DNA of 64,000 bases from Mycolicibacterium tokaiense (lineage in GTDB: Bacteria > Actinomycetota > Actinomycetes > Mycobacteriales > Mycobacteriaceae). Every line of letters starts with the position of its first letter. Position 1 is the first letter of the stretch. Positions 1 through 64,000 of this stretch are shown piece by piece. Made by a program: the position numbers and the translations under genes. The stretch is from the NCBI RefSeq assembly GCF_010725885.1, contig NZ_AP022600.1, positions 6,200,001-6,264,000 of the forward strand, written 5' to 3'. A model generated the notes under the pieces. That model did no database searches and was not told where the DNA came from. It worked only from the letters and a program-made list of their open reading frames with translations.

Positions 1-629
1 AAGGCGATCACGGACAGGAAGCGGATGGGCAGGGAGATCAGCGCGGTCGGGCCGTGCGCGCCCTCGCCGTCGAATTGCAGCGAATCGCCAGGCTCCAGCC
101 GGTACACCGACGCGCCGTGGCCGTACTCCATCACCCCTTCGAGCTGGTAGATGAACTCGGTCCCCGGATGCTGGAACAGCGGATAGGTCTCGCTCTCGGT
201 GGTCAACGTCACCAGCAGCGACTCCAACCGCTTGTGCTGGCCGCGCAACGCGCCCAGCAACTCGTAATGGTGCCCCACCTGGGTGCCGTTGCGGGCGATC
301 TGCGGCCCGGTGCCCTTGGCGGTGAACACCGCCGCCCGTTCGGCGTCCACGCCGCGGAACAACGACGTCACCGGGACATCGAGCCCGGCCGCCAGCCGCG
401 CGAGAGTGGCTAGGCTGCAGGAGGTTTGCGCGTTCTCGATCTTCGACATCATCGCCTTCGAGATGCCCACCCGATCGGCCATCTCCGACACCGACAGTCC
501 ACTCTGCGTGCGCAGGGCGCGCACGTTGCGGGCGATCGCACCTTCGAGTCCGGCGCCCAGCAGCGGCTCCGCCGGTGTGCGCTCCCCCGCGCTACCAGCG
601 CGGTTTCGCAGCAGTGGATCGTCGGTCAT
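1..629 (-). CDS. XRE-family regulator with C-terminal cupin (partial)
   Basis: The gene reads leftwards from ATG 629 and runs off the window, with about 209 codons present. An N-terminal HTH_XRE domain (about residues 32-92, with GISKAMMSKIEN in the recognition region) is followed by a cupin (about 150 to the edge, with HPGTEFIYQLEG and LEPGDSLQF strands). Regulators of this architecture sense a small ligand through the cupin and control nearby catabolic genes. TAGCGT at 638-643 lies 8 nt before the ATG, which suits a leaderless mycobacterial transcript. It lies 37 bp behind the luciferase-like gene on the same strand. A role in controlling the amine-nitrogen cluster is inference from position only. 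Confidence 0.85.
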   Translation of the reverse strand, partial: MTDDPLLRNRAGSAGERTPAEPLLGAGLEGAIARNVRALRTQSGLSVSEMADRVGISKAMMSKIENAQTSCSLATLARLAAGLDVPVTSLFRGVDAERAAVFTAKGTGPQIARNGTQVGHHYELLGALRGQHKRLESLLVTLTTESETYPLFQHPGTEFIYQLEGVMEYGHGASVYRLEPGDSLQFDGEGAHGPTALISLPIRFLSVIA

Positions 630-666
630 GCCGTGAGACGCTACCTGGCCGACCGCCGCCCGGCGC

Positions 667-1710
667 TCACGACTCGGCCAGCAGCTCGCGGACCCGGGGA
701 ATGACCTGGGTCCCGTACAGCTCCACCGACCGCAGCCGGGCACTGGCAGAGACGGTTCCGGCGGACGAATAGATCATGTCGAACCGGCCCACGCCGAGCA
801 CCCCGATAGCGCGGGCGATCTTCCTGGCGACCGTCTCGACGGAACCGACGTACAGCGAACCCCCGGCCACCTCGGAGTCGAATTCCGCGCGCCGCAGCGG
901 CGGCCAGCCCCGCAGCGCGCCGATGCGGTCGCGGATCTCCCGGTACCCCGGGTAGTACAGCTCCTTGGCCTCCTCGTCGGTGGCGGCGACGAAGCCTGGC
1001 GAGTGCATGCCGACCGGTCGGGCGATGGTGCCGAATTCCTGCGCGGCGTGCCGGTACAGCTCCAGGTAGGGCGCGAAGCGCTCGGGCGCGCCGCCGATGA
1101 TGGCCAGCATCAGACCGAACCCGTAGCGGGCGGTCCGCACCACCGATTCCGGCGATCCGCCCACGCCGACCCAGGTGTTGAGTCGGCCGGAGTCGGTCTT
1201 GGGGAACACGTCCGCGTCCTGCAGGGCAGCACGGGTAGTGCCCGTCCAGGTGACCGGCTTCTCGTCCAGCAGCCGGTGGAACAGCTCGATCTTCTCCTCG
1301 AACAGCACCTCGTAGTCAGCGAGGTCGTACCCGAACAGCGGGAACGACTCCGTGAACGATCCGCGCCCGAGGATCACCTCGGCGCGGCCGCGGGACAACG
1401 CGTCGACGGTGGCGAACCGCTGATAGACCCGCACCGGGTCGTCCGAAGACAGCACGGTGACCCCGGAGGCGAGCCGGATGCGCGTGGTCGCCGTCGCGAT
1501 GCCGGCCAGTACCGTCTCCGGGCTCGAGATGGCGTATTCGGGCCGGTGGTGTTCGCCCAGCGCCACCACGTCGATGCCGACCTGGTCGGCGAGCACCGCT
1601 TCCCGCACCGCGGCGCGGATGGCCTCGGCATGCGAGACCACCTCTCCGCGGTCGTCGCGGGGCCGGTCGCCGAAGCTGTCGATACCGAACTCGATCTGCG
1701 AGACATCCAT
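667..1710 (-). CDS. Luciferase-like (LLM class) flavin-dependent oxidoreductase
   Basis: 347-aa TIM-barrel protein of the bacterial luciferase-like monooxygenase family, with the N-terminal strand IEFGIDSFGDRP, the ALGEHH motif (about residues 58-63) and the SSDDPVRVYQRFATVD segment. Such enzymes use FMN or, in mycobacteria, often F420; the substrate cannot be read from the sequence. I chose ATG 1710, preceded by a GGAGG ribosome site at 1722-1726, over an in-frame TTG at 1728. The gene is divergent from a MarR regulator, and the 76-bp gap carries two TTGACACGTCAA-like elements, so it is probably that regulator's target. Confidence 0.85.
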   Translation of the reverse strand: MDVSQIEFGIDSFGDRPRDDRGEVVSHAEAIRAAVREAVLADQVGIDVVALGEHHRPEYAISSPETVLAGIATATTRIRLASGVTVLSSDDPVRVYQRFATVDALSRGRAEVILGRGSFTESFPLFGYDLADYEVLFEEKIELFHRLLDEKPVTWTGTTRAALQDADVFPKTDSGRLNTWVGVGGSPESVVRTARYGFGLMLAIIGGAPERFAPYLELYRHAAQEFGTIARPVGMHSPGFVAATDEEAKELYYPGYREIRDRIGALRGWPPLRRAEFDSEVAGGSLYVGSVETVARKIARAIGVLGVGRFDMIYSSAGTVSASARLRSVELYGTQVIPRVRELLAES

Positions 1711-1729
1711 ACGCGGTTCATCCTCCAAG

Positions 1730-1771
1730 TGATTGACACGTCAATCATGCCGGAGATTGTTCACACGTCAA
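1730..1771. promoter_or_regulatory. Candidate MarR operator pair between divergent genes
   Basis: A perfect 8-bp inverted repeat, TGATTGAC-AC-GTCAATCA, lies at 1730-1747. A second related element, TTCACACGTCAA, lies at 1760-1771, 26 bp further on and matching TTGACACGTCAA (1734-1745) at 11 of 12 bases. MarR proteins bind such palindromes. The second copy abuts a TACCCT -10 element (1773-1778) of the regulator gene, so occupancy could repress both directions. Confidence 0.55.
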
Positions 1772-1786
1772 CTACCCTGGGTGGCG

Positions 1787-2251
1787 ATGACCACGCGCCG
1801 GCTGCCCGACAAGGACGAACTCGCGATCTGGCGGGCCCACATCGAGACCTTCGAGATCGTCCGGGCGCGCATCGACGCACGCCTGCACCAGGATTCACAA
1901 CTCTCCAGCGGCGACTACCGCATCCTGTTGGCGCTCAGCGAGGCCGACGGCACCGCGTTGCGGTCCTCGGAGCTCGCCGCCCACATCGAGTGGGAGCGCA
2001 GCCGACTGTCCGGACACCTGGGCCGCATGGAGAAACGCGGGCTGGTGCGTCGCGAACCGTGTCCCGAGGATGCCCGGGGCGCGCGCGTGGTGCTCACCGA
2101 CGACGGGGCCCGCGCGTTCCGCGCCAGCACGGTCCCGCACCTGCGCGCCGTCAAAGAGGTGTTCGTCGACGCGCTGTCCCCCGCCCAGCTGGCCGCACTG
2201 GGCGAGGCGGCGGCGGCCATGCGCCGCCACCTCGGGCTCGACGTCGGCTAG
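1787..2251 (+). CDS. MarR-family transcriptional regulator
   Basis: 154-aa winged-helix regulator. The sequence shows a MarR core: SGDYRILLALSEADG, the DNA-binding region ELAAHIEWERSRLSGHLGRMEKRGLVRR, and the wing with DARGARVVLTDDG. ATG 1787 was chosen over upstream in-frame codons because TACCCT at 1773-1778 lies 8 nt before it, consistent with a leaderless transcript, and because the upstream 18 codons cross the palindromic operator region. It is probably an autorepressor that also controls the divergent LLM oxidoreductase. The ligand is unknown. Confidence 0.85.
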   Translation: MTTRRLPDKDELAIWRAHIETFEIVRARIDARLHQDSQLSSGDYRILLALSEADGTALRSSELAAHIEWERSRLSGHLGRMEKRGLVRREPCPEDARGARVVLTDDGARAFRASTVPHLRAVKEVFVDALSPAQLAALGEAAAAMRRHLGLDVG

Positions 2252-3435
2252 CGCAGCTGGCCCGCGGCCGCATAGGGATGCGGGCTGCTGAGCTTCTGCC
2301 CCTCCGCGAAGCGGGAAAGCCGGAAATCCGACTCGGGAATGCGGGGGTCGCTACTGCGGCCGTCGACCACCAGGTCGGCCACCAGCCGGCCCACCGCAGG
2401 CGCGATCTTGAAGCCGTGCCCGCTGAACCCCACGGCGAGCACCAGACCCTCGATGTCGGTGCGCGACATCACCGGGTTGAAATCCGGTGTGACGTCGTAA
2501 CACCCGGCGTAGGTGGAGGCGACGGCACCGTCGGCCAGCCCCGGGAAGCGGTGGGCCAGCTTCTCCACCGTGGCCTCCAGGAAGTCGCTGTCCGCGCGGT
2601 TGCTGTAGGCGTCCGGATCCGCGGTCTCGATGGTCGCCAGGTCGCTGTTGCCGAACAGGATCTCCCCGCCCACGTCAGGACGCACGTACTGCAGCGACAC
2701 CAGATCGGAGAACACCGGCAACGAATTCACCTCGCCGGCGTCGGCGGGGGGCTTGAGCATGACGATCTGCTCGCGCACCACGGTCACCGACAGGTCGATC
2801 CCCAATGCCGCCAGGAATGGCGGCGCCCAGGCCCCAGTGGCCAGCACCACGGTGCCGCAGGCGATGAATTCCCCGTCGCGCAACCGGACGCCCGTCACCC
2901 GGTCACCGTCGACCACGATCTCGGACACCGGCGTGCTCTGGCGGATCGTCACCCCGGCCGCGCGTGCGGTGACAGCCATCGCCTGCGCGGTCATGTAGGC
3001 GTCGCCGTAACCACCGCGCGGCTCGTAGGCGAACCCGGCGAAATCATCGAGATATGCCGTGGGCCAGAGCTTCGCGACATCGCTGCGATCGATGCGCTCG
3101 GTCTGCACCCCGACAGCCTGCTGCGCGGCCAGGTTGGCGTCCAGCGCCTCGACGTCCCCCTCGCCGACGCCCACCACATACCCGGTGCCGTGGAATCCGA
3201 TGGGCTGGCCGAAGTGTTCCTGCGCCGCTTCGAACACCTCCAGGCCGTACTGGCTCATGGCAGCCAGCGAGCTGACGCCATAGTGGCAGCGCACGATGCC
3301 GCTGGACTTCCCGGTCATCCCGGATCCGACCGTGGAGCGCTCCAGGACCAGGACGTCGGTGACGCCGCGCTGGGACAGCGCCCAGGCGGTGGCGGCGCCC
3401 TCGAGTCCACCGCCGACGATGACCACCTCAGGCAT
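2248..3435 (-). CDS. DAO-family FAD-dependent amine/amino-acid oxidoreductase
   Basis: 395-aa flavoenzyme with an N-terminal FAD-binding motif VVIVGGGLEGAATAWAL and the GKSSGIVRCHYG segment typical of sarcosine oxidase beta-subunit/DAO proteins. It overlaps the upstream glutamate-synthase-like gene by 8 bp and is the last gene of the minus-strand glnT operon. Enzymes of this family oxidise N-methyl amino acids such as sarcosine or N-methylglutamate, releasing formaldehyde. Given its neighbours, N-methylglutamate is the most attractive substrate (inference). No partner subunits like those of heterotetrameric sarcosine oxidase or N-methylglutamate dehydrogenase are encoded here. Confidence 0.85.
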   Translation of the reverse strand: MPEVVIVGGGLEGAATAWALSQRGVTDVLVLERSTVGSGMTGKSSGIVRCHYGVSSLAAMSQYGLEVFEAAQEHFGQPIGFHGTGYVVGVGEGDVEALDANLAAQQAVGVQTERIDRSDVAKLWPTAYLDDFAGFAYEPRGGYGDAYMTAQAMAVTARAAGVTIRQSTPVSEIVVDGDRVTGVRLRDGEFIACGTVVLATGAWAPPFLAALGIDLSVTVVREQIVMLKPPADAGEVNSLPVFSDLVSLQYVRPDVGGEILFGNSDLATIETADPDAYSNRADSDFLEATVEKLAHRFPGLADGAVASTYAGCYDVTPDFNPVMSRTDIEGLVLAVGFSGHGFKIAPAVGRLVADLVVDGRSSDPRIPESDFRLSRFAEGQKLSSPHPYAAAGQLR

Positions 3436-4753
3436 GGCCGGGGATCCAGGACGTGCCGGCCAGCGGGATGCGGGCCATGGCAGCGGCTTCGATGGTCAAC
3501 GCCACCAGGTCCTCGGGTTCCAGGTGCTGCACATGGGCTTTGCCGCACGCCCGCGCGATGGTCTGGGCCTCCATGGTCATCACCCGCAGGTAATTGGCCA
3601 GACGCCGGCCGGCCTCCACCGGGTCCAGCCGCGCGGACAGCTGCGGGTCCTGGGTGGTGATGCCGGCGGGGTCCCGGCCGTCCTGGAAGTCATCGTAGAA
3701 ACCTGCTGCGCTGCCGATCTTGTCGTATTCGTCGGCGTAGCGCGGATCGTTGTCGCCCAGAGCGATCAGAGCGGCGGTACCGATCGACACCGCGTCGGCG
3801 CCCAGCGCCAGCGCCTTGGCGACGTCGGCGCCGTTGCGGATGCCACCGGAGACCACCAACTGGACCTGACGATGAACGCCCAACTCCTGCAACGCCTGCA
3901 CCGCCTGCGGGATGGCGGCCAGCGTCGGGATCCCGACGTGTTCGATGAACACGTCCTGGGTGGCCGCGGTGCCGCCCTGCATGCCGTCGACCACCACCAC
4001 ATCGGCGCCGGCGTGGACTGCCAGCTTGACGTCGTAATAGGTACGCGACGCACCCATCTTGACGAAGATGGGCTTCTCCCAGTCGGTCAGCTCACGCAGT
4101 TCGTTGATCTTGATGGTCAGGTCGTCGGGTCCGGTCCAGTCGGGATGCCGGCACGCGCTGCGCTGGTCGATGCCCTCGGGCAGGTTCCGCATCCGCGCCA
4201 CCCGCTCGGTGATCTTCTGCCCCAGCAGCATTCCGCCACCGCCCGGCTTGGCGCCCTGGCCGAGCACGATCTCGATGGCGTCGGCCTTGCGCAGGTCGTC
4301 GGGGTTCATCCCGTACCGGCTGGGCAGGTACTGATACACCAGGTACTTGCTCTGGCCCCGCTCCTCGGGGGTCATGCCGCCGTCGCCGGTGGTGGTCGAG
4401 GTGCCCACTTCGCTGGCCCCGCGGCCCAGCGCCTCCTTGGCGTTGGCCGACAGCGAGCCGAAGCTCATTCCCGCGATCGTCACCGGAATGCTGAGGTGCA
4501 GAGGATGTTTGGCGTACCTGCTGCCGAGCACCACATCGGTGTCGCACCGCTCGCGGTAGCCCTCCAGCGGGTAGCGGGACATGCTGGCACCCAGGAACGC
4601 CAGATCGTCGAGGTGCGGCAGCTTGCGCTTGGCCCCCCAGCCCCGGATGTCGTACACCCCGGTGGCGGCGGCGCGCTGGATGTCGGCGATGGTGGCGCGG
4701 TCGAAGGTGGCGGACTCACGCAGGCCGCGCTGAACGCGGGCGTCATCATTCAT
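3428..4753 (-). CDS. glxD: FMN-binding glutamate-synthase-domain protein (GlxD / N-methylglutamate synthase large subunit type)
   Basis: 441 aa, equivalent to the central FMN/synthase domain of glutamate synthase as a separate subunit. Visible features are the GMSFGSLSANAKEALGRGA segment, the GQGAKPGGGG loop, VVVDGMQGGTAATQDVF and VSGGIRNGADVAKALALGAD of the FMN barrel, and a Cys-rich stretch near residues 200-205. In glutamate synthase this domain reductively couples an amino group to 2-oxoglutarate. As a split form beside GlxB, GlxC and a type III glutamine synthetase, it matches both the rhizobial glx set and MgsC of the N-methylglutamate pathway. ATG 4753 is preceded by GAGGAT. The preceding glxC gene ends 18 bp upstream. 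Confidence 0.88.
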   Translation of the reverse strand: MNDDARVQRGLRESATFDRATIADIQRAAATGVYDIRGWGAKRKLPHLDDLAFLGASMSRYPLEGYRERCDTDVVLGSRYAKHPLHLSIPVTIAGMSFGSLSANAKEALGRGASEVGTSTTTGDGGMTPEERGQSKYLVYQYLPSRYGMNPDDLRKADAIEIVLGQGAKPGGGGMLLGQKITERVARMRNLPEGIDQRSACRHPDWTGPDDLTIKINELRELTDWEKPIFVKMGASRTYYDVKLAVHAGADVVVVDGMQGGTAATQDVFIEHVGIPTLAAIPQAVQALQELGVHRQVQLVVSGGIRNGADVAKALALGADAVSIGTAALIALGDNDPRYADEYDKIGSAAGFYDDFQDGRDPAGITTQDPQLSARLDPVEAGRRLANYLRVMTMEAQTIARACGKAHVQHLEPEDLVALTIEAAAMARIPLAGTSWIPGHA

Positions 4754-4771
4754 ATCGGGATCCTCGAAAGC

Positions 4772-5449
4772 TCAGTACGTGTTGTCGGAGTGGAAGTGAT
4801 ACAGCGACCGCCCCGACCCGTATCTGGTGTAGGTGCTGGTCTCGTCGTCGAATCCGGCCTCTTTGAGCAGCGCGGCCAATTCGGCGTGGTGATTGTCGTC
4901 CATGGACTTGGGCACACAGTCGGCACCGAGGGAGGCCACCTCGCCGCGGACGTAGATGCGGGCTTCGTAGATCGAATCCCCCAGTGCATCACCGACATCA
5001 CCTCGGATCACCAGGGTGCCGCTCTGGGCCATGAAGGCGCTCATGTGCCCGGCGTTGCCGCCGACGACGATGTTGACCCCTTTCATCGAGATGCCACAGC
5101 GGGCCGCGGCGTCACCCTCGATGACGAGCAGCCCCCCGTGTGCGGTGGCCCCCGCCGACTGGGAGGCGTTGCCCTTGACCAGCACGGTCCCGCTCATCAT
5201 GTTCTCGGCGAGCCCCACCCCGGCATTGCCCTCGATGGTCACCTCGGCATGCTGGTTCATCCCGGCGGCGTAGTAGCCGACGTGCCCGGCGATCCGCAGC
5301 CGCACCGCGGCGTCCAACCCCACGGCCAGATTGTGCGCACCGGCCGGATTCTCGATCACGAAGTCGCCGTCGATGTCGCGAGCATGCAAGGCGGCGTTGA
5401 TTTCTCGCACGCTGCTGTGCTGCAGGTCGAAGGTTGTCACCGGCTCCAT
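4772..5449 (-). CDS. glxC: GXGXG-domain protein (GlxC / MgsB type)
   Basis: 225 aa consisting of the right-handed beta-helix found at the C terminus of glutamate synthase large subunits. Repeated G-x-x-G-x-x-G turns are visible, for example VTIEGNAGVGLAENMMSG, VLVKGNASQSAGATAHGG and IVVGGNAGHMSAFMAQSG. In split enzymes this subunit is structural and connects the amidotransferase and synthase parts. Its start overlaps the 3' end of the amidotransferase gene by 13 bp, so translation is probably coupled. It cannot be told from sequence alone whether the assembled enzyme uses ammonia from glutamine or methylamine from gamma-glutamylmethylamide. Confidence 0.88.
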   Translation of the reverse strand: MEPVTTFDLQHSSVREINAALHARDIDGDFVIENPAGAHNLAVGLDAAVRLRIAGHVGYYAAGMNQHAEVTIEGNAGVGLAENMMSGTVLVKGNASQSAGATAHGGLLVIEGDAAARCGISMKGVNIVVGGNAGHMSAFMAQSGTLVIRGDVGDALGDSIYEARIYVRGEVASLGADCVPKSMDDNHHAELAALLKEAGFDDETSTYTRYGSGRSLYHFHSDNTY

Positions 5450-6336
5450 GCGTACACCACCTCGGGTTCGGGTTCGAACAGGTGCGCGGTCTCGATACCG
5501 GGCAGGCCCACCAGGGCGCGGTATTCGGAGGCCATGGCCACCCAGTCGTCGGTCTCGGCCACCACGGCCGGCTTACAGGCGATGGCATCGCGCACCACCG
5601 CGAAGGAGTCGGAGTTGGACACCAGCAGCGTGTAGAAGCCGTCGAACTCGGCGCACAGGCGCTTGAGCGCCAGTTCCACATCTGCTCCGGAGGCCAGCTG
5701 GTGGGCGACGAAGCGGGCGCCCACCTCGGTGTCGTTCTCGCTGTCGAAATGCACACCTGCGGCGCGCAGTTCGCGCCGGATGGTGGCATGGTTGGCGAAG
5801 GATCCGTTGTGCACCAGGCACTGGTCGGACCCCACCGCGTACGGATGGCAGCCTGCGGCGTTGACTGCCGACTCGGTGGCCATCCGGGTGTGCCCGACGC
5901 CCTGCCAGCCCTGCGCCTGCGCCAGTCCGTAGCGCGCAGCGAGGTCGCGCGGGTGGCCGACGCCCTTGAGCACCGCGACATCCTGACCGAAGCCGGCCAC
6001 CAGCGCGGTGGGCACCGCGGCCCGCGCCGCGCCCAGCAGCACCTCGGTGTCCACCGGGGCATGCACCACCAGGGTGTCGGCCAGCGGCAGCACCGTCACC
6101 TCGGCTCCCAGCGCCTCACCCAGCACAGCACCCAGGGAATCCGCCTGCGCAGCAGGTACTTCCAGTAGCGACACGGTGCTGTGCCCGGGCGGCGACCAGG
6201 TGGGGTCGCCGTAGACGGCCACCCCCGCCGAATCCGAGCCGCGCTCCCCCATCTCACAGAGCATCCCGGTGAGCAACTCACCGAGCCGGGGGTAGAGCTC
6301 AGGGTTGCGCAGATGCAACCCCACGATTCCGCACAT
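5437..6336 (-). CDS. glxB: Class II glutamine amidotransferase (GlxB / MgsA type)
   Basis: 299 aa starting MCGIVGLH, so Cys2 becomes the N-terminal nucleophile of a class II (Ntn) glutamine amidotransferase after Met removal. The conserved HTRMATES and LVHNGSFANHATIRREL segments form the glutaminase pocket. It is a free-standing counterpart of the amidotransferase domain of glutamate synthase. It is the second gene of the operon (glnT-glxB-glxC-glxD-DAO), 16 bp after glnT, and overlaps glxC by 13 bp. In the N-methylglutamate pathway the equivalent subunit would cleave gamma-glutamylmethylamide rather than glutamine. That assignment is inferred from context. Confidence 0.88.
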   Translation of the reverse strand: MCGIVGLHLRNPELYPRLGELLTGMLCEMGERGSDSAGVAVYGDPTWSPPGHSTVSLLEVPAAQADSLGAVLGEALGAEVTVLPLADTLVVHAPVDTEVLLGAARAAVPTALVAGFGQDVAVLKGVGHPRDLAARYGLAQAQGWQGVGHTRMATESAVNAAGCHPYAVGSDQCLVHNGSFANHATIRRELRAAGVHFDSENDTEVGARFVAHQLASGADVELALKRLCAEFDGFYTLLVSNSDSFAVVRDAIACKPAVVAETDDWVAMASEYRALVGLPGIETAHLFEPEPEVVYAWSR

Positions 6337-6352
6337 CAGTTGGACTCCTTAC

Positions 6353-7675
6353 TCAGAACGCCTGCAGGTAGCGGTCGATCTCCCATGGCGTCACCTCGCG
6401 GTGCCAGGTGAAGAACTCTTCGCGCTTGAGGTTGGCGAAGTAGGTGGCGACGCCCTCGCCCGCGCCGTCCAGCGCACTGGACACCACGTCGTCGGCCTCC
6501 AGCGCCTCCACCGCGTGCAGCAGTGTCAACGGAAGCGGTTGCAGCCGTTGCTCGGTGGGCGCGGCAGGCTCGCCGGGATCGATGTTGCGCTTGATACCGT
6601 CCAGGCCGGCGCCCAGAGCCGCCGCAATGGCGAGGTACGGGTTGGCCGAACCGTCCGGGCCACGCAGTTCGATCCGTTGGTCGTCGGGGATGCGCACGTA
6701 GTGTGTGCGGTCGTTACCGCCGTAGGTCGGGGTGCGCGGCGCCCAGCTGGCGCCGGAGGTGGTGGAGACCGCACCGGTGCGCTTGTAGGCGTTCACGGTG
6801 GGAGCCACCACGGCCTGCAGCGCACAGCTGTGCTCGAGGATGCCGCCCACGAAGTTGTAGGCCAGGGGCGAGAGCCCCAGCCCCCGGGGATCGTCGCCAT
6901 CGGGAAACACGGCTTCGCCGTCTTTTCCGCGCAACGACAGATGCAGGTGCATGCCGCTGCCGGTGCGGTCACTGAACGGCTTGCCCATGAAGGTGGCGAT
7001 CATGCCGCGCTGTTCGGCCAGCATGGTCAGCAGGTAGCGCAGGGTGATCACCCGGTCGGCGGTGGTGAGGGCGTCGGAGTAGGTGAAGTTCTGCTCGAAC
7101 TGCCCGTTGCCGTCTTCGTGGTCGTTGGCGTAGTTGCCCCAGCCCAGGCTGTTCATCGCCGTCGAGATGCCGGCCAGATGGTCGAACATCCGCGTCACGC
7201 CGCGGGCGTCGTAGCACGGTTGGTCGGCGTGGTCCCCGGGATCGGCGGTGGCCAAGGTGCCGTCGGCCTCGCGGCGAAGGAGGAAGTACTCCACCTCGGC
7301 GCCCACGTAGGCCGTCAGGTCACTGTCGGCGGCGCGGGTGAGCATGGACTTGAGGATCACCCGGGGAGCGAACGGCCACGGCTTGCCCTCCACGTGGGGA
7401 TCGCAGTGCACGATGCCCAGCCCCTCCTTGATGAAGGGGATGGGGGTGAACGACGCCGCGTCCGGCATGGCCATCAGGTCGGGATCCTTGGGCTCCTGCC
7501 CGATGGCTCCGACGGCATACCCCGCGAATCCCACGCCCTCGTCCACCAGCATGTCGACGGCCTCGACCGGCACCAGCTTGGCGCACGGTTTACCGCGCAG
7601 ATCGACGAACAGCGCGAGGATGAACCGGGTGTTCGAATCCTTCGCCGCCTGAGCCAGATCCGTGGGAGCTGCCAT
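6353..7675 (-). CDS. glnT: Type III glutamine synthetase / gamma-glutamylmethylamide synthetase-like (GlnT)
   Basis: 440-aa glutamine synthetase superfamily ligase. Catalytic-core signatures include AYVGAEVEYFLL (metal-binding Glu), NYANDHEDGNGQFEQNF, GSGMHLHLSL and APTVNAYKR, and the C-terminal ELRGPDGSANPYLAIAAALGAG. Length and motifs match the GlnT group, which includes gamma-glutamylmethylamide synthetase and other glutamate-amine ligases as well as ammonia-using enzymes. It leads the glx operon. A GTTTC-n6-GTGAC GlnR box lies 72 bp upstream, so expression probably rises under nitrogen limitation. The amine accepted (ammonia, methylamine or another) is not decided by sequence. Confidence 0.88.
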   Translation of the reverse strand: MAAPTDLAQAAKDSNTRFILALFVDLRGKPCAKLVPVEAVDMLVDEGVGFAGYAVGAIGQEPKDPDLMAMPDAASFTPIPFIKEGLGIVHCDPHVEGKPWPFAPRVILKSMLTRAADSDLTAYVGAEVEYFLLRREADGTLATADPGDHADQPCYDARGVTRMFDHLAGISTAMNSLGWGNYANDHEDGNGQFEQNFTYSDALTTADRVITLRYLLTMLAEQRGMIATFMGKPFSDRTGSGMHLHLSLRGKDGEAVFPDGDDPRGLGLSPLAYNFVGGILEHSCALQAVVAPTVNAYKRTGAVSTTSGASWAPRTPTYGGNDRTHYVRIPDDQRIELRGPDGSANPYLAIAAALGAGLDGIKRNIDPGEPAAPTEQRLQPLPLTLLHAVEALEADDVVSSALDGAGEGVATYFANLKREEFFTWHREVTPWEIDRYLQAF

Positions 7676-7746
7676 CTCGGATGCCTTCCTTGATCACGAG
7701 TGTTTCCTCGCAGTGGTCAATGTACACCAAAGGTAAACACGGTTGT

Positions 7747-7762
7747 GTTTCGCCCGTGTGAC
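7747..7762 (-). promoter_or_regulatory. GlnR box upstream of glnT
   Basis: GTTTC-GCCCGT-GTGAC on the + strand reads GTCAC-n6-GAAAC on the minus strand, a full match to the actinobacterial GlnR consensus gTnAC-n6-GaAAC. It lies 72 bp upstream of the glnT start. GlnR is the global nitrogen-limitation regulator in mycobacteria. Confidence 0.72.
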
Positions 7763-7955
7763 GGCGCCATGAGATTCAGATCTCGGGATCACAGCGCCAC
7801 GGGCGCGCGAGACCCCAGACAGGCGATATCGGCCAATCCAGGCCGCCACGGATTCACGATCACGTGGGCCGCGAACACCTTTGCGCCGACCATGATCCGG
7901 AACGTGCACGGTCGCGCGCGTCTCACAGAAGGACTTCACAGCAAATTAACGCGCG

Positions 7956-7971
7956 GTGACAGGCGGGACAC
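7956..7971 (+). promoter_or_regulatory. GlnR box upstream of amt
   Basis: GTGAC-AGGCGG-GACAC matches gTnAC-n6-GaAAC at 8 of 9 fixed positions and keeps the AC-n9-AC core. It lies 93 bp before the amt start, a usual distance for GlnR activation. Confidence 0.6.
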
Positions 7972-8063
7972 ACGCCCACAGCTAGCGTCAAGCCTCGTAT
8001 CCCGGCAGTACCCCCCGAACACTGTGGAGAAACCACAGAAGTTCCGAACCGTGGAGGTTTCCC

Positions 8064-9401
8064 TTGACACCTGAAGTCGAGGACGCATTGACGACCATGG
8101 CTGCGGTCAACAATGAGTTCTTCTACTGGATGTCCATCGCGGTGATGATGCTCATCCACGCCGGCTTCCTCGCCTACGAAATGGGCGCGTCGCGTTCCAA
8201 GAACGTGCTGGCGACGGCCATGAAGAACTTGCTGGCCCTGGCCACCATCATCGCGTCGTTCTTTTTTGTCGGCTGGTTCCTCTACAACGCCATGCCGAGC
8301 GGCTTCATCGAGATGACCGACGCGGCCAAGGCCGCGCTGCCGTGGAGCGACAACATGGGCCCCAACACCGCTGACTCCGCCAGCGGCATCTTCTGGGGCG
8401 CCTTCGCGCTCTTCGCCGCCACCACCGGCTCGATCATGTCCGGCGCCGTGCTGGAGCGGATCCGCACCAGCGCCTTCCTGATCCTGACCGTCCTCGTCGG
8501 CTCGGTGGTCTGGATCATCGGCGCGGCGTGGGGCTGGCACGGTGCCGGCTGGATGCTGACCCAGCTCGGTTTCCACGACGTCGGCGCTGCCGGCTGTGTG
8601 CACATGATCGCGGGCTTCGCGACCCTGGGCATCCTGATCAACCTCGGACCGCGCATCGGGCGCTTTGCCCCCGACGGCACGCCGATCACCATCCGGCCAC
8701 ACAACCTGCCGCTCACCATGCTCGGCCTGATGCTCATCTTCGCCGGCTTCTTCGGCTTCCTGATGGGCTGCGTCATCTACTCGCCAGAGGGCTATGCCAC
8801 CATCTACGGCAGCCCGACCACGTTGTCCGCCTTCGCGTTCAACGCCCTGATGGGTCTGGCCGGCGGCATCATCGGCACCTACATCACGTCGCGCGGTGAG
8901 CCCTTCTGGACCATTTCAGGCGGCCTGGCCGGCATCATCGGCGTCGCAGCCGGCATGGACCTCTACCACCCGGCGCTTGCGTTCGTCATCGCCCTGGTGG
9001 CCGGTGCGCTGATTCCGTTCATCGGCAAGCTGATCGAGAAGTTCAAGATCGACGACGTGGTGGGTGCGGTGACCGTGCACGGCGGTGTCGGGCTGTACTC
9101 CGTGCTGGTCGCCGGGATCTTCCTGGCCGGTTACCCCAATACCGATGGCAATCCGTCCATCTCGTTCTGGGGTCAGGCCGTGGGCGCGCTGGTCTTCGCC
9201 GCTCTGGGCTTCCTCCCCGCCTACCTGGTGTCGCTGGCGCTGAAGAAGGCCGGGCTGCTGCGCATCCCGTCGCAGGTGGAAGAGCAGGGCCTCGACCTTG
9301 CCGAGGTTCCGGCCACGCCGTACCCCGAGGGCATTCCGATGACGACCATGAAGTCCTCCAGTGGCACTGCGGTGCTCGGCGCCGGCGAGGGGGTGAAATA
9401 A
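8064..9401 (+). CDS. amt: Ammonium/methylammonium channel Amt
   Basis: 445-aa Amt/Mep/Rh membrane channel with about 11 hydrophobic segments. The twin pore histidines are visible: His180 in the GCVHMIAG segment and His339 in DDVVGAVTVHGG. The start is a TTG at 8064, supported by GGAGG at 8053-8057 with 6-nt spacing; the next ATG is 11 codons in. There is no cleavable signal peptide. Amt proteins take up ammonium and usually also methylammonium, which fits the adjoining amine-nitrogen genes. The next gene starts directly after the stop. Probable regulation is by GlnR through the 7956-7971 box. Confidence 0.92.
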   Translation: MTPEVEDALTTMAAVNNEFFYWMSIAVMMLIHAGFLAYEMGASRSKNVLATAMKNLLALATIIASFFFVGWFLYNAMPSGFIEMTDAAKAALPWSDNMGPNTADSASGIFWGAFALFAATTGSIMSGAVLERIRTSAFLILTVLVGSVVWIIGAAWGWHGAGWMLTQLGFHDVGAAGCVHMIAGFATLGILINLGPRIGRFAPDGTPITIRPHNLPLTMLGLMLIFAGFFGFLMGCVIYSPEGYATIYGSPTTLSAFAFNALMGLAGGIIGTYITSRGEPFWTISGGLAGIIGVAAGMDLYHPALAFVIALVAGALIPFIGKLIEKFKIDDVVGAVTVHGGVGLYSVLVAGIFLAGYPNTDGNPSISFWGQAVGALVFAALGFLPAYLVSLALKKAGLLRIPSQVEEQGLDLAEVPATPYPEGIPMTTMKSSSGTAVLGAGEGVK

Positions 9402-9620
9402 ATGTTCAGTCCCATCGACAGTTACGACGAACTGGGCCCGGTCTTCACCTTCGGCGGCAACTCCGTCGGCGTGTGGATCGCCGTCATCCTCGCCGTGGTG
9501 CTGTTCGTCGGGTTCTTCGCCCGGATGATCCAGCACGAGAACCACGCGTACAAGGCGATCATCGAGCACCAGCCGATCGAGGCGGGTCCCGCTGCGGAAG
9601 GCGAACCGCCCGTCTACTGA
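9402..9620 (+). CDS. Small single-pass membrane protein, Amt partner
   Basis: 72 aa, starting at the base after the amt stop codon. It has one hydrophobic segment (about residues 21-42, VGVWIAVILAVVLFVGFFAR) followed by a charged cytoplasmic tail with several Glu residues. It resembles no enzyme. Strict adjacency to amt suggests it is co-translated and acts on the channel, perhaps in place of a PII-type regulator (inference). It precedes a strong terminator hairpin, so amt and this gene form a two-gene operon. Confidence 0.75.
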   Translation: MFSPIDSYDELGPVFTFGGNSVGVWIAVILAVVLFVGFFARMIQHENHAYKAIIEHQPIEAGPAAEGEPPVY

Positions 9621-9627
9621 TCCCTTT

Positions 9628-9689
9628 GCCGAGCAGACGTGAACTCGGGTGATCTCTTCGGAGATCACCCGAGTTCGCGTCCGCTCGGC
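9628..9689. terminator. Strong bidirectional hairpin with UUCG loop
   Basis: A perfect 16-bp stem (9641-9656 with 9661-9676) closes on a TTCG tetraloop. It is extended by an imperfect part and a 7-bp outer stem GCCGAGC/GCTCGGC (9628-9634 with 9683-9689). It separates the convergent amt and dimethylamine monooxygenase operons and could terminate both. Confidence 0.8.
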
Positions 9690-9693
9690 AATT

Positions 9694-10686
9694 TCAGTGG
9701 GGGGCGTGGGATCGCAGCCAGGCCACCGCCCGATCGCGGTAGGAGATGATTCCCTTGTAGTCGGCCATGTCATCGGGCAGTTCCGCCAGCACCATCTCGG
9801 CGCGGGCGCGCCACGGCTCGACAGTCACCAGGTCAGCCAGCGGCAGCATGTAGGTGCGGATGAGGAAACAGATGGCGCCCGACTCGGGCAACCGGATCAG
9901 ATGCTGCACCTCCACCCGCAGATGCACCAGCCGGCCGAAGGTCTCGTCGTCGACGGTCCCCACCATGGGCCGGTCGGGTCCCCACTCGTGATAGAGCTCG
10001 GTGGAGACATCCAGGCGCCGCCCGACGGTCATCGACCAGTTGGTGCGACGGTAGGTCTCGTTCGGCTGCAACCGCATCAGGAATTCGCGGGCCCGGGTGA
10101 TCACGCCGCTCTCCCGCAGCCGCGGCACCGGCCCGTGGATCTCGAGGAAGGTCATGCCGACGTCGAAGCCGAAGGACCAATCGGCGGCGAAGGTCACCAC
10201 CCCGGCGTCACCGAACAGGTCGCCGTCGCGCTGGTCGAGCAGCACGATGTCCTCCTGCACCTGTGCGGCGATGAACGCCAACGGTTCGGCGGGCAGTGTC
10301 GACTCATCGCCGACCACAAAATCCGCGTCCAGGCCCAGCTTGTTGTTGCGCCAGTGCCACACGTCGCCGTCACGAGTCAACGACATGGTGTCCGGATAAG
10401 CCGTGGCCAGCTCCGTCATCAGGCTCAGCATCACGTCCCAACAGGCGGCGCGCATGTGCGGCAGCACCGCGCAGCGCGACGGGTCCTGTGCCAGGATGCG
10501 GCTGCGCTCGGCCAGCTCGGTCTCGTACTCGCTGTCGATGTCGATGACGCGCTCGCCCCAGCGGCCCACTGGAGTCTGCACCGCGGTGCCCGCGGGCTCC
10601 ACGTTGGTGCTGTACCGGTAGTTCTCGGTCGGGAAGGGAAAAGGAAAGGTGCGCAGCAGATCCGGTGCGGAGATCAACGAGGTCAC
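9694..10686 (-). CDS. Heme-dependent oxidative N-demethylase (DUF3445), dimethylamine monooxygenase oxygenase subunit
   Basis: 330 aa of the DUF3445 family, whose characterised members are PAS-fold heme subunits of dimethylamine monooxygenase / oxidative N-demethylase. Recognisable stretches are FPFPTENYRYS near the N terminus, ILAQDPSRCAVLPHM, GDVWHWRNNKLGLD and IHGPVPRLRESGVITRAR. The reaction is dimethylamine + O2 + NAD(P)H to methylamine and formaldehyde. GTG 10686 was chosen because AAGGAAG precedes it; the open frame further upstream lies inside the reductase gene. It follows the reductase by 14 bp. Heme ligation cannot be read directly. Confidence 0.82.
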   Translation of the reverse strand: MTSLISAPDLLRTFPFPFPTENYRYSTNVEPAGTAVQTPVGRWGERVIDIDSEYETELAERSRILAQDPSRCAVLPHMRAACWDVMLSLMTELATAYPDTMSLTRDGDVWHWRNNKLGLDADFVVGDESTLPAEPLAFIAAQVQEDIVLLDQRDGDLFGDAGVVTFAADWSFGFDVGMTFLEIHGPVPRLRESGVITRAREFLMRLQPNETYRRTNWSMTVGRRLDVSTELYHEWGPDRPMVGTVDDETFGRLVHLRVEVQHLIRLPESGAICFLIRTYMLPLADLVTVEPWRARAEMVLAELPDDMADYKGIISYRDRAVAWLRSHAPH

Positions 10687-10700
10687 GGTGGGGCTTCCTT

Positions 10701-11636
10701 TCACAGGGACAGTTCGATGCGGCCGCCGACGGCCCGCGAGACGCAGCTCATCATGGCGTTGCAGGCCTGCTTGTCGGCGTCGCTGAGGTACAGGTCGCGG
10801 TGCAGGATCTCCCCCGCCGCCACCGGAACCCGGCACTCGCCACACACGCCCTGCCGACACAGGTTGGGAATGTCGTGACCGCGGGCCTGGAGTGCCTCCA
10901 ACAGGGAGACACCGGAGTCGACGACAAAACTCTCCCCGCGTGCGGTCAGCGTCACCTCGAAGGGCTCCCCCGGGTCCAGCGCGTCGATACCGAAGCGCTC
11001 CAGGTGGATCCGACTTCCGGGCCACCCCAGCTGGACCGCGGAGGCGATCACGTCATCCATGAACGACGCGGGCCCGCACACATAGAGGTGCGTACCGAAG
11101 GGCTGGTTCGCCAGGGCAGGCAGCAGATCGGCCAGGAACGTGGCGCGCTCGGTGTAGGTGCGCGCCTCATCGGTCAGGGACTTGACCTCGTCGAGGTAGG
11201 CGCCCCTGCCGTCGCGGTGCAGATAGAGCACCTGGGTCTGCCGTCCCCACCGGGCCGCGCTACGCAGATGGGACACCATCGGGGTGATGCCGATACCGGC
11301 GGCCACCAACAGGTGTCGGCGGGCGCGCAGCACGGGAGCAAACGCGCTGCGCGGCGGGCGGGTGAGCACCCGGTCCCCGACCGCCAGCTCCTGGTGGATC
11401 CAGCGTGACCCCCCGGCGCCGTCGAGGCATTCCAATACCGACACGGTGTACTCGCAGGGGGCAACGCTGTCCGAGGTGAGCGAGTAGGCGTTGGCCTTGC
11501 CACCGCATTCGATGACCAGATGGCTGCCCGGGGTGAAGGAGGGCAGCGTCGCTCCGTCGGCCCGGGCCAGTGTGAGGGTGCGGACACCGGGCACGCCATC
11601 GTCGATGGCTTTCACCACCAATTCGACGGCGGTCAC
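10701..11636 (-). CDS. PDR/VanB-type flavin reductase with 2Fe-2S ferredoxin domain (Dmm electron-transfer subunit)
   Basis: 311 aa. An N-terminal flavin-binding barrel (about 1-100, with GSHLVIECGG and ANAYSLTSD) is followed by an NAD-binding domain (VAAGIGITPMVSHLRS; LYVCGPASFMDDV) and a C-terminal plant-type 2Fe-2S domain with Cys ligands in NLCRQGVCGECRVP and a last Cys in AMMSCVS. It passes electrons from NAD(P)H to the heme oxygenase encoded next. GTG 11636 overlaps the TGA of the preceding dmmA gene (GTGA), so translation is coupled. The family also serves other oxygenases; the neighbours fix the assignment. Confidence 0.88.
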   Translation of the reverse strand: MTAVELVVKAIDDGVPGVRTLTLARADGATLPSFTPGSHLVIECGGKANAYSLTSDSVAPCEYTVSVLECLDGAGGSRWIHQELAVGDRVLTRPPRSAFAPVLRARRHLLVAAGIGITPMVSHLRSAARWGRQTQVLYLHRDGRGAYLDEVKSLTDEARTYTERATFLADLLPALANQPFGTHLYVCGPASFMDDVIASAVQLGWPGSRIHLERFGIDALDPGEPFEVTLTARGESFVVDSGVSLLEALQARGHDIPNLCRQGVCGECRVPVAAGEILHRDLYLSDADKQACNAMMSCVSRAVGGRIELSL

Positions 11637-12172
11637 GAGGCCACCTCCTCGGCGTCGACCATGAAACCGAGATGAGCGCCACGCAGCCGTGAAACATGGT
11701 AGTACACAAGCAGTTTGCGATTGCAGTTGACGCAGGGCACCACCTCCTCGAGGCCCACGTCCGCGCGGGTGCGCGCACCGCAGTGGGCGCAGTCCACGTC
11801 GCGGGTCCCCACGGCGGTGCTCGCCACCACGATCTCGTCGTCGGCGACACCGCCGCGCAGCGCGTGCGCGCGCAGCCGCAGGCATGCGTCGGCCGGGCCC
11901 GCGAGCAGCAGCCGCCATCCGACCAGCGCCGCACCCAAATCGGCCGAGACCGCCTCGGCCGCAGCGTCATCGGCTCCGGATTCCACGAGGTGCACCGACA
12001 GGGACGGGTCCGGGTGCGCCCCGCGGATCTGGGTGATCCAGCGATCGACGATCGATTCCGCAGCAGCGCCGAAGCCCACCACCGTCCAGAACCGGCCGGT
12101 CAGGTCGGCATCGGGTTCCTGCGGTGCCACAGCCCAGGCCGGCACACTGGTCACGTCGAGGTCGGGTTTCAT
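11633..12172 (-). CDS. dmmA: Dimethylamine monooxygenase subunit DmmA-like
   Basis: 179 aa, first gene of the operon. The N-terminal two thirds looks like a Rossmann-type fold (FWTVVGFGAAAESIVDRW; SVHLVESG). The C-terminal part carries a zinc-ribbon-like motif CAHCG...CVNC (about residues 128-155) and YYHVSRLRGAHLGF, as in DmmA-family proteins. Its biochemical role in the complex is less clear than that of the heme and reductase subunits. ATG 12172 was chosen over a start 12 codons earlier because GGAAGG precedes it. A near-consensus GlnR box lies 53 bp upstream. Confidence 0.8.
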   Translation of the reverse strand: MKPDLDVTSVPAWAVAPQEPDADLTGRFWTVVGFGAAAESIVDRWITQIRGAHPDPSLSVHLVESGADDAAAEAVSADLGAALVGWRLLLAGPADACLRLRAHALRGGVADDEIVVASTAVGTRDVDCAHCGARTRADVGLEEVVPCVNCNRKLLVYYHVSRLRGAHLGFMVDAEEVAS

Positions 12173-12224
12173 GGCACCTTCCACCAGTGGTAGACATTGT
12201 TGCCTCACAGGAAATCATCGCCGC

Positions 12225-12240
12225 GTTTCCGCTGTGTGAA
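12225..12240 (-). promoter_or_regulatory. Candidate GlnR box upstream of dmmA
   Basis: GTTTC-CGCTGT-GTGAA on the + strand matches the reverse of gTnAC-n6-GaAAC at all but one fixed base and keeps the GT-n9-GT core. It lies 53 bp before the dmmA start and would place the dimethylamine genes under the same nitrogen control as glnT and amt. Confidence 0.5.
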
Positions 12241-12270
12241 TCCGATGTCTCCACCGGTTACCGTTCACCC

Positions 12271-13419
12271 GTGGGCCAGGGCTTTGTCATCGTCGGCGCC
12301 GGGATCGCCGGGCTGACCGGTGCCGTCGCTCTGCAACGCGACGGCCACCGGGTGGTGGCCCTGGAGGCGCGTTCGGACACCTCGCCGGGTGCGGGCATCA
12401 GTATCTGGCCGAACGCCCTGGCAGCGCTCGATGAGATCGGGCTGGGCGCGGCGGTGCGGGCGGCAGGTGGCCGGGTCACCGCCGGCGCGATGCGCTGGCA
12501 CGACGGGTCCCGACTGCGCGCTCCGGCACCACAACGATTGGTGAAGGCCTTGGGCGAGCCGTTGGTGGTGGTGCAGCGCGCCGCCCTGCGCGACGTCTTG
12601 GCCGGGGCACTGACCCCGGGGACCCTGAGCTACGGCGCGAACGTCAGCGCGCTGGTCGCCACGGCCGGGGGTGTGCGGTTGACCCTCGGCGACCACAGTG
12701 TGCTCGAGGCCGATGCCGTGATCGGCGCCGACGGCACCCATTCAGTGGTGGCCACGCACCTCAACGGCTCACTGCCGCACCGGTACGCGGGCTACACCGC
12801 GTGGCGCGGGGTGGCGCGGTATGCGCTGGATCCCGACCTGGCGGGTGAGACGGTGGCCGCCGGAGCAGTGGTGGGGCACGTCCCGCTCGGTGATCACCTG
12901 ACCTACTGGTTCGCCACCGAGCAGACCCCGGAGGGTGGCCGCCGGGCGCAGGGCGAGCTGAACTATGTACGGCAGAAATTCGCGCACTGGGCACAGCCCG
13001 TCCCCGACATCCTGGCCGCGACGGACCCCGCGGAGGTGCTCCGCAACGACCTCTACGATCGCGCACCGGCGCGGCAGTGGGCCAGAGGGCCGATCGTGGT
13101 GATCGGCGATGCCGCGCATCCGATGCGTCCACACCTGGGACAGGGTGGCTGTCAGGCCATCGAGGATGCGGTGGTGCTGGCCCATCTGGTGCGCCGTGCG
13201 GCGGATCCGGCTGCTGCATTCGCCGACTTCGCCGCCGCGCGCCGGCGCCGGACCACCGCGCTGGTTCGGGAAGCCGCGCTGGTCGGCACGGTCCTCAATC
13301 TGCGGCCCCCGGCCGTCAGCGCCGCGCTGACACGGGCGTCCGTCCTGATTCCCGACGCGGTGCTGCTCAGGCATCTGGCGTCGATGGCCGCCGGCACGGC
13401 CTTCCGGTTGCCCGACTGA
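12271..13419 (+). CDS. FAD-dependent aromatic-ring-hydroxylase-type monooxygenase
   Basis: 382-aa class A flavoprotein monooxygenase. It shows the N-terminal GxGxxG FAD fingerprint (VIVGAGIAGLTGAVAL), the DG motif region (DAVIGADGTHSVV) and the GD motif (VVIGDAAHPMRPHLGQGGCQAIEDA). Relatives include salicylate and 6-hydroxynicotinate hydroxylases, and the substrate is not readable. GTG 12271 fits the start of the first beta strand, and TACCGT lies 6 nt before it, so a leaderless transcript is likely. It is divergent from dmmA, which by itself does not make it part of amine metabolism. Confidence 0.85.
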   Translation: MGQGFVIVGAGIAGLTGAVALQRDGHRVVALEARSDTSPGAGISIWPNALAALDEIGLGAAVRAAGGRVTAGAMRWHDGSRLRAPAPQRLVKALGEPLVVVQRAALRDVLAGALTPGTLSYGANVSALVATAGGVRLTLGDHSVLEADAVIGADGTHSVVATHLNGSLPHRYAGYTAWRGVARYALDPDLAGETVAAGAVVGHVPLGDHLTYWFATEQTPEGGRRAQGELNYVRQKFAHWAQPVPDILAATDPAEVLRNDLYDRAPARQWARGPIVVIGDAAHPMRPHLGQGGCQAIEDAVVLAHLVRRAADPAAAFADFAAARRRRTTALVREAALVGTVLNLRPPAVSAALTRASVLIPDAVLLRHLASMAAGTAFRLPD

Positions 13420-13424
13420 AAAAT

Positions 13425-13461
13425 GTCGACGGCGCCGGGCACATCGCCCGGCGCCGCCGAC
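13425..13461. terminator. Bidirectional intrinsic terminator between monooxygenase gene and rpfE
   Basis: A 16-bp stem with one mismatch (13425-13440 with 13446-13461) and an ACATC loop. It is flanked by an A-tract on the left and TTTT shortly to the right, so it can stop transcription from both convergent genes. Confidence 0.75.
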
Positions 13462-13480
13462 TGATCGTTTTCGGGTGCGG

Positions 13481-14828
<1,348 letters not shown>

Positions 14829-15392
14829 TCAGGCCAGGTCGGCCGCGGTGTTGACGTTGACCAACGCGGGAGTCTCCGGCATCACGATGCGCTGGGTGTT
14901 CACCGTGTCGACCAGGGCGCGCATGCTGCGCTCCCCCGCCGCGATGAGCTGGTCGATCCTGGCGGCCAGGTCGGTGCGGTACACCCCGGCCAGGTAGTGA
15001 TCGCGGCCGTCCCACGGCAGGATCACGTCGGCACCGGTGTGCTGATCGAGTTCGTCGATGAGCGCGGGCGTCATCTGGGGCATGTCCACCGCACAGACGA
15101 AGGCTCGCTCGGCACCCGCCTCCGCGGCGGCGCGCAGACCTCGCCCGGTGGCCAATAGCGGTCCCACTCCCCGCACGTCATCGCGCAGAACGGTGGCCGA
15201 CAGCGCAGGCAACGCCTGGCCGGGTGCCGCGATCACGAACACCGGAGTGCAGCGCGCACTCACTGCGGCCACCACGTACTCCACCATGGTCCTGGGCCCG
15301 TCCGGACCGTCGAACTCCATGGTGGCTTTGTCGCGGCCCATGCGGCGCGACGCACCCCCCGCCAGCACCACACCGGCGAGCTCTGAGGACAT
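14829..15392 (-). CDS. mobA: Molybdenum cofactor guanylyltransferase-like MobA
   Basis: 187 aa with the nucleotidyltransferase signature [17 protein letters not shown] at residues 6-22 and [10 protein letters not shown] containing the metal-binding Asp. MobA transfers GMP to molybdopterin to give the bis-MGD cofactor of enzymes such as formate dehydrogenase, one of which (FdhF) is encoded at 41.2 kb. ATG 15392 is preceded at 7 nt by TAGCCT, so the mRNA may be leaderless; upstream in-frame codons run into korB. M. tuberculosis has the same order, mobA then korB-korA. Confidence 0.88.
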
Positions 15393-15402
15393 GCGCCTCA
15401 GG

Positions 15403-16494
15403 CTAGTCGACAGTCCAGGTGTCGCGGCCCCGAAGCAGCGACTGCAATGCAGCCGTGTCGTGCGGAATGGTCTCCATGGCGGTGGCCACCTGGTGGCGGG
15501 CCGCATCGTTGTAGGTCGGGCGCTGGATCTGGCGGAAGATGCCCATCACGGTGTGCTCGAGGTTCTGATCCGAGAGTCGCGACAGCGCGAACGAGTACGA
15601 CGGATCGTTCAGCGACGGATCGTGCACCACGATCTCGTCGGCGGAGACGTCGGCGGTCTTGGCCACATCGAGTCCGAACCCGTTGCGCACCACGGCGTAT
15701 TCGGCATTGGCGCCGAAGGTGATGGGTTCGCCCGGCTTGACCCGGATGACGCGCTCCTCGGCACCTTCCTTGCGCAGCAGGTCGAATGAGCCGTCGTTGA
15801 AGATCGGGCAGTCCTGCAGAATCTCCACCAGCGCCGCCCCGCGGTGGGCAGCAGCCGCGCGCAGCACCTCGGTCAGCCCCGCGCGGTCGGAGTCCAGTGC
15901 CCGCCCAACGAACGTCGCCTCGGCGCCCAGCGCCAGCGACACCGGGTTGAACGGGTGGTCCAGCGAGCCCATCGGGGTGGACTTGGTGACCTTCCCGACC
16001 TCCGAGGTCGGCGAGTACTGGCCCTTGGTCAGGCCGTAGATGCGGTTGTTGAACAGCAGGATGGTGATGTTCATGTTGCGGCGCAGCGCATGGATCAGGT
16101 GGTTGCCGCCGATGGAGAGGGCATCGCCGTCACCGGTGACCACCCAGACCGACAGATCATCGCGCGCGAGCGACAGCCCGGTGGCAATCGACGGGGCACG
16201 GCCGTGGATGGAGTGCAGACCGTAGGTCTCGAGGTAGTACGGGAACCGGCTGGAGCAGCCGATGCCGCTGACGAACACCATGTTCTCGCGCTTGAGACCG
16301 AGCTCCGGCAGGAAATTGCGGATGGTGTTGAGGATGACGTAGTCACCGCACCCCGGGCACCAGCGCACTTCCTGGTCGCTGGTGAAGTCCTTGCCCTTCA
16401 TCGGCTGATCGGTGGTGGGCACACCCGCGGTCTTGGACAGACCCGGCGTCAGCCCCAGATCGAGGCCGTTGATGCTTCCCATCAGATCCGTCAT
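15403..16494 (-). CDS. korB: 2-oxoglutarate:ferredoxin oxidoreductase beta subunit KorB
   Basis: 363-aa thiamine-diphosphate subunit. It has [10 protein letters not shown] near residue 45, the TPP/Mg motif [21 protein letters not shown] and the loop [17 protein letters not shown]. KorAB oxidatively decarboxylates 2-oxoglutarate to succinyl-CoA and reduces ferredoxin, giving mycobacteria a CoA- and ferredoxin-dependent TCA step. The ATG overlaps the korA stop codon (ATGA), so translation is coupled. Length and order match M. tuberculosis KorB. Confidence 0.94.
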
Positions 16495-18431
16495 GCGTCC
16501 ACTCCTACCCCGCTGGCATCGATGGTGACAGCGCCCAACCGCGCGAGTTTGGCTTTGTCACTTTCTTTTTCGGCCAACGTTCCGTCCAGCGCGGAATCGA
16601 TGACACCTTCGATCTCGTCGGCCAGGAACGCCATGCCCTGCACCTTGGTGACCGACTGCACGTCCACCAGGAACCGGCCGCGCAGCAGCAGCGCGAGCTG
16701 GCCCAGGTTCATTTCCGGCGCCACCACCGTCGGGTAGCGCTTGAGAACCTCTTCGAGGTTGCCCGGAAACGGGTTCAGATATTGCAGGTGGGCATGGGCC
16801 ACCTTGATTCCCTTGCGGCGGGCCCGCCGGCACGCTTCACCGATGGGGCCATACGAGCTACCCCAGCCCAGCAACAGCAGTTCGGCGTCCCCGGTCGGGT
16901 CGTCGACCTGCAGGTCGGGTACCTCGATACCGGCGATCTTCTCTTGGCGCAGTCGGACCATCAGGTCGTGGTTGGCCGGGTCGTAGGAGATGTTGCCCGA
17001 GCCGTTGGCCGACTCCAACCCACCGATGCGGTGCTCCATGCCCGGCGTTCCCGGGATGGCGAACTGGCGGGCGAGGGTCTGCGGATCGCGGGCGTAGGGC
17101 TGGAAAGGCTGTCCCTGCTCGACGAAGGCGTGCTCGATGGCCGGATAGCTGGTGATGTCCGGAATGCGCCACGGTTCGCTGCCGTTGGCGATGGCTCCGT
17201 CGGAGAGCACGATCACCGGGGTGTGGTACTTGATCGCGATTCGCACCGCCTCCACGGCGATGTCGAAGCAGTCGGACGGCGAGCGCGGAGCCAGCACCGC
17301 CACCGGGGATTCGCCGTTGCGGCCGAACATGGCCTGCAGCAGGTCGGCCTGCTCGGTCTTGGTGGGCAGCCCGGTCGACGGCCCGCCACGCTGCACGTCG
17401 ATGACCACCAGTGGGAGCTCGGTCATTACGGCCAGGCCGATAGCTTCGGACTTCAGCGAGATGCCGGGGCCCGAGGTGGTGGTGACACCCAGCGCGCCGC
17501 CGTAGGACGCACCGATCGCCGACCCGATGCCGGCGATCTCGTCCTCGGCCTGGAAGGTCAGGACGTTGAAGTTCTTGTGCTTGGACAATTCGTGCAGGAT
17601 GTCCGACGCCGGGGTGATCGGGTAACTGCCCAGCATCACCTGCAGGTCGGCCAGGTGTCCGGCGGCCACCAGCCCGTAGGCCAATGCGGTGTTGCCGGAG
17701 ATCTGCCGGTACTCGCCGGACTTGAGCTTGGCCGGGGCCACCTCGTAGGTGGTGGCGAAGGCCTCGGTGGTCTCGCCGTAGTTCCACCCGGCCTTGAGCG
17801 CGAGCACGTTGGCGTCCGCGACATCGGGCTTGCGGGCGAATTTCTCGCGGATGAAGGTCTCGGAGGTCTCGATGGGCCGCCCGTACATCCACGACAGCAG
17901 CCCGAGGGCGAACATGTTCTTGGCGCGCTGCCCGTCCTTCTTGGAGGCGCCGATCTCCTCGACGGCGCCCAGGGTCAGCGACGTCATCGCGACCGCCTGG
18001 ACGTTGTAGTCGGCCAGCTCGTCGTTCTCCAGCGGGTTGGACTCGTAGCCGACCTTGGCCAGATTGCGCTTGGTGAACTCGTCGGAGTTCGCGATCACCA
18101 GACCGCCGCGCGGGAGGTCCCCGATGTTGGCCTTGAGCGCGGCGGGGTTCATCGCCACCAGGACGTCGGGGCGGTCACCGGCGGTGAGGATGTCGTAATC
18201 GGCGATCTGGATCTGGAAGGACGACACGCCAGGCAGGGTGCCCTGTGGTGCGCGGATCTCGGCCGGGTAGTTGGGCTGGGTGGCCAGGTCGTTGCCGAAC
18301 AGCGCGGCCTCGGAGGTGAACCGGTCACCGGTGAGCTGCATACCGTCGCCCGAGTCACCCGCAAAGCGGATGACCACCTTTTCCAGCTTCTCCCGAGGTT
18401 GCGACTTGGTTCCGTTGTCGGTCGGACCCAC
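16491..18431 (-). CDS. korA: 2-oxoglutarate:ferredoxin oxidoreductase alpha subunit KorA
   Basis: 646-aa fusion of the gamma domain (N-terminal, RFAGDSGDGMQLTGDRF) and alpha domain (GSYPITPASDILHELSKHK; RGGPSTGLPTKTEQADL), as in other mycobacterial KorA proteins. GTG 18431 was chosen because VGPTDNG aligns with the start of M. tuberculosis KorA and a G-rich ribosome site (GGCGGGGGA) precedes it. A longer frame to 18539 has no family support. It forms a two-gene operon with korB. Confidence 0.93.
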   Translation of the reverse strand: MGPTDNGTKSQPREKLEKVVIRFAGDSGDGMQLTGDRFTSEAALFGNDLATQPNYPAEIRAPQGTLPGVSSFQIQIADYDILTAGDRPDVLVAMNPAALKANIGDLPRGGLVIANSDEFTKRNLAKVGYESNPLENDELADYNVQAVAMTSLTLGAVEEIGASKKDGQRAKNMFALGLLSWMYGRPIETSETFIREKFARKPDVADANVLALKAGWNYGETTEAFATTYEVAPAKLKSGEYRQISGNTALAYGLVAAGHLADLQVMLGSYPITPASDILHELSKHKNFNVLTFQAEDEIAGIGSAIGASYGGALGVTTTSGPGISLKSEAIGLAVMTELPLVVIDVQRGGPSTGLPTKTEQADLLQAMFGRNGESPVAVLAPRSPSDCFDIAVEAVRIAIKYHTPVIVLSDGAIANGSEPWRIPDITSYPAIEHAFVEQGQPFQPYARDPQTLARQFAIPGTPGMEHRIGGLESANGSGNISYDPANHDLMVRLRQEKIAGIEVPDLQVDDPTGDAELLLLGWGSSYGPIGEACRRARRKGIKVAHAHLQYLNPFPGNLEEVLKRYPTVVAPEMNLGQLALLLRGRFLVDVQSVTKVQGMAFLADEIEGVIDSALDGTLAEKESDKAKLARLGAVTIDASGVGVDA

Positions 18432-18753
18432 GTCCCCGCCTTTCGCCCGTGTGTTTGTGGTGCTCCAGATACGGCGTACCCCGGCGCGGTTCCGATGAAC
18501 GCTCCGTCGGGCACCAGCCACATCAGAAGTTGATGTCACTCGTAGTACCGATTAAAGCACTTTCCTTAGGCAACGCTGCACGCCGGACCCGTCCGACACG
18601 CCGCGCCGCCGCCACTGTCAGCGCTGCTCAGCGATCCGGCGCCGCCGCAGATGAGACAGAATTGTGGTTTTCGTCACTGCGAGTGACGCCAAAAATATAA
18701 GGAGCCGTGCGTACGCATCAGTAACTTGTTCATTCCCGCTCGGCGTTACAGCT
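18432..18753. other. Upstream region of korA and 3' region of the lacI gene (322 bp)
   Basis: No gene is supported. It contains a perfect 10-bp palindrome TGCGTACGCA at 18708-18717 and a short hairpin GTCACT-gcg-AGTGAC at 18673-18687. It must hold the korA promoter on the minus strand; no clear -35/-10 pair stands out. Confidence 0.5.
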
Positions 18754-19755
18754 TCAGCCCGGAATGTTGTAGGGCGTGACCACCTGGATGGGCACCGGCC
18801 GGACCGGTTCGGCGGGCAAGGCGCCACGCTGCTGCAGCAGGACCCGCAAAGCCATCCGGGCGTCGGCGCGCAGATCGTTGTGCAGCACCACAGACAGCCG
18901 GCCCTCGCGCAGCAGCCGCCGGTTGTCGGCGTCGAGGTCGTGGGCCACGAACACCCGGCACGGCCGGCCGAGTTTCTCGAACGCCGCGACGGTTGCGGTG
19001 TTACCGCCGCCCACCGAGTACACCGCCTCGATGTCGGGACGGCGCTGCAGTGCCGCGAGCACCAGCGCCTCGTTGGCGGCGTCGATCCCGTCGCTGTCGG
19101 TGACGTCGACGACGTCCAGCCCGGATCCGCGCAGGCCGGCCCGGAAGCCTACCTCGCGCTCTCCCTCACCTCGGAACACCGTGCGTGACAGGGTGATCAG
19201 CACTGCTGCCCGGTCCGTCCCCAGCCACTGCCGGATCAGGTAGGCCGCCGTCACCCCGGCCGCGTGATTATCGATCCCGACGTAGCCGCACCGGCCGCTG
19301 GCCGGGATGTCGGTGGTGTAGGTGACCACGGGGGTGCCTGCGGCCACCAGCCGGTCCACCGCCTCGGCGACCTCCGGCTCGTCGGGCGCCTTGAGGATCA
19401 CACCGTGGCTGCCCCGTAGGCCCTCCAGGGTGTCGACGGTGGCCGAGGTGGTACCGCTCTCCCACAAATGGAATCGAGCCCGCAACATCGCCGGGGCAAA
19501 CGATGGCAGCTCGGCTTCCACGGCCGCCCGGAAGGCGTCGGAGAAGCGGGTGGGGGTCTGCATCACCACGTCGATCAGGTAGCGCCGGCCGTTGAGTCGC
19601 AACTGTGCGCGCTGCTTGTCCAGATCGGCGATGGCCTGCATCACCTCGGCGCGGGTGTTCTCCCGCACCCCACTGCGGTTGTTGAGCACGCGGTCCACCG
19701 TCGCCTCACTGAGCCCGCACTGTTGTGCGATCTCCCGGACCTTGTAGCGGTGCAT
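18754..19755 (-). CDS. LacI-family regulator of the adjoining cyclitol/sugar cluster
   Basis: 333 aa. An N-terminal LacI helix-turn-helix (residues 1-60, VREIAQQCGLSEATVDRVLN) is followed by a periplasmic-binding-protein-like sensor domain containing GYVGIDNHAAGVTAAYL and VYSVGGGNTAT, the ribose/inositol-binding subtype. ATG 19755 starts the HTH exactly and has a GGGCAGGG site, so the longer frame to 19818 is rejected. It is divergent from the dioxygenase-led operon by 74 bp, in which a TGATGGA/TCCATCA inverted repeat is visible. Probably a local repressor released by the pathway substrate. Confidence 0.88.
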   Translation of the reverse strand: MHRYKVREIAQQCGLSEATVDRVLNNRSGVRENTRAEVMQAIADLDKQRAQLRLNGRRYLIDVVMQTPTRFSDAFRAAVEAELPSFAPAMLRARFHLWESGTTSATVDTLEGLRGSHGVILKAPDEPEVAEAVDRLVAAGTPVVTYTTDIPASGRCGYVGIDNHAAGVTAAYLIRQWLGTDRAAVLITLSRTVFRGEGEREVGFRAGLRGSGLDVVDVTDSDGIDAANEALVLAALQRRPDIEAVYSVGGGNTATVAAFEKLGRPCRVFVAHDLDADNRRLLREGRLSVVLHNDLRADARMALRVLLQQRGALPAEPVRPVPIQVVTPYNIPG

Positions 19756-19777
19756 CCCTGCCCTCGTGATGGCTTTT

Positions 19778-19810
19778 TGATGGATTTCTGGTGTTGATTG
19801 TGTTCCATCA
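19778..19810. promoter_or_regulatory. Inverted repeat, candidate LacI-family operator
   Basis: TGATGGA (19778-19784) and TCCATCA (19804-19810) are perfect inverted arms separated by 19 bp between the divergent lacI and dioxygenase genes. A further GTGATGG occurs at 19766-19772. The spacing is wider than a classic LacI operator, so the exact site is uncertain. Confidence 0.4.
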
Positions 19811-19829
19811 CACAGCAAGACTTCTCGGT

Positions 19830-20972
19830 ATGTCCACCCCCGTCCGTCCCGGCGCCTTCATCGAGGACGCCGATTGTTGCCTCGACGACTTCAGCGCCCT
19901 GGTACTGCGCGACACCGATGTCGCCGATTACCCCCACGCCCACGACGTCCGCGGCGGCGTGCTGATCTACCGCGCCCTGGCCGGCGTCGATCGCCGCGCT
20001 GTGCAGGCCGAGTTGATCCGCGCGCTGCGCGACGGTCCCGGTGTCGTGGTGATCGAGAGCGCCTTCGACGACGACGTGGTGGACCGAGCGAGCGCGGCCT
20101 TCGACCAGCTGATCGCCGCCCAGCGCGCCGCCGGCGCCTCGGCCGGCGATCATTTCGGCAAGCCCGGAGCCAACGACCGGGTGTGGAACGCGGCGCAGAA
20201 GCTGGCCCTGCATGCCCCCGAGGTGTTCGCCGAGTACTACGCCAACGACGCGCTGGCCCTCATCTGCCAGGCCTGGCTGGGTCCGCGCTATCAGGTGACC
20301 TCTCAGGTGAACGTCGTCAACCCCGGTGGTGCCGCCCAGGTCCCGCACCGGGACTACCACCTGGGCTTCGTCGACCCCGACCAGTTGGCGGCCTACCCCG
20401 CGCACCTGCATCACCTCTCGCCGGCGCTGACCCTGCAGGGCGCCGTGGCGCACTGCGACATGCCGGTGGAGAGCGGCCCCACCATGTTGTTGCCGCATTC
20501 GCAGAAGTTCGCCGCCGGGTACATCGCCTTCAACCGGCCCGAGTTCATCGACTTCTTCGCCGCGCACCAGGTGCAGACGCCGCTGCGCAAGGGCGACGCG
20601 GTGTTCTTCAATCCGGCGCTGTATCACGGTGCGGGACAAAATGTCTCGCCCGACATCAAGCGGATGGCCAACCTGCTGCAGATCTCGTCGCCGTTCGGCC
20701 GGGCCATGGAGTCGCTGGACCGCACCGCCATGGTGCGCGCGGTCTACCCGGCCCTGCTGCGGATGCAGGAACACGGCCGCGACGTGCTCAACACCGTGGT
20801 CGCCACCGCCGAGGGCTACGCCTTCCCCACCAACCTCGACCGCGACCAGCCCATCGGCAGCCTGGCCCCACCCAGCCAGGTCGACGTGGTCCTCGCGGCT
20901 CTGCGTGACCGCCTCACCCCCGAACAACTCGACACCGCACTGCGCGACCAGAACGAACGGAGAATCCCATGA
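19830..20972 (+). CDS. Phytanoyl-CoA dioxygenase (PhyH)-family Fe(II)/2-oxoglutarate oxygenase
   Basis: 380 aa. The iron-binding triad is visible: His173 and Asp175 in VPHRDYHLGF, and His266 in ALYHGAGQN. Arg in IKRMANLLQ is placed to hold 2-oxoglutarate. PhyH enzymes hydroxylate or O-/N-demethylate small molecules. It heads an operon of two Gfo/Idh/MocA dehydrogenases and two TIM-barrel isomerases, with ATGA overlaps throughout, so it probably opens up a modified cyclitol or sugar (inference). ATG 19830 starts after the regulatory region; no strong ribosome site is visible. Confidence 0.85.
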   Translation: MSTPVRPGAFIEDADCCLDDFSALVLRDTDVADYPHAHDVRGGVLIYRALAGVDRRAVQAELIRALRDGPGVVVIESAFDDDVVDRASAAFDQLIAAQRAAGASAGDHFGKPGANDRVWNAAQKLALHAPEVFAEYYANDALALICQAWLGPRYQVTSQVNVVNPGGAAQVPHRDYHLGFVDPDQLAAYPAHLHHLSPALTLQGAVAHCDMPVESGPTMLLPHSQKFAAGYIAFNRPEFIDFFAAHQVQTPLRKGDAVFFNPALYHGAGQNVSPDIKRMANLLQISSPFGRAMESLDRTAMVRAVYPALLRMQEHGRDVLNTVVATAEGYAFPTNLDRDQPIGSLAPPSQVDVVLAALRDRLTPEQLDTALRDQNERRIP

Positions 20973-21973
20973 CCACCCTCGGACTCATCGGCCTCGGCCG
21001 CATCGGGGCCTTCCACACCGAGACACTGAGCGGCCTGCCGGAGCTCGACCGCCTCGTCATCACCGACGAGCGCACCGAGCTGGTCCGTCAGGTGGCCGAC
21101 AAGTACGGCGCCACGCCAGTGGATTCGGTTGCCGCACTCCTGGATTCAGGAATCGACGGCGTTGTGGTGGCAGCAGCCACCCCCGCGCACGCCGAGCTGA
21201 CACTGGCCGCGGTGCAGCGCGGGCTGCCCACCTTCTGCGAGAAACCGGTGGCCTCCACCGCCGCCGAGAGCGCACGGGTGGCCGCCGCCATCGCAGCATC
21301 CGGTGTGCCGGTGCAGATCGGTTACCAGCGCCGCTTCGATGCCGCATTCGCCGCCGCCAAGGCCGTGGTGGACAGTGGCTCGCTGGGCCATCTGCACACC
21401 GTCCGCAGCACCACCATGGACCCCGCTCCCCCGCCGCTGGACTACATCAAGGGCTCCGGCGGCATCTTTCGCGATTGCGCCGTCCACGATTTCGACGCCT
21501 TGCGCTGGATCACCGGGCAGGAGGCCGTCGAGGTGTACGCCACCGGCAGCGTGCAGGGTGACCCGTTGTTCACCGAGTACGGCGACGTCGACACCGCCGC
21601 GGTGATCGTGCGCTTCGACGGTGGCGCTCTCGGCGTGGTCTCCAACGCCCGCTACAACGGCCGCGGGTACGACTGCCGGCTCGAGGTGCACGGTTTCAAC
21701 GACACCGTGGTCGCCGGGTGGGATCAGGGAGTGCCCGTGGGCAATGCCGACCCCGTGAACGATTTCCCCACCGGCACGCCACATCACTTCTTCATGGACC
21801 GGTTCACCGAGGCCTTCCGCACCGAGCTCAGCGGCTTCGTACAGGTGGTCAAGGGCGGGCCGATCCTGGGCGCGACGGTGGCCGACGCGGTGGAGGTGGC
21901 CTGGATCGCCGAGGCGGCCGCCGAGTCCCTGCGCCGCGGCACCCCGGTGCGCATCGAGGAGGTTCGCCAGTGA
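20969..21973 (+). CDS. Gfo/Idh/MocA-family dehydrogenase (inositol 2-dehydrogenase-like)
   Basis: 334 aa. The N-terminal Rossmann domain has GLIGLGRIGAFH and the conserved FCEKPVAS (the Lys of EKP is catalytic in the family). The C-terminal domain has GGIFRDCAVHDFDALRW with the Asp-x3-His substrate motif typical of myo-inositol dehydrogenases. It probably oxidises a ring hydroxyl of an inositol or related sugar with NAD+. The ATG overlaps the stop of the dioxygenase gene. A second relative is encoded at 22824 and a third, iolG, at 35013. Confidence 0.87.
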   Translation: MTTLGLIGLGRIGAFHTETLSGLPELDRLVITDERTELVRQVADKYGATPVDSVAALLDSGIDGVVVAAATPAHAELTLAAVQRGLPTFCEKPVASTAAESARVAAAIAASGVPVQIGYQRRFDAAFAAAKAVVDSGSLGHLHTVRSTTMDPAPPPLDYIKGSGGIFRDCAVHDFDALRWITGQEAVEVYATGSVQGDPLFTEYGDVDTAAVIVRFDGGALGVVSNARYNGRGYDCRLEVHGFNDTVVAGWDQGVPVGNADPVNDFPTGTPHHFFMDRFTEAFRTELSGFVQVVKGGPILGATVADAVEVAWIAEAAAESLRRGTPVRIEEVRQ

Positions 21974-22827
21974 AGATCGCCGGAGCTCCCATCTCCTGGG
22001 GCGTATGTGAGGTCCCCGGCTGGGGCCACCAGCTGGACCGTGACCGGGTGATGGCCGAGATGCGCCAGGCCGGGCTGACGGCCACCGAACTGGGGCCGGA
22101 CGGCTTCCTGCCCACGGACACAGGCGAACTCACGGCCTTCCTCGACGGATTCGGGCTCTCCTGCGTCGGTGGGTTCGTACCGGTACTGCTGCACGACGAC
22201 GGCCATGACCCCGCCGACGACCTCGCCGGTCCGCTGGACTCCCTGGTGGCCGCACGCGCGGAGGTGGTGGTGCTGGCCGCCGCCACCGGCGCCGACGGGT
22301 ACGACGACCGCCCCGAACTCGACGACGCCCAGTGGAAAACTCTGCTGGATAACCTGGATCGGCTCGCAGGCATCGTGGCCGAACGCGGGCTCACGGCGGT
22401 ATTGCACCCACACGTCGGCACGATGGTCGAGACCCGTGCCGACGTGGACCGGGTGCTGGCCGGGTCCGGCATCGCACTGTGTCTGGACACTGGCCACCTG
22501 CTGATCGGTGGCACCGACCCGCTGGCGCTGACCCACGACGTGCCGGAACGCATCGCGCACACCCACCTCAAGGACGTCGACGCTGCCCTGGCCCAGAAGG
22601 TGCAGGCCGGTGAGATGACCTACACCCAGGCGGTGGCGGCGGGCATGTACGTCCCGCTGGGCGCCGGCGACGTCGACATCGCCGGCATCGTCACCACGCT
22701 GGAGCGCGGCGGCTACACCGGCTGGTATGTCATGGAGCAGGACAACATCCTGACCGCGGCCCCCGAGGGCGACGGACCGCTGGCCGACGTGCTGGCCAGT
22801 GTCCGCTTCCTGCAGGGCCTTTCATGA
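21970..22827 (+). CDS. Sugar phosphate isomerase/epimerase-type TIM barrel (IolE-like)
   Basis: 285-aa AP-endonuclease-2-type barrel. Motifs APISWGVCEVPGWG at the N terminus, LHPHVGTMVET, LCLDTGHLLIGG and HTHLKDVD correspond to the metal ligands of myo-inosose-2 dehydratase. It is thus a likely dehydratase or isomerase acting on the keto-product of the preceding dehydrogenase. GTG 21970 overlaps the iolG-like stop (GTGA). It is distinct from the second IolE-like protein at 34098, which starts with APDSWGVWFP. Confidence 0.85.
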   Translation: MKIAGAPISWGVCEVPGWGHQLDRDRVMAEMRQAGLTATELGPDGFLPTDTGELTAFLDGFGLSCVGGFVPVLLHDDGHDPADDLAGPLDSLVAARAEVVVLAAATGADGYDDRPELDDAQWKTLLDNLDRLAGIVAERGLTAVLHPHVGTMVETRADVDRVLAGSGIALCLDTGHLLIGGTDPLALTHDVPERIAHTHLKDVDAALAQKVQAGEMTYTQAVAAGMYVPLGAGDVDIAGIVTTLERGGYTGWYVMEQDNILTAAPEGDGPLADVLASVRFLQGLS

Positions 22828-23801
22828 CCTTGCGCATCGGTGTGCTCGGCGCCTCGCGCATCGCGGAGAACGCGATCGTGGCACCGGCCGCCGAACTGGG
22901 CCACCGGCTGGTGGCGGTGGCCGCCCGTGATCCCGAGCGGGCAGGTGTGTTCGCCGACAAATATGGCGTCGAGCGGGTGCTGGGCAGCTATCAGGAGGTG
23001 ATCGACGACGCCGAGGTCGACGTTGTCTACAACCCGCTGGCCAACGGTCTGCACGCACCGTGGAACCTGGCGGCGATCCGGGCGGGCAAGCCGGTGCTCA
23101 CCGAGAAGCCGTTCGCCGACAACCGCGAACAGGCCGCCGACGTGGCCGCTGCCGCCCGGGACGCGGGAGTGGCTGTGCTGGAGGGGTTTCACTACTTCTT
23201 CCACCCGGCGTCGCAGCGGGCCTTGGAGCTGGCCCGCGACGGGTCGGTGGGCACCCTGCGCCGGGTCGAGGTGTTGATGACCATGCCCGCACCGCCCGAC
23301 ACCGATCCACGCTGGTCACTGGAGTTGGCCGGTGGCGCCCTGATGGATCTGGGCTGTTACGGACTGCACATCATGCGGGTGTTCAGTGCGGCCGCCGGTG
23401 GTGCGCCGCAGATCACCGCCGCCACCGCCGTGCAGCGCTTCCCCGGGGTGGATGCCAGCTGTGACGTCGAGCTGGCCCTGCCGGGCGGTGTGGTGGGCAC
23501 GTCGAGCCACACCATGGTCTCGGATGCGTACCGGTTCACGTTGCGGGTCATCGGGTCTCACGGTGAGGCACTGGTACACAACTTCATCAAGCCGCACGAC
23601 GACGACCGGATCACCATCACGACCGACGACGGAACCCGGGTGGAGCACCTGGGGAGGCGAGCGTCGTACACCTATCAGCTGGAGGCGTTCGCCGCGCACG
23701 TCGAGCAGGGCGCACCTCTGCCCCTCGGACCGGACGACGCCGTCGCCAACATGGCGTTGATCGACGACGCCTACCGGGCCGCCGGGATGCAGCCACGATG
23801 A
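22824..23801 (+). CDS. Second Gfo/Idh/MocA-family oxidoreductase of the cyclitol cluster
   Basis: 325 aa with IGVLGASRIAENAIV at the N terminus, VLTEKPFADNREQA carrying the catalytic EKP, and GALMDLGCYGLHIMR where the usual Asp-x3-His is replaced by a Cys/His arrangement as in the glucose-fructose or xylose dehydrogenase branch. It is more distant from inositol dehydrogenases than the product of 20969, so it probably acts on another intermediate. ATGA overlap with the preceding gene. Confidence 0.83.
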   Translation: MTLRIGVLGASRIAENAIVAPAAELGHRLVAVAARDPERAGVFADKYGVERVLGSYQEVIDDAEVDVVYNPLANGLHAPWNLAAIRAGKPVLTEKPFADNREQAADVAAAARDAGVAVLEGFHYFFHPASQRALELARDGSVGTLRRVEVLMTMPAPPDTDPRWSLELAGGALMDLGCYGLHIMRVFSAAAGGAPQITAATAVQRFPGVDASCDVELALPGGVVGTSSHTMVSDAYRFTLRVIGSHGEALVHNFIKPHDDDRITITTDDGTRVEHLGRRASYTYQLEAFAAHVEQGAPLPLGPDDAVANMALIDDAYRAAGMQPR

Positions 23802-24574
23802 GCACCGTCGACCTGGCCGTCTGCGCCGAGATGGTGTTCACCGACCTGCCGATCGTCGAACGGGTCCGCCGTATCCACGACCTGGGGTTCGCCGTGGAGA
23901 TCTGGAGCTTTCACGACAAGGACCTCGACGCCCTGGCCGCCACCGGCGCGCGGTTCTCGTCGATGACGGGCTATCTGCACGGCGACCTGTACCACCCCGA
24001 CGGGGCGGCCGAGGTGGTCCGCACCGCGCAGGCCGCCGTGAAAGCCGCTGCGGTGCTCGGTGTTCCGCGGCTGGTGGTGCACCCCGGCGAGCTGGTGGAC
24101 GGACACGCGGCGCGCCCGGTCCATCGGGCCACCGGGCCGATGTGGTTCGCTGCGTTACGCGGTTTGGCGGCGCTGGGCGATCTGGGCGCCGAGGCCGGCG
24201 TCACCTTCTGCCTGGAAAATCTCAACACTGTCGTCGACCACCCGGGCGTGCCGTTGGCCCGGGCCAAAGACACGCTGGCGTTGGTGGAGGCGGTGGACCA
24301 TCCCCACGTGAAGATGATGCTGGACCTCTATCACGCCCAGATCGGCGAAGGGAACCTGATCGAACTGGTGCGGCGCGCCGGGGCGGCCATCGGCGAGATC
24401 CAGGTGGCCGACGTCCCGGGGCGATGCGAACCGGGTACCGGCGAGATCAACTACCGAGCGGTGGCCGCCGCACTGCGCGAGACGCAGTACCGCGGAACGA
24501 TCGGCCTGGAGGCCTTTGCCGCCGCCGACAGCGAGGCCGCCCTGGAAGCGTTCCGGGCGGCCTTCGCAGGGTGA
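23798..24574 (+). CDS. Hydroxypyruvate-isomerase-like TIM-barrel protein
   Basis: 258 aa. CAEMVFTDLPIVERVRRIHDLGFAVEIWSFHDKD at the N terminus (split here across residues 9-42) and FCLENLNTV, MMLDLYHAQIGEGNL and GEIQVADVPGRCEPGTGEINY are the hallmarks of the hydroxypyruvate isomerase / AP-endonuclease-2 family, including metal-binding Glu, Asp, His and Glu. Last gene of the dioxygenase-led operon, with an ATGA overlap. It may isomerise a short product or a ring-opened sugar. The family name does not prove hydroxypyruvate is the substrate. Confidence 0.82.
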   Translation: MSTVDLAVCAEMVFTDLPIVERVRRIHDLGFAVEIWSFHDKDLDALAATGARFSSMTGYLHGDLYHPDGAAEVVRTAQAAVKAAAVLGVPRLVVHPGELVDGHAARPVHRATGPMWFAALRGLAALGDLGAEAGVTFCLENLNTVVDHPGVPLARAKDTLALVEAVDHPHVKMMLDLYHAQIGEGNLIELVRRAGAAIGEIQVADVPGRCEPGTGEINYRAVAAALRETQYRGTIGLEAFAAADSEAALEAFRAAFAG

Positions 24575-24581
24575 ACCGTGG

Positions 24582-25109
24582 CTAGCTGGCTGCCCGCAGA
24601 TTCGGGCTGACCCAGCGCGCGTGGCAAACAGCCGGACGGCCCGGATTCTGGGCGAAGCGCTCAGCGAGCTTCTGCAGGGTCTCGGTGATGGTCGACGCGT
24701 GCTGATCGGTGTCGCCGGAGAGCTGGTCGAACAGCGGGGTCAGCGCTGTGCCGAACTCCATGGACTCGGTGACCTCGGTGGTGCCGGCCTCGGTCTCGCT
24801 GAGCTCCCAGCGCCACCGGCGCCCGTAGCCGTCCTGCCACTCGATGGTCTTGCCGTCTTCCAGCGCAGTGACGGTGGACGTGGCCTGGTAGGGCACACCA
24901 GCTTGTTCCATCGCGACGGTGAAGCTGTCTCCGACGGACAACCGCTCCGGGCCCAGCACCGGAAGATCACGCATGCGCCCGGAGCCATCGAGTTCGCGAT
25001 GCTGCCGGGGATCGGCGATCAAGGCAAACACTTCAGCTGCGGGAGCCGCGACCTCCACCCGCCTCGCAACGGCAGTTGGGCCCGCGTCCACGTCGACGAC
25101 AGTCACCAT
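24582..25109 (-). CDS. SRPBCC (START/polyketide cyclase-like) protein
   Basis: 175 aa with the SRPBCC fold pattern: VARRVEVAAPAAEVFALIADP at the start (helix-grip entry strand), GRRWRWELSETEAGTTEVTESMEF in the middle strands, and a C-terminal long helix ITETLQKLAERF. These proteins bind hydrophobic ligands, and many mycobacterial members have no known function. ATG 25109 was chosen because TATGGT lies 7 nt upstream (leaderless); ATG 25121 is an alternative. Convergent with the cyclitol operon and probably unrelated to it. Confidence 0.78.
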   Translation of the reverse strand: MVTVVDVDAGPTAVARRVEVAAPAAEVFALIADPRQHRELDGSGRMRDLPVLGPERLSVGDSFTVAMEQAGVPYQATSTVTALEDGKTIEWQDGYGRRWRWELSETEAGTTEVTESMEFGTALTPLFDQLSGDTDQHASTITETLQKLAERFAQNPGRPAVCHARWVSPNLRAAS

Positions 25110-25307
25110 GCCACGGACCATACCCGCAAATCAGAGGCGATAACCATGAGGAATATGCCAGGTAGGACATGAATTTCCTGAGAAAAGAGACAGCGCATCC
25201 CAAGAGTGGGAAACCCACTGCGGCGCCGGGAGTGCTGGCCCGCAAACGCTGCGGAACCTGTGCACCTCCGACGCCGCAGGTGAGCAGATGCTCGTTGAGG
25301 TAGGCAA

Positions 25308-26126
25308 TCACCGACGCCCGAGCTCGTGGCTCAACGCCTCCAGTTCGTTGCCGCCGGCCATCTCCTGGGTGAGGTGTTCGAGCGTGATCTCGTCATAGCT
25401 GCAGTCCAGCTTCTGCCTGCCCCGGTTCAGCAGGACGAAGTGGTCACCCACCATGTGCGCGTGGTGCGGGTTGTGCGTGATGAAGATGACCCCGAAGCCC
25501 TGTTCCTTGGCTGCCGTGATGTAGCGCAGCACCATCCCCGACTGCTTGACGCCCAGCGCGGCCGTCGGCTCGTCGAGGATCAGGACGCGGGCGCCGAAGA
25601 AGATGGCGCGCGCGATCGCCACACACTGGCGCTGGCCGCCGGACAGCGAGCCGATGGGCGCGTCGACGTCCGGGAGGTCGATGCCCATCTTGTGCAACTC
25701 GGCGATGGTGGTGGCACGCATGGCGTTGATGTCGAGCGACTTCAGCAGCCCCTTCTTCCGCAACTCCTGCCCCAGAAAGAAGTTGCGCCACACCGGCATC
25801 AGTGACACCACGGCCAGGTCCTGATACACCGTGGCGATGCCCTTGTTCAGCGCGTCCTTGGGCGAGTCGAAGGTGGCGGCCTCGCCGTCGACGAGCAATT
25901 CCCCTTCGGTGGGCTTGTGCAGGCCGGCGATGATCTTGATCAACGTGGACTTGCCCGCGCCGTTGTCACCCAGGACACCGGTGACCTGACCTGCGCCCAC
26001 CCGCAGGTTGATGCCCTTGAGCGCGATGATGTTTCCGTAGCTCTTACCGACATTCCTCAACTCGACCAGGGGCGTGACGCCCCCCGCCGGCGCGGATTCG
26101 ATCGGTGCATGTGCAGCAGTGCTCAT
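25308..26126 (-). CDS. Sugar/inositol ABC transporter ATP-binding protein
   Basis: 272 aa with a single ATPase domain: Walker A GDNGAGKST, signature SLSGGQRQ, Walker B VLILDEPTAALG and switch His in VIFITHN. Carbohydrate (CUT2) importers usually have a double ATPase. A single domain, as in FrcA-type systems, implies a homodimer. It is the last gene of the binding protein-permease-ATPase operon, 12 bp after the permease, with AGGAGAAAG before the ATG. The neighbouring iol genes make inositol the probable cargo. Confidence 0.88.
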   Translation of the reverse strand: MSTAAHAPIESAPAGGVTPLVELRNVGKSYGNIIALKGINLRVGAGQVTGVLGDNGAGKSTLIKIIAGLHKPTEGELLVDGEAATFDSPKDALNKGIATVYQDLAVVSLMPVWRNFFLGQELRKKGLLKSLDINAMRATTIAELHKMGIDLPDVDAPIGSLSGGQRQCVAIARAIFFGARVLILDEPTAALGVKQSGMVLRYITAAKEQGFGVIFITHNPHHAHMVGDHFVLLNRGRQKLDCSYDEITLEHLTQEMAGGNELEALSHELGRR

Positions 26127-26138
26127 GTGCTCTTTCTC

Positions 26139-27197
26139 CTACCGCTTGGCCGCGTAGTTGCGGAAGGCGTTGTTGGCGATCACCGCGAACAGCAGCATGG
26201 CGCCGAGGAAGAACTTGAACCAGTCCGGGTTCCAGCCCGCATAGACGATGCCCTGGTTGGTCATACCGAAGATGAAGGCGCCGATGAGCGTGCCGATGGC
26301 GGTGCCGTAACCGCCGGTCAACAGGCAGCCACCGATCACCGCGGCGATGATGTAGAAGAACTCGTTGCCCACGCCCTGTCCGGACTGCACGGTGTTGAAC
26401 GAGAACAGCAGGTGCATGCCGACGAACCAGGCGCAGAACCCGACGAGCATGAACAGGCCGATCTTGACCTTCAGCACCGGTACACCCACTGCCCTGGCGC
26501 TGTCCTGATTGCCACCGACGGCGAAGATCCAGTTGCCGACGCGGGTCTTGAACAACACGTAGGTGGCGATGACGGCGAACAAGATCCACCACACCACGGT
26601 GACGCGCACCGACACCCCGAAGACGGTGAAGGACGACGCGAACACCGCGCGTCCCGAGTCGAATCCCGCCATGTCGGAGACGCTGGGGGTGGCAACCTGG
26701 CCCGAAAGGAGCTTGGTGACAGCGAGATTGATACCGGCGAGCATGAAGAACGTGCCCAAGGTGATCAGGAAGGACGGGATCTTGGTGCGCATCACCAGGT
26801 AGCCGTTGAAGAAGCCCACGCCCAGCGCCAGCCCCAGCGACAGCGCGGCACCGATCCAGAGATTCAGGTGCAGGTTGTAGGAGAGCATGGAGGCGGCCAG
26901 CGAGGTGGTGGTGACGGCAACGCCGGCGGACAGGTCGAACTCGCCGCCGATCATCAGCATTCCCACCCCGACCGCCATGATCCCGATGGTGGAACTGGCG
27001 TAGAGCACCGTGGCCAGCGCCTCCGGAGAACGGAATGGCGGCGCGACCACGAGGAAGAAGACAAAGATCCCGACGGCTCCGACGAGGGCGCCCATCTCGG
27101 GCCGAATCAGGATGCGCTGCAGCCGATTCTGCTCTTTGACGCGCTCGTCGTGGACGACCTTGTGGGTGCCGAGGTCGAGGTCTGCCTGGGTGGTCAT
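26139..27197 (-). CDS. CUT2-family sugar/inositol ABC transporter permease
   Basis: 352 aa with about nine or ten hydrophobic segments after a 40-residue charged N terminus. The BPD_transp_2 signature regions are present, including GGEFDLSAGVAVTTTSL, GFFNGYLVMRTKIPSFLITLG (split across the conserved EAA-like loop) and GGCLLTGGYGTAIGTLIGA. It forms the membrane channel with the ATPase encoded downstream and receives substrate from the lipoprotein encoded upstream. Same operon, 28 bp after the binding-protein gene. Confidence 0.88.
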   Translation of the reverse strand: MTTQADLDLGTHKVVHDERVKEQNRLQRILIRPEMGALVGAVGIFVFFLVVAPPFRSPEALATVLYASSTIGIMAVGVGMLMIGGEFDLSAGVAVTTTSLAASMLSYNLHLNLWIGAALSLGLALGVGFFNGYLVMRTKIPSFLITLGTFFMLAGINLAVTKLLSGQVATPSVSDMAGFDSGRAVFASSFTVFGVSVRVTVVWWILFAVIATYVLFKTRVGNWIFAVGGNQDSARAVGVPVLKVKIGLFMLVGFCAWFVGMHLLFSFNTVQSGQGVGNEFFYIIAAVIGGCLLTGGYGTAIGTLIGAFIFGMTNQGIVYAGWNPDWFKFFLGAMLLFAVIANNAFRNYAAKR

Positions 27198-27225
27198 GCG
27201 TGCACTCCGTTCTCCGCGGCGCTCA

Positions 27226-28233
27226 TCAGCGCGTGCCGGCCTTCGCGTACTCGGCGACGGCCTCGATGTTGGACTTGTCGATGAACGACGGCCCGGTCAA
27301 GGTGGCCTGGTTACCACCGATGACGTTGCCGTTGGTCAGGTACAGCCACAGCGAGTCGACAGCCAGGTAACCCTGCAGGTAGGGCTGCTGGTCCACTGCC
27401 CACTGCACGTCGCCGTTGGTGATGGCGTCCACCAGTGCGGCATTGGTGTCGAAGGTGCCCACCTTGGCCGTGCTGCCCGCGGTCTTGGCCGACTGGACCG
27501 CCGTCAGCGCGAACGGTGCGCCCAGGGCCACGATGTAGTCGAGGGACGGGTCCTGCTGCAGTTTGGCGGTGATGGTGGCTTCCACCGACGGCATGTCCTT
27601 GCCGTTGACGTTGAGCACCTCCGACGCCGGGAAGGTGTTCTTCAGGCCCGCACACCGGGCCTCGAGGTCCACGTGTCCCTGCTCCTGGATGATGCAGACC
27701 GCCTTGGTGGCGCCCTCAGAGGTCAGACGCTTGCCGGCTTCCTGGCCGGCGATGTAGCCGTCCTGCCCGAAGTACTCCTTGACGCCCATGGCCGCCCAGT
27801 CCTCGAGGCCGGCGTTGAAGGCCACCACCGGAATGCCCGCTGCCACAGCGGCGTCCACTCCGGGCTTCATGGCGTCCGGCTTGGCCAGCGTGACCGCGAT
27901 GCCGTTGACATTGCTGTCGATGGCGGTCTGCACCAGGTTGGCCTGATTGGGCCCCTCGGGGTCGCTGGAGTACCGCAGCTCGATGTTGTCCTTCTGGGCC
28001 GCGGTCTCGGCGCCCTTGCGCACCAGATCCCAGAACGAGTCGCCCGGCGCCTCGTGGGTGATCATCGCAACGGTGAAGCGCGGGGTGTCCACCGAGCCGC
28101 CGCCGGAACCGTCGCCGCCGCCGGCCTCCTCGGGCTTGCCGCCGGTGCTCGAGCACGCGGCCAGCAGGGTCACAGCGGCCGCGACACCTGCGATCTTGAC
28201 CCAGCGACGCTGCGGGCCTTCCTGCACCTTCAT
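27226..28233 (-). CDS. Lipoprotein sugar/inositol-binding protein of ABC transporter
   Basis: 335 aa. A lipoprotein signal peptide with lipobox LLAAC (Cys27) is followed by a Gly/Ser linker and a Peripla_BP_4 domain: RFTVAMITHEAPGDSFWDLV, GIAVTLAKPDAMKP and VGTFDTNAALVDAITNG. The fold matches ribose/inositol/xylose binding proteins. ATG 28233 is preceded by GAGGAGA. Its promoter carries the same 23-bp element as the iolC promoter, which supports myo-inositol as ligand. Confidence 0.88.
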   Translation of the reverse strand: MKVQEGPQRRWVKIAGVAAAVTLLAACSSTGGKPEEAGGGDGSGGGSVDTPRFTVAMITHEAPGDSFWDLVRKGAETAAQKDNIELRYSSDPEGPNQANLVQTAIDSNVNGIAVTLAKPDAMKPGVDAAVAAGIPVVAFNAGLEDWAAMGVKEYFGQDGYIAGQEAGKRLTSEGATKAVCIIQEQGHVDLEARCAGLKNTFPASEVLNVNGKDMPSVEATITAKLQQDPSLDYIVALGAPFALTAVQSAKTAGSTAKVGTFDTNAALVDAITNGDVQWAVDQQPYLQGYLAVDSLWLYLTNGNVIGGNQATLTGPSFIDKSNIEAVAEYAKAGTR

Positions 28234-28302
28234 GGATTCTCCTCGGGGGATGACGCTCGGCGCGGCGCGGGTCGGCCGGGCCGTAGATAGGCACTCCTGA
28301 TG

Positions 28303-28348
28303 ATATAATACGCATCACAGGCAGAAGTCAAGACTTTGTTCTGACATT
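28303..28348 (-). promoter_or_regulatory. Promoter and IolR-type operator of the inositol ABC operon
   Basis: On the minus strand a -35 TTGACT (28331-28326) and a -10 TTATAT (28308-28303, 17-bp spacing; TATTAT is an overlapping alternative) form a strong sigma-A promoter. Directly upstream lies TGTTCTGACATT (28337-28348), shared with the iolC promoter. It is probably the binding site of the GntR regulator at 28461. Confidence 0.65.
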
Positions 28349-28460
28349 AGGACTGCAAGTCAAACATCGGTCCCGCACACCCGCGCGGACAACGCCCGCA
28401 ACGGGCTGAACACGTTGCACGGCAACACCATCGGCACCCACTACCAGGGGTGCGGGCGGC

Positions 28461-29198
28461 TCAACGGTCGACGAGCGTGGTGTCGAAGTAGTAGCGAGAA
28501 GCGCGGTAGACATGGCTGCCGTACTCGACGATGCGCCCGGAATCGTCGAAGGCAGTCCGCGCCATCACCAGCAACGGCGCCTTCGGTTTCTCGTCGAGCA
28601 GCCGCGCCTCGTCCCGATCGGCCGCCTTGGCGCCGATGCGCTGGCGCGCCAGTCGGATGTGCACCCCGCGGGACCGCAGCGCCTGGTAGAGGCCGGCGCG
28701 TTCGAGTTCGTCCTGATCGGGCGCCAGCGCCGCAGGCAGATGATTCGTCATCACCGCCAGGGGCTGCCCACCGGAGCTGCGCAGTCGGCGCATGGTCACC
28801 ACCTCGGCATCCGGTGCCAGATTCAGGTGCACGGCAATGTCTTCCGACACCGGCCCCAGCCGGTACTCCAGCACGCGGGTGGCCGGCTCCTGACCCGCCC
28901 GGGCCAGATCGTCGAACAAGCTGGTCAACTCCACCGGACGGTGCACCGGAGTCTGGACAACCTGGGTGCCGACCCCGCGCTTGCGCACCAGCAGGCCTTT
29001 GTCCACCAGTTCCTGGATGGCGCGCCGCGTGGTGGGCCGGGACAGATTGAGCCGCGACGCCAACGCCAGCTCGTTCTCGAAGCGGTCGCCGGGCTTGAGC
29101 TGACCGTCCAGAATCGCCTTCTCGAACACCTGCGCCACCTGGAAGTACAACGGCACCGGGCTGGAACGGTCCAGTTCGACGGACAACGTGGTGGTCAC
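28461..29198 (-). CDS. iolR: GntR-family (HutC/UTRA) regulator, IolR-type
   Basis: 245 aa. The winged helix (about residues 10-80, ENELALASRLNLSRPTTRRAIQELVDKGLL) is followed by a UTRA ligand-binding domain (VLEYRLGPVSEDIAVHLNL; SGGQPLAVMTNHLP; RIVEYGSHVYRASRYYF). GTG 29198 has a GGAG site; the frame extending to 29282 overlaps the operator region. It is divergent from iolC, as the GntR-type IolR repressor of Corynebacterium glutamicum is. The TGTTCNGACATT element occurs both here and before the inositol transporter. Function as the inositol-catabolism repressor is inferred from this. Confidence 0.82.
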   Translation of the reverse strand: MTTTLSVELDRSSPVPLYFQVAQVFEKAILDGQLKPGDRFENELALASRLNLSRPTTRRAIQELVDKGLLVRKRGVGTQVVQTPVHRPVELTSLFDDLARAGQEPATRVLEYRLGPVSEDIAVHLNLAPDAEVVTMRRLRSSGGQPLAVMTNHLPAALAPDQDELERAGLYQALRSRGVHIRLARQRIGAKAADRDEARLLDEKPKAPLLVMARTAFDDSGRIVEYGSHVYRASRYYFDTTLVDR

Positions 29199-29269
29199 CC
29201 TGGGACTCCGATCGTCTTCTGGCGTGGCGGCACTGTGGCACACACTACAGCGCCATGACGGAAAGTAAG

Positions 29270-29316
29270 AATGTCCGAACAAACTCTTGACAGCGGCCTG
29301 GCACCCGGAGCACAGT
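29270..29316 (+). promoter_or_regulatory. IolR-type operator and promoter region of the iol operon
   Basis: AATGTCCGAACAAA (29270-29283) is followed by CTCTTGACA (29284-29292), whose TTGACA is a consensus -35. The -10 is weak (CACAGT at 29311-29316). The whole 23-bp block matches the transporter promoter element at 20 of 23 positions. It lies between iolC and the regulator gene and may also control the latter. Confidence 0.6.
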
Positions 29317-29427
29317 CATCATGACACCGGGGCGCTGGCGAATCCGCTGACCGGATGTCCGTCCGGGCCGCCCCGGCGCACACACATGGCGCAACCATGA
29401 AGACGCACTACCGATTCGGAGCTGAAC

Positions 29428-30399
29428 GTGAGCCCTGCAGAACCCTTCGACGTTCTCGCCATCGGCCGCAGCGGAGTCGATGTCTACCCCCTTCAGGTCG
29501 GCGTCGGCCTCGAGGACGTGGAGTCTTTCGGGAAGTTCCTGGGCGGCAGCGCCGCCAACGTCACGGTCGCGGCGGCCCGCCTGGGCAATCGCGCCGCCCT
29601 CATCTCCGGAGCCGGTGACGACCCGTTCGGCAACTACGTCCGTACCGAACTCGCCCGACTGGGGGTGGACAACCGCTACGTCACGGTGCACGCCGAATAC
29701 CCCACGCCGGTGACGTTCTGCGAGATCTTTCCACCTGATCACTTCCCGCTGTACTTCTACCGCAAGCCCTCGGCGCCGGATCTGCAGATCACCGCCGAGG
29801 AGCTGGACCTCGAGGCCGTGCGCACGGCGCGGCTGTACTGGTCGACGGTCACCGGGTTGTCCGAAGAACCCAGTCGCAGTGCCCATTTCGCCGCATGGGA
29901 AGCCCGCGGCCGAGCACCGCTGACCGTACTCGACCTGGATTACCGACCCATGTTCTGGGAATCGCCCGCCGCGGCCACCGAGCAGGTACAGCGGGCCCTG
30001 GCGCACGTCACGGTCGCCGTGGGCAACCGCGAGGAGTGCGAGATCGCCGTCGGCGAGACGAACCCGAACAAAGCGGCCGACGCCCTCCTGGATCTCGGCG
30101 TCGAGTTGGCGATCGTCAAGCAGGGCCCACGCGGCGTGCTCGGCAAGACCCGCCGCAGTTCGGTCACCGTCGCCCCCAACGAGGTCGACGTCGTCAACGG
30201 CCTCGGTGCCGGAGATGCGTTCGGCGGCAGCCTGATACACGGACTGCTCCACGGCTGGCCGATGGAGAAGACCCTGCGCTACGCCAATGCCGCCGGAGCC
30301 ATCGTCGCCTCCCGCCTGGAGTGCTCGACCGCCATGCCCACTGCCGCCGAGGTGGCAGAACTCGCCGAACAATCCGCCGTGGAGGCCGTCAATGTCTAG
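29428..30399 (+). CDS. iolC: 5-dehydro-2-deoxygluconokinase IolC
   Basis: 323-aa PfkB-family kinase. The N-terminal VLAIGRSGVDVYPLQVGVGL, the GGSAANVTVAAARLG motif and the C-terminal signature VVNGLGAGDAFGGSLIHGLL with the catalytic Asp are all present. It phosphorylates 2-deoxy-5-keto-gluconate in myo-inositol catabolism. GTG 29428 follows a GGAG site. First gene of the iol operon; it overlaps the next start by 8 bp. Confidence 0.93.
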   Translation: MSPAEPFDVLAIGRSGVDVYPLQVGVGLEDVESFGKFLGGSAANVTVAAARLGNRAALISGAGDDPFGNYVRTELARLGVDNRYVTVHAEYPTPVTFCEIFPPDHFPLYFYRKPSAPDLQITAEELDLEAVRTARLYWSTVTGLSEEPSRSAHFAAWEARGRAPLTVLDLDYRPMFWESPAAATEQVQRALAHVTVAVGNREECEIAVGETNPNKAADALLDLGVELAIVKQGPRGVLGKTRRSSVTVAPNEVDVVNGLGAGDAFGGSLIHGLLHGWPMEKTLRYANAAGAIVASRLECSTAMPTAAEVAELAEQSAVEAVNV

Positions 30400-31273
30400 C
30401 CCGCCAGCCACCAGCTACGCCGACGTCACCGACCTGCGCGCCGCGGATCCCGCTGCGGTCGCCCGCGCCTGGGCCGGCCGGGTCACCCGCCCCACCGTGC
30501 GCGGCAACGGCAACCTGATGATCGTGGCCGCCGACCACCCCGCCCGCGGCGCGCTGGCGGTCGGGAAGCGACCGACCGCCATGAACAGCCGCACCGACCT
30601 GCTGGACCGGTTACGCGCTGCACTCGCCGACCCCGGCGTGGACGGCGTGCTGGCCACCTCCGACATCCTCGACGACCTGGTGCTCCTCGGGGCCCTGGAG
30701 GACAAGGTGGTGTTCTCGTCCTTCAACCGCGGTGGGCTGGCCGGCTCGGCGTTCGAGCTCGACGACCGGATGACGGGCGCCACGGCAGCGTCCACCGCCG
30801 CCGCGAGGATGAACGGCGGAAAGATGCTGTGCCGCATCGACCTCGATGACCCCGGCACCGTTGCCACCATGGCCGCCTGCGCGCAGGCGGTGGACCAGCT
30901 GGCGGCCAGCGGTCTGATCGCGATGCTCGAGCCCTTCATGTCCAGCCGCGTCGACGGCAAGGTCCGCAACGACCTGTCGCCCGACGCGGTGATCAAATCC
31001 ATCCACATCTGCCAGGGCCTGGGCTCCACCTCCGCCTACACCTGGATGAAGCTGCCGGTGGTCGAGGAGATGGATCGCGTGATGGAGGCCACCACCCTGC
31101 CGACACTGTTGCTCGGTGGTGATCCCGCCGATCCTGACGAAGCGTTCGCCAGCTGGGAGAAGGCGCTGGCGCTGCCGTCGGTGCGCGGTCTGATCGTCGG
31201 TCGCACCCTGCTGTATCCCCCGGACGACGATGTGAGCTCGGCGGTGGCCACCGCGGTTGCGATGGTGCGGTAG
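30392..31273 (+). CDS. Cgl0158-family (beta/alpha)8-barrel aldolase-like protein
   Basis: 293 aa of the family named after Corynebacterium glutamicum Cgl0158, which also sits between iolC and the other iol genes there. GNGNLMIVAADHPARGALAVG, SFNRGGLAGSAFELDDRMTG and TLPTLLLGGDPADPDEAF suggest a class I aldolase-type barrel. It probably cleaves 2-deoxy-5-keto-gluconate 6-phosphate, the role of IolJ elsewhere (inference from context). ATG 30392 has GGAGG at 30381-30385. Confidence 0.82.
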   Translation: MSSPPATSYADVTDLRAADPAAVARAWAGRVTRPTVRGNGNLMIVAADHPARGALAVGKRPTAMNSRTDLLDRLRAALADPGVDGVLATSDILDDLVLLGALEDKVVFSSFNRGGLAGSAFELDDRMTGATAASTAAARMNGGKMLCRIDLDDPGTVATMAACAQAVDQLAASGLIAMLEPFMSSRVDGKVRNDLSPDAVIKSIHICQGLGSTSAYTWMKLPVVEEMDRVMEATTLPTLLLGGDPADPDEAFASWEKALALPSVRGLIVGRTLLYPPDDDVSSAVATAVAMVR

Positions 31274-32137
31274 ATGCACAGCTCGCTCTACATCCCGGCC
31301 GGCAGCGCGGCACAGCCCTACACCGTCCACGTCACGCCCGAGTCGGCGGGCTGGAGCGAATCCTCGCTGCAGGTCTTGCAATTGGACGGCACCAGTGTTG
31401 ATCTGCACACCGGGGTCACCGAGGTGATGATCCTGCCGCTGGCCGGCGGCGGCTCGGTCACCTGTGCCGGCGAGACCTTCGAGCTGTCACCTCGTGCGTC
31501 GGTGTTCGACGGTCCGGCTGACATGGTGTACCTGGGCATCGACCAGGCGTACACACTGTCGGGCCGGGGCCGGATCGCGATCTGCGGTGCCCGCGCCACC
31601 CGCTCCCTGCCCAACCGCCGGGTGGCCGCGGCCGACGTGTCGCTGGAACTGCGGGGCGCGGGCAACTGCAGCCGGCAGGTGCACAACTTCGGCACCGCCG
31701 ACACCTTCGAGGCGGATTCACTGATCGCCTGCGAGGTCATCACCCCCGGCGGCAACTGGTCGAGCTACCCGGCCCACAAGCACGACGAGTTGACCCCGAC
31801 GCAGAGCGAGCTGGAGGAGATCTACTACTTCGAGTTCACCGCCGGACCCGATTCGTCCCGCGGGTTCGGCTACCACCGGGTCTACGGCACCCCGGAGCGA
31901 CCCATCGAAGTGCTCGAGGAGGTACGCACCGGCGACGTCGTCCTGGTGCCACACGGTTACCACGGACCGTCAGTCGCCGCCCCCGGCTACCACATGTACT
32001 ACCTCAACGTGATGGCCGGCCCCGACGCCGAACGCGCCTGGAAGATCGTCGACGACCCCGAACACACCTGGCTGCGCGGCACCTGGGACGGCCAGGACGT
32101 CGATCCCCGCCTGCCCCTGCACGCTCCGAGAGGCTGA
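31274..32137 (+). CDS. iolB: 5-deoxy-glucuronate isomerase IolB
   Basis: 287-aa bicupin. Metal-binding His and Glu residues are visible in SSYPAHKHDE and ELEEIYYFEF, with VPHGYHGPSVAAPGYHMYYLN in the second half. It converts 5-deoxy-glucuronate into 2-deoxy-5-keto-gluconate. The ATG is the base after the preceding stop codon, so it is tightly coupled. Confidence 0.93.
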   Translation: MHSSLYIPAGSAAQPYTVHVTPESAGWSESSLQVLQLDGTSVDLHTGVTEVMILPLAGGGSVTCAGETFELSPRASVFDGPADMVYLGIDQAYTLSGRGRIAICGARATRSLPNRRVAAADVSLELRGAGNCSRQVHNFGTADTFEADSLIACEVITPGGNWSSYPAHKHDELTPTQSELEEIYYFEFTAGPDSSRGFGYHRVYGTPERPIEVLEEVRTGDVVLVPHGYHGPSVAAPGYHMYYLNVMAGPDAERAWKIVDDPEHTWLRGTWDGQDVDPRLPLHAPRG

Positions 32138-32140
32138 CCC

Positions 32141-34090
32141 ATGGTTTCCACCGCACCCAAGTCGACCGAGAAGCTGGCCGACACCGAAGGCACCGTCCGC
32201 CTGACCGTCGCTCAGGCCACCGTCCGGTTCCTGGCCAACCAGTACGTCGAACGCGACGGACAGCGGGCTAAGTTCTTCGCCGGCTGCTTGGGCATCTTCG
32301 GCCACGGCAACGTCGCCGGGCTGGGCCAGGCGCTGCTCGAGGACGAGGTCGCCGCGTTCGAGGCGGGCCGCGAACCCGGCCTGCGTTACGTGTTGGGCCG
32401 CAACGAGCAGGCCATGGTGCACACCGCCGTCGCCTACGCCCGGCAGAAGGACCGCCTGCAGGCCTGGGCCGTGACCGCCAGTGTGGGACCGGGTTCCACC
32501 AACATGCTGACCGGCGCTGCGCTGGCCACCATCAACAGGCTGCCGGTGCTGCTGCTGCCGGCCGATACCTTCGCCACCCGGGTCAGCGCGCCGGTGCTCC
32601 AGGAGCTCGAACTGCCGTCGTCCGGTGATGTCACGGTCAACGATGCCTTCAAGCCCCTGTCCCGGTACTTCGACCGGGTGTGGCGCCCCGAACAGCTGCC
32701 CGCGGCACTGCTGGGCGCCATGCGGGTGCTCACCGATCCGGTCGAGACCGGCTGCGCCACCGTGGCCATCCCCCAGGACGTGCAGGCAGAGGCGCACGAC
32801 TGGCCGGAATCGCTGTTCGCCGAACGCACCTGGCACGTCGCGCGCCCGCTGCCGGAGCGCTCTGTGCTCGCGCGGGCCGCCGAGATCATCCGCGGGGCTC
32901 GGACACCGCTGATCGTGGCCGGCGGCGGTGTCATCTACTCCGACGCCACCGACGCCCTCGCCGCGTTCTGCCACCAAACCGGCATCCCGGTCAGCGAGAC
33001 CCAGGCGGGCAAGGGTTCGCTGCGCCATGACCACCCCCAGGCGGTCGGCGCGGTCGGTTCCACCGGCACCACTGCCGCCAATGCGTTGGCCGCCGAGGCC
33101 GATGTGGTGATCGGGATCGGCACGCGCTACAGCGATTTCACCTCCGCCTCCCGGACGGCGTTCAACAACCCCGACGTGCGCTTCGTCAACATCAATGTCG
33201 CGTCGCTGGACGCGGTGAAGCAGGGCGGCCTCAGCGTGGTCTCCGATGCGCGCGAAGCCCTCGAGGCGCTCGCGACGTCAGTGGGCGACTACCGGGTACC
33301 GGCGGAATACGGCGCCCGCGCCACCGAACTCGCCGCCGAATGGGACGCCACCGTGTCCGCGGTCTACGCCACCGACGACGGCGCGCAACTGAACCAGAAC
33401 CAGGTGATCGGACTGGTGAATACGCTGTCGGATCCACACGACGTGGTGGTGTGTGCCGCCGGCTCGATGCCCGGTGATCTGCACAAGCTCTGGCGCACCC
33501 GTGACCGCAAGGGCTATCACGTCGAATACGGCTTCTCCTGCATGGGTTACGAGATCGCCGGCGGCATCGGGGTACGGATGGGCGCGCCCGAGCGTGACGT
33601 GTTCGTCATGGTGGGCGACGGCTCCTATCTCATGATGTCCTCCGAGCTGGTGACCGCCGTGCAGGAGGGCATCAAGGTGATACCGGTGCTGGTGCAGAAC
33701 CACGGGTTCGCCTCCATCGGAGGCCTGTCCGAGTCCGTGGGTTCGCAGCGCTTCGGCACCTCGTACCAGTACCGCGGTGCCGACGGCCGCCTCGACGGCG
33801 GACGGCTGCCGGTCGACCTGGCGGCGAATGCCGCCAGCCTGGGGGCCGACGTCATCAAGGCCGGTACCGCAGCGGAGTTCGCCGATGCGATCAAGGTCGC
33901 CAAGGCCGCCGAGCGCACCACGGTGATCTACGTCGAGACCGATCCGCTGGTCTTCGCCCCCGACAGCCAGTCGTGGTGGGACGTGCCCGTCAGCGAGGTG
34001 TCGGCCCTGGAGTCCACCCGGTCGGCCTACCAGCGCTACGCGGACTGGAAGAAAGTTCAACGCCCGCTGATCAATCCGTCCGATCGCTAG
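32141..34090 (+). CDS. iolD: 3D-(3,5/4)-trihydroxycyclohexane-1,2-dione hydrolase IolD
   Basis: 649-aa thiamine-diphosphate enzyme of the acetolactate synthase superfamily. It has the N-terminal FLANQYVERDG and FGHGNVAGLGQALLE, AVTASVGPGSTNMLTGAAL, and the TPP/Mg motif MVGDGSYLMMSSELVTAVQ with QNHG. It opens the cyclohexane ring of diketo-inositol by hydrolysis. It starts 4 bp after iolB. Full length for the family. Confidence 0.94.
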   Translation: MVSTAPKSTEKLADTEGTVRLTVAQATVRFLANQYVERDGQRAKFFAGCLGIFGHGNVAGLGQALLEDEVAAFEAGREPGLRYVLGRNEQAMVHTAVAYARQKDRLQAWAVTASVGPGSTNMLTGAALATINRLPVLLLPADTFATRVSAPVLQELELPSSGDVTVNDAFKPLSRYFDRVWRPEQLPAALLGAMRVLTDPVETGCATVAIPQDVQAEAHDWPESLFAERTWHVARPLPERSVLARAAEIIRGARTPLIVAGGGVIYSDATDALAAFCHQTGIPVSETQAGKGSLRHDHPQAVGAVGSTGTTAANALAAEADVVIGIGTRYSDFTSASRTAFNNPDVRFVNINVASLDAVKQGGLSVVSDAREALEALATSVGDYRVPAEYGARATELAAEWDATVSAVYATDDGAQLNQNQVIGLVNTLSDPHDVVVCAAGSMPGDLHKLWRTRDRKGYHVEYGFSCMGYEIAGGIGVRMGAPERDVFVMVGDGSYLMMSSELVTAVQEGIKVIPVLVQNHGFASIGGLSESVGSQRFGTSYQYRGADGRLDGGRLPVDLAANAASLGADVIKAGTAAEFADAIKVAKAAERTTVIYVETDPLVFAPDSQSWWDVPVSEVSALESTRSAYQRYADWKKVQRPLINPSDR

Positions 34091-34097
34091 GACCGCC

Positions 34098-35003
34098 ATG
34101 AGCAGCATTCTGGTCGGGTCAGCACCCGATTCCTGGGGTGTGTGGTTCCCCGACGATCCGCAGCAGACTCCCTACACCCGCTTCCTCGACGAGGTGGCCG
34201 AATCCGGGTATCGGTGGATCGAGCTGGGTCCGTACGGCTATCTGCCCACCGACCCCGTACGTCTGGCAGACGAACTGGCTGCCCGCTCGCTGAAGCTTTC
34301 TGCAGGAACGGTTTTCGAACACCTACACCAGGATGATTCCTGGTCGGCGGTGTGGAAGCAGATCGAGGACGTCGCCAAGCTGACCGCCGCCGTGGGCGGC
34401 AAGCACGTCGTCGTGATTCCCGAGATGTGGCGCGACCCGTCCACCGGCGCCGTGCTCGAAGAGCGCACCCTCACTCCGGAACAGTGGCGCAAGAAGACCC
34501 AGGGCATGAACGACCTCGGTCGGGCGATGTACGAGAAGTACGGCGTGCGGGCCCAATACCACCCGCACGCCGACAGCCACGTGGACACCGAGGAGAACGT
34601 CTACCGATTCCTGGACGGCACCGACGCCGAGCACGTCAACCTCTGCCTGGACACCGGTCACATCTCCTACTGCGGCGGCGACAACATCGCCATCATCCGC
34701 CGTGCCCCCGAACGTATCGGCTACCTGCATCTCAAGCAGGTGGATCCAGAGGTACGCGCCAAGGTGGAGGCCGAGGACCTGCCGTTCGGTGAGGCCGTCA
34801 AGTTGGGCGCCATGACCGAGCCGCCGCACGGCGTCCCCGAGATGCCGCCGCTGCTCGCCGAGATCGACACACTCGGCATCGATGTCTTCGCCATCGTGGA
34901 GCAGGACATGTACCCCTGCCACGTCGACACCCCCCTTCCCATTGCCACCCGCACCCGGAATTACTTGGGGGCCTGCGGAATCCCCTCGGTACGTTTCAGC
35001 TAG
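34098..35003 (+). CDS. iolE: myo-Inosose-2 dehydratase IolE
   Basis: 301-aa metal-dependent TIM barrel. APDSWGVWFPDDPQQTPYTRF near the start (read as two adjoining motifs), YHPHADSHVDTEENVYRFLDG, LCLDTGHISYCGGDN and YLHLKQVDPEVR give the expected Glu/Asp/His ligands. It dehydrates 2-keto-myo-inositol to the diketone used by IolD. It starts 8 bp after iolD. Confidence 0.93.
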   Translation: MSSILVGSAPDSWGVWFPDDPQQTPYTRFLDEVAESGYRWIELGPYGYLPTDPVRLADELAARSLKLSAGTVFEHLHQDDSWSAVWKQIEDVAKLTAAVGGKHVVVIPEMWRDPSTGAVLEERTLTPEQWRKKTQGMNDLGRAMYEKYGVRAQYHPHADSHVDTEENVYRFLDGTDAEHVNLCLDTGHISYCGGDNIAIIRRAPERIGYLHLKQVDPEVRAKVEAEDLPFGEAVKLGAMTEPPHGVPEMPPLLAEIDTLGIDVFAIVEQDMYPCHVDTPLPIATRTRNYLGACGIPSVRFS

Positions 35004-35012
35004 GAGTCCTCG

Positions 35013-36020
35013 ATGTCCGACCTGCGTATCGCCGTCCTGGGTGTCGGTGTGATGGGTGCCGACCACGTCGCCCGCATCACCTCGAGGATCAGCGGCGCAC
35101 GGGTGTCGGTGGTCAACGACTACCTGCCCGAGAAGGCCGAGCAGATCGCGGCTGCGGTCCCCGGCTGCCGCGCGGTGGCCGACCCCCTGGATGCGATCGC
35201 CGATGCGCAGGTGGACGCGGTCCTGCTGGCCACGCCGGGCCCGACCCACGAGAAGCAACTACTGACGTGCCTGGAGCACCGCAAGCCGGTGCTGTGCGAG
35301 AAGCCGCTGACCACCGATGTGACCAGTTCACTCGAGATCGTGCGCCGCGAGGCAGATCTGGGCGTGCCATTGATCCAGGTCGGGTTCATGCGGCGCTTCG
35401 ACCACGAATACACCGCACTGAAGACGCTGCTCGACGGCGGCGAGCTCGGCACCCCGCTGCTGATGCACTGTGTGCACCGAAATGCCTCGGTCCCGCCCTA
35501 TTTCGACAGCTCGATGATCGTCCGGGATTCCCTGGTGCACGAGGTGGACGTGACCCGCTTCCTCTTCGGTGAGGAGATCACCTCGATCCAGGTCATCACC
35601 CCCTCGGCCAGCCCCGGCGCGCCCCAGGGTCTGCAGGATCCGCAGGTCGCCGTGTTCACCACCGAGAGCGGCAAGCACATCGACGTCGAGGTGTTCGTGA
35701 CCACCGGTGTGGCCTACGAGGTCCGCACCGAAGTGGTCGGCGAACGGGGCAGCGCCATGATCGGCCTGGGCGTCGGGCTGGTGCGCAAGAGCGCCCCGGG
35801 CCGCTGGGGCGGCACCATCACCCCCGGATTCCGCGAGCGCTTCGGGCAGGCCTACGACACCGAGGTCCAGCGGTGGGTGGACGCGGTTGTCAGTGGAGTG
35901 AATGTCGACGGGCCGGGCGCCTGGGACGGGTACGCGTCCACCGCCGTGTGCGAAGCCGGCGTGAAGTCGCTGCAATCCGGCCGGCCCGAACCGGTGGAGC
36001 TGGACGAGCGCAGGGCGTAA
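35013..36020 (+). CDS. iolG: myo-Inositol 2-dehydrogenase IolG
   Basis: 335-aa Gfo/Idh/MocA dehydrogenase. The Rossmann motif AVLGVGVMGADHVARI, VLCEKPLTTD with the catalytic Lys, and DSLVHEVDVTRFLFG with Asp and His as in inositol dehydrogenases are present. It oxidises myo-inositol to 2-keto-myo-inositol with NAD+. AGGAG precedes ATG 35013. Of the three family members in the window this one is in the canonical iol operon. Confidence 0.92.
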   Translation: MSDLRIAVLGVGVMGADHVARITSRISGARVSVVNDYLPEKAEQIAAAVPGCRAVADPLDAIADAQVDAVLLATPGPTHEKQLLTCLEHRKPVLCEKPLTTDVTSSLEIVRREADLGVPLIQVGFMRRFDHEYTALKTLLDGGELGTPLLMHCVHRNASVPPYFDSSMIVRDSLVHEVDVTRFLFGEEITSIQVITPSASPGAPQGLQDPQVAVFTTESGKHIDVEVFVTTGVAYEVRTEVVGERGSAMIGLGVGLVRKSAPGRWGGTITPGFRERFGQAYDTEVQRWVDAVVSGVNVDGPGAWDGYASTAVCEAGVKSLQSGRPEPVELDERRA

Positions 36021-36023
36021 CCG

Positions 36024-36854
36024 GTGACCCCTCTGGTGGCCACAGCATGGACCAGCGCAGGCAACACCTCACCGAAACACCCGCTGCCCATCAGCCCGGT
36101 CCCGATCACCGAGCGGGTCGCGGCCGTGGCCGCCGCCGGCTTCACCGGCATGGGGCTGATCGCCGACGATCTCCGAGCGATCCGGGACACCCTGGGGTTC
36201 CCGGCCCTACGCGACCTGATCGCCGACCACGGCCTGCGCCACATCGAGATCGAACTGCTCGAACACTGGTGGATTCCCGGGGCGTCCGACGACGTGCGGT
36301 CGCTGCTGTTCGACGCCGCCGACATCCTGGCGCCGGCTTTCATCAAGATCGGCTCGGCTCCGGGACCGAGAATTGACGACATCACCGCGCTGGTGCAGCC
36401 GTTGCGTGAGCTGGCGCGCCAGGCAACTGACCACGGCACCCGGGTGGCGATCGAGACCATGCCGTTCTCGGCCATCAACACGGTGCCGTTGGGCGCCGAA
36501 ATCGTGACTGCGGCAGCTCATCCCGCAGCCGGCCTGCTGGTGGATGCCTGGCACGTGTTCCGCGCCGGCACCACGCTCGATGAACTCCGCGACGCCTTGG
36601 CCCCGGAGATGATCTTCGGGGTGGAACTCGACGACGCCGCGGCCGACGTGGTGGGGTCGCTGTTCGACGACACCGTCGACAACCGACTGCTCTGCGGTGC
36701 AGGCACGTTCGACCTGAGTGGGCTGATCGGCGTCCTGCGTGAACTCGGCTTCAGCGGGCCCTGGGGCGTGGAGATCCTGTCCTCGGAGTTCCGCGCACTG
36801 CCGGTGGACGAGGCACTGCGGCAGGCAGCCGGGTCGGCGCTTGCGGTGCTCTGA
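36024..36854 (+). CDS. Sugar phosphate isomerase/epimerase-type TIM barrel (IolH/IolI-like)
   Basis: 276 aa. AAVAAAGFTGMGLIADDL, IELLEHWW, VAIETMPFSAIN, GLLVDAWHVFRAG and FGVELDDA show the barrel with its Glu, Asp and His metal ligands. It probably interconverts keto-inositol isomers, as IolH or IolI proteins do. GTG 36024 starts 3 bp after iolG. Last gene of the iol operon, whose stop abuts the stop of the convergent gene. Confidence 0.83.
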   Translation: MTPLVATAWTSAGNTSPKHPLPISPVPITERVAAVAAAGFTGMGLIADDLRAIRDTLGFPALRDLIADHGLRHIEIELLEHWWIPGASDDVRSLLFDAADILAPAFIKIGSAPGPRIDDITALVQPLRELARQATDHGTRVAIETMPFSAINTVPLGAEIVTAAAHPAAGLLVDAWHVFRAGTTLDELRDALAPEMIFGVELDDAAADVVGSLFDDTVDNRLLCGAGTFDLSGLIGVLRELGFSGPWGVEILSSEFRALPVDEALRQAAGSALAVL

Positions 36855-37313
36855 TCAGTGCCGCGGGTCGGCCGGATGCCGGTAGGCCTCGATGCGCTCC
36901 AGGTCGTCGAGCAGTTCCTCCCGGCTGCCGTACTCCGCGTGCTCGTCGCGCATCAGCGATTCGAAGTCGGCGAACTGCACCAGGTAGCCGTCCTCCAGCA
37001 CCGTCACCGCGGTGGGCACCCAGGAATCCCCCGTTGGCGCTGACGCCGGCCAGGTCCACATGTCCGAGCTCTCCTCGTCGAGGTGCACGTGCACGGCATC
37101 CCAGCCGCGCCGGACCAGCACCCGCCCCAGCAGCTCATCACTGTAGAACTGCTCTTCGTCATCAGCCAGCGCAAGCGACAGCGCCTCGACCATGTCTGAC
37201 AGCCCGGCGTCGGGCCCCGGCTCGGTGAGGCTCTCCTCGTACTCCGAGCCGGCCCGCCCCGTACGCCAGGCCTTGCCCTTGGACTTCTTCGCGCGGCTCC
37301 TGCTCTTCGGCAT
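36855..37313 (-). CDS. Conserved acidic hypothetical protein
   Basis: 152 aa with a very basic N terminus (MPKSRSRAKKSKGKAWR) followed by an acidic body with FYSDELLGRVLVRRGWDAVHVHLDEES and a Glu-rich helical C terminus. ATG 37313 was chosen because the basic start resembles other mycobacterial proteins; codons further upstream have no support. No function is assignable. Convergent with the iol operon at zero distance. Confidence 0.65.
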   Translation of the reverse strand: MPKSRSRAKKSKGKAWRTGRAGSEYEESLTEPGPDAGLSDMVEALSLALADDEEQFYSDELLGRVLVRRGWDAVHVHLDEESSDMWTWPASAPTGDSWVPTAVTVLEDGYLVQFADFESLMRDEHAEYGSREELLDDLERIEAYRHPADPRH

Positions 37314-37412
37314 GACCGCGAGGGTATCGCCTCCCCAACCGGTCGAGCGTCCGCGTTTGTACGGAATCAACGGCGTGTCGCTGTGCAAACACGGGCGCTC
37401 GCCGGGGTGGGG

Positions 37413-39587
37413 TCAGAGGATGTAGAGCATCTCCTGATAGGTGGGCAGCGGCCACAGGTCGTCGGCGACAACACTTTCCAGCGTGTCGGCGGCCTCCCGG
37501 ACTGCGGCCATGGCAGGCAGCAGCGCTGACTGCGCGTGGGTGGCCTCCTCCAGTGAACCCTCCACGTGCTCACCCAGGGCCGCCTTCAGCGTCGCCAGCG
37601 CCTCCGTCAGCTCCGCGATGGGTCCCGAAACCGCCTCCAGCAGAGCCAGACTGGGCTCCAGGCCGGCGCTCTTGAGCGCGCCGGCGTTCTGCGCCAGCTC
37701 GGTCTGATACCGCATCGCCGCCGGCAGGATCACCGTGGTGCCCAGCTCCAGCACCAGTTTGGCCTCGACGCCGATGGTCAGCGCATACTGCTCCAGACGC
37801 ACCTCGTAGCGGCTGTGCAACTCGCGTTCGCTGAACACCCCGTACTTCTCGAACAGCGCCACGGCCTCGGGCTTGATCAACTCGGGGATGGCGTCCAGCG
37901 TGGTCTTGAGGTTGGGCAGACCGCGCTCGGCGGCTTCGATCTGCCAGTTGTCGGAGTAGCCGTCGCCGTTGAAGACCACCGCGCCGTGCTCGGTGATGAT
38001 CTCGGTGAGCAGTTGCTGCACCGCCGAATCGAACTCGGCACCGTCGGCCAGCGACTTCTCCAGCGCGGTGGCCATGTAGTCGAACGAGTCGGCCATGATG
38101 GTGTTCAGGACGATCATCGGCACGGCCACGGTCTGTCCCGAGCCGGGCGCACGGAACTCGAAGCGGTTGCCGGTGAACGCGAACGGGCTGGTGCGGTTGC
38201 GGTCACCCGGGTCGGTGGGCAGCTGCGGCAGGGTGTCCACCCCGATGTGCATGACGCCCTTGCCCTTCGACGACGTGGCCGCGCCCTTGGCGATCTGCTC
38301 GAAGACATCGGCCAGCTGCGCACCGAGGAAGATCGAGATGATGGCCGGCGGTGCTTCGTTGGCGCCGAGGCGGTGATCGTTGGTGGCCGAGGCCACCGAT
38401 ACCCGCAGCAGCCCACCGAACTTGTGCACGGCGCGGATCACGGCCGCGCAGAACACCAGGAACTGGGCGTTCTCGTGCGGGGTGTCCCCGGGCACCAGCA
38501 GGGATCCGAGCTCGGCGTTGCCCACCGAGAAGTTCACGTGCTTGCCGGAGCCGTTGACACCGGCGAACGGCTTCTCGTGGAACAGGCACTCCATGCCGTG
38601 CTTCTTGGCGATGGTCTTGAACACCGTCATCAGCAGCTGCTGGTGATCGGAGGCGATGTTGGCGCGCTCGAACATCGGCGCCACCTCGAACTGCGCGGGG
38701 GCCACCTCGTTGTGCCGGGTCTTGGCGGGGATGCCGAGCTTGAACAGCTCGCGCTCGGTGTCCATCATGAAGCCCAGCACCCGCTCGGGCACGGCCCCGA
38801 AGTAGTGGTCGTCGAATTCCTGCCCCTTGGGCGGCTTGGCGCCGAAGAGGGTGCGCCCGGCGTTCACCAGGTCCGGACGGGCCAGGAAGAAGTGCCGGTC
38901 CACCAGGAAGTACTCCTGCTCGGGGCCGCAGAACGAGACCACCTTCTCCGCGGTGTCGTGGCCGAAGAGGCTCAGGATGCGCTCGGCGTGGGTGCCCATC
39001 GCCTGCTGGCTGCGCAACAGCGGGGTCTTGTAGTCCAGCGCCTCCCCCGTCATCGACACGAAGACGGTGGGAATGCACAAGGTGTTGCCGTTGGGGTTCT
39101 CCAGGATGTAGGCCGGGCTGGTGACGTCCCAGCCGGTGTAGCCGCGCGCCTCGAAGGTGCTGCGCAGGCCGCCCGACGGGAAGCTGGAAGCGTCCGGCTC
39201 GCCCTGGATCAGGGTCTTGCCGGCGAATTCGGCCAGCGTCTGACCGTCGGAGACCGGCTCGAGGAAGCTGTCGTGCTTCTCGGCGGTGAGCCCGGTCATG
39301 GGGTAGAACACGTGGGCGTAGTGGGTGGCGCCTTTGCTCAGCGCCCAGTCCTTCATGGCCGAGGCCACCGAGTCCGCGACCGCCGGATCCAGCGTCGCAC
39401 CCTTTTCGATGGTGGCGACCACGGACTTGAACACCGACTTCGGCAGGCGCAGCTGCATCTCGGCCTTGGTGAACACGTTGGCGCCGAAGATCTCTCCCGG
39501 CGCCTCGGCGGGATCGAAGCTGATGGCCGGAGGCACAAAAGCCTCCACGCTGTTGATCGCCTGCAGACGGACGGCATTTCCGCTCAT
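37413..39587 (-). CDS. glnN: Type III glutamine synthetase GlnN (GSIII)
   Basis: 724 aa, the size of GSIII, and unrelated in length to the GlnT enzyme at 6.4 kb. Visible signatures are [45 protein letters not shown] (split around the Glu ligands), [14 protein letters not shown] and [16 protein letters not shown]. It makes glutamine from glutamate and ammonia as a large homooligomer. ATG 39587 has GAGGAAG upstream. Single-gene unit; no good GlnR box was found in its 231-bp upstream region. Confidence 0.93.
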
Positions 39588-39818
39588 GGACTTCCTCACT
39601 GCTCGCGTCCGCATCTGGTCGACGGACGTGTGACCGACCCAACCTAAGAACCTTCGATGGCAAATCTGTTACGGCGACGTCAACGGCAGAATGCGGCGCC
39701 GCCCGCACAGATCGCCCGGCTCGGCAAACACGCATTTGCGCATTGAGAATCCATCCAGAATCCGCCAAGACCGCCGACACATCCTGTGTGCACCCAATCG
39801 AGAACACAGGAGGAACCA

Positions 39819-40076
39819 ATGTCCGCACTGCGCACCGCCATCCGCTCCACCATCGCCGCCGTCGCCATCGGGGTGGCCGGTCTCGGACTGGCCGGCACGG
39901 CCGGCGCCGCTCCCGCGCCCAGCCCGCAGATCACCCACATCGCCGCGGAGAATCCGGCTGCGCCGGACCTGACCGCCCCGTCCGATCTGACCGCCGCCGC
40001 GTGTGCCGCCGCCCCCGCTCCGGGCGCCCACTGCCCGGTTGCGGACGCCGCGCACAAGCCCGCGCGCCGGCGCTGA
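39819..40076 (+). CDS. Small secreted Ala/Pro-rich protein
   Basis: 85 aa. A signal peptide (about residues 1-26, IAAVAIGVAGLGLAGTAGA) is followed by a short Pro/Ala-rich mature part with two cysteines (AACAAAP and AHCPVAD) that could form a disulfide. AGGAGG lies 6 nt before ATG 39819, which strongly supports translation. No known family. It is followed by a strong hairpin. Confidence 0.7.
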   Translation: MSALRTAIRSTIAAVAIGVAGLGLAGTAGAAPAPSPQITHIAAENPAAPDLTAPSDLTAAACAAAPAPGAHCPVADAAHKPARRR

Positions 40077-40088
40077 CACTGCCCGACT

Positions 40089-40138
40089 CCCGGACCGTCA
40101 CATGCCCGTCACCCGGATGGGCACATCGACGGTCCGGG
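40089..40138. terminator. Long hairpin terminator after small secreted gene
   Basis: An 11-bp perfect stem CCCGGACCGTC/GACGGTCCGGG (40089-40099 with 40128-40138) encloses an inner TGCCC/GGGCA stem. It lies between a stop at 40076 and the next start at 40157. Confidence 0.7.
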
Positions 40139-40156
40139 GGCGGGTACCGCTTCACC

Positions 40157-41233
40157 ATGCGCGCACTCACCGCGGCAGCAGCCGTCTGCATCCTGCTGGC
40201 CGCCGGCTGCAGCGACGCACCCCCGCCACCGGCCGAGGCTCCGCCGGCCACCACCACCGGTCTGCTGCCATCGGACGTGCCCACCGAAGGGACCCGGCCC
40301 GACGCGGCCGCGCTGCCGCCGCCCGCCGAGCCGCAACAGGCCCCGCCCCCGCAGACCGGACTGCCCGGGCGTCAGGTCCCGGTCGGACGCTCCCCCGAAG
40401 GCGTCGTCGTCGACGCGGTGACCCGGCGCGTCGCCGTCGCCGTCCGCGACCCCGATGAACTGGTCCTGCTCGACGCGGACACCGGCACCGTCACCGGCCG
40501 CACCCCCCTGACCGGATTCGTCCGTCACCTGCAACTCGCCGCACCCGGCGGCCCCGTGCTGGTCCCCGTGGAGAGCGCCGACGCGCTGGTGCGGGTGGAT
40601 CTGCCCGACGGCCGCAGCCGACCCCAGATCATCACCGGCACCTTTCCCCACGACGCCGCACAGGCGCAGAACGGCACGGTGTTCGTCGCCAACGAACACG
40701 GCGGCACTGTGACCGCGCTGCGGGGCGATGACATCGTGAAGGTGTTCACCGACAGCGTGCAGCCTGCGGGCCTGGCGCCCAGCGGCGCGATGATGGGGCT
40801 GCTCGACGTCCGCAAGAACGATCTCACCATCTACGACGCCGACACCCTCACCATCGTCGGTTCGACCCCGGCCGGCGTCGGCCCCACCCATCTGGTGGCC
40901 GACCGCCGCGGCAGGCTGATCGCCGCCGATACCCGCGGCGACGCCGTCCGAGTGTTCACCGCACAGCCCGAACCCCGGGAGGTGGCCAGCATCGCCCAGC
41001 CCGGCGGCCCGTACGGGATCACCTACGACCCGCGGCGCGACCGGCTGTGGGTGGCGTCCTCGGGGCGCAACGAAGTGATCGGTTATGACATGGCCCAGGA
41101 CACCCCGCGGGAGGTCATGCGCTTCCCCACCCTGCAGAACCCCTACACCCTCGGTGTCGACGCCGACACCGGTCGTCTCTTCGTCGCGGGAACCACGTCG
41201 GGCAATGTTCAGATCATCGACACCGAGGCCTAG
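40157..41233 (+). CDS. Lipoprotein with YncE-like beta-propeller
   Basis: 358 aa. The signal peptide ends in a lipobox LLAAGC (Cys18); a Pro/Ala-rich linker (about 20-75) leads into repeated blades such as VVVDAVTRRVAVAVRDPDELVLLDADTG, THLVADRRGRLIAADTRGDAVRVF and YTLGVDADTGRLFVAGTTSG, read as separate repeats. This is the 40-residue-repeat propeller of YncE/YVTN proteins. It is probably an extracytoplasmic binding or scaffold protein. The stop codon overlaps the TAGATT element before fdhF. Confidence 0.8.
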   Translation: MRALTAAAAVCILLAAGCSDAPPPPAEAPPATTTGLLPSDVPTEGTRPDAAALPPPAEPQQAPPPQTGLPGRQVPVGRSPEGVVVDAVTRRVAVAVRDPDELVLLDADTGTVTGRTPLTGFVRHLQLAAPGGPVLVPVESADALVRVDLPDGRSRPQIITGTFPHDAAQAQNGTVFVANEHGGTVTALRGDDIVKVFTDSVQPAGLAPSGAMMGLLDVRKNDLTIYDADTLTIVGSTPAGVGPTHLVADRRGRLIAADTRGDAVRVFTAQPEPREVASIAQPGGPYGITYDPRRDRLWVASSGRNEVIGYDMAQDTPREVMRFPTLQNPYTLGVDADTGRLFVAGTTSGNVQIIDTEA

Positions 41234-41242
41234 ATTGGAAGC

Positions 41243-43559
<2,317 letters not shown>

Positions 43560-43567
<8 letters not shown>

Positions 43568-44381
43568 GGTCACCGCGCGCCGGCGGGCCAGCCACATCCG
43601 CGCGGAGCACGTCAGCGAACGCCCGGAGACCCTGGTGGTCGAAGAACCCCTGGAGATCCGGCTCGGCGGCAGTGCCCTGACGGTGACCATGCGGACCCCG
43701 GGTTCGGATGTCGAACTGGCGCAGGGTTTTCTGCTCACCGAAGGCGTGGTGGGTGGTCGCGACGACATCGCGGCCGTGCGCTACTGCCGCGGCGCCGACG
43801 ACGACGGCGTGAACACCTACAACGTCCTGGACGTCACCCTGGCTCCCGGTGTGCCCCTGCCGGATGTCGACATCCGTCGCAACTTCTACACCACCTCGTC
43901 CTGCGGTATCTGCGGCAAGGCCTCGCTGGACGCCGTGGCCACCATCAGCCGCCACGCACCCGGTGACGACCCGACCACCATCACCCGGGAGACCTTGACC
44001 ACGTTGCCGGCCACACTGCGCGCCGGACAGAAGGTGTTCGCCAGTACCGGCGGCCTGCACGGCGCGGCGCTGTTCACCGCCGACGGCACCCTGTTGGCGC
44101 TGCGGGAAGACATCGGCAGGCACAACGCCGTCGACAAGGTGATCGGCTGGGCGCTGGAGCAGAATCGCATCCCGCTGTCGGGAACCGTGCTGTTGGTCAG
44201 CGGCCGGGCCTCCTTCGAGCTGACCCAAAAGGCGGTCATGGCAGGCATTCCCGTCATGGCGGCGGTGTCGGCGCCCTCCTCGCTGGCCGTGGATCTGGCC
44301 GCCCAGTCCGGGCTCACCCTGGTGGCGTTCCTGCGCGGAGACTCGATGAACATCTACAGCCGGCCCGATCGCATCACCTGA
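43560..44381 (+). CDS. fdhD: Formate dehydrogenase sulfurtransferase FdhD
   Basis: 273 aa with [10 protein letters not shown] near the start, the conserved CGICG motif (about residue 119) that delivers sulfur to the molybdenum centre, the RYCRGADDD region, and [12 protein letters not shown] and SGRASFEL further on. FdhD activates formate dehydrogenase-type enzymes by sulfurating bis-MGD. Its start lies inside the 3' end of fdhF. Confidence 0.93.
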
Positions 44382-44554
44382 CCGCAAGCATTGCCACAGC
44401 CGATTGGCAGATGCGCCCATCGCCGCACCTCGTGGCATCAGCCGGCCCACAGAAACCTTCGAATTCCGCCCAGCCGAGGCACTCTCGGCCACCGAAGCGT
44501 CCTGTTTGGCTATAGGTTCTGCTCGTCGTCACAGCCTGGTAGCGAGGAGCACTC

Positions 44555-45214
44555 ATGCGGGTCATCGGTCGGATTCTCGCGGTGCTCAGCGCCTGCGTGG
44601 CTGCTGCGCTGTTCACCGGCGGCGGTATCGCAAACGCCGGGCTGGACAATCAACTCAGTCTCGTCGACGGTCAGGGCCGCACCCTGACCATCCAGCAATG
44701 GGACACCTTCCTCAACGGGGTCTTCCCGCTGGACCGAAACCGGTTGACCCGCGAGTGGTTTCACTCCGGCAAAGCGGTCTACTCCGTGACCGGTGACGGC
44801 GCCGAGGACTTCTCCGGCGTGCTCGAGCTGGGTTACCAGGTCGGCTTCCCGTGGTCGTTGGGCGTGGGCATCAACTTCAGCTACACCACACCGAACATCG
44901 CCTTCGACAGCCAGGACTTCGGGTCCTTCGGCCCCGGTGTGCCGAGCCAGTTGGACCTGATCCCCGCGGTCGTCACGCCGCCGCTGTTCCCCGGCGCGTC
45001 CATCACCGCTGATCTGGGCAACGGTCCCGGCATCCAGGAAGTCGCCACCTTCTCCGTCGACGTCAAGGGCCCGAACGGTGCCGTCGCGGTCTCCAACGCA
45101 CACGGCACCGTCACCGGCGCTGCCGGCGGCGTGCTGCTGCGCCCCTACGCCCGACTCATCTCCTCGGCCGGCGACAGCGTGACCACCTACGGATCGCCCT
45201 GGAACATGAACTGA
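44555..45214 (+). CDS. MspA-family outer-membrane porin
   Basis: 219 aa. A signal peptide (cleaved after residue 28, IANA) is followed by a mature protein almost collinear with MspA of M. smegmatis: GLDNQLSLVDGQGRTLTIQ, FLNGVFPLDRNRLTREWF, GVGINFSYTTPNI and the C-terminal GGVLLRPYARLI and SPWNMN. MspA octamers form the main pore for hydrophilic solutes in the mycomembrane. In mature numbering the constriction keeps Asp90 and Asp93 but has Ser91 in place of Asp91, and the following loop is about 7 residues longer. GCGAGGAG precedes the ATG. Confidence 0.93.
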   Translation: MRVIGRILAVLSACVAAALFTGGGIANAGLDNQLSLVDGQGRTLTIQQWDTFLNGVFPLDRNRLTREWFHSGKAVYSVTGDGAEDFSGVLELGYQVGFPWSLGVGINFSYTTPNIAFDSQDFGSFGPGVPSQLDLIPAVVTPPLFPGASITADLGNGPGIQEVATFSVDVKGPNGAVAVSNAHGTVTGAAGGVLLRPYARLISSAGDSVTTYGSPWNMN

Positions 45215-45331
45215 TCCGCTCCCCCCGCAATCTCCAGCTGATCTCCACACAACCTCCAAGTTCACTGCCGCGCCGTCGGACAGCATCAACGCCGACGCAT
45301 CAGCGACCAGTTCACGAGGAGGAGCCAGACG

Positions 45332-46642
45332 ATGGCCGAGATCTTGATAGCTTCCATGCAGCCCGCCGGCCACGTCGGACCGCTGCTCAGCGTGGCCGAG
45401 GGGCTGGTGGCCCGCGGCGACCGGGTGACCGTCCTGACGGCGGCATGGCACGCCGACCGGATCCGGGCCGTCGGCGCCATTCCGGCGGCACTACCACCCG
45501 AGGCGGAATTCGACGAGACCGATCTGGAGGGTGAATTCCCGGGCCGCGCAGCGACATCGGGCATCACCCGGGTGAACTTCGACATCACCAATCTGTTCCT
45601 GGCGCCGATGCGCCACCAGTGCGCTGCCCTGACCGACCTGATGCTCACCACCCGGTATGACGCCGTGGTGGTCGACGCCGGATTCTTCGGCATCCTGCCG
45701 TTCCTGCTCGGGGAGCCGGCCGCCCGGCCGCCGGTGCTGATGTATTCCACCACACCGCTGATGATCAGCAGCCGCGATCACGCCCCCTTCGGCCTGGGTC
45801 TGCAACCCCGCGCCACCGCCGCGGGCCGGGTGCGCAACCGGGCGCTGAATGTGCTGTCGCAGCGGGTCATGATGCGCCCCTCGCACCAGGCCGCCAACGC
45901 CCAGTTGCGGCGCCTGAACGCCCCGCCGCTGCCCGTCTTCGTCATGGATTCCCCCGTCCTGGCCGACCGCCTCATCGCGCCGACCGTGCCGACTTTCGAC
46001 TACCCGCGGAGCGATCTGCCCGCCAATGTCCGCTATGTCGGCCAGGTGCAACCGCGGCCGACGCAGGGTTTCCAGCCGCCTCGCTGGTGGGCCGAACTCG
46101 ACGGCGACCGGCCGGTGGTGCACGTCACCCAGGGCACCATCGACAACGCCGACCTCGGCCGGCTCCTCGAACCCACCATCACGGCGCTGGCCGACGAGGA
46201 CGTGCTGGTGGTCGCCACCACCGGCGGCCGTCCCGTCGAGCAGATCGGGGTCGAGCTGCCCGCCAACGTGCGGGTGGCGGAGTACCTTCCGCACGACGTA
46301 CTGCTGCCGAAGATGAACGTGATGGTGACCAACGGCGGCTACGGGGCGGTGCAGCGCGCCCTGTCGGAAGGCGTACCGCTGGTGGTGGCCGGCGACACCG
46401 AAGACAAGCCCGAGGTCGCCGCGCGCGTGCAGTGGTCGGGCGCCGGCATCAACCTGGGCACCGGCACCCCGACAGCCGGGATGCTGCGTCGCGCCGTCCG
46501 CGACGTGCTGGACCACGACCACTTCCTGGCCCGCGCCCGGACGCTGGAAAGTGCCTACGCCCGCCGCGACGGGGTCGCCGAGATCGCCGCCCTGATCGAC
46601 GAGGTGATCGCCGAACGGGCCGTGGTGCGCGCAACACGCTGA
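45332..46642 (+). CDS. GT1-family glycosyltransferase (UGT/YjiC-like)
   Basis: 436-aa GT-B fold enzyme. The N-terminal acceptor domain opens ILIASMQPAGHVGPLLSVAEGL, the C-terminal nucleotide-sugar domain shows VVHVTQGTIDNADL, VRVAEYLPHDVLLPKMNVMVTNGGYGAVQ (the UGT signature, read in parts) and EGVPLVVAGDTEDKPEVAARV. Relatives glycosylate macrolides, sterols, peptidolipids or xenobiotics. GAGGAGGAG lies before ATG 45332. It stands alone, with a strong hairpin after the stop. The acceptor is unknown. Confidence 0.87.
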   Translation: MAEILIASMQPAGHVGPLLSVAEGLVARGDRVTVLTAAWHADRIRAVGAIPAALPPEAEFDETDLEGEFPGRAATSGITRVNFDITNLFLAPMRHQCAALTDLMLTTRYDAVVVDAGFFGILPFLLGEPAARPPVLMYSTTPLMISSRDHAPFGLGLQPRATAAGRVRNRALNVLSQRVMMRPSHQAANAQLRRLNAPPLPVFVMDSPVLADRLIAPTVPTFDYPRSDLPANVRYVGQVQPRPTQGFQPPRWWAELDGDRPVVHVTQGTIDNADLGRLLEPTITALADEDVLVVATTGGRPVEQIGVELPANVRVAEYLPHDVLLPKMNVMVTNGGYGAVQRALSEGVPLVVAGDTEDKPEVAARVQWSGAGINLGTGTPTAGMLRRAVRDVLDHDHFLARARTLESAYARRDGVAEIAALIDEVIAERAVVRATR

Positions 46643-46650
46643 GAACACAT

Positions 46651-46680
46651 CAGCGCCCCCTTCTCGCGAAGGGGGCGCTG
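46651..46680. terminator. Bidirectional hairpin between glycosyltransferase gene and clpX
   Basis: A perfect 13-bp stem CAGCGCCCCCTTC/GAAGGGGGCGCTG around a TCGC loop, located 8 bp after the glycosyltransferase stop and 18 bp before the clpX 3' end. It can serve both convergent genes. Confidence 0.82.
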
Positions 46681-46698
46681 ATCTCTGGGGCTCGGGAG

Positions 46699-47985
46699 CT
46701 AGGCGCTCTTGTCGCGACGCTCCGTGCGAGAAGGCTTGCGCGGCACGATGGTCGGCAGCACGTTGTCGTCCACGGTCTCCTTGGTGACGACCACCTTGGC
46801 GACGTCATCGCGGCTGGGGATGTCGTACATCACCGGAAGCAGGACCTCTTCCATGATGGCGCGCAGGCCGCGGGCACCGGTACCGCGATGGATGGCCTGA
46901 TCGGCGATGGCCTCCAGCGCGTCGGCGGTGAACTCCAGCTCCACGCCGTCCATGTCGAACAGGCGGGTGTACTGCTTGACCAACGCGTTCTTGGGCTGGG
47001 ACAGGATCTGGACCAGCGATTCCTTGTCCAGGTTGGTCACCGACGCCACCACCGGCAGGCGGCCGATGAACTCCGGGATCAGCCCGAACTTGATCAGGTC
47101 CTCGGGCATGACCTCCGAGAAGTGATCCTGGGTGTCGGTCTCGGCCTTGCTGCGGACCTCGGCGCCGAAGCCGATGCCGCGCTTGCCCACGCGATCGGAC
47201 ACGATCTTCTCCAGGCCGGCGAACGCACCCGCGACGATGAACAGCACGTTGGTGGTGTCGATCTGGATGAATTCCTGGTGGGGGTGCTTGCGTCCACCCT
47301 GCGGCGGCACCGAGGCCTGCGTGCCTTCGAGGATCTTCAGCAGTGCCTGCTGCACGCCTTCACCGGAGACGTCGCGGGTGATCGACGGGTTCTCGCTCTT
47401 GCGGGCGATCTTGTCGACCTCGTCGATGTAGATGATGCCGGTCTCGGCCCGCTTGACGTCGTAGTCCGCGGCCTGGATCAGCTTCAGCAGGATGTTCTCG
47501 ACGTCCTCGCCCACGTAGCCGGCCTCGGTGAGGGCGGTGGCATCTGCGATGGCGAACGGGACATTGAGCATCTTGGCCAGCGTCTGCGCCAGGTAGGTCT
47601 TGCCGCAGCCGGTGGGGCCGAGCATCAGGATGTTCGACTTGGCCAGCTCGACCGACTCTCCGGAACGGGAGTCGCGGCCGCTCTTCTCGCCGGCCTGGAT
47701 GCGCTTGTAGTGGTTGTAGACGGCCACGGCCAGTGTCCGCTTGGCGGTGTCCTGTCCGATGACGTAGCCCTCCAGGAAATCCCGGATCTCCGAAGGCTTG
47801 GGCAGCTCGTCGAGCTTGACGTCGTCGGCGTCAGCCAGTTCCTCTTCGATGATCTCGTTGCAGAGGTCGATGCACTCGTCGCAGATGTAGACCCCGGGGC
47901 CCGCAATGAGCTTCTTGACCTGCTTTTGGCTCTTCCCGCAGAAAGAGCACTTCAGCAGGTCACCGCCATCTCCAATGCGCGCCAT
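46699..47985 (-). CDS. clpX: ATP-dependent protease ATPase subunit ClpX
   Basis: 428 aa. An N-terminal zinc-binding domain ([11 protein letters not shown] and [10 protein letters not shown]), Walker A GPTGCGKT (about residue 123), Walker [11 protein letters not shown], and the IGF ClpP-docking loop in GKRGIGFG are present. ClpX unfolds substrates and feeds them to ClpP1P2. ATG 47985 matches the family start; the longer frame upstream crosses palindromic leader sequence. Same gene order and length as M. tuberculosis. Confidence 0.96.
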
Positions 47986-48062
47986 GGTGCAGGGGTCCCA
48001 CTTCCTGTCCGCCGGTGGAGTCCACCGGAATGCCGGGCTGTCTCTGGTGCTCTTCCCGACGC

Positions 48063-48120
48063 TACCCGCTTGCGCGGGTACTGGGCGACCGATAAAGCGA
48101 ATAGCGTCGGTGGTATTCGC
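48063..48120 (-). promoter_or_regulatory. Inverted repeats in the clpX leader/promoter
   Basis: TACCCGC-ttgc-GCGGGTA (48063-48080) is a perfect 7-bp hairpin 78 bp before the clpX start. GCGAAT (48097-48102) and ATTCGC (48115-48120) form inverted arms 12 bp apart, resembling the GCGAA/TTCGC composition of ClgR-type sites. Assignment to ClgR is tentative. Confidence 0.35.
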
Positions 48121-48174
48121 CTGTCGCAAGAACATAGCGTCTGCGGCCCCGTGCGGGGCGCGCAACGCGCGGCC

Positions 48175-48203
48175 GTGTCGCGGTGGTTATCCGACCGCGA
48201 CAC
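48175..48203. terminator. Hairpin terminator downstream of clpP2
   Basis: GTGTCGCGGT (48175-48184) pairs with ACCGCGACAC (48194-48203), and the loop GGTTATCCG can add two G-C pairs. It lies 12 bp beyond the clpP2 stop on the minus strand and is a plausible end of the clpP1-clpP2 message. Confidence 0.65.
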
Positions 48204-48215
48204 CGCCGCCGCGTG

Positions 48216-48854
48216 TCAGGCCGACTGGGCCGAGAGCTTGCGGTACTCCAGCACCGTGTCGATGATCCCGTAGTCCTTGGCCTCCGCGGCCGTCAGGATC
48301 TTGTCGCGGTCGGTGTCCTTGCGGATGACGGCCGGGTCCTTGCCGGTGTGGCGCGCCAGCGTGGTGTCCATCAACGTGCGCATGCGCTCGATCTCGGCGG
48401 CCTGGATCTCGAGGTCGGAAACCTGACCCTGGATGGCGCCGCCGACCGCGGGCTGGTGGATGAGCACGCGGGCGTTGGGCAGCGCCAGGCGCTTGCCCGG
48501 GGTGCCCGCGGCCAGCAGCACCGCGGCGGCCGAGGCGGCCTGCCCCAGGCACACCGTCTGGATGTCGGCGCGGACGTACTGCATGGTGTCGTAGATCGCC
48601 ATCAGGCTGGTGAACGAGCCACCGGGCGAGTTGATGTACATCGTGATATCGCGGTCAGGATCCAACGACTCCAGCACCAGCAGCTGGGCCATGATGTCGT
48701 TGGCCGAGGCGTCGTCCACCTGCACGCCGAGGAAGATGATGCGCTCCTCGAACAGCTTGTTGTACGGGTTGGACTCCTTGACACCGAAGCTGGAGTGCTC
48801 GATGAACGACGGCAGGATGTACCGGGCGCTCGGGTGCAGATCGGGGTTGGTCAT
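48216..48854 (-). CDS. clpP2: ATP-dependent Clp protease proteolytic subunit ClpP2
   Basis: 212 aa. Catalytic Ser in [13 protein letters not shown], His in LIHQPAVGG and an Asp in KDTDRDKI are present. N-terminal residues [22 protein letters not shown] match mycobacterial ClpP2 (read in two parts). It forms the mixed ClpP1P2 tetradecamer with ClpP1, essential in mycobacteria. The ATG overlaps the clpP1 stop (ATGA). Confidence 0.96.
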
Positions 48855-49444
48855 GAGGCACTCCCGTTGAGGTGGGCGCGGGTGATGATGTGGTCGACGA
48901 AGCCGTACTCGAGGGCCTCGGGTGCGGTGAACCACCGGTCACGGTCGGCGTCGGCCTCGATGCGCTCCAGCGGCTGACCGGTGAACTCGGCGTTGAGCCG
49001 GTTCATCTCCTTCTTGGTCAGCGCGTACTGCTCGGCCTGGATCGCGATGTCGGCGGCACTACCACCGATGCCGGCCGACGGCTGGTGCATCATGATGCGC
49101 GCGTGCGGCAGGGCGAAGCGCTTGCCCCGGGTGCCTGCGGCGAGCAGGAACTCACCCATCGAGGCGGCCATGCCCATGGCGTAGGTGGCCACGTCGCACG
49201 GTGCGAGCACCATCGTGTCGTAGATGGCCATGCCGGCGCTGACGGAGCCGCCCGGCGAGTTGATGTAGAGGTTGATGTCCTTGGTGGGGTCCTCGGCCGC
49301 CAGCAGCAGAATCTGCGCGCACAGCCGGTTGGCGATGTCGTCGTCGACCTGGGTGCCCAGGAAGATGATCCGCTCGGCCAGCAACCGCTCGTAGACCGAG
49401 TCGGTGAGGTTCAGGCCCATGGACCCGGAACGCATGTCAGTCAC
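48851..49444 (-). CDS. clpP1: ATP-dependent Clp protease proteolytic subunit ClpP1
   Basis: 197 aa. Catalytic Ser in [14 protein letters not shown], His in [11 protein letters not shown] and Asp in [24 protein letters not shown] is the conserved strand. The N terminus [21 protein letters not shown] agrees with M. tuberculosis ClpP1, supporting GTG 49444. First gene of the clpP1-clpP2 operon. Confidence 0.96.
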
Positions 49445-49510
49445 GACGGGATACCTGCTTTCTCGTGTTCATACTCAAACGACCCTAACCAACCCGCCGA
49501 CACCTGCACT

Positions 49511-49553
49511 CCCCCAGACCGGTGCTTTCGCTGTGAGCGTCACGGTCCGGGGG
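49511..49553. terminator. Hairpin downstream of tig
   Basis: CCCCCAGACCG (49511-49521) pairs with CGGTCCGGGGG (49543-49553) with one mismatch; the loop contains further CGCT/AGCG pairing. It lies 16 bp past the tig stop and contains the same CGGTCCGGGG core as the hairpin at 40.1 kb. Confidence 0.65.
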
Positions 49554-49568
49554 TGCCGGCGTCGTCTG

Positions 49569-50969
49569 CTACTTGGTGTCGCCGTCGGGCTCGACCGACG
49601 ATTCCGCCTCGTCCTCGGCCTCTTCGGCCTCGGCATCGGCCTCGTCGGCGCCGGATCCGAAGAACTCCGAGGTGTCGATCACAGCACCGCTGGAATCGGT
49701 GATGGTGGCCGCCTCCACGACAGCGGCGACCGTCAGGCCGCGGCGCACGTCGGCGAACATCGCGGGCAGCTGGTTGTTCTGCTGCAGCACCTGCAGCAGC
49801 TGCTGAGGCTCGATGCCGTACTGGCGCGACATCAGCACCAGCCGCTCGGTCAGGTCGTTCTGACCCACCTGGATGTCGAGGTCGTCGGCGATGGCGTCCA
49901 TCAGCAGCTGGGTCTTGACGGCCTTCTCCGCGTTGGTGCGGGCCTCGGCGTCGAATTCCTCGCGGCTGCTGCCCTGCTCGGCCAACTGCTCGGCGAAACG
50001 CTCTTCGCTGTGGTCGAGGCCGTGGATGGCCTGGTGCACGGTCTCGTCGACCTGCGCCTGCACGATCTTCTCCGGCAGCGCCACCTCGACCTGCTCCAGC
50101 AGGGTCTCCAGGGTCTTGTCCCGGATGCTCTCGGCCTGCTGGATGCGCTTGTAGCGCTCGACCTGCTCGGACAGGTTGGCCTTCAGCTCGTCGATGGTGT
50201 CGAACTCGCTGGCCAGCTGGGCGAACTCGTCGTCGGGCTCGGGCAGCTCGCGCTCCTTGACCGACCCGACGGTGACGGTGACCTCGGCCTCCTGGCCGGC
50301 GTGCTCACCGGCGGCCAGGGTGGTGGTGAAGACCTTGGTCTCGCCCGCCTTGAGACCGATGATCGCCTCGTCCAGGCCCTCGATCAGCTGGCCGGAGCCG
50401 ATCTCGTGGGACAGGCCCTCGGTCTTGGCGTCGGGCACGTCCTGGCCGTCGACGGTGGCCGAGAGGTCGATGGAGACGAAGTCGCCCTCCTGGGCCGGAC
50501 GGTCCACCCCCGTGAGGGTGCCGAACCGCGCGCGCAGGTTCTGCAGTTCCTTGTCGATGTCCTCGTCACTGATCTCGATGGGATCGACCTCGACCTTGAG
50601 CGCGCTCAGGTCGGGCAGCGTGATCTCGGGGCGGACGTCCACCTCGGCGGTGAACACCAGCTCCTCGCCGTCCTCGATCTTGGTGACCTCGATCTCGGGC
50701 TGCCCCAGCGGCTTGACGTCGGTGGTGGTGACGGCCTCGCTGTAGCGGGCCGGCAGTGCGTCGTTGACCACCTGCTCCAGCACGGCGCCGCGACCGATGC
50801 GGGCCTCGAGCAGCTTGGCCGGGGCCTTGCCCGGGCGGAAGCCGGGCAGGCGGACCTGCTTGGCCAGCTCCTTGTATGCGCGGTCGAAGTCCGGTTTCAG
50901 TTCTTCGAAGGGCACCTCCGTGGTGATCCGCACCCGGGTGGGGCTCAACTGCTCGACGGTGCTCTTCAC
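49569..50969 (-). CDS. tig: Trigger factor (ribosome-associated chaperone)
   Basis: 466 aa, the length of the M. tuberculosis protein. The ribosome-binding signature is in [19 protein letters not shown] (about residues 40-58), the FKBP-type PPIase domain covers about 155-240 ([27 protein letters not shown]), and an acidic C-terminal tail rich in Asp/Glu/Ala closes it. It folds nascent chains and has prolyl isomerase activity. GTG 50969 has GAGGAG upstream; the longer frame would run into tRNA-Pro. Confidence 0.95.
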
Positions 50970-51040
50970 TGGTACTCCTCGAATCACTTTCGATGGTCTG
51001 TCCATCGCCTGGGGCGATGTTCGGTCGGTGGTCGTGCTGG

Positions 51041-51114
51041 TCGGGGTGACAGGATTTGAACCTGCGGCCTTCCGCTCCCAAAGCGGATGCGCTACCAAGC
51101 TGCGCTACACCCCG
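51041..51114 (-). tRNA. tRNA-Pro (anticodon TGG)
   Basis: 74-nt cloverleaf on the minus strand. The acceptor CGGGGTG pairs with CACCCCG, the anticodon stem TCCGC/GCGGA closes the loop TTTGGGA with anticodon TGG, and the T arm contains GGTTCAAATCC. CCA is not encoded. It lies just upstream of tig. Confidence 0.95.
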
Positions 51115-51246
51115 GCATGCTCATCACAAGCCCACGGCATCCTACGGCGTGCGCGCGCACGATCCGAACCAGGCGGTACCCGGCTCGGGGGGATCAATTG
51201 GATTTGAGCTCCACCGGGCCGGTACAGTCTGGCTCGAGCAATGCAC

Positions 51247-51320
51247 GCGGGCGTAGCTCAATGGTAGAGCCCTAGTCTTCCAAACTAGCTACGCGGGTTC
51301 GATTCCCGTCGCCCGCTCCA
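51247..51320 (+). tRNA. tRNA-Gly (anticodon TCC), CCA encoded
   Basis: Acceptor GCGGGCG pairs with CGCCCGC; the D arm reads TAGCTCAATGGTAGAG, the anticodon stem CTAGT/ACTAG closes loop CTTCCAA with anticodon TCC, and the T arm is GGGTTCGATTCCC. The 3' CCA is present in the DNA (51318-51320). Confidence 0.96.
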
Positions 51321-51576
51321 CGAGACCGGCGCAGGGTCCGTCGAACGATGTTTCGGCGGACCGCGCAGTCACTCCCCAGCTCGCCACACAGCAACATCTG
51401 GCGAATTTCTGGTTTCGTTTGCCGGACACTGCGGCGACACCTTCGTCAATACTTTGCTCGTTTTCCCCGTTTCGCCCTGACCAGGCGTTAGGGTCTGCCT
51501 GAATTCATCATCGGCTGCCGTCCGGCGTGCTCACCGCGCGGGCCCGGCATGTCCACAGGCAGGGGAACTGGTCTTC

Positions 51577-52986
51577 ATGGCAACAACACATCCGCGTCGC
51601 ACCACCGCCGCAGCCACCGCGGGCCTGGCCCTGGCCGGCCTGGGCGCGCTGGCGTTCACCGCGGCACTGCAACCGGGTGCGGCCACCGTCGACGTGGCGC
51701 TGACCACCTCGGAGTCCAGCCTCAACTACCTGCTGGACGGCAACGGGCACGCACTCGGCATGGCGGCCTTCACCAGTTCCTCGTTCACCATGGGAACGGC
51801 CATCGGCGACGGCGGCTGGCTGATCGGCAACGGCATCGATGCTGCGGCCGACTGCACCGGCACCGCCTGCAACGGAGGCAACGGCGGCGTGCTGTGGGGC
51901 AACGGCGGAAACGGCGCCAACGGCGGGCACGGCGGCGATGGCGGTTTCCTGTTCGGCAACGGCGGCGACGGCGGCACTGGCATGCAGGCGGTGTACGCCG
52001 AGGACGGCACGCTGGTGTCCGCGGCCACCGCGGGCGGGCGCGGCGGGAACGGCGGCTGGGTGATCGGCAACGGCGGAGACGGCGGCAACGGCGCCGAGGC
52101 AACCTACGACGTCACCACGGACACGCGCACCTCCCAGGCCACGAGGGGCGGCAACGGCGGACGCGGCGGACTGTTGTCCGGCGACGGCGGCAACGGCGGC
52201 ATCGGCGGTGATGACGACAACCTGCTCGGCGCGGACGCGCCTCCTGGGCTGGCGGACGCCTTCGGCGCGGCGGGCGGCAACGGCGGACGCGGTGGATGGG
52301 TGTTCGGCGACGGGGGTGACGGCGGCACCGGCGGCCGCGGCATCGGCAACGGCGGCAACGGCACCGGCGGTGTCGGCGGCGAAGGTGGCGACACCACGTT
52401 CGGCGAGGCCGGCAAGGGCGGCACCGGCGGCTTCGGCGCCGCCGAAGAGTCCCCGGGCACCACGGCCACCGGCGGTACCGGGGGTGCGGGAGGTTACGCC
52501 GTGGTCGGCGACGGCGGTGACGGCGGCACCGGAGGTGGCGCCAACAACTGGGACGACAGCGGAGACGAGACCTCTATCTCGATCGGCGGCACGGGCGGCA
52601 AGGGCGGCAACTCGTCGTGGGGTGGCACCGGTGGCACCGGCGGCCGGGGCGGTGACAGCGACGGCAACAGCACCACCAGCATCGGCGGCCAGGGCGGCCA
52701 GGGCGGCCGCGGCGGCGTCCTGGCCGGCAACGGGGGCGGTGGCGGCCGCGGCGGCGACGGCAGCTCCCAGAACAACGGCGACACCGTCGGCGGCAGCGGC
52801 GGCTTCGGCGGAAACGGGGGTGCCGTGGGCGGCGACGGCGGCAACGGCGGCGACGGCGGCAACGCCTCGACCGGCCCCGGCGGCGACGCCGACGGCGGCA
52901 AGGGCGGCTCCGGCGGCACCGGTGGCGTCGGCGGCAGCTCGGGTGGGCCCGGCACCGACGGCACCTCCAACGGCGGCGCCGGCTAG
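51577..52986 (+). CDS. Exported PGRS-type glycine-rich protein without PE domain (paralogue 1)
   Basis: 469 aa. A Sec-type signal peptide (about residues 1-35, TAGLALAGLGALAFTAAL) replaces the PE domain expected in PE_PGRS proteins. Then come a 45-residue Ser/Thr-rich segment and a GRPLI-like linker WLIGNGIDAAADC-TGTAC with two cysteines, followed by about 370 residues of GGxGGx repeats with interspersed Asn, Asp and Thr. It is a clear paralogue of the protein at 61625, sharing the linker, NGGNGGVLWGNGGNGANGG and the VYxxxxGxLxSAA interruption. Probably a cell-wall or surface protein; function unknown. GGGGAACT precedes ATG 51577. Confidence 0.85.
   Translation: MATTHPRRTTAAATAGLALAGLGALAFTAALQPGAATVDVALTTSESSLNYLLDGNGHALGMAAFTSSSFTMGTAIGDGGWLIGNGIDAAADCTGTACNGGNGGVLWGNGGNGANGGHGGDGGFLFGNGGDGGTGMQAVYAEDGTLVSAATAGGRGGNGGWVIGNGGDGGNGAEATYDVTTDTRTSQATRGGNGGRGGLLSGDGGNGGIGGDDDNLLGADAPPGLADAFGAAGGNGGRGGWVFGDGGDGGTGGRGIGNGGNGTGGVGGEGGDTTFGEAGKGGTGGFGAAEESPGTTATGGTGGAGGYAVVGDGGDGGTGGGANNWDDSGDETSISIGGTGGKGGNSSWGGTGGTGGRGGDSDGNSTTSIGGQGGQGGRGGVLAGNGGGGGRGGDGSSQNNGDTVGGSGGFGGNGGAVGGDGGNGGDGGNASTGPGGDADGGKGGSGGTGGVGGSSGGPGTDGTSNGGAG
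51880..52984 (+). repeat. PGRS GGCGGC-type codon repeat tract
   Basis: Irregular tandem repeats of GGCGGCAAC, GGCGGCGAC and GGCGGCACC units, encoding Gly-Gly-Asn/Asp/Thr. Such tracts are prone to slippage and recombination and match the repeat class seen in PE_PGRS genes. Confidence 0.9.
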
Positions 52987-53166
52987 CCCCGAAGGGGTTG
53001 CCAGACAACAGCATTCATCGTTCGAGGGCCATCACAGCCCCGGCGGCGCGCGCCCTGACATCACCAGCGCATCCCGTGGCCGTCTCGATCACGTAACGAA
53101 ACGTGTCGGGGCTGTGGTGGCACGATCCGTTGCGGTACGCTGCCCCGCTTGGTTACAGTCCTGACC

Positions 53167-53838
53167 GTGGGACGCCATTCTCTACCGACGACGCGGCGCA
53201 GGCCGTCCATGGTCGTCGCCGCCGTGGCCGTCCCCGCCGCCCTGCTCTTCATCGCCAGGGGCGACGTAGGCCCGGTGCCAGTCGAGGTCCAGGCGGCCCC
53301 CGTGGTGGACCAGATCGAACCGAGCCCCGACCAGACCGCCGCCCTGTGCTGCACAGAGTTCGTGGCCGTCGCCCCCATGGGCTTCGCGGGCGGCAACCTC
53401 ACCTACACGGCCGACCAGAACGCGTCCGCCTCGCGAGGGTTGCGCACCGTGGAACGCACCCTGCCCGCCGGCGTCGCACCCGAGCGCGGCCTGCAGGTCC
53501 GGACCATCCTGACCGCCCGCAGCATCAGCGCAGTGTTCCCGGAGATCCAGCAGATCGGCGGCGTCAGGTCCGATGCCCTGCGCTGGCATCCCGACGGTCT
53601 GGCGCTCGACGTGATGATCGACAACCCCAACTCCGCGGCGGGCATCGAGCTGGGCAATCAGATCGTGGCGTACGTCCTCAAACATGCCGATCGGTTCGGC
53701 ATCCAGGACGCCATCTGGCGCGGCGTCTACTACACCCCGAGCGGAGCCCAGCGTGGCGGCTACGGCCATTACGACCACGTGCACATCACCACCACCGGCG
53801 GGGGCTACCCCAGCGGCGGCGAGATCTACTACCGCTGA
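53167..53838 (+). CDS. Exported VldE/ARB_07466-like C-terminal domain protein
   Basis: 223 aa. An N-terminal hydrophobic segment (about residues 16-32, MVVAAVAVPAALLFIA) acts as signal or anchor. The C-terminal domain contains RSDALRWHPDGLALDVMID and YGHYDHVHI, the HxxGxAxD and DHVH pattern of M15-peptidase-like proteins in actinobacteria. It may bind or cut peptidoglycan (inference). A CC pair occurs in ALCCTEF. TACAGT lies 7 nt before GTG 53167, consistent with a leaderless message. Confidence 0.78.
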   Translation: MGRHSLPTTRRRPSMVVAAVAVPAALLFIARGDVGPVPVEVQAAPVVDQIEPSPDQTAALCCTEFVAVAPMGFAGGNLTYTADQNASASRGLRTVERTLPAGVAPERGLQVRTILTARSISAVFPEIQQIGGVRSDALRWHPDGLALDVMIDNPNSAAGIELGNQIVAYVLKHADRFGIQDAIWRGVYYTPSGAQRGGYGHYDHVHITTTGGGYPSGGEIYYR

Positions 53839-53947
53839 GCCGGCTGCGCCAGTCCTCTCGGCCACTCTAATTTGCGAATGCCGTCAATTGCGGCGCTGAT
53901 CGGCGGTACTGTCGGCCCACATTCCGTCGACTGGCAAAGAGGTCAAG

Positions 53948-56410
53948 ATGGGCGCTGCAAAATACGTGGGGCGAGTGGGCGGACTCGCGGTGGCCTTGGG
54001 CGTCGGAGCCGCCATCATGGTGGGCGCGGGCGCCGCGAGCGCGGACACCGAGACCGGTTCCCCCGGCACCTCTGCCTCCGAATCCCACTCCACCCCCGCG
54101 GAACGCGACTCGGATGCCAAGCAGGACAACAAGGTTGACAGCAAGCCTGCGGAACGTACCGAGGGCGACGACGCCGATACCGAGAGCGAGGACACCCCTG
54201 CGGCAGCGCCGCGCTCGAGCAGCGTCAGCTCGCGGGACGACGACGACTCCGACGAACCCACCGAGAGCGCACCCGAGGACGAGGCAACCGCGACCTCCGA
54301 GGAAGACGAAGATACGGCAAAGGACGATGAGACGCCGGAGGCCGTCGGCGCCCAGAGCGTGTCAGCCGCCGACGACAGCTCCGCACGCGACGAGCCCGAA
54401 CAGTCGGCTGCCGACGCCGCGGACGACCTCGATCCCGTGGTGCCCTACGCCCCGGACGTCGCGCTCGAGGACGGTGTCCTCACCGGCACCAACACCGCCC
54501 CCGCGCCACGGCCGGTGACCTATACGGTGGTGCGCGGTCCCAGCGGGGGCGGCAAGGTCAGCCTGGATTCCTCCGACGGCGACTTCACGTTCCTGCCCTA
54601 CCTGTCGCCGTCGCGTCCGGCCGGCCAGGAGCGGTTTTCGGTTCTGGTCGGTGAGCAGACCCGGTTCACCCAGGCCATCGAGAAGATCCCGGTGGTGGGG
54701 ACACTCGCCCCCCGCATCATCGTGGTGCTGCAGCAGGTGCCGATCGTCAAGGACGTGCTCTCCCCGCTGATCGGTCGTGCGCAGGTGTACCGCGTCGTCG
54801 TCGACGTCGCGCCCTACGTCGGCGACGACGCGGCGCCCATCGCGTTCACCACCAAGATCACGTCCTTCGACGGCATCCCGATCAGCGTGAACTTCTTCCC
54901 GGCCGGGGGCCTGGAGTTCGGCGAGGACGCCCCGACCATCCTCAACGGACCCAGCCTCGCCACCGCCGGCTACACCAACCTGCAGCAGGCCAGCACCGTT
55001 GCCGGCCTGGTGCCCGGGGTGTCGCAGATGCGGGCCGCCGGCTACAACGTCATCACCTGGGACCCGCGCGGCGAGTTCGCCTCGGGTGGCCTGATGCACC
55101 TGGACTCTGAATTGTTCGAGGCCCGCGACGTCTCGGCCATCATCGACTGGGCCAGCACTCAGGCGGGTGTGCGCAACGAGGCCACGGGCGATCCCCTGGT
55201 CGGCATGGTCGGCGGCTCCTACGGCGGCGGCATCCAACTCACCTCGGCCGGGACCGATGACCGCATCGACGCCATCGCACCGGGCATCGCGTGGAATTCG
55301 CTCAACACCGCGCTGTATCCGGACAACACGTTCAAGACGGCGTGGGCGTCGCTGCTGGCGCTGTCGCTGGTGGTCACCGGCGCGCGCCCGGACCCCCAGA
55401 TCTACGCCGGCATCCTCACCGGCCTGCTCACCGGGTTCCTGACGCCGGGTCAACAACGGTTCCTCGCCCGCAACAGCCCCGACACCGTGGTCGGGAACAT
55501 CACCGCACCCACGCTGTTCCTGCAGGGCACCGTCGACGGGCTGTTCGTCCTGCAACAGGCGCTGGACAACGCCGCACAGCTCGGCGACGACGTCCCGGTG
55601 CGGATGATCTGGTACTGCGGCGGCCACGGTTACTGCCTGAACCTGGACGAGCAGCAGAGCGCCGATCAGTACGGCTACCTCACCAGTCAGACGCTGGCCT
55701 GGATGGACACCTACGTCATGAACAAGGGCCAGGACGACCCCACGCCGGGCCCGACGTTCATGTGGGTGGATCAGAACGGCGACTGGTTCGCCGCCGACGA
55801 CCTCCCCCTGCCGGATTCGGGCTTCTTCGGTTCCCGGGTGATCGAGGCGTCCGGTGACGGCGGTCTGCTGCCGGTGGTGCCTCTGCTCGGCGGGTCCGGG
55901 CCGCAGAACCAGGCACCGTTCCCGCTGTCGCTGCCCTCGGCCGCCGAGTCCCGGTACGCCCTCGAGGTCGAGATCGCCAGCCAGGGCACCGCGCAGTCGC
56001 CGGTACACGTCGTCGGCGCACCCACGCTGACGATGACGTACTCCGGTCTGGGTACCAGCCGCGCCGTCTATGCCCAACTGGTGGACGACAAGACCGGCCT
56101 GGTGGTCGGCAACCTGGTCACGCCGATCCCGGTGACACTCGACGGTCGTCAGCGCACCGTGGAGATCGCGATGGAGAACATCGCCTACACCATGGCCGAC
56201 CCTCAGGACCGGCTGCGGCTGCAGATCGTGGACTCCGCGGTGGCCTACGAGGACTTCACGTCTTTCGGTCTCGTGAACATCTCGGATGTCGCGATCTCCC
56301 TGCCCACGGCAGCCCAGGCGGTGCCGACCACGCTGCCGTATGTGCCGATTCCGCCGAGCAGCGCCGGGTCCGGGATCGAGGCCATGCTCACCGGTGCGTC
56401 AGCGCGCTGA
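53948..56410 (+). CDS. Secreted CocE/X-Pro-dipeptidyl-peptidase-type alpha/beta hydrolase
   Basis: 820 aa. Signal peptide (about 1-33, ending AASADT), then a low-complexity Asp/Glu/Ser/Thr-rich region (about 34-165), a cadherin/Ig-like segment (ALEDGVLTGTN; TVVRGPSGGGKVSLDSSDG), an alpha/beta-hydrolase core with Ser424 in MVGGSYGGGIQL, Asp in GTVDGLF and His in GGHGYC, and a C-terminal beta-sandwich like X-Pro dipeptidyl peptidases. Likely a surface ester- or peptide-hydrolase; substrate unknown. AGAGG precedes the ATG. It is followed after 15 bp by an Ntn hydrolase gene. Confidence 0.83.
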   Translation: MGAAKYVGRVGGLAVALGVGAAIMVGAGAASADTETGSPGTSASESHSTPAERDSDAKQDNKVDSKPAERTEGDDADTESEDTPAAAPRSSSVSSRDDDDSDEPTESAPEDEATATSEEDEDTAKDDETPEAVGAQSVSAADDSSARDEPEQSAADAADDLDPVVPYAPDVALEDGVLTGTNTAPAPRPVTYTVVRGPSGGGKVSLDSSDGDFTFLPYLSPSRPAGQERFSVLVGEQTRFTQAIEKIPVVGTLAPRIIVVLQQVPIVKDVLSPLIGRAQVYRVVVDVAPYVGDDAAPIAFTTKITSFDGIPISVNFFPAGGLEFGEDAPTILNGPSLATAGYTNLQQASTVAGLVPGVSQMRAAGYNVITWDPRGEFASGGLMHLDSELFEARDVSAIIDWASTQAGVRNEATGDPLVGMVGGSYGGGIQLTSAGTDDRIDAIAPGIAWNSLNTALYPDNTFKTAWASLLALSLVVTGARPDPQIYAGILTGLLTGFLTPGQQRFLARNSPDTVVGNITAPTLFLQGTVDGLFVLQQALDNAAQLGDDVPVRMIWYCGGHGYCLNLDEQQSADQYGYLTSQTLAWMDTYVMNKGQDDPTPGPTFMWVDQNGDWFAADDLPLPDSGFFGSRVIEASGDGGLLPVVPLLGGSGPQNQAPFPLSLPSAAESRYALEVEIASQGTAQSPVHVVGAPTLTMTYSGLGTSRAVYAQLVDDKTGLVVGNLVTPIPVTLDGRQRTVEIAMENIAYTMADPQDRLRLQIVDSAVAYEDFTSFGLVNISDVAISLPTAAQAVPTTLPYVPIPPSSAGSGIEAMLTGASAR

Positions 56411-56425
56411 GTCGAGGGCAGCGAC

Positions 56426-57394
56426 GTGTGCACCCGGATTCTGTGGAACACCAACGATCTGGCCGTGCTGACCGCTCGGACCATGGACTGGCCGGAGTCC
56501 ACCCAGCCGTTGCTGGTCGCGATGCCACGCGGCCGTGCGCGCAACGGCGGGTTACTCGGTGACCAGGTGGTCGACGAGAACCCGTTGACGTGGACCAGCC
56601 GGTACGGGAGCTTGGTCACCACCATCTACGGCATCGGCACCATCGACGGCTTCAACGAGCGGGGGCTGGCCGCCCACGGGCTCTACCTGGAGGCCACCGA
56701 CTTCGGTGATCGCGACGGTGCCAAACCCGCTGTGCACAGCGGACTCTGGGTGCAGTATCTGCTGGACCAGGCCGGGACGGTTTCCGAGGCGCTGGCCCTG
56801 ATGGATGCCATCGCGGTGGTGCTGGTGAACGTGCGCGGCTTCGACGCCAACATCCACGTCGCCCTCGAGGATGCCGGGGGCGACTCCGCGATCATCGAAT
56901 TGGCCGACGGCGTGCCGATGGTGCACCACGGCCGCGAATTCACGCTGATGACCAACGACCCCACCTACGACGAGCAGCTCCAGCTGCTCGCCGCGCACGA
57001 CTTCTCCCATCCCACCGGCGTGACGCCGTTGCCGGGCAACGTCAACGCGGTCGACCGGTTTCAGCGCGCGGCCTATTTCTCGGCCCTGCTGCCGGAACCG
57101 GCCGGCGAACGGCAGGCGGTGGCCGCGGTGATGGCCGTGGCCCGCAACGTGTCAGTGCCGTTCGGGGCGCCCTACGAGGATTTCGGGGTGTACAACACCG
57201 AATACCGGACCGTGTGCGACCTGACCAACCGCACCTACTACTTCGAGCTGACCACCAGCCCGAGTGTGCTGTGGGCGCAACTGGACGGCCTCGACATCGG
57301 CGCCGGAGTGCCACCGCACGGGGTGGATCCGTACGACGAGACCCTGGCCGGTGACGTGACCTCCCGGTTCGCGCCTGTCGACATCCGGTTCTGA
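56426..57394 (+). CDS. Choloylglycine/penicillin V acylase-family linear amide hydrolase
   Basis: 322 aa opening M-C-T-R-I, so Cys2 is the autocatalytically exposed nucleophile. TARTMDWPEST, YGIGTIDGFNERGLAAHGLYLE and MTNDPTYDEQ (containing the conserved Asn-Asp) are typical of this Ntn family, which hydrolyses N-acyl bonds of bile salts, penicillin V or acyl-homoserine lactones. GTG 56426 is fixed by Cys2. No signal peptide, unlike many relatives. Probably cotranscribed with the CocE-type gene. Confidence 0.87.
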   Translation: MCTRILWNTNDLAVLTARTMDWPESTQPLLVAMPRGRARNGGLLGDQVVDENPLTWTSRYGSLVTTIYGIGTIDGFNERGLAAHGLYLEATDFGDRDGAKPAVHSGLWVQYLLDQAGTVSEALALMDAIAVVLVNVRGFDANIHVALEDAGGDSAIIELADGVPMVHHGREFTLMTNDPTYDEQLQLLAAHDFSHPTGVTPLPGNVNAVDRFQRAAYFSALLPEPAGERQAVAAVMAVARNVSVPFGAPYEDFGVYNTEYRTVCDLTNRTYYFELTTSPSVLWAQLDGLDIGAGVPPHGVDPYDETLAGDVTSRFAPVDIRF

Positions 57395-57435
57395 CGCCCA
57401 GGGCGCACTCGGTTTCTGTGAGTACCCTGGACGCC

Positions 57436-58212
57436 ATGGACGGCTTTCTGCTGCTACTCATCCTCGTCGTTGTCGCGGCCATCGGCCTGGCCATGTGGAG
57501 CTCGGCGCGTAACAGCGGCCGGCGCAACGAGGCGTCGCTGGCCGACGCCAAGGCCGACGCCCGGCGGGTCATCGACCGTCTCGGCGGACAGGTGATCAAT
57601 CTCAGCGGCACCGATGACGCCTCCAAGCAGGCCCTCGCCGATGCCTCGGAGCGTTTCACCGCGGCCGGCTCGCAGATCGAGCAGGCCACCACCGCCAAGC
57701 AGGCGCTGCTGGCCAAGGAGAGCGCCCTCGAGGGGCTGTACTACGTGCGTGCGGCCCGCGTGGCGATGGGCATGGATCCGGGTCCGGAGCTGGAGTTGCT
57801 GCAGGGGCAGCGCACCGCGGGGCAGGTCACCGAGGACCGCCGTGTGCAGTTCGAGGGCCGCGAGATCGAAGCCTCCCCCGGCCCCTCGCAGCGCACCCCG
57901 AACTACTACCCCGGTGGCAATGTGGCCGGGCGTCCGGTGCCCGCGGGTTGGTACTCCGAGCCGTGGTGGAAGCCGGCCCTGGTGGCGGGCGCCTGGGGCG
58001 TGGGCTCGATGCTGCTGTTCAGCACGCTGTTCTCCGGAATGGCCGGCACGGGATACGAAGAGGGCTTCGCCCAGGGATACGACCAGGGCTTCGGCGACGG
58101 TGGCGACGGCGGCGGCGACTTCGGTGGCGACGGCGGCGGAGATTTCGGCGGCGGCGACTGGGGTGGTGGCGATTTCGGCGGCGGCGATTTCGGCGGCGAC
58201 TTCGGTTTCTGA
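57436..58212 (+). CDS. Membrane protein with coiled-coil and Gly/Asp/Phe-rich tail
   Basis: 258 aa. One N-terminal transmembrane segment (about 3-25, FLLLLILVVVAAIGLAMW), a helical region with many Ala/Lys/Glu (LADAKADARRVIDRL; QIEQATTAKQALLAKES) and a second hydrophobic segment (about 180-198). The tail of about 36 residues is built from DFGGGD/DWGGGD repeats. The architecture resembles DUF1542-type membrane proteins of mycobacteria with no known role. ATG 57436 is preceded at 7 nt by TACCCT (leaderless); GTG 57418 is a less likely start. Confidence 0.75.
   Translation: MDGFLLLLILVVVAAIGLAMWSSARNSGRRNEASLADAKADARRVIDRLGGQVINLSGTDDASKQALADASERFTAAGSQIEQATTAKQALLAKESALEGLYYVRAARVAMGMDPGPELELLQGQRTAGQVTEDRRVQFEGREIEASPGPSQRTPNYYPGGNVAGRPVPAGWYSEPWWKPALVAGAWGVGSMLLFSTLFSGMAGTGYEEGFAQGYDQGFGDGGDGGGDFGGDGGGDFGGGDWGGGDFGGGDFGGDFGF
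58098..58209 (+). repeat. GGCGGCGAC/TTC repeat encoding Gly-Asp-Phe tail
   Basis: Short tandem GGCGGCGATTTC-type units in the 3' end of the preceding gene, encoding the DFGGGD tail. Likely length-variable between strains. Confidence 0.75.
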
Positions 58213-58223
58213 GGCGCGTCCGG

Positions 58224-59912
58224 CTAGAAGCGGCTCTCCAAGCGCGCGGTGACGCCGGCCTCCTGGAGGTCCAGGCGCTCGAGCATGGCCCGCACCGCCT
58301 CGTCGTCGATGCGGCCCTCGTCGCGTTCGCCGATCAGTGCGGCGCGCTGCGCCGTCAGGACAGCGCGGTAGAGCGCAGCGAACGTCTCGGCGCGCAGCGT
58401 GTGCGCCTCCGGATCGGGCATCTCGTCAGCGTCCTGCGACTGGCGGGCGATGGTGGTTCGAATCTCGGCGAGGACCCGCGGGTCAAGTCCCTCGGGTGGG
58501 TGGGCGCGGAATTCGGCCAACACCGCGTCCGCTGCCCGGTGCACCACCTCCTCGGCTTTGGCGGTCTCGGCGTAGGCGTACCGATTCTCTTCGTCCGAGG
58601 TGAGGTCGAGCCGGCTGATCAGCGACGGTAGCGTCCACCCCTGCAGGAGCAGGGTGCCGATGGCGGTGACGAAGGCGATGGCCTGGATGGTGGCCCGTTC
58701 CGGGAACGGTTCGCCGGCCGCGGTGGTCACCGGAATGGCCGCTGCGGCAGCCAGAGTCACGACGCCGCGCATCCCGGTCCACGACACCACCACGTTCTCC
58801 TGCCACGTGAGTCTGCGGTTGTCGATCCGTGACCTCCACCGAGCGGGGGCTCGGTCGCGTTTGCGGGTGCCCAGCGCACCGCGGCCGCCCTGCTCGGGAA
58901 CCGGCACGCTCAAACGCCTTTCGACGTGGCGGGACAGCACGCCCCGGCCGAACATCGCGAACACCGACAGCGGCCGGATCGCCAGTACCACCGCCAGCAC
59001 GATCAGCGAGGCGATCGCCACCTCACCCAACGATTCGTGCGCCTCACGCAGGTCCTCGAGGACGAATCTCAGGTGCAGCCCGATGTAGGCGAAGACAAAT
59101 GCCTCCAGCAGGACATCCACGGAGTTCCAGACGTAGCGCTCCTGCAGGCGGGTCTGGTAGCCGGCGTCGAGAGTGCCGCTGCCGACCACGAATCCGGCCA
59201 CCACCACCGCCAGGACACCGGAGGCGTGGAAGTGTTCGGCGGCGATGAACGCTGCGAACGGAACCACCAGCCCCTGCACGGTCTCCAATCCGGGATTCGC
59301 CAGCCGCCGACGGATCCACAGCGTCACGTAGCCCAGGGCGGCGCCGACCACCGGACCCACCACGGCGCTGTAACCGAACAGCAGCAGCGGGTTCTCGATG
59401 AAGGTGTGGGTACCCGCCACCTGAGCCACCGCGATGGAGAACAAGGACAACGCGGCCGCATCGTTGATCAGGCTCTCCCCCGTCAAGATCGCCATCACCC
59501 GCTTGGGCAGGCCGAGTTTGCGTCCCACAGCCACCGCGGTCACCGCATCCGGTGGGGCAACGATGGCGCCGAGGATCAGCGCGGTCCCGAAGGTCAACGG
59601 CACCACCACCAACCACGATGACACTGCCGCCACTGTGAACGCGGTGACCACCACCAGGGCCACACCCAGACCCAGGATCGGTTTGATGTTGCGCAGAAAA
59701 GTCGGGAACGAGAAGTCCAGCGCCGCCGAATACAACAGCGGTGGCAGCACCACCGTCAGCAGGATGTGCGAATCGAGTTCGGGCGCTTGAAATCCCGGTA
59801 TGAACGACACCGCACCGCCGATCACGACGATGATCAGGGCCGGCTCGAGGCCGCGCCGGTGCGCGACGGCGGTGACGACAATGGCGCCGACGACAACCAG
59901 GATGAGTTCCAC
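58224..59912 (-). CDS. CPA1-family Na+/H+ antiporter
   Basis: 562 aa with about 11-12 transmembrane helices over the first 430 residues. It shows the NhaP/YjcE motifs LPPLLYSAALDFSF, GAIVAPPDAVTAVAVGRKL and TGESLINDAAALSLFSIA (the ND pair is the transport site), and VVSWTGMRGVVTLAAAAAIP. A soluble tail of about 100 residues contains ERLDLQEAG. It exchanges Na+ or K+ for protons. GTG 59912. Convergent with the preceding gene. Confidence 0.9.
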   Translation of the reverse strand: MELILVVVGAIVVTAVAHRRGLEPALIIVVIGGAVSFIPGFQAPELDSHILLTVVLPPLLYSAALDFSFPTFLRNIKPILGLGVALVVVTAFTVAAVSSWLVVVPLTFGTALILGAIVAPPDAVTAVAVGRKLGLPKRVMAILTGESLINDAAALSLFSIAVAQVAGTHTFIENPLLLFGYSAVVGPVVGAALGYVTLWIRRRLANPGLETVQGLVVPFAAFIAAEHFHASGVLAVVVAGFVVGSGTLDAGYQTRLQERYVWNSVDVLLEAFVFAYIGLHLRFVLEDLREAHESLGEVAIASLIVLAVVLAIRPLSVFAMFGRGVLSRHVERRLSVPVPEQGGRGALGTRKRDRAPARWRSRIDNRRLTWQENVVVSWTGMRGVVTLAAAAAIPVTTAAGEPFPERATIQAIAFVTAIGTLLLQGWTLPSLISRLDLTSDEENRYAYAETAKAEEVVHRAADAVLAEFRAHPPEGLDPRVLAEIRTTIARQSQDADEMPDPEAHTLRAETFAALYRAVLTAQRAALIGERDEGRIDDEAVRAMLERLDLQEAGVTARLESRF

Positions 59913-59956
59913 CCGCAGATTGTCGCGTCAAACCCGGGAGTTCGCTGGCTACGCGG

Positions 59957-60763
59957 TCAGGCCTGACAGGTCGGGCACCAGAACAGGTTGCGCCCTTCGA
60001 GTTCCACCGTCTTGACCGGCGTCGCGCAGATGCGGCACGGCTCCAGGGCCCGGCGGTAGACGTAGGTTCGGGGCCGCCCGGTCCGGTACGACGGTGCGCC
60101 GTGATCATCCTCGAGGCGGACCACCACGATCTTGCCCCGGCGTAGACCCACTTTCATCAGCTCGACGAGATCGGCCCACATGCCCGCGAACTCGTCAGAG
60201 GTGATGTCCGTTCCCGGGCGGAAGGGGTTGACGCGGTGCCGGAAGAGCAACTCACTGCGGTAGACGTTGCCCACCCCGGCGAGCACCGATTGATCCATCA
60301 ACAGCGCCGCAATGGGTCTGCGAGACTTCGTGATTCGTTGCCAGGCAGGGGCCGGGTCGGCGTTCTTGCGCAACGGATCGGGGCCGAGCTTGGCCACCAC
60401 CTCGGTGACCTCGGCTTCGTCGATCACCTCACAGACCGTCGGGCCGCGCAGATCGGTGCCGTACTCGGCACCGATCATCCGCATCCGCACCTGCCCCACC
60501 GGCTCCGGGATGGCGTCGACGTCGGCAGCGGGGAATTCGTTGAACGAGCCGTAGAGGCCGAGGTGCACGTGCACCACCCGCCCGCCGTCGTAGTGGTGAA
60601 ACAGATGCTTACCCCAGGCCTCGGACGTGCGCAGCACCCGACCGTCCACCACGGCTGCGCCGTCGGCGAATCGGCCCTGCGGGCTGCCGACGCGCACCGG
60701 CGCGCGACCGTATCGGCGTTGGTGCAGGCGGGCCAGCCGGTGCAGGGTGTGCCCTTCGGGCAT
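59957..60763 (-). CDS. nei: Fpg/Nei-family DNA glycosylase (Nei1)
   Basis: 268 aa. N-terminal PEGHT (Pro1 catalytic after Met removal, Glu2), SEAWGKHLFHHY, the helix-two-turns-helix ALLMDQSVLAGVGNVYRSELL, and a C-terminal zinc finger with CRIC...CPTC. It excises oxidised pyrimidines and cuts at abasic sites. High similarity over its length to M. tuberculosis Nei1, and it follows rpiB 3 bp downstream, as in that species. Confidence 0.92.
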   Translation of the reverse strand: MPEGHTLHRLARLHQRRYGRAPVRVGSPQGRFADGAAVVDGRVLRTSEAWGKHLFHHYDGGRVVHVHLGLYGSFNEFPAADVDAIPEPVGQVRMRMIGAEYGTDLRGPTVCEVIDEAEVTEVVAKLGPDPLRKNADPAPAWQRITKSRRPIAALLMDQSVLAGVGNVYRSELLFRHRVNPFRPGTDITSDEFAGMWADLVELMKVGLRRGKIVVVRLEDDHGAPSYRTGRPRTYVYRRALEPCRICATPVKTVELEGRNLFWCPTCQA

Positions 60764-60766
60764 GTG

Positions 60767-61246
60767 TTACTCCGCGGCGCCTGGCACGGGCGGTGCCTGG
60801 TGAGTGCGCTCGTACTCGGACAAGATGTCGATGCGGCGCTGATGACGGGGCGCCTCCGACCACGGAGTGCTCAGGAAGGCGTCGACGATGGCGAGCGCCT
60901 CGTCGGTGGTGTGCATGCGACCGCCGATGCCGACCAGTTGAGCATTGTTGTGCTGGCGGGCCAGCGAGGCGGTTTCGGTGCTCCAAGCCAGGGCACACCG
61001 TGCACCCGGCACCTTGTTCGCCGCGATCTGTTCACCGTTGCCCGATCCGCCGATCACGATTCCCAAGCTGCCCGGGTCCGCGACCGTCCGCTCGGCCGCC
61101 GCGATGCAGAACGCGGGATAGTCGTCCTCGGCGTCATAGCTGTATGCACCGCAGTCCACGGGGTCGTGGCCGGCGGCGGTCAGGTGATCGAAGATGGCCT
61201 GCTTGAGTTCGTATCCGGCGTGGTCGGCACCGAGGTAAACGCGCAT
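60767..61246 (-). CDS. rpiB: Ribose-5-phosphate isomerase B
   Basis: 159-aa RpiB/LacAB-family isomerase. MRVYLGADHAGYELK at the start, GIVIGGSGNGEQIAANKVPG in the active site (Glu of SGNGE as base in mycobacterial RpiB) and QHNNAQLVGIGGRM are present. It interconverts ribose 5-phosphate and ribulose 5-phosphate. ATG 61246 is preceded at 7 nt by TAGGGT on the minus strand, fitting a leaderless mRNA; a longer frame to 61543 has no support. Operon with nei. Confidence 0.94.
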   Translation of the reverse strand: MRVYLGADHAGYELKQAIFDHLTAAGHDPVDCGAYSYDAEDDYPAFCIAAAERTVADPGSLGIVIGGSGNGEQIAANKVPGARCALAWSTETASLARQHNNAQLVGIGGRMHTTDEALAIVDAFLSTPWSEAPRHQRRIDILSEYERTHQAPPVPGAAE

Positions 61247-61624
61247 GGCGGTAACCCTACTTTCCTGCGGCACGATCGCCGCCGCCACTGTCAGACGTTC
61301 ATTGACAGCAAACAGATGCGCGCACTTGACGCAGCCACCTTCAGCCTTCTCGATACAGATGAATTCACAGCTCTGAGCATTTAGGACACGTCGCCGTGGC
61401 GATAAAAACAATTGACGACATCGTTGAACCGCAGCAAGAAGCGCCAATACAGCCGAACCATGCTCGCGTGTAGTTGCATACGCAACGATAGGTAAGGCTT
61501 GCCTAGGGGTAGGTCTTGACGGGTGAACCCGCAAACCCAACAATCAGGGCGGCCGTTCACAGGAATCGCCAAGAAACCACATATGCCTGCGCTCGCAGGC
61601 CGTCATCCCGATGGGGGTTGGTAC
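61247..61624. other. Divergent region between rpiB and PGRS-type gene (378 bp)
   Basis: Besides the rpiB -10 (61254-61259, minus strand), it contains an IdeR-type iron box (61488-61506) and a promoter TTGACG (61516-61521) with AACAAT (61539-61544) at 17-bp spacing, directed to the PGRS-type gene. No coding sequence was identified in the rest. Confidence 0.55.
61488..61506 (+). promoter_or_regulatory. Candidate IdeR iron box
   Basis: ATAGGTAAGGCTTGCCTAG matches the mycobacterial IdeR consensus at 14 of 19 positions and keeps its dyad (AGGTAAG-G-CTTGCCT). It ends 9 bp before a TTGACG -35 element of the PGRS-type gene, so IdeR could either repress or activate it. Confidence 0.55.
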
Positions 61625-63085
61625 ATGTACGTCAAGTCCGGACGCCACAGGGCGACGCACCGTTCCGTGCACAAGCACGTGGCTACGGGTGTTGCCGGCG
61701 CGGCAATGGTGGGCCTCGGCGCCCTGGTGGCCGCCGGCGCCGCGTCGGAGGAACCGTCGGTGTCTGCAGCCGTGCACACCGAGGTGACGCTGGTCAACGA
61801 CGAGACTCCGATCAACCCGTTCCTGTACACGGAGGGAGGCCCGGCCACCGCGTCGGCCAATGTCTACACCGGCGCGACGGTCATCGGTGAGGGCGGTTTC
61901 CTCATCGGCAACGGCGTCGACGCCGCCGCCAACTGCTCCGGCAGCGCCTGCAACGGCGGCAACGGCGGACTGCTGTGGGGCAACGGCGGCGCCGGCGCCA
62001 ACGGTGGCAACGGCGGCAACGCCGGGTACTTCGGCGGCAGTGGCGGCGACGGCGGTGCCGGTGTCGATGCGGTCTACGACCCGACGACGGGTGCGCTGAT
62101 CTCGGCCGCCTCCAACGGCGGCAACGGAGGCAGCGCCGGCCTGTTCACCGGCGACGGCGGCAATGGCGGCGCCGGCGGCGCCGACACGAACGTCAACGCG
62201 ACCGGCGATGTCGACGCTGTGGGCGGTGCCGGCGGGCGCGGCGGCAACGGCGCGACCTTCAGCCCGAGCAACGCGGGTGACGGCGGCGCCGGCGGCAGCG
62301 CCAGCTCGCTGTTCGGCAATGCCACCGGCGGCAACGGCGGCATCGGTGGCGGCGCGACCATCGGCATCCCCTTCTCGCAAGACGACACCACCACCTACGG
62401 CGCGGGCGCCGGCGGTGCCGGCGGTTCGGCCAGCGTGGGCGACGCCACCACCAACACCGGTGCCGCGACCCAGACCGCCACCGGCGGCAACGGCGGCATG
62501 GCCGGCAAGGGCACCCTGTCAGGGGGCAGCACTCCGGAGGTCCTGGGACGCGGCGGCGGCAGTGGCGGTTCGGCGACCGCCGGAGGCGACGCCAAGGCTG
62601 TCGGCGGTTCCGGTGGCGACGGCGGCGAGCGCCTCATCGGCCGTGGCACCAACGGCGGCAACGGCGGCAAGGCCACCTCGCAGTCCGGCTCGGCGACCGG
62701 CGGCGCTGCGGGCAGCGGCGGCGACTCCATCGCCACCGGACTCGGCGGCCGCGGCGGTCGCGGCGGCGCTGCCGAGTCGACCGGCGGCAACACCATCGGT
62801 GGCCGTGGCGGCAACGGCGGTAACGGCGGTGCCATCCAGGGCATCGGCGGCCAGGGCATGAGCGGCGGCGCGGCCACCGGCGGCACCTCGCGCGGCGGCA
62901 ACGGTGGCACGGGCGGCAGCGGCGGCCTGAACGCCAACGGCGGCAATGGCGGCAGCGGCGGCAGCGCCAACCCGGACGCAGGCAAGGCCGGCACCGGTGG
63001 CAACGGCGGCGCCGGCGGCCAGGGCGGCCTCGGCGGCAGCACCGGCAGCCAGGGCAACGACGGCAGCGACAACGCCAGCCCGTAG
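61625..63085 (+). CDS. Exported PGRS-type glycine-rich protein without PE domain (paralogue 2)
   Basis: 486 aa. A basic His/Arg-rich N terminus and a hydrophobic core (about residues 21-42, TGVAGAAMVGLGALVAAGAA) form the export signal. Next come a segment of about 45 residues, the Cys-containing linker FLIGNGVDAAANC-SGSAC, and a repeat domain of about 380 residues (NGGNGGLLWGNGGAGANGG and onwards). It is paralogous to the protein at 51577 but with different N-terminal residues. An IdeR-type box and a sigma-A-like promoter lie upstream. The promoter position (start point near 61551) argues for ATG 61625 over GTG 61523. Function unknown; surface location is likely. Confidence 0.85.
   Translation: MYVKSGRHRATHRSVHKHVATGVAGAAMVGLGALVAAGAASEEPSVSAAVHTEVTLVNDETPINPFLYTEGGPATASANVYTGATVIGEGGFLIGNGVDAAANCSGSACNGGNGGLLWGNGGAGANGGNGGNAGYFGGSGGDGGAGVDAVYDPTTGALISAASNGGNGGSAGLFTGDGGNGGAGGADTNVNATGDVDAVGGAGGRGGNGATFSPSNAGDGGAGGSASSLFGNATGGNGGIGGGATIGIPFSQDDTTTYGAGAGGAGGSASVGDATTNTGAATQTATGGNGGMAGKGTLSGGSTPEVLGRGGGSGGSATAGGDAKAVGGSGGDGGERLIGRGTNGGNGGKATSQSGSATGGAAGSGGDSIATGLGGRGGRGGAAESTGGNTIGGRGGNGGNGGAIQGIGGQGMSGGAATGGTSRGGNGGTGGSGGLNANGGNGGSGGSANPDAGKAGTGGNGGAGGQGGLGGSTGSQGNDGSDNASP
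61950..63083 (+). repeat. PGRS GGCGGC-type codon repeat tract (second copy)
   Basis: Irregular tandem GGCGGCAACGGCGGC-type units encoding Gly-Gly-x, homologous in style to the tract at 51.9-53.0 kb. The two tracts are possible substrates for homologous recombination. Confidence 0.88.
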
Positions 63086-63099
63086 TCAGTCAGCTCGAG

Positions 63100-63136
63100 C
63101 AGCAGCCCCGGTTTCCGCGTGGAGCCAGGGCTGCTG
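63100..63136. terminator. Hairpin between convergent PGRS-type and deaminase genes
   Basis: CAGCAGCCC (63100-63108) pairs perfectly with GGGCTGCTG (63128-63136). It lies 15 bp past the PGRS-type stop and 25 bp from the deaminase stop. Confidence 0.65.
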
Positions 63137-63161
63137 CCTCTGCGCTTCTGACGGGTGGCGG

Positions 63162-63605
63162 TCAGCTGACGCCGATGTCCTCGTTCCACAGCTGCGGCTG
63201 GGCGGCGATGAAGTCGGTCATCATGGACACGCAGCGCGGGTCGTCGAGCAGGGTCACCGACACTCCGTGTTCGGCCAACCAATCGTGACCACCGGTGAAG
63301 GTGCGGCTCTCCCCGATCACCACGGCACCGATGTTGAACTGCCGCACCAGGCCGCTGCAGTACCAGCACGGCGACAGCGTGGTCACCATGATTGTCGACC
63401 GGTAGTCGCGCTGGCGTCCGGCCGCGCGGAAGGCGTCGGTCTCGGCATGCACCGACGGGTCGTCCTGCTGCACACGGCGGTTGTGACCACTGCCCAGCAG
63501 CGTCCCGTCAGCGCTGAACAGCGCCGCCCCGATCGGGATCCCGCCCTCGTCCAGACCCTTCCGGGCTTCGGCATAGGCAACGTCGAGCATCTCCGCGGGC
63601 GTCAT
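63162..63605 (-). CDS. Cytosine deaminase, yeast FCY1 type
   Basis: 147-aa zinc-dependent deaminase. Zinc ligands are in SVHAETDAF (His, with Glu as proton shuttle) and TLSPCWYCSG (two Cys). The C-terminal region LLDDPRCVSMMTDFI and PQLWNEDIG is shared with the yeast cytosine deaminase subgroup rather than with tRNA adenosine deaminases. It would convert cytosine to uracil and release ammonia. ATG 63605 aligns with the family; an upstream ATG at 63653 is possible. Divergent from the flavodoxin-like gene. Confidence 0.83.
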   Translation of the reverse strand: MTPAEMLDVAYAEARKGLDEGGIPIGAALFSADGTLLGSGHNRRVQQDDPSVHAETDAFRAAGRQRDYRSTIMVTTLSPCWYCSGLVRQFNIGAVVIGESRTFTGGHDWLAEHGVSVTLLDDPRCVSMMTDFIAAQPQLWNEDIGVS

Positions 63606-63681
63606 GGCATACACCGTGGCCTGCCGGTCGCCGCGATGCAACACCAGGAACATTCCACGGTGGCCTGCAGTTGTCCGAAAC

Positions 63682-64000
63682 GTGCGAACCCTGGTGATCA
63701 GCGCAAGCCCGCGAGATGACGGCAACTCCCACACTCTCGCCGCGGCCGCGGTGGCCGGCGCACACGGGGCCGGCCACTCGGTGGATCTGGTTCACCTCGA
63801 CGACTACGTCCACAGCATGCTCGGCAACTGCCGCGAGTGCCGCCGCCCTGATGACGGCACCTGCAGCCTGGACGACCGTTACCAGGAACTCTTACTGGAC
63901 CACGTGCTGCCTGCCGACGGCATCATCTATGCGATGCCGCTGTACTTCTACGGCATGCCCGCCCGGCTCAAGACCGTCTTCGACCGGCTGTTCTGCTACA
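63682..64000 (+). CDS. Flavodoxin-like NAD(P)H-dependent oxidoreductase (partial)
   Basis: About 106 codons from GTG 63682, cut by the window edge. The N-terminal strand and phosphate loop TLVISASPRDDGNSHTLA, the Cys motif GNCRECRRPDDGTC and GIIYAMPLYFYGMPARLKTVFDRL match the NADPH-dependent FMN reductase / multimeric flavodoxin WrbA-like family. Probable FMN-binding reductase of unknown substrate. Confidence 0.8.
   Translation, partial: MRTLVISASPRDDGNSHTLAAAAVAGAHGAGHSVDLVHLDDYVHSMLGNCRECRRPDDGTCSLDDRYQELLLDHVLPADGIIYAMPLYFYGMPARLKTVFDRLFCY

Follow-up and report, generated by a model that had tools for sequence, protein, structure and literature searches.

PE_PGRS proteins, which join a PE domain (PF00934) to PGRS repeats (PF21526), are usually regarded as typical of mycobacteria that bear ESX-5 and are for the most part pathogens; the PGRS part is discussed mainly as a host-interaction device. 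The fast growers analysed by Gey van Pittius et al. (2006) are described, in the available text of that paper, as being without ESX-5 and PE_PGRS genes (PMC1660551). In the literature covered, a single paper lists PGRS proteins in M. smegmatis and Mycolicibacterium (RS04235, RS25935, M. neworleansense); the available text of this source (PMC11939664) files them as PE_PGRS with a PE part that needs confirmation. We found no description of a PE-less, cysteine-capped PGRS class in the PGRS literature that we covered, the coverage lying mostly outside subscription journals.

Here we analysed a window (the whole stretch of DNA under study, 64,000 nucleotides) from a genome of 6,328,149 bases in a single contig. 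Two proteins encoded in it resemble PE_PGRS in their PGRS repeats, in a homologous PGRS start (LIGNG ... GGLLxGNGG), in a predicted polyglycine-II (PGII) sandwich of the kind published for PE_PGRS, and in a comparable density of hydrophobic turns close to the start. Their family differs from PE_PGRS in having no PE domain, in carrying a signal-like segment and a Cys-x4-Cys cap, and in being nearly confined to genomes that have no strong PE domain. We consider it likely that this is a PE-independent PGRS family with a Sec-type signal, a Cys-x4-Cys disulfide cap, and a PGII sandwich located in or on the outer envelope. The family shares with the proteins of PMC11939664 the presence of PGRS outside PE_PGRS-rich species and a sail-like predicted fold; the available text of that source leaves their N-terminus open and mentions no cysteines or signal peptide for them. 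Compared by description alone, RS04235, RS25935, and the M. neworleansense protein likely belong to the PE-less Cys family.

The two genes and their N-termini

The gene for protein 1 (51577..52986, + strand, 469 aa), homologues of which were found, and the gene for protein 2 (61625..63085, + strand, 486 aa) both have reading frames at the places where the initial annotation had put them. The open frame of protein 2 spans 61523-63085 (+ strand, 520 aa), but its start is most likely the ATG at 61625 (MYVKSGRH) rather than 61523, because the relative L031 begins MYVKPGRH and because of a GGGGG stretch just upstream. The two proteins have the same layout, consisting of a basic start, a single hydrophobic core, a spacer, a Cys linker, and ~390 residues of PGRS repeats, and their spacers and linkers align with each other (BLASTP, 47% over 70 residues, E = 5e-10). 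Searches of NCBIfam gave no match for protein 2 and one match far under the cut-off for protein 1, and a PDB sequence search with protein 1 gave no match.

According to Pfam, gene 1 is divergent from tig (trigger factor; 49569..51098, - strand), on the far side of which lie clpP and clpX homologues, and gene 2 is divergent from the gene for an rpiB-type sugar-phosphate isomerase (PF02502; 60767..61543, - strand). The two genes had been described as a pair, but they do not form an operon. Unrelated genes (S15 peptidase, choloylglycine-hydrolase type, sodium/proton exchanger, and Fpg-type glycosylase) fill the ~8.5 kb between them, and the genome contains no fewer than nine other PE-less PGRS genes. 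A conserved neighbourhood was considered and rejected, as a comparison of the window's neighbours with the family loci (tblastn, unfiltered) yielded no rpiB match that was convincing (best E = 0.15). In unfiltered tblastn, the N-terminus of protein 2 did match its nearest relatives L031, L037, L045, L046, L047, and L064, whose loci include 3 kb of flank in four cases and only 1.5 kb in two. A shared upstream DNA element was also rejected, since a comparison of 11-base words among ten PGRS genes, over the 350 bases preceding each, turned up scattered pairwise matches only.

Both N-termini are signal-peptide-like, in agreement with the earlier proposal of a signal peptide in place of PE. Protein 1 (51577..51681, + strand) has a basic start and the hydrophobic core AGLALAGLGALAF (Kyte-Doolittle 15-mer score 2.07), and protein 2 (61625..61759, + strand) has a basic start and the core GVAGAAMVGLGALVAAG (core score 2.11). 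Family-wide counts refer to a set of 80 frames, one per locus with unlike linkers, which includes both window proteins and in which frames are cut at the locus end. A hydrophobic core with a net-positive n-region was present in 75 of the 80, signal-like N-termini are common to members across the genus, and all 11 PE-less PGRS proteins of the genome have a core of at least 1.64 ahead of the PGRS part. It should be noted that the hydrophobicity score alone is not specific, because 12 of 24 PE_PGRS N-termini reach it too. We infer that the proteins cross the inner membrane by a Sec-type signal, which would dispense with a PE domain and ESX-5.

An uncleaved segment would instead act as a signal anchor, tethering the protein to the inner membrane and leaving the PGRS sandwich periplasmic, not at the surface. 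This seems unlikely to us in view of the AxA-type triplet found within 37 residues in 78/80 members and of the spacer after the hydrophobic core, which is disordered in both structure models. The triplets do not prove cleavage, however, because they are common in Ala-rich sequence anyway, and 2/80 members have none close by.

As the initial annotation had claimed, Pfam found no PE domain in either window protein, and it found none in the 42 rows of alignment A2, most of which begin 95 residues before the linker (A2 and the 29-row A4 comprise the window proteins and a choice from 79 references, with most long-N-terminus members omitted). The genome's 11 PE-less PGRS proteins likewise had no PE domain in Pfam. 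A hidden PE-like helical hairpin, raised by the initial annotation as the counter-case to its own reading, was looked for in the structure models of proteins 1 and 2 and was absent from both, the N-terminus of protein 1 being disordered and hairpin-free. A genome-wide six-frame search with PF00934 recovered only two PE domains (best 3.9e-20), neither fused nor next to PGRS and neither strong by the cut given below; one adjoins a PPE gene, an arrangement known from ESX-3, and the other sits in a 117-residue frame. On these scans and models, a PE hidden upstream was rejected. The doubt that the available text of the 2025 review casts on the N-terminal annotation of M. smegmatis PGRS genes (PMC11939664) would suit an origin from PE_PGRS genes that have lost their PE part or have it in a misread upstream frame. 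Such an origin is scarcely credible here, given the six-frame result and the signal-like N-termini found across the genus and, as judged by eye, also in two further genera.

The PE beside PPE and the second short PE could speak for a remaining ESX system, and RR in some n-regions for Tat, as the export route instead of Sec. We regard both as very unlikely, as visual inspection of both window proteins showed no Tat consensus, Pfam found no PE, PPE, or WXG-type domain, and the models contain no helical hairpin.

The cysteine linker and the PE_PGRS junction

The linker sequence is LIGNGIDAAADCTGTACNGGNGGVLWGNGG in protein 1 and LIGNGVDAAANCSGSACNGGNGGLLWGNGG in protein 2. In protein 1 it occupies residues 76-101 (IGDGGWLIGNGIDAAADCTGTACNGG; 51802..51879, + strand), as defined by alignment A1, the DNA pattern, and hhalign to PE_PGRS junctions, with Cys93 at 51853-51855 and Cys98 at 51868-51870 (both + strand). 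In protein 2 it occupies residues 87-112 (61883..61960, + strand; DNA pattern and A1), with Cys104 at 61934-61936 and Cys109 at 61949-61951 (both + strand). The C-x-G-x-A-C-N-G-G DNA pattern was found in seven genes of the genome, where the reversed pattern had no match. Among 396 genomes of the same genus, 86 matched the pattern, against three matches of the reversed one (G297, G552, and G556), so the linker is not a product of chance. An eighth gene of the genome (L168), with the shortened pair CTAPC in place of the usual one, was found by profile.

The linker had been called GRPLI-like. It is homologous to the PE_PGRS junction by profile, but neither window protein contains GRPLI in its literal form (AIGDGGWLIGNG, VIGEGGFLIGNG), and RP precedes the linker in 37/80 members. 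Alignment A1 (33 linkers), which was built from strict pattern matches and whose cysteines are invariant by construction, matched A3 (24 PE_PGRS junctions) in hhalign with 98.3% and E = 1.2e-14; the alignment contains gaps of 3 and 6 residues. When run on full frames, the A3 profile peaked at the Cys linker in 69/80 members and elsewhere in 11/80, and the A1 profile peaked at the GRPLI junction in 23/24 PE_PGRS; in shuffled controls the junction was hit in 5/80 of the Cys class and 2/24 PE_PGRS, and on these counts a composition artefact was rejected. Together, the hhalign result and the peak positions show the homology of linker and junction, consistent with the parallel that the initial annotation had drawn. 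As a side observation, the gaps of 3 and 6 residues would equal whole PGII triplets.

From the first linker Cys onward, two cysteines are present in 75/80 proteins and four in 5/80; from GRPLI to the end of the frame or locus, PE_PGRS proteins have none in 22/24 and one in 2/24. After the hydrophobic core, the Cys total is even in 79/80 members (42 with two, 35 with four, and 2 with six). The exception, L005, has an extra Cys just before the cut, and its count is even if it is cleaved at ALA-APP. A second close pair lies upstream in 35 members and belongs to several unlike sequence types, some recurring among kin; the additional cysteines form close pairs with spacings of 5, 7, 8, and 11. The p-value of 1e-18 for this parity is overstated, because family members are not independent.

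Even Cys counts in varied pairs are characteristic of disulfide bonding, which takes place outside the cytoplasm. We infer that Cys-x4-Cys closes a small intramolecular disulfide loop. The parity strengthens the earlier idea of a disulfide. Since the cysteines occur as closely spaced pairs, a bond within the protein is more probable than a cross-link in the wall. Cys-x4-Cys pairs are also able to bind metal, and the cysteines might do so, or link to other wall proteins, with no cap disulfide at all. We hold this to be quite unlikely, given the varied spacing of the close extra pairs and the even totals, which a single linking Cys would make odd. On the favoured reading of an intramolecular bond, oxidation outside the cytoplasm would close the loop at the PGRS start, and the loop would take over from the GRPLI lock of PE_PGRS in capping a flat PGII sandwich at its N-terminal end; the first PGII turn would be secured by GRPLI packing in PE_PGRS and by a covalent loop one triplet longer here. 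The ten-residue blocks holding the Cys pairs have mean pLDDT values of 87 and 86 in the models of proteins 1 and 2, respectively.

Distribution of the family and a possible origin of PE_PGRS

Besides the Cys-linker genes, the genome encodes three further PE-less PGRS proteins with a plain cap and no Cys pair (L010, L011, and L015). The profile search of the linker across mycobacteria that had been suggested earlier and the pattern search revealed a large family, with many members in the genus and some in two other genera. A readable Cys-linker PGRS frame was present in 23/25 loci from the same-genus search (L084-L108, the others being L099 and L105) and in 33/39 named loci among the matches listed (the others being L051, L073, L075, L076, L081, and L082). 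The named loci, at least 39, are all titled Mycolicibacterium or Mycobacterium, and their species are, we presume, mostly fast growers.

In a wider draw, the pattern occurred in 18/401 family genomes, including three in two other genera and one chance match (L018), which was dropped and whose frame has 11 GG pairs. The profile matched 5/8 genomes of one of these genera and 1/9 of the other. The first genus has the strict Cys motif in L152 and L153, and the second has it in L156; the starts are signal-like by eye. Each of the six genomes that matched contains one or two PE. At the order level, 13/150 genomes matched the profile, several of them weakly and some of them PE-rich, which is to be expected because homology of the junction predicts such matches.

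The best PE match was under 1e-24 ("strong", a cut chosen after the table had been seen, with at most 12 candidates scored per genome) in 156/396 genomes. The Cys linker was found in 1/156 strong-PE genomes (G436) versus 85/240 others (Fisher p = 1e-20), a contrast that was computed without kinship correction and may in large part reflect a single division within the genus. None of the eight PE matches of G436 lies in a frame that is a PGRS protein, and PE_PGRS were seen in the four strong-PE genomes examined (G085, G267, G452, and G483). The family would be a large, PE-independent one of mycobacteria mostly without ESX-5-type PE domains, and the sequences suggest that the PGRS repeat module does not depend on the PE/ESX-5 route.

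In a tree of linkers and junctions (107 rows, 60 columns, unrooted, with 52 forks open), the Cys rows group together (91/88). Three Cys-less PE-less rows join the PE_PGRS junctions weakly (41/71), and one PE_PGRS row (L135) falls outside. This weak and unrooted tree does not support the suggestion of the initial annotation that the module gave rise to PE_PGRS proteins, and descent of PE_PGRS from the Cys class was set aside. We tentatively propose, at somewhat less than an even chance, that PGRS is older than and independent of PE and ESX-5; Sec-exported forms with a disulfide or plain cap would have existed in ESX-5-less ancestors, a plain-cap (Cys-less) PGRS protein would have exchanged its signal peptide for a PE domain once ESX-5 had appeared, and the Cys class would later have faded from the lineages concerned. 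With a large PE-less class in other mycobacteria, the origin of PE_PGRS becomes a testable question of domain replacement.

Predicted fold and proposed placement in the envelope

The PGRS domains of protein 1 (residues 71-469; 51787..52983, + strand) and protein 2 (61868..63082, + strand) are both predicted to form a PGII sandwich, a PE_PGRS trait that appears in the models and in the fold comparison. The Pfam PGRS model PF21526 scored 18.5 bits on protein 1 against a cut-off of 27, covering residues 83-138 from the model's first position, and had no match on protein 2; L001, L002, L010, and L011 of the same genome exceed the cut-off as whole proteins. In a viral fold library, two matches fell under 0.001, but their TM-scores were ~0.1 and they were taken as meaningless.

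The best PDB match in Foldseek was a springtail antifreeze PGII bundle, with a good part covering 125 residues and a low TM-score over the whole model (TMq 0.15). The springtail and snow flea antifreeze proteins (7jjv, 2pne), whose PGII-bundle fold the predicted PGRS models match, differ in being small (81-126 residues), arthropod, and ice-binding, and the likeness is one of fold only. This match could be read as pointing to an ice- or surface-binding protein acting like the springtail antifreeze proteins, which we find highly improbable. A fold in common says nothing of function, the domains here are ~3 times larger and have hydrophobic turns, and PE_PGRS33 was modelled on the sfAFP fold by authors who, in the available text, see different surfaces (PMC7830552).

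We favour a placement of the sandwich in or on the outer envelope, where hydrophobic GG-LL-x-GN-GG turns like those of PE_PGRS would hold it and where it would serve as a structural or adhesive surface layer. The occurrence of a PE-less class elsewhere in mycobacteria raises the prospect that the PGRS sandwich may serve a basic envelope role without PE or ESX-5, and the class offers a non-pathogen system for studying how the sandwich folds and is placed. In protein 2, few hydrophobic turns occur beyond the first 100 residues.

Cap and linker variants among PE-less PGRS proteins

In four relatives of PE-less PGRS protein 2 (L037, L045, L046, and L064), the first repeat directly after the Cys linker was shortened (GAGAAGKAAVYAADG or a close variant); none of the other linkers printed showed this form. 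The contig that holds the window (G000:C1) encodes three PE-less PGRS proteins whose cap is plain and lacks the Cys pair, near 677.7 kb (L010), 338.2 kb (L011), and 4036.7 kb (L015). Their caps resemble that of PE_PGRS proteins, and in the unrooted linker tree the three proteins grouped weakly with PE_PGRS junctions.

Matches to the Cys-linker pattern occurred in twos on the same strand, 99 to 147 bases apart, in three genomes (G415:C44:202261 and 202408; G561:C1:126405 and 126552; G708:C49:140036 and 140135), and these possibly represent proteins with a doubled cap.

Tandem PGRS proteins with a long N-terminus

Two tandem PGRS proteins (L001 and L002) are encoded at ~712–716 kb within locus L167 (G000:C1:708000-719000). 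Their long N-terminal part is built of GDGxxAxV-type repeats, and this segment is perhaps a beta-solenoid. Additional cysteines were observed in both proteins as an FCRG..C pair. A similar architecture was found in further genomes (e.g., L029, L038, L041, L042, L056, L104, and L106).

PE-model matches and an additional genus

Weak PE-domain matches in genome G436 fell in non-PGRS frames of 460–609 residues (L115–L118), which are perhaps other ESX substrates; the PE family model also gave matches above the cut-off in the Escherichia coli control genome. The linker profile matched a locus in an additional genus (L165; genus g9, genome G038; E 7e-16), where the PGRS frame looks broken.
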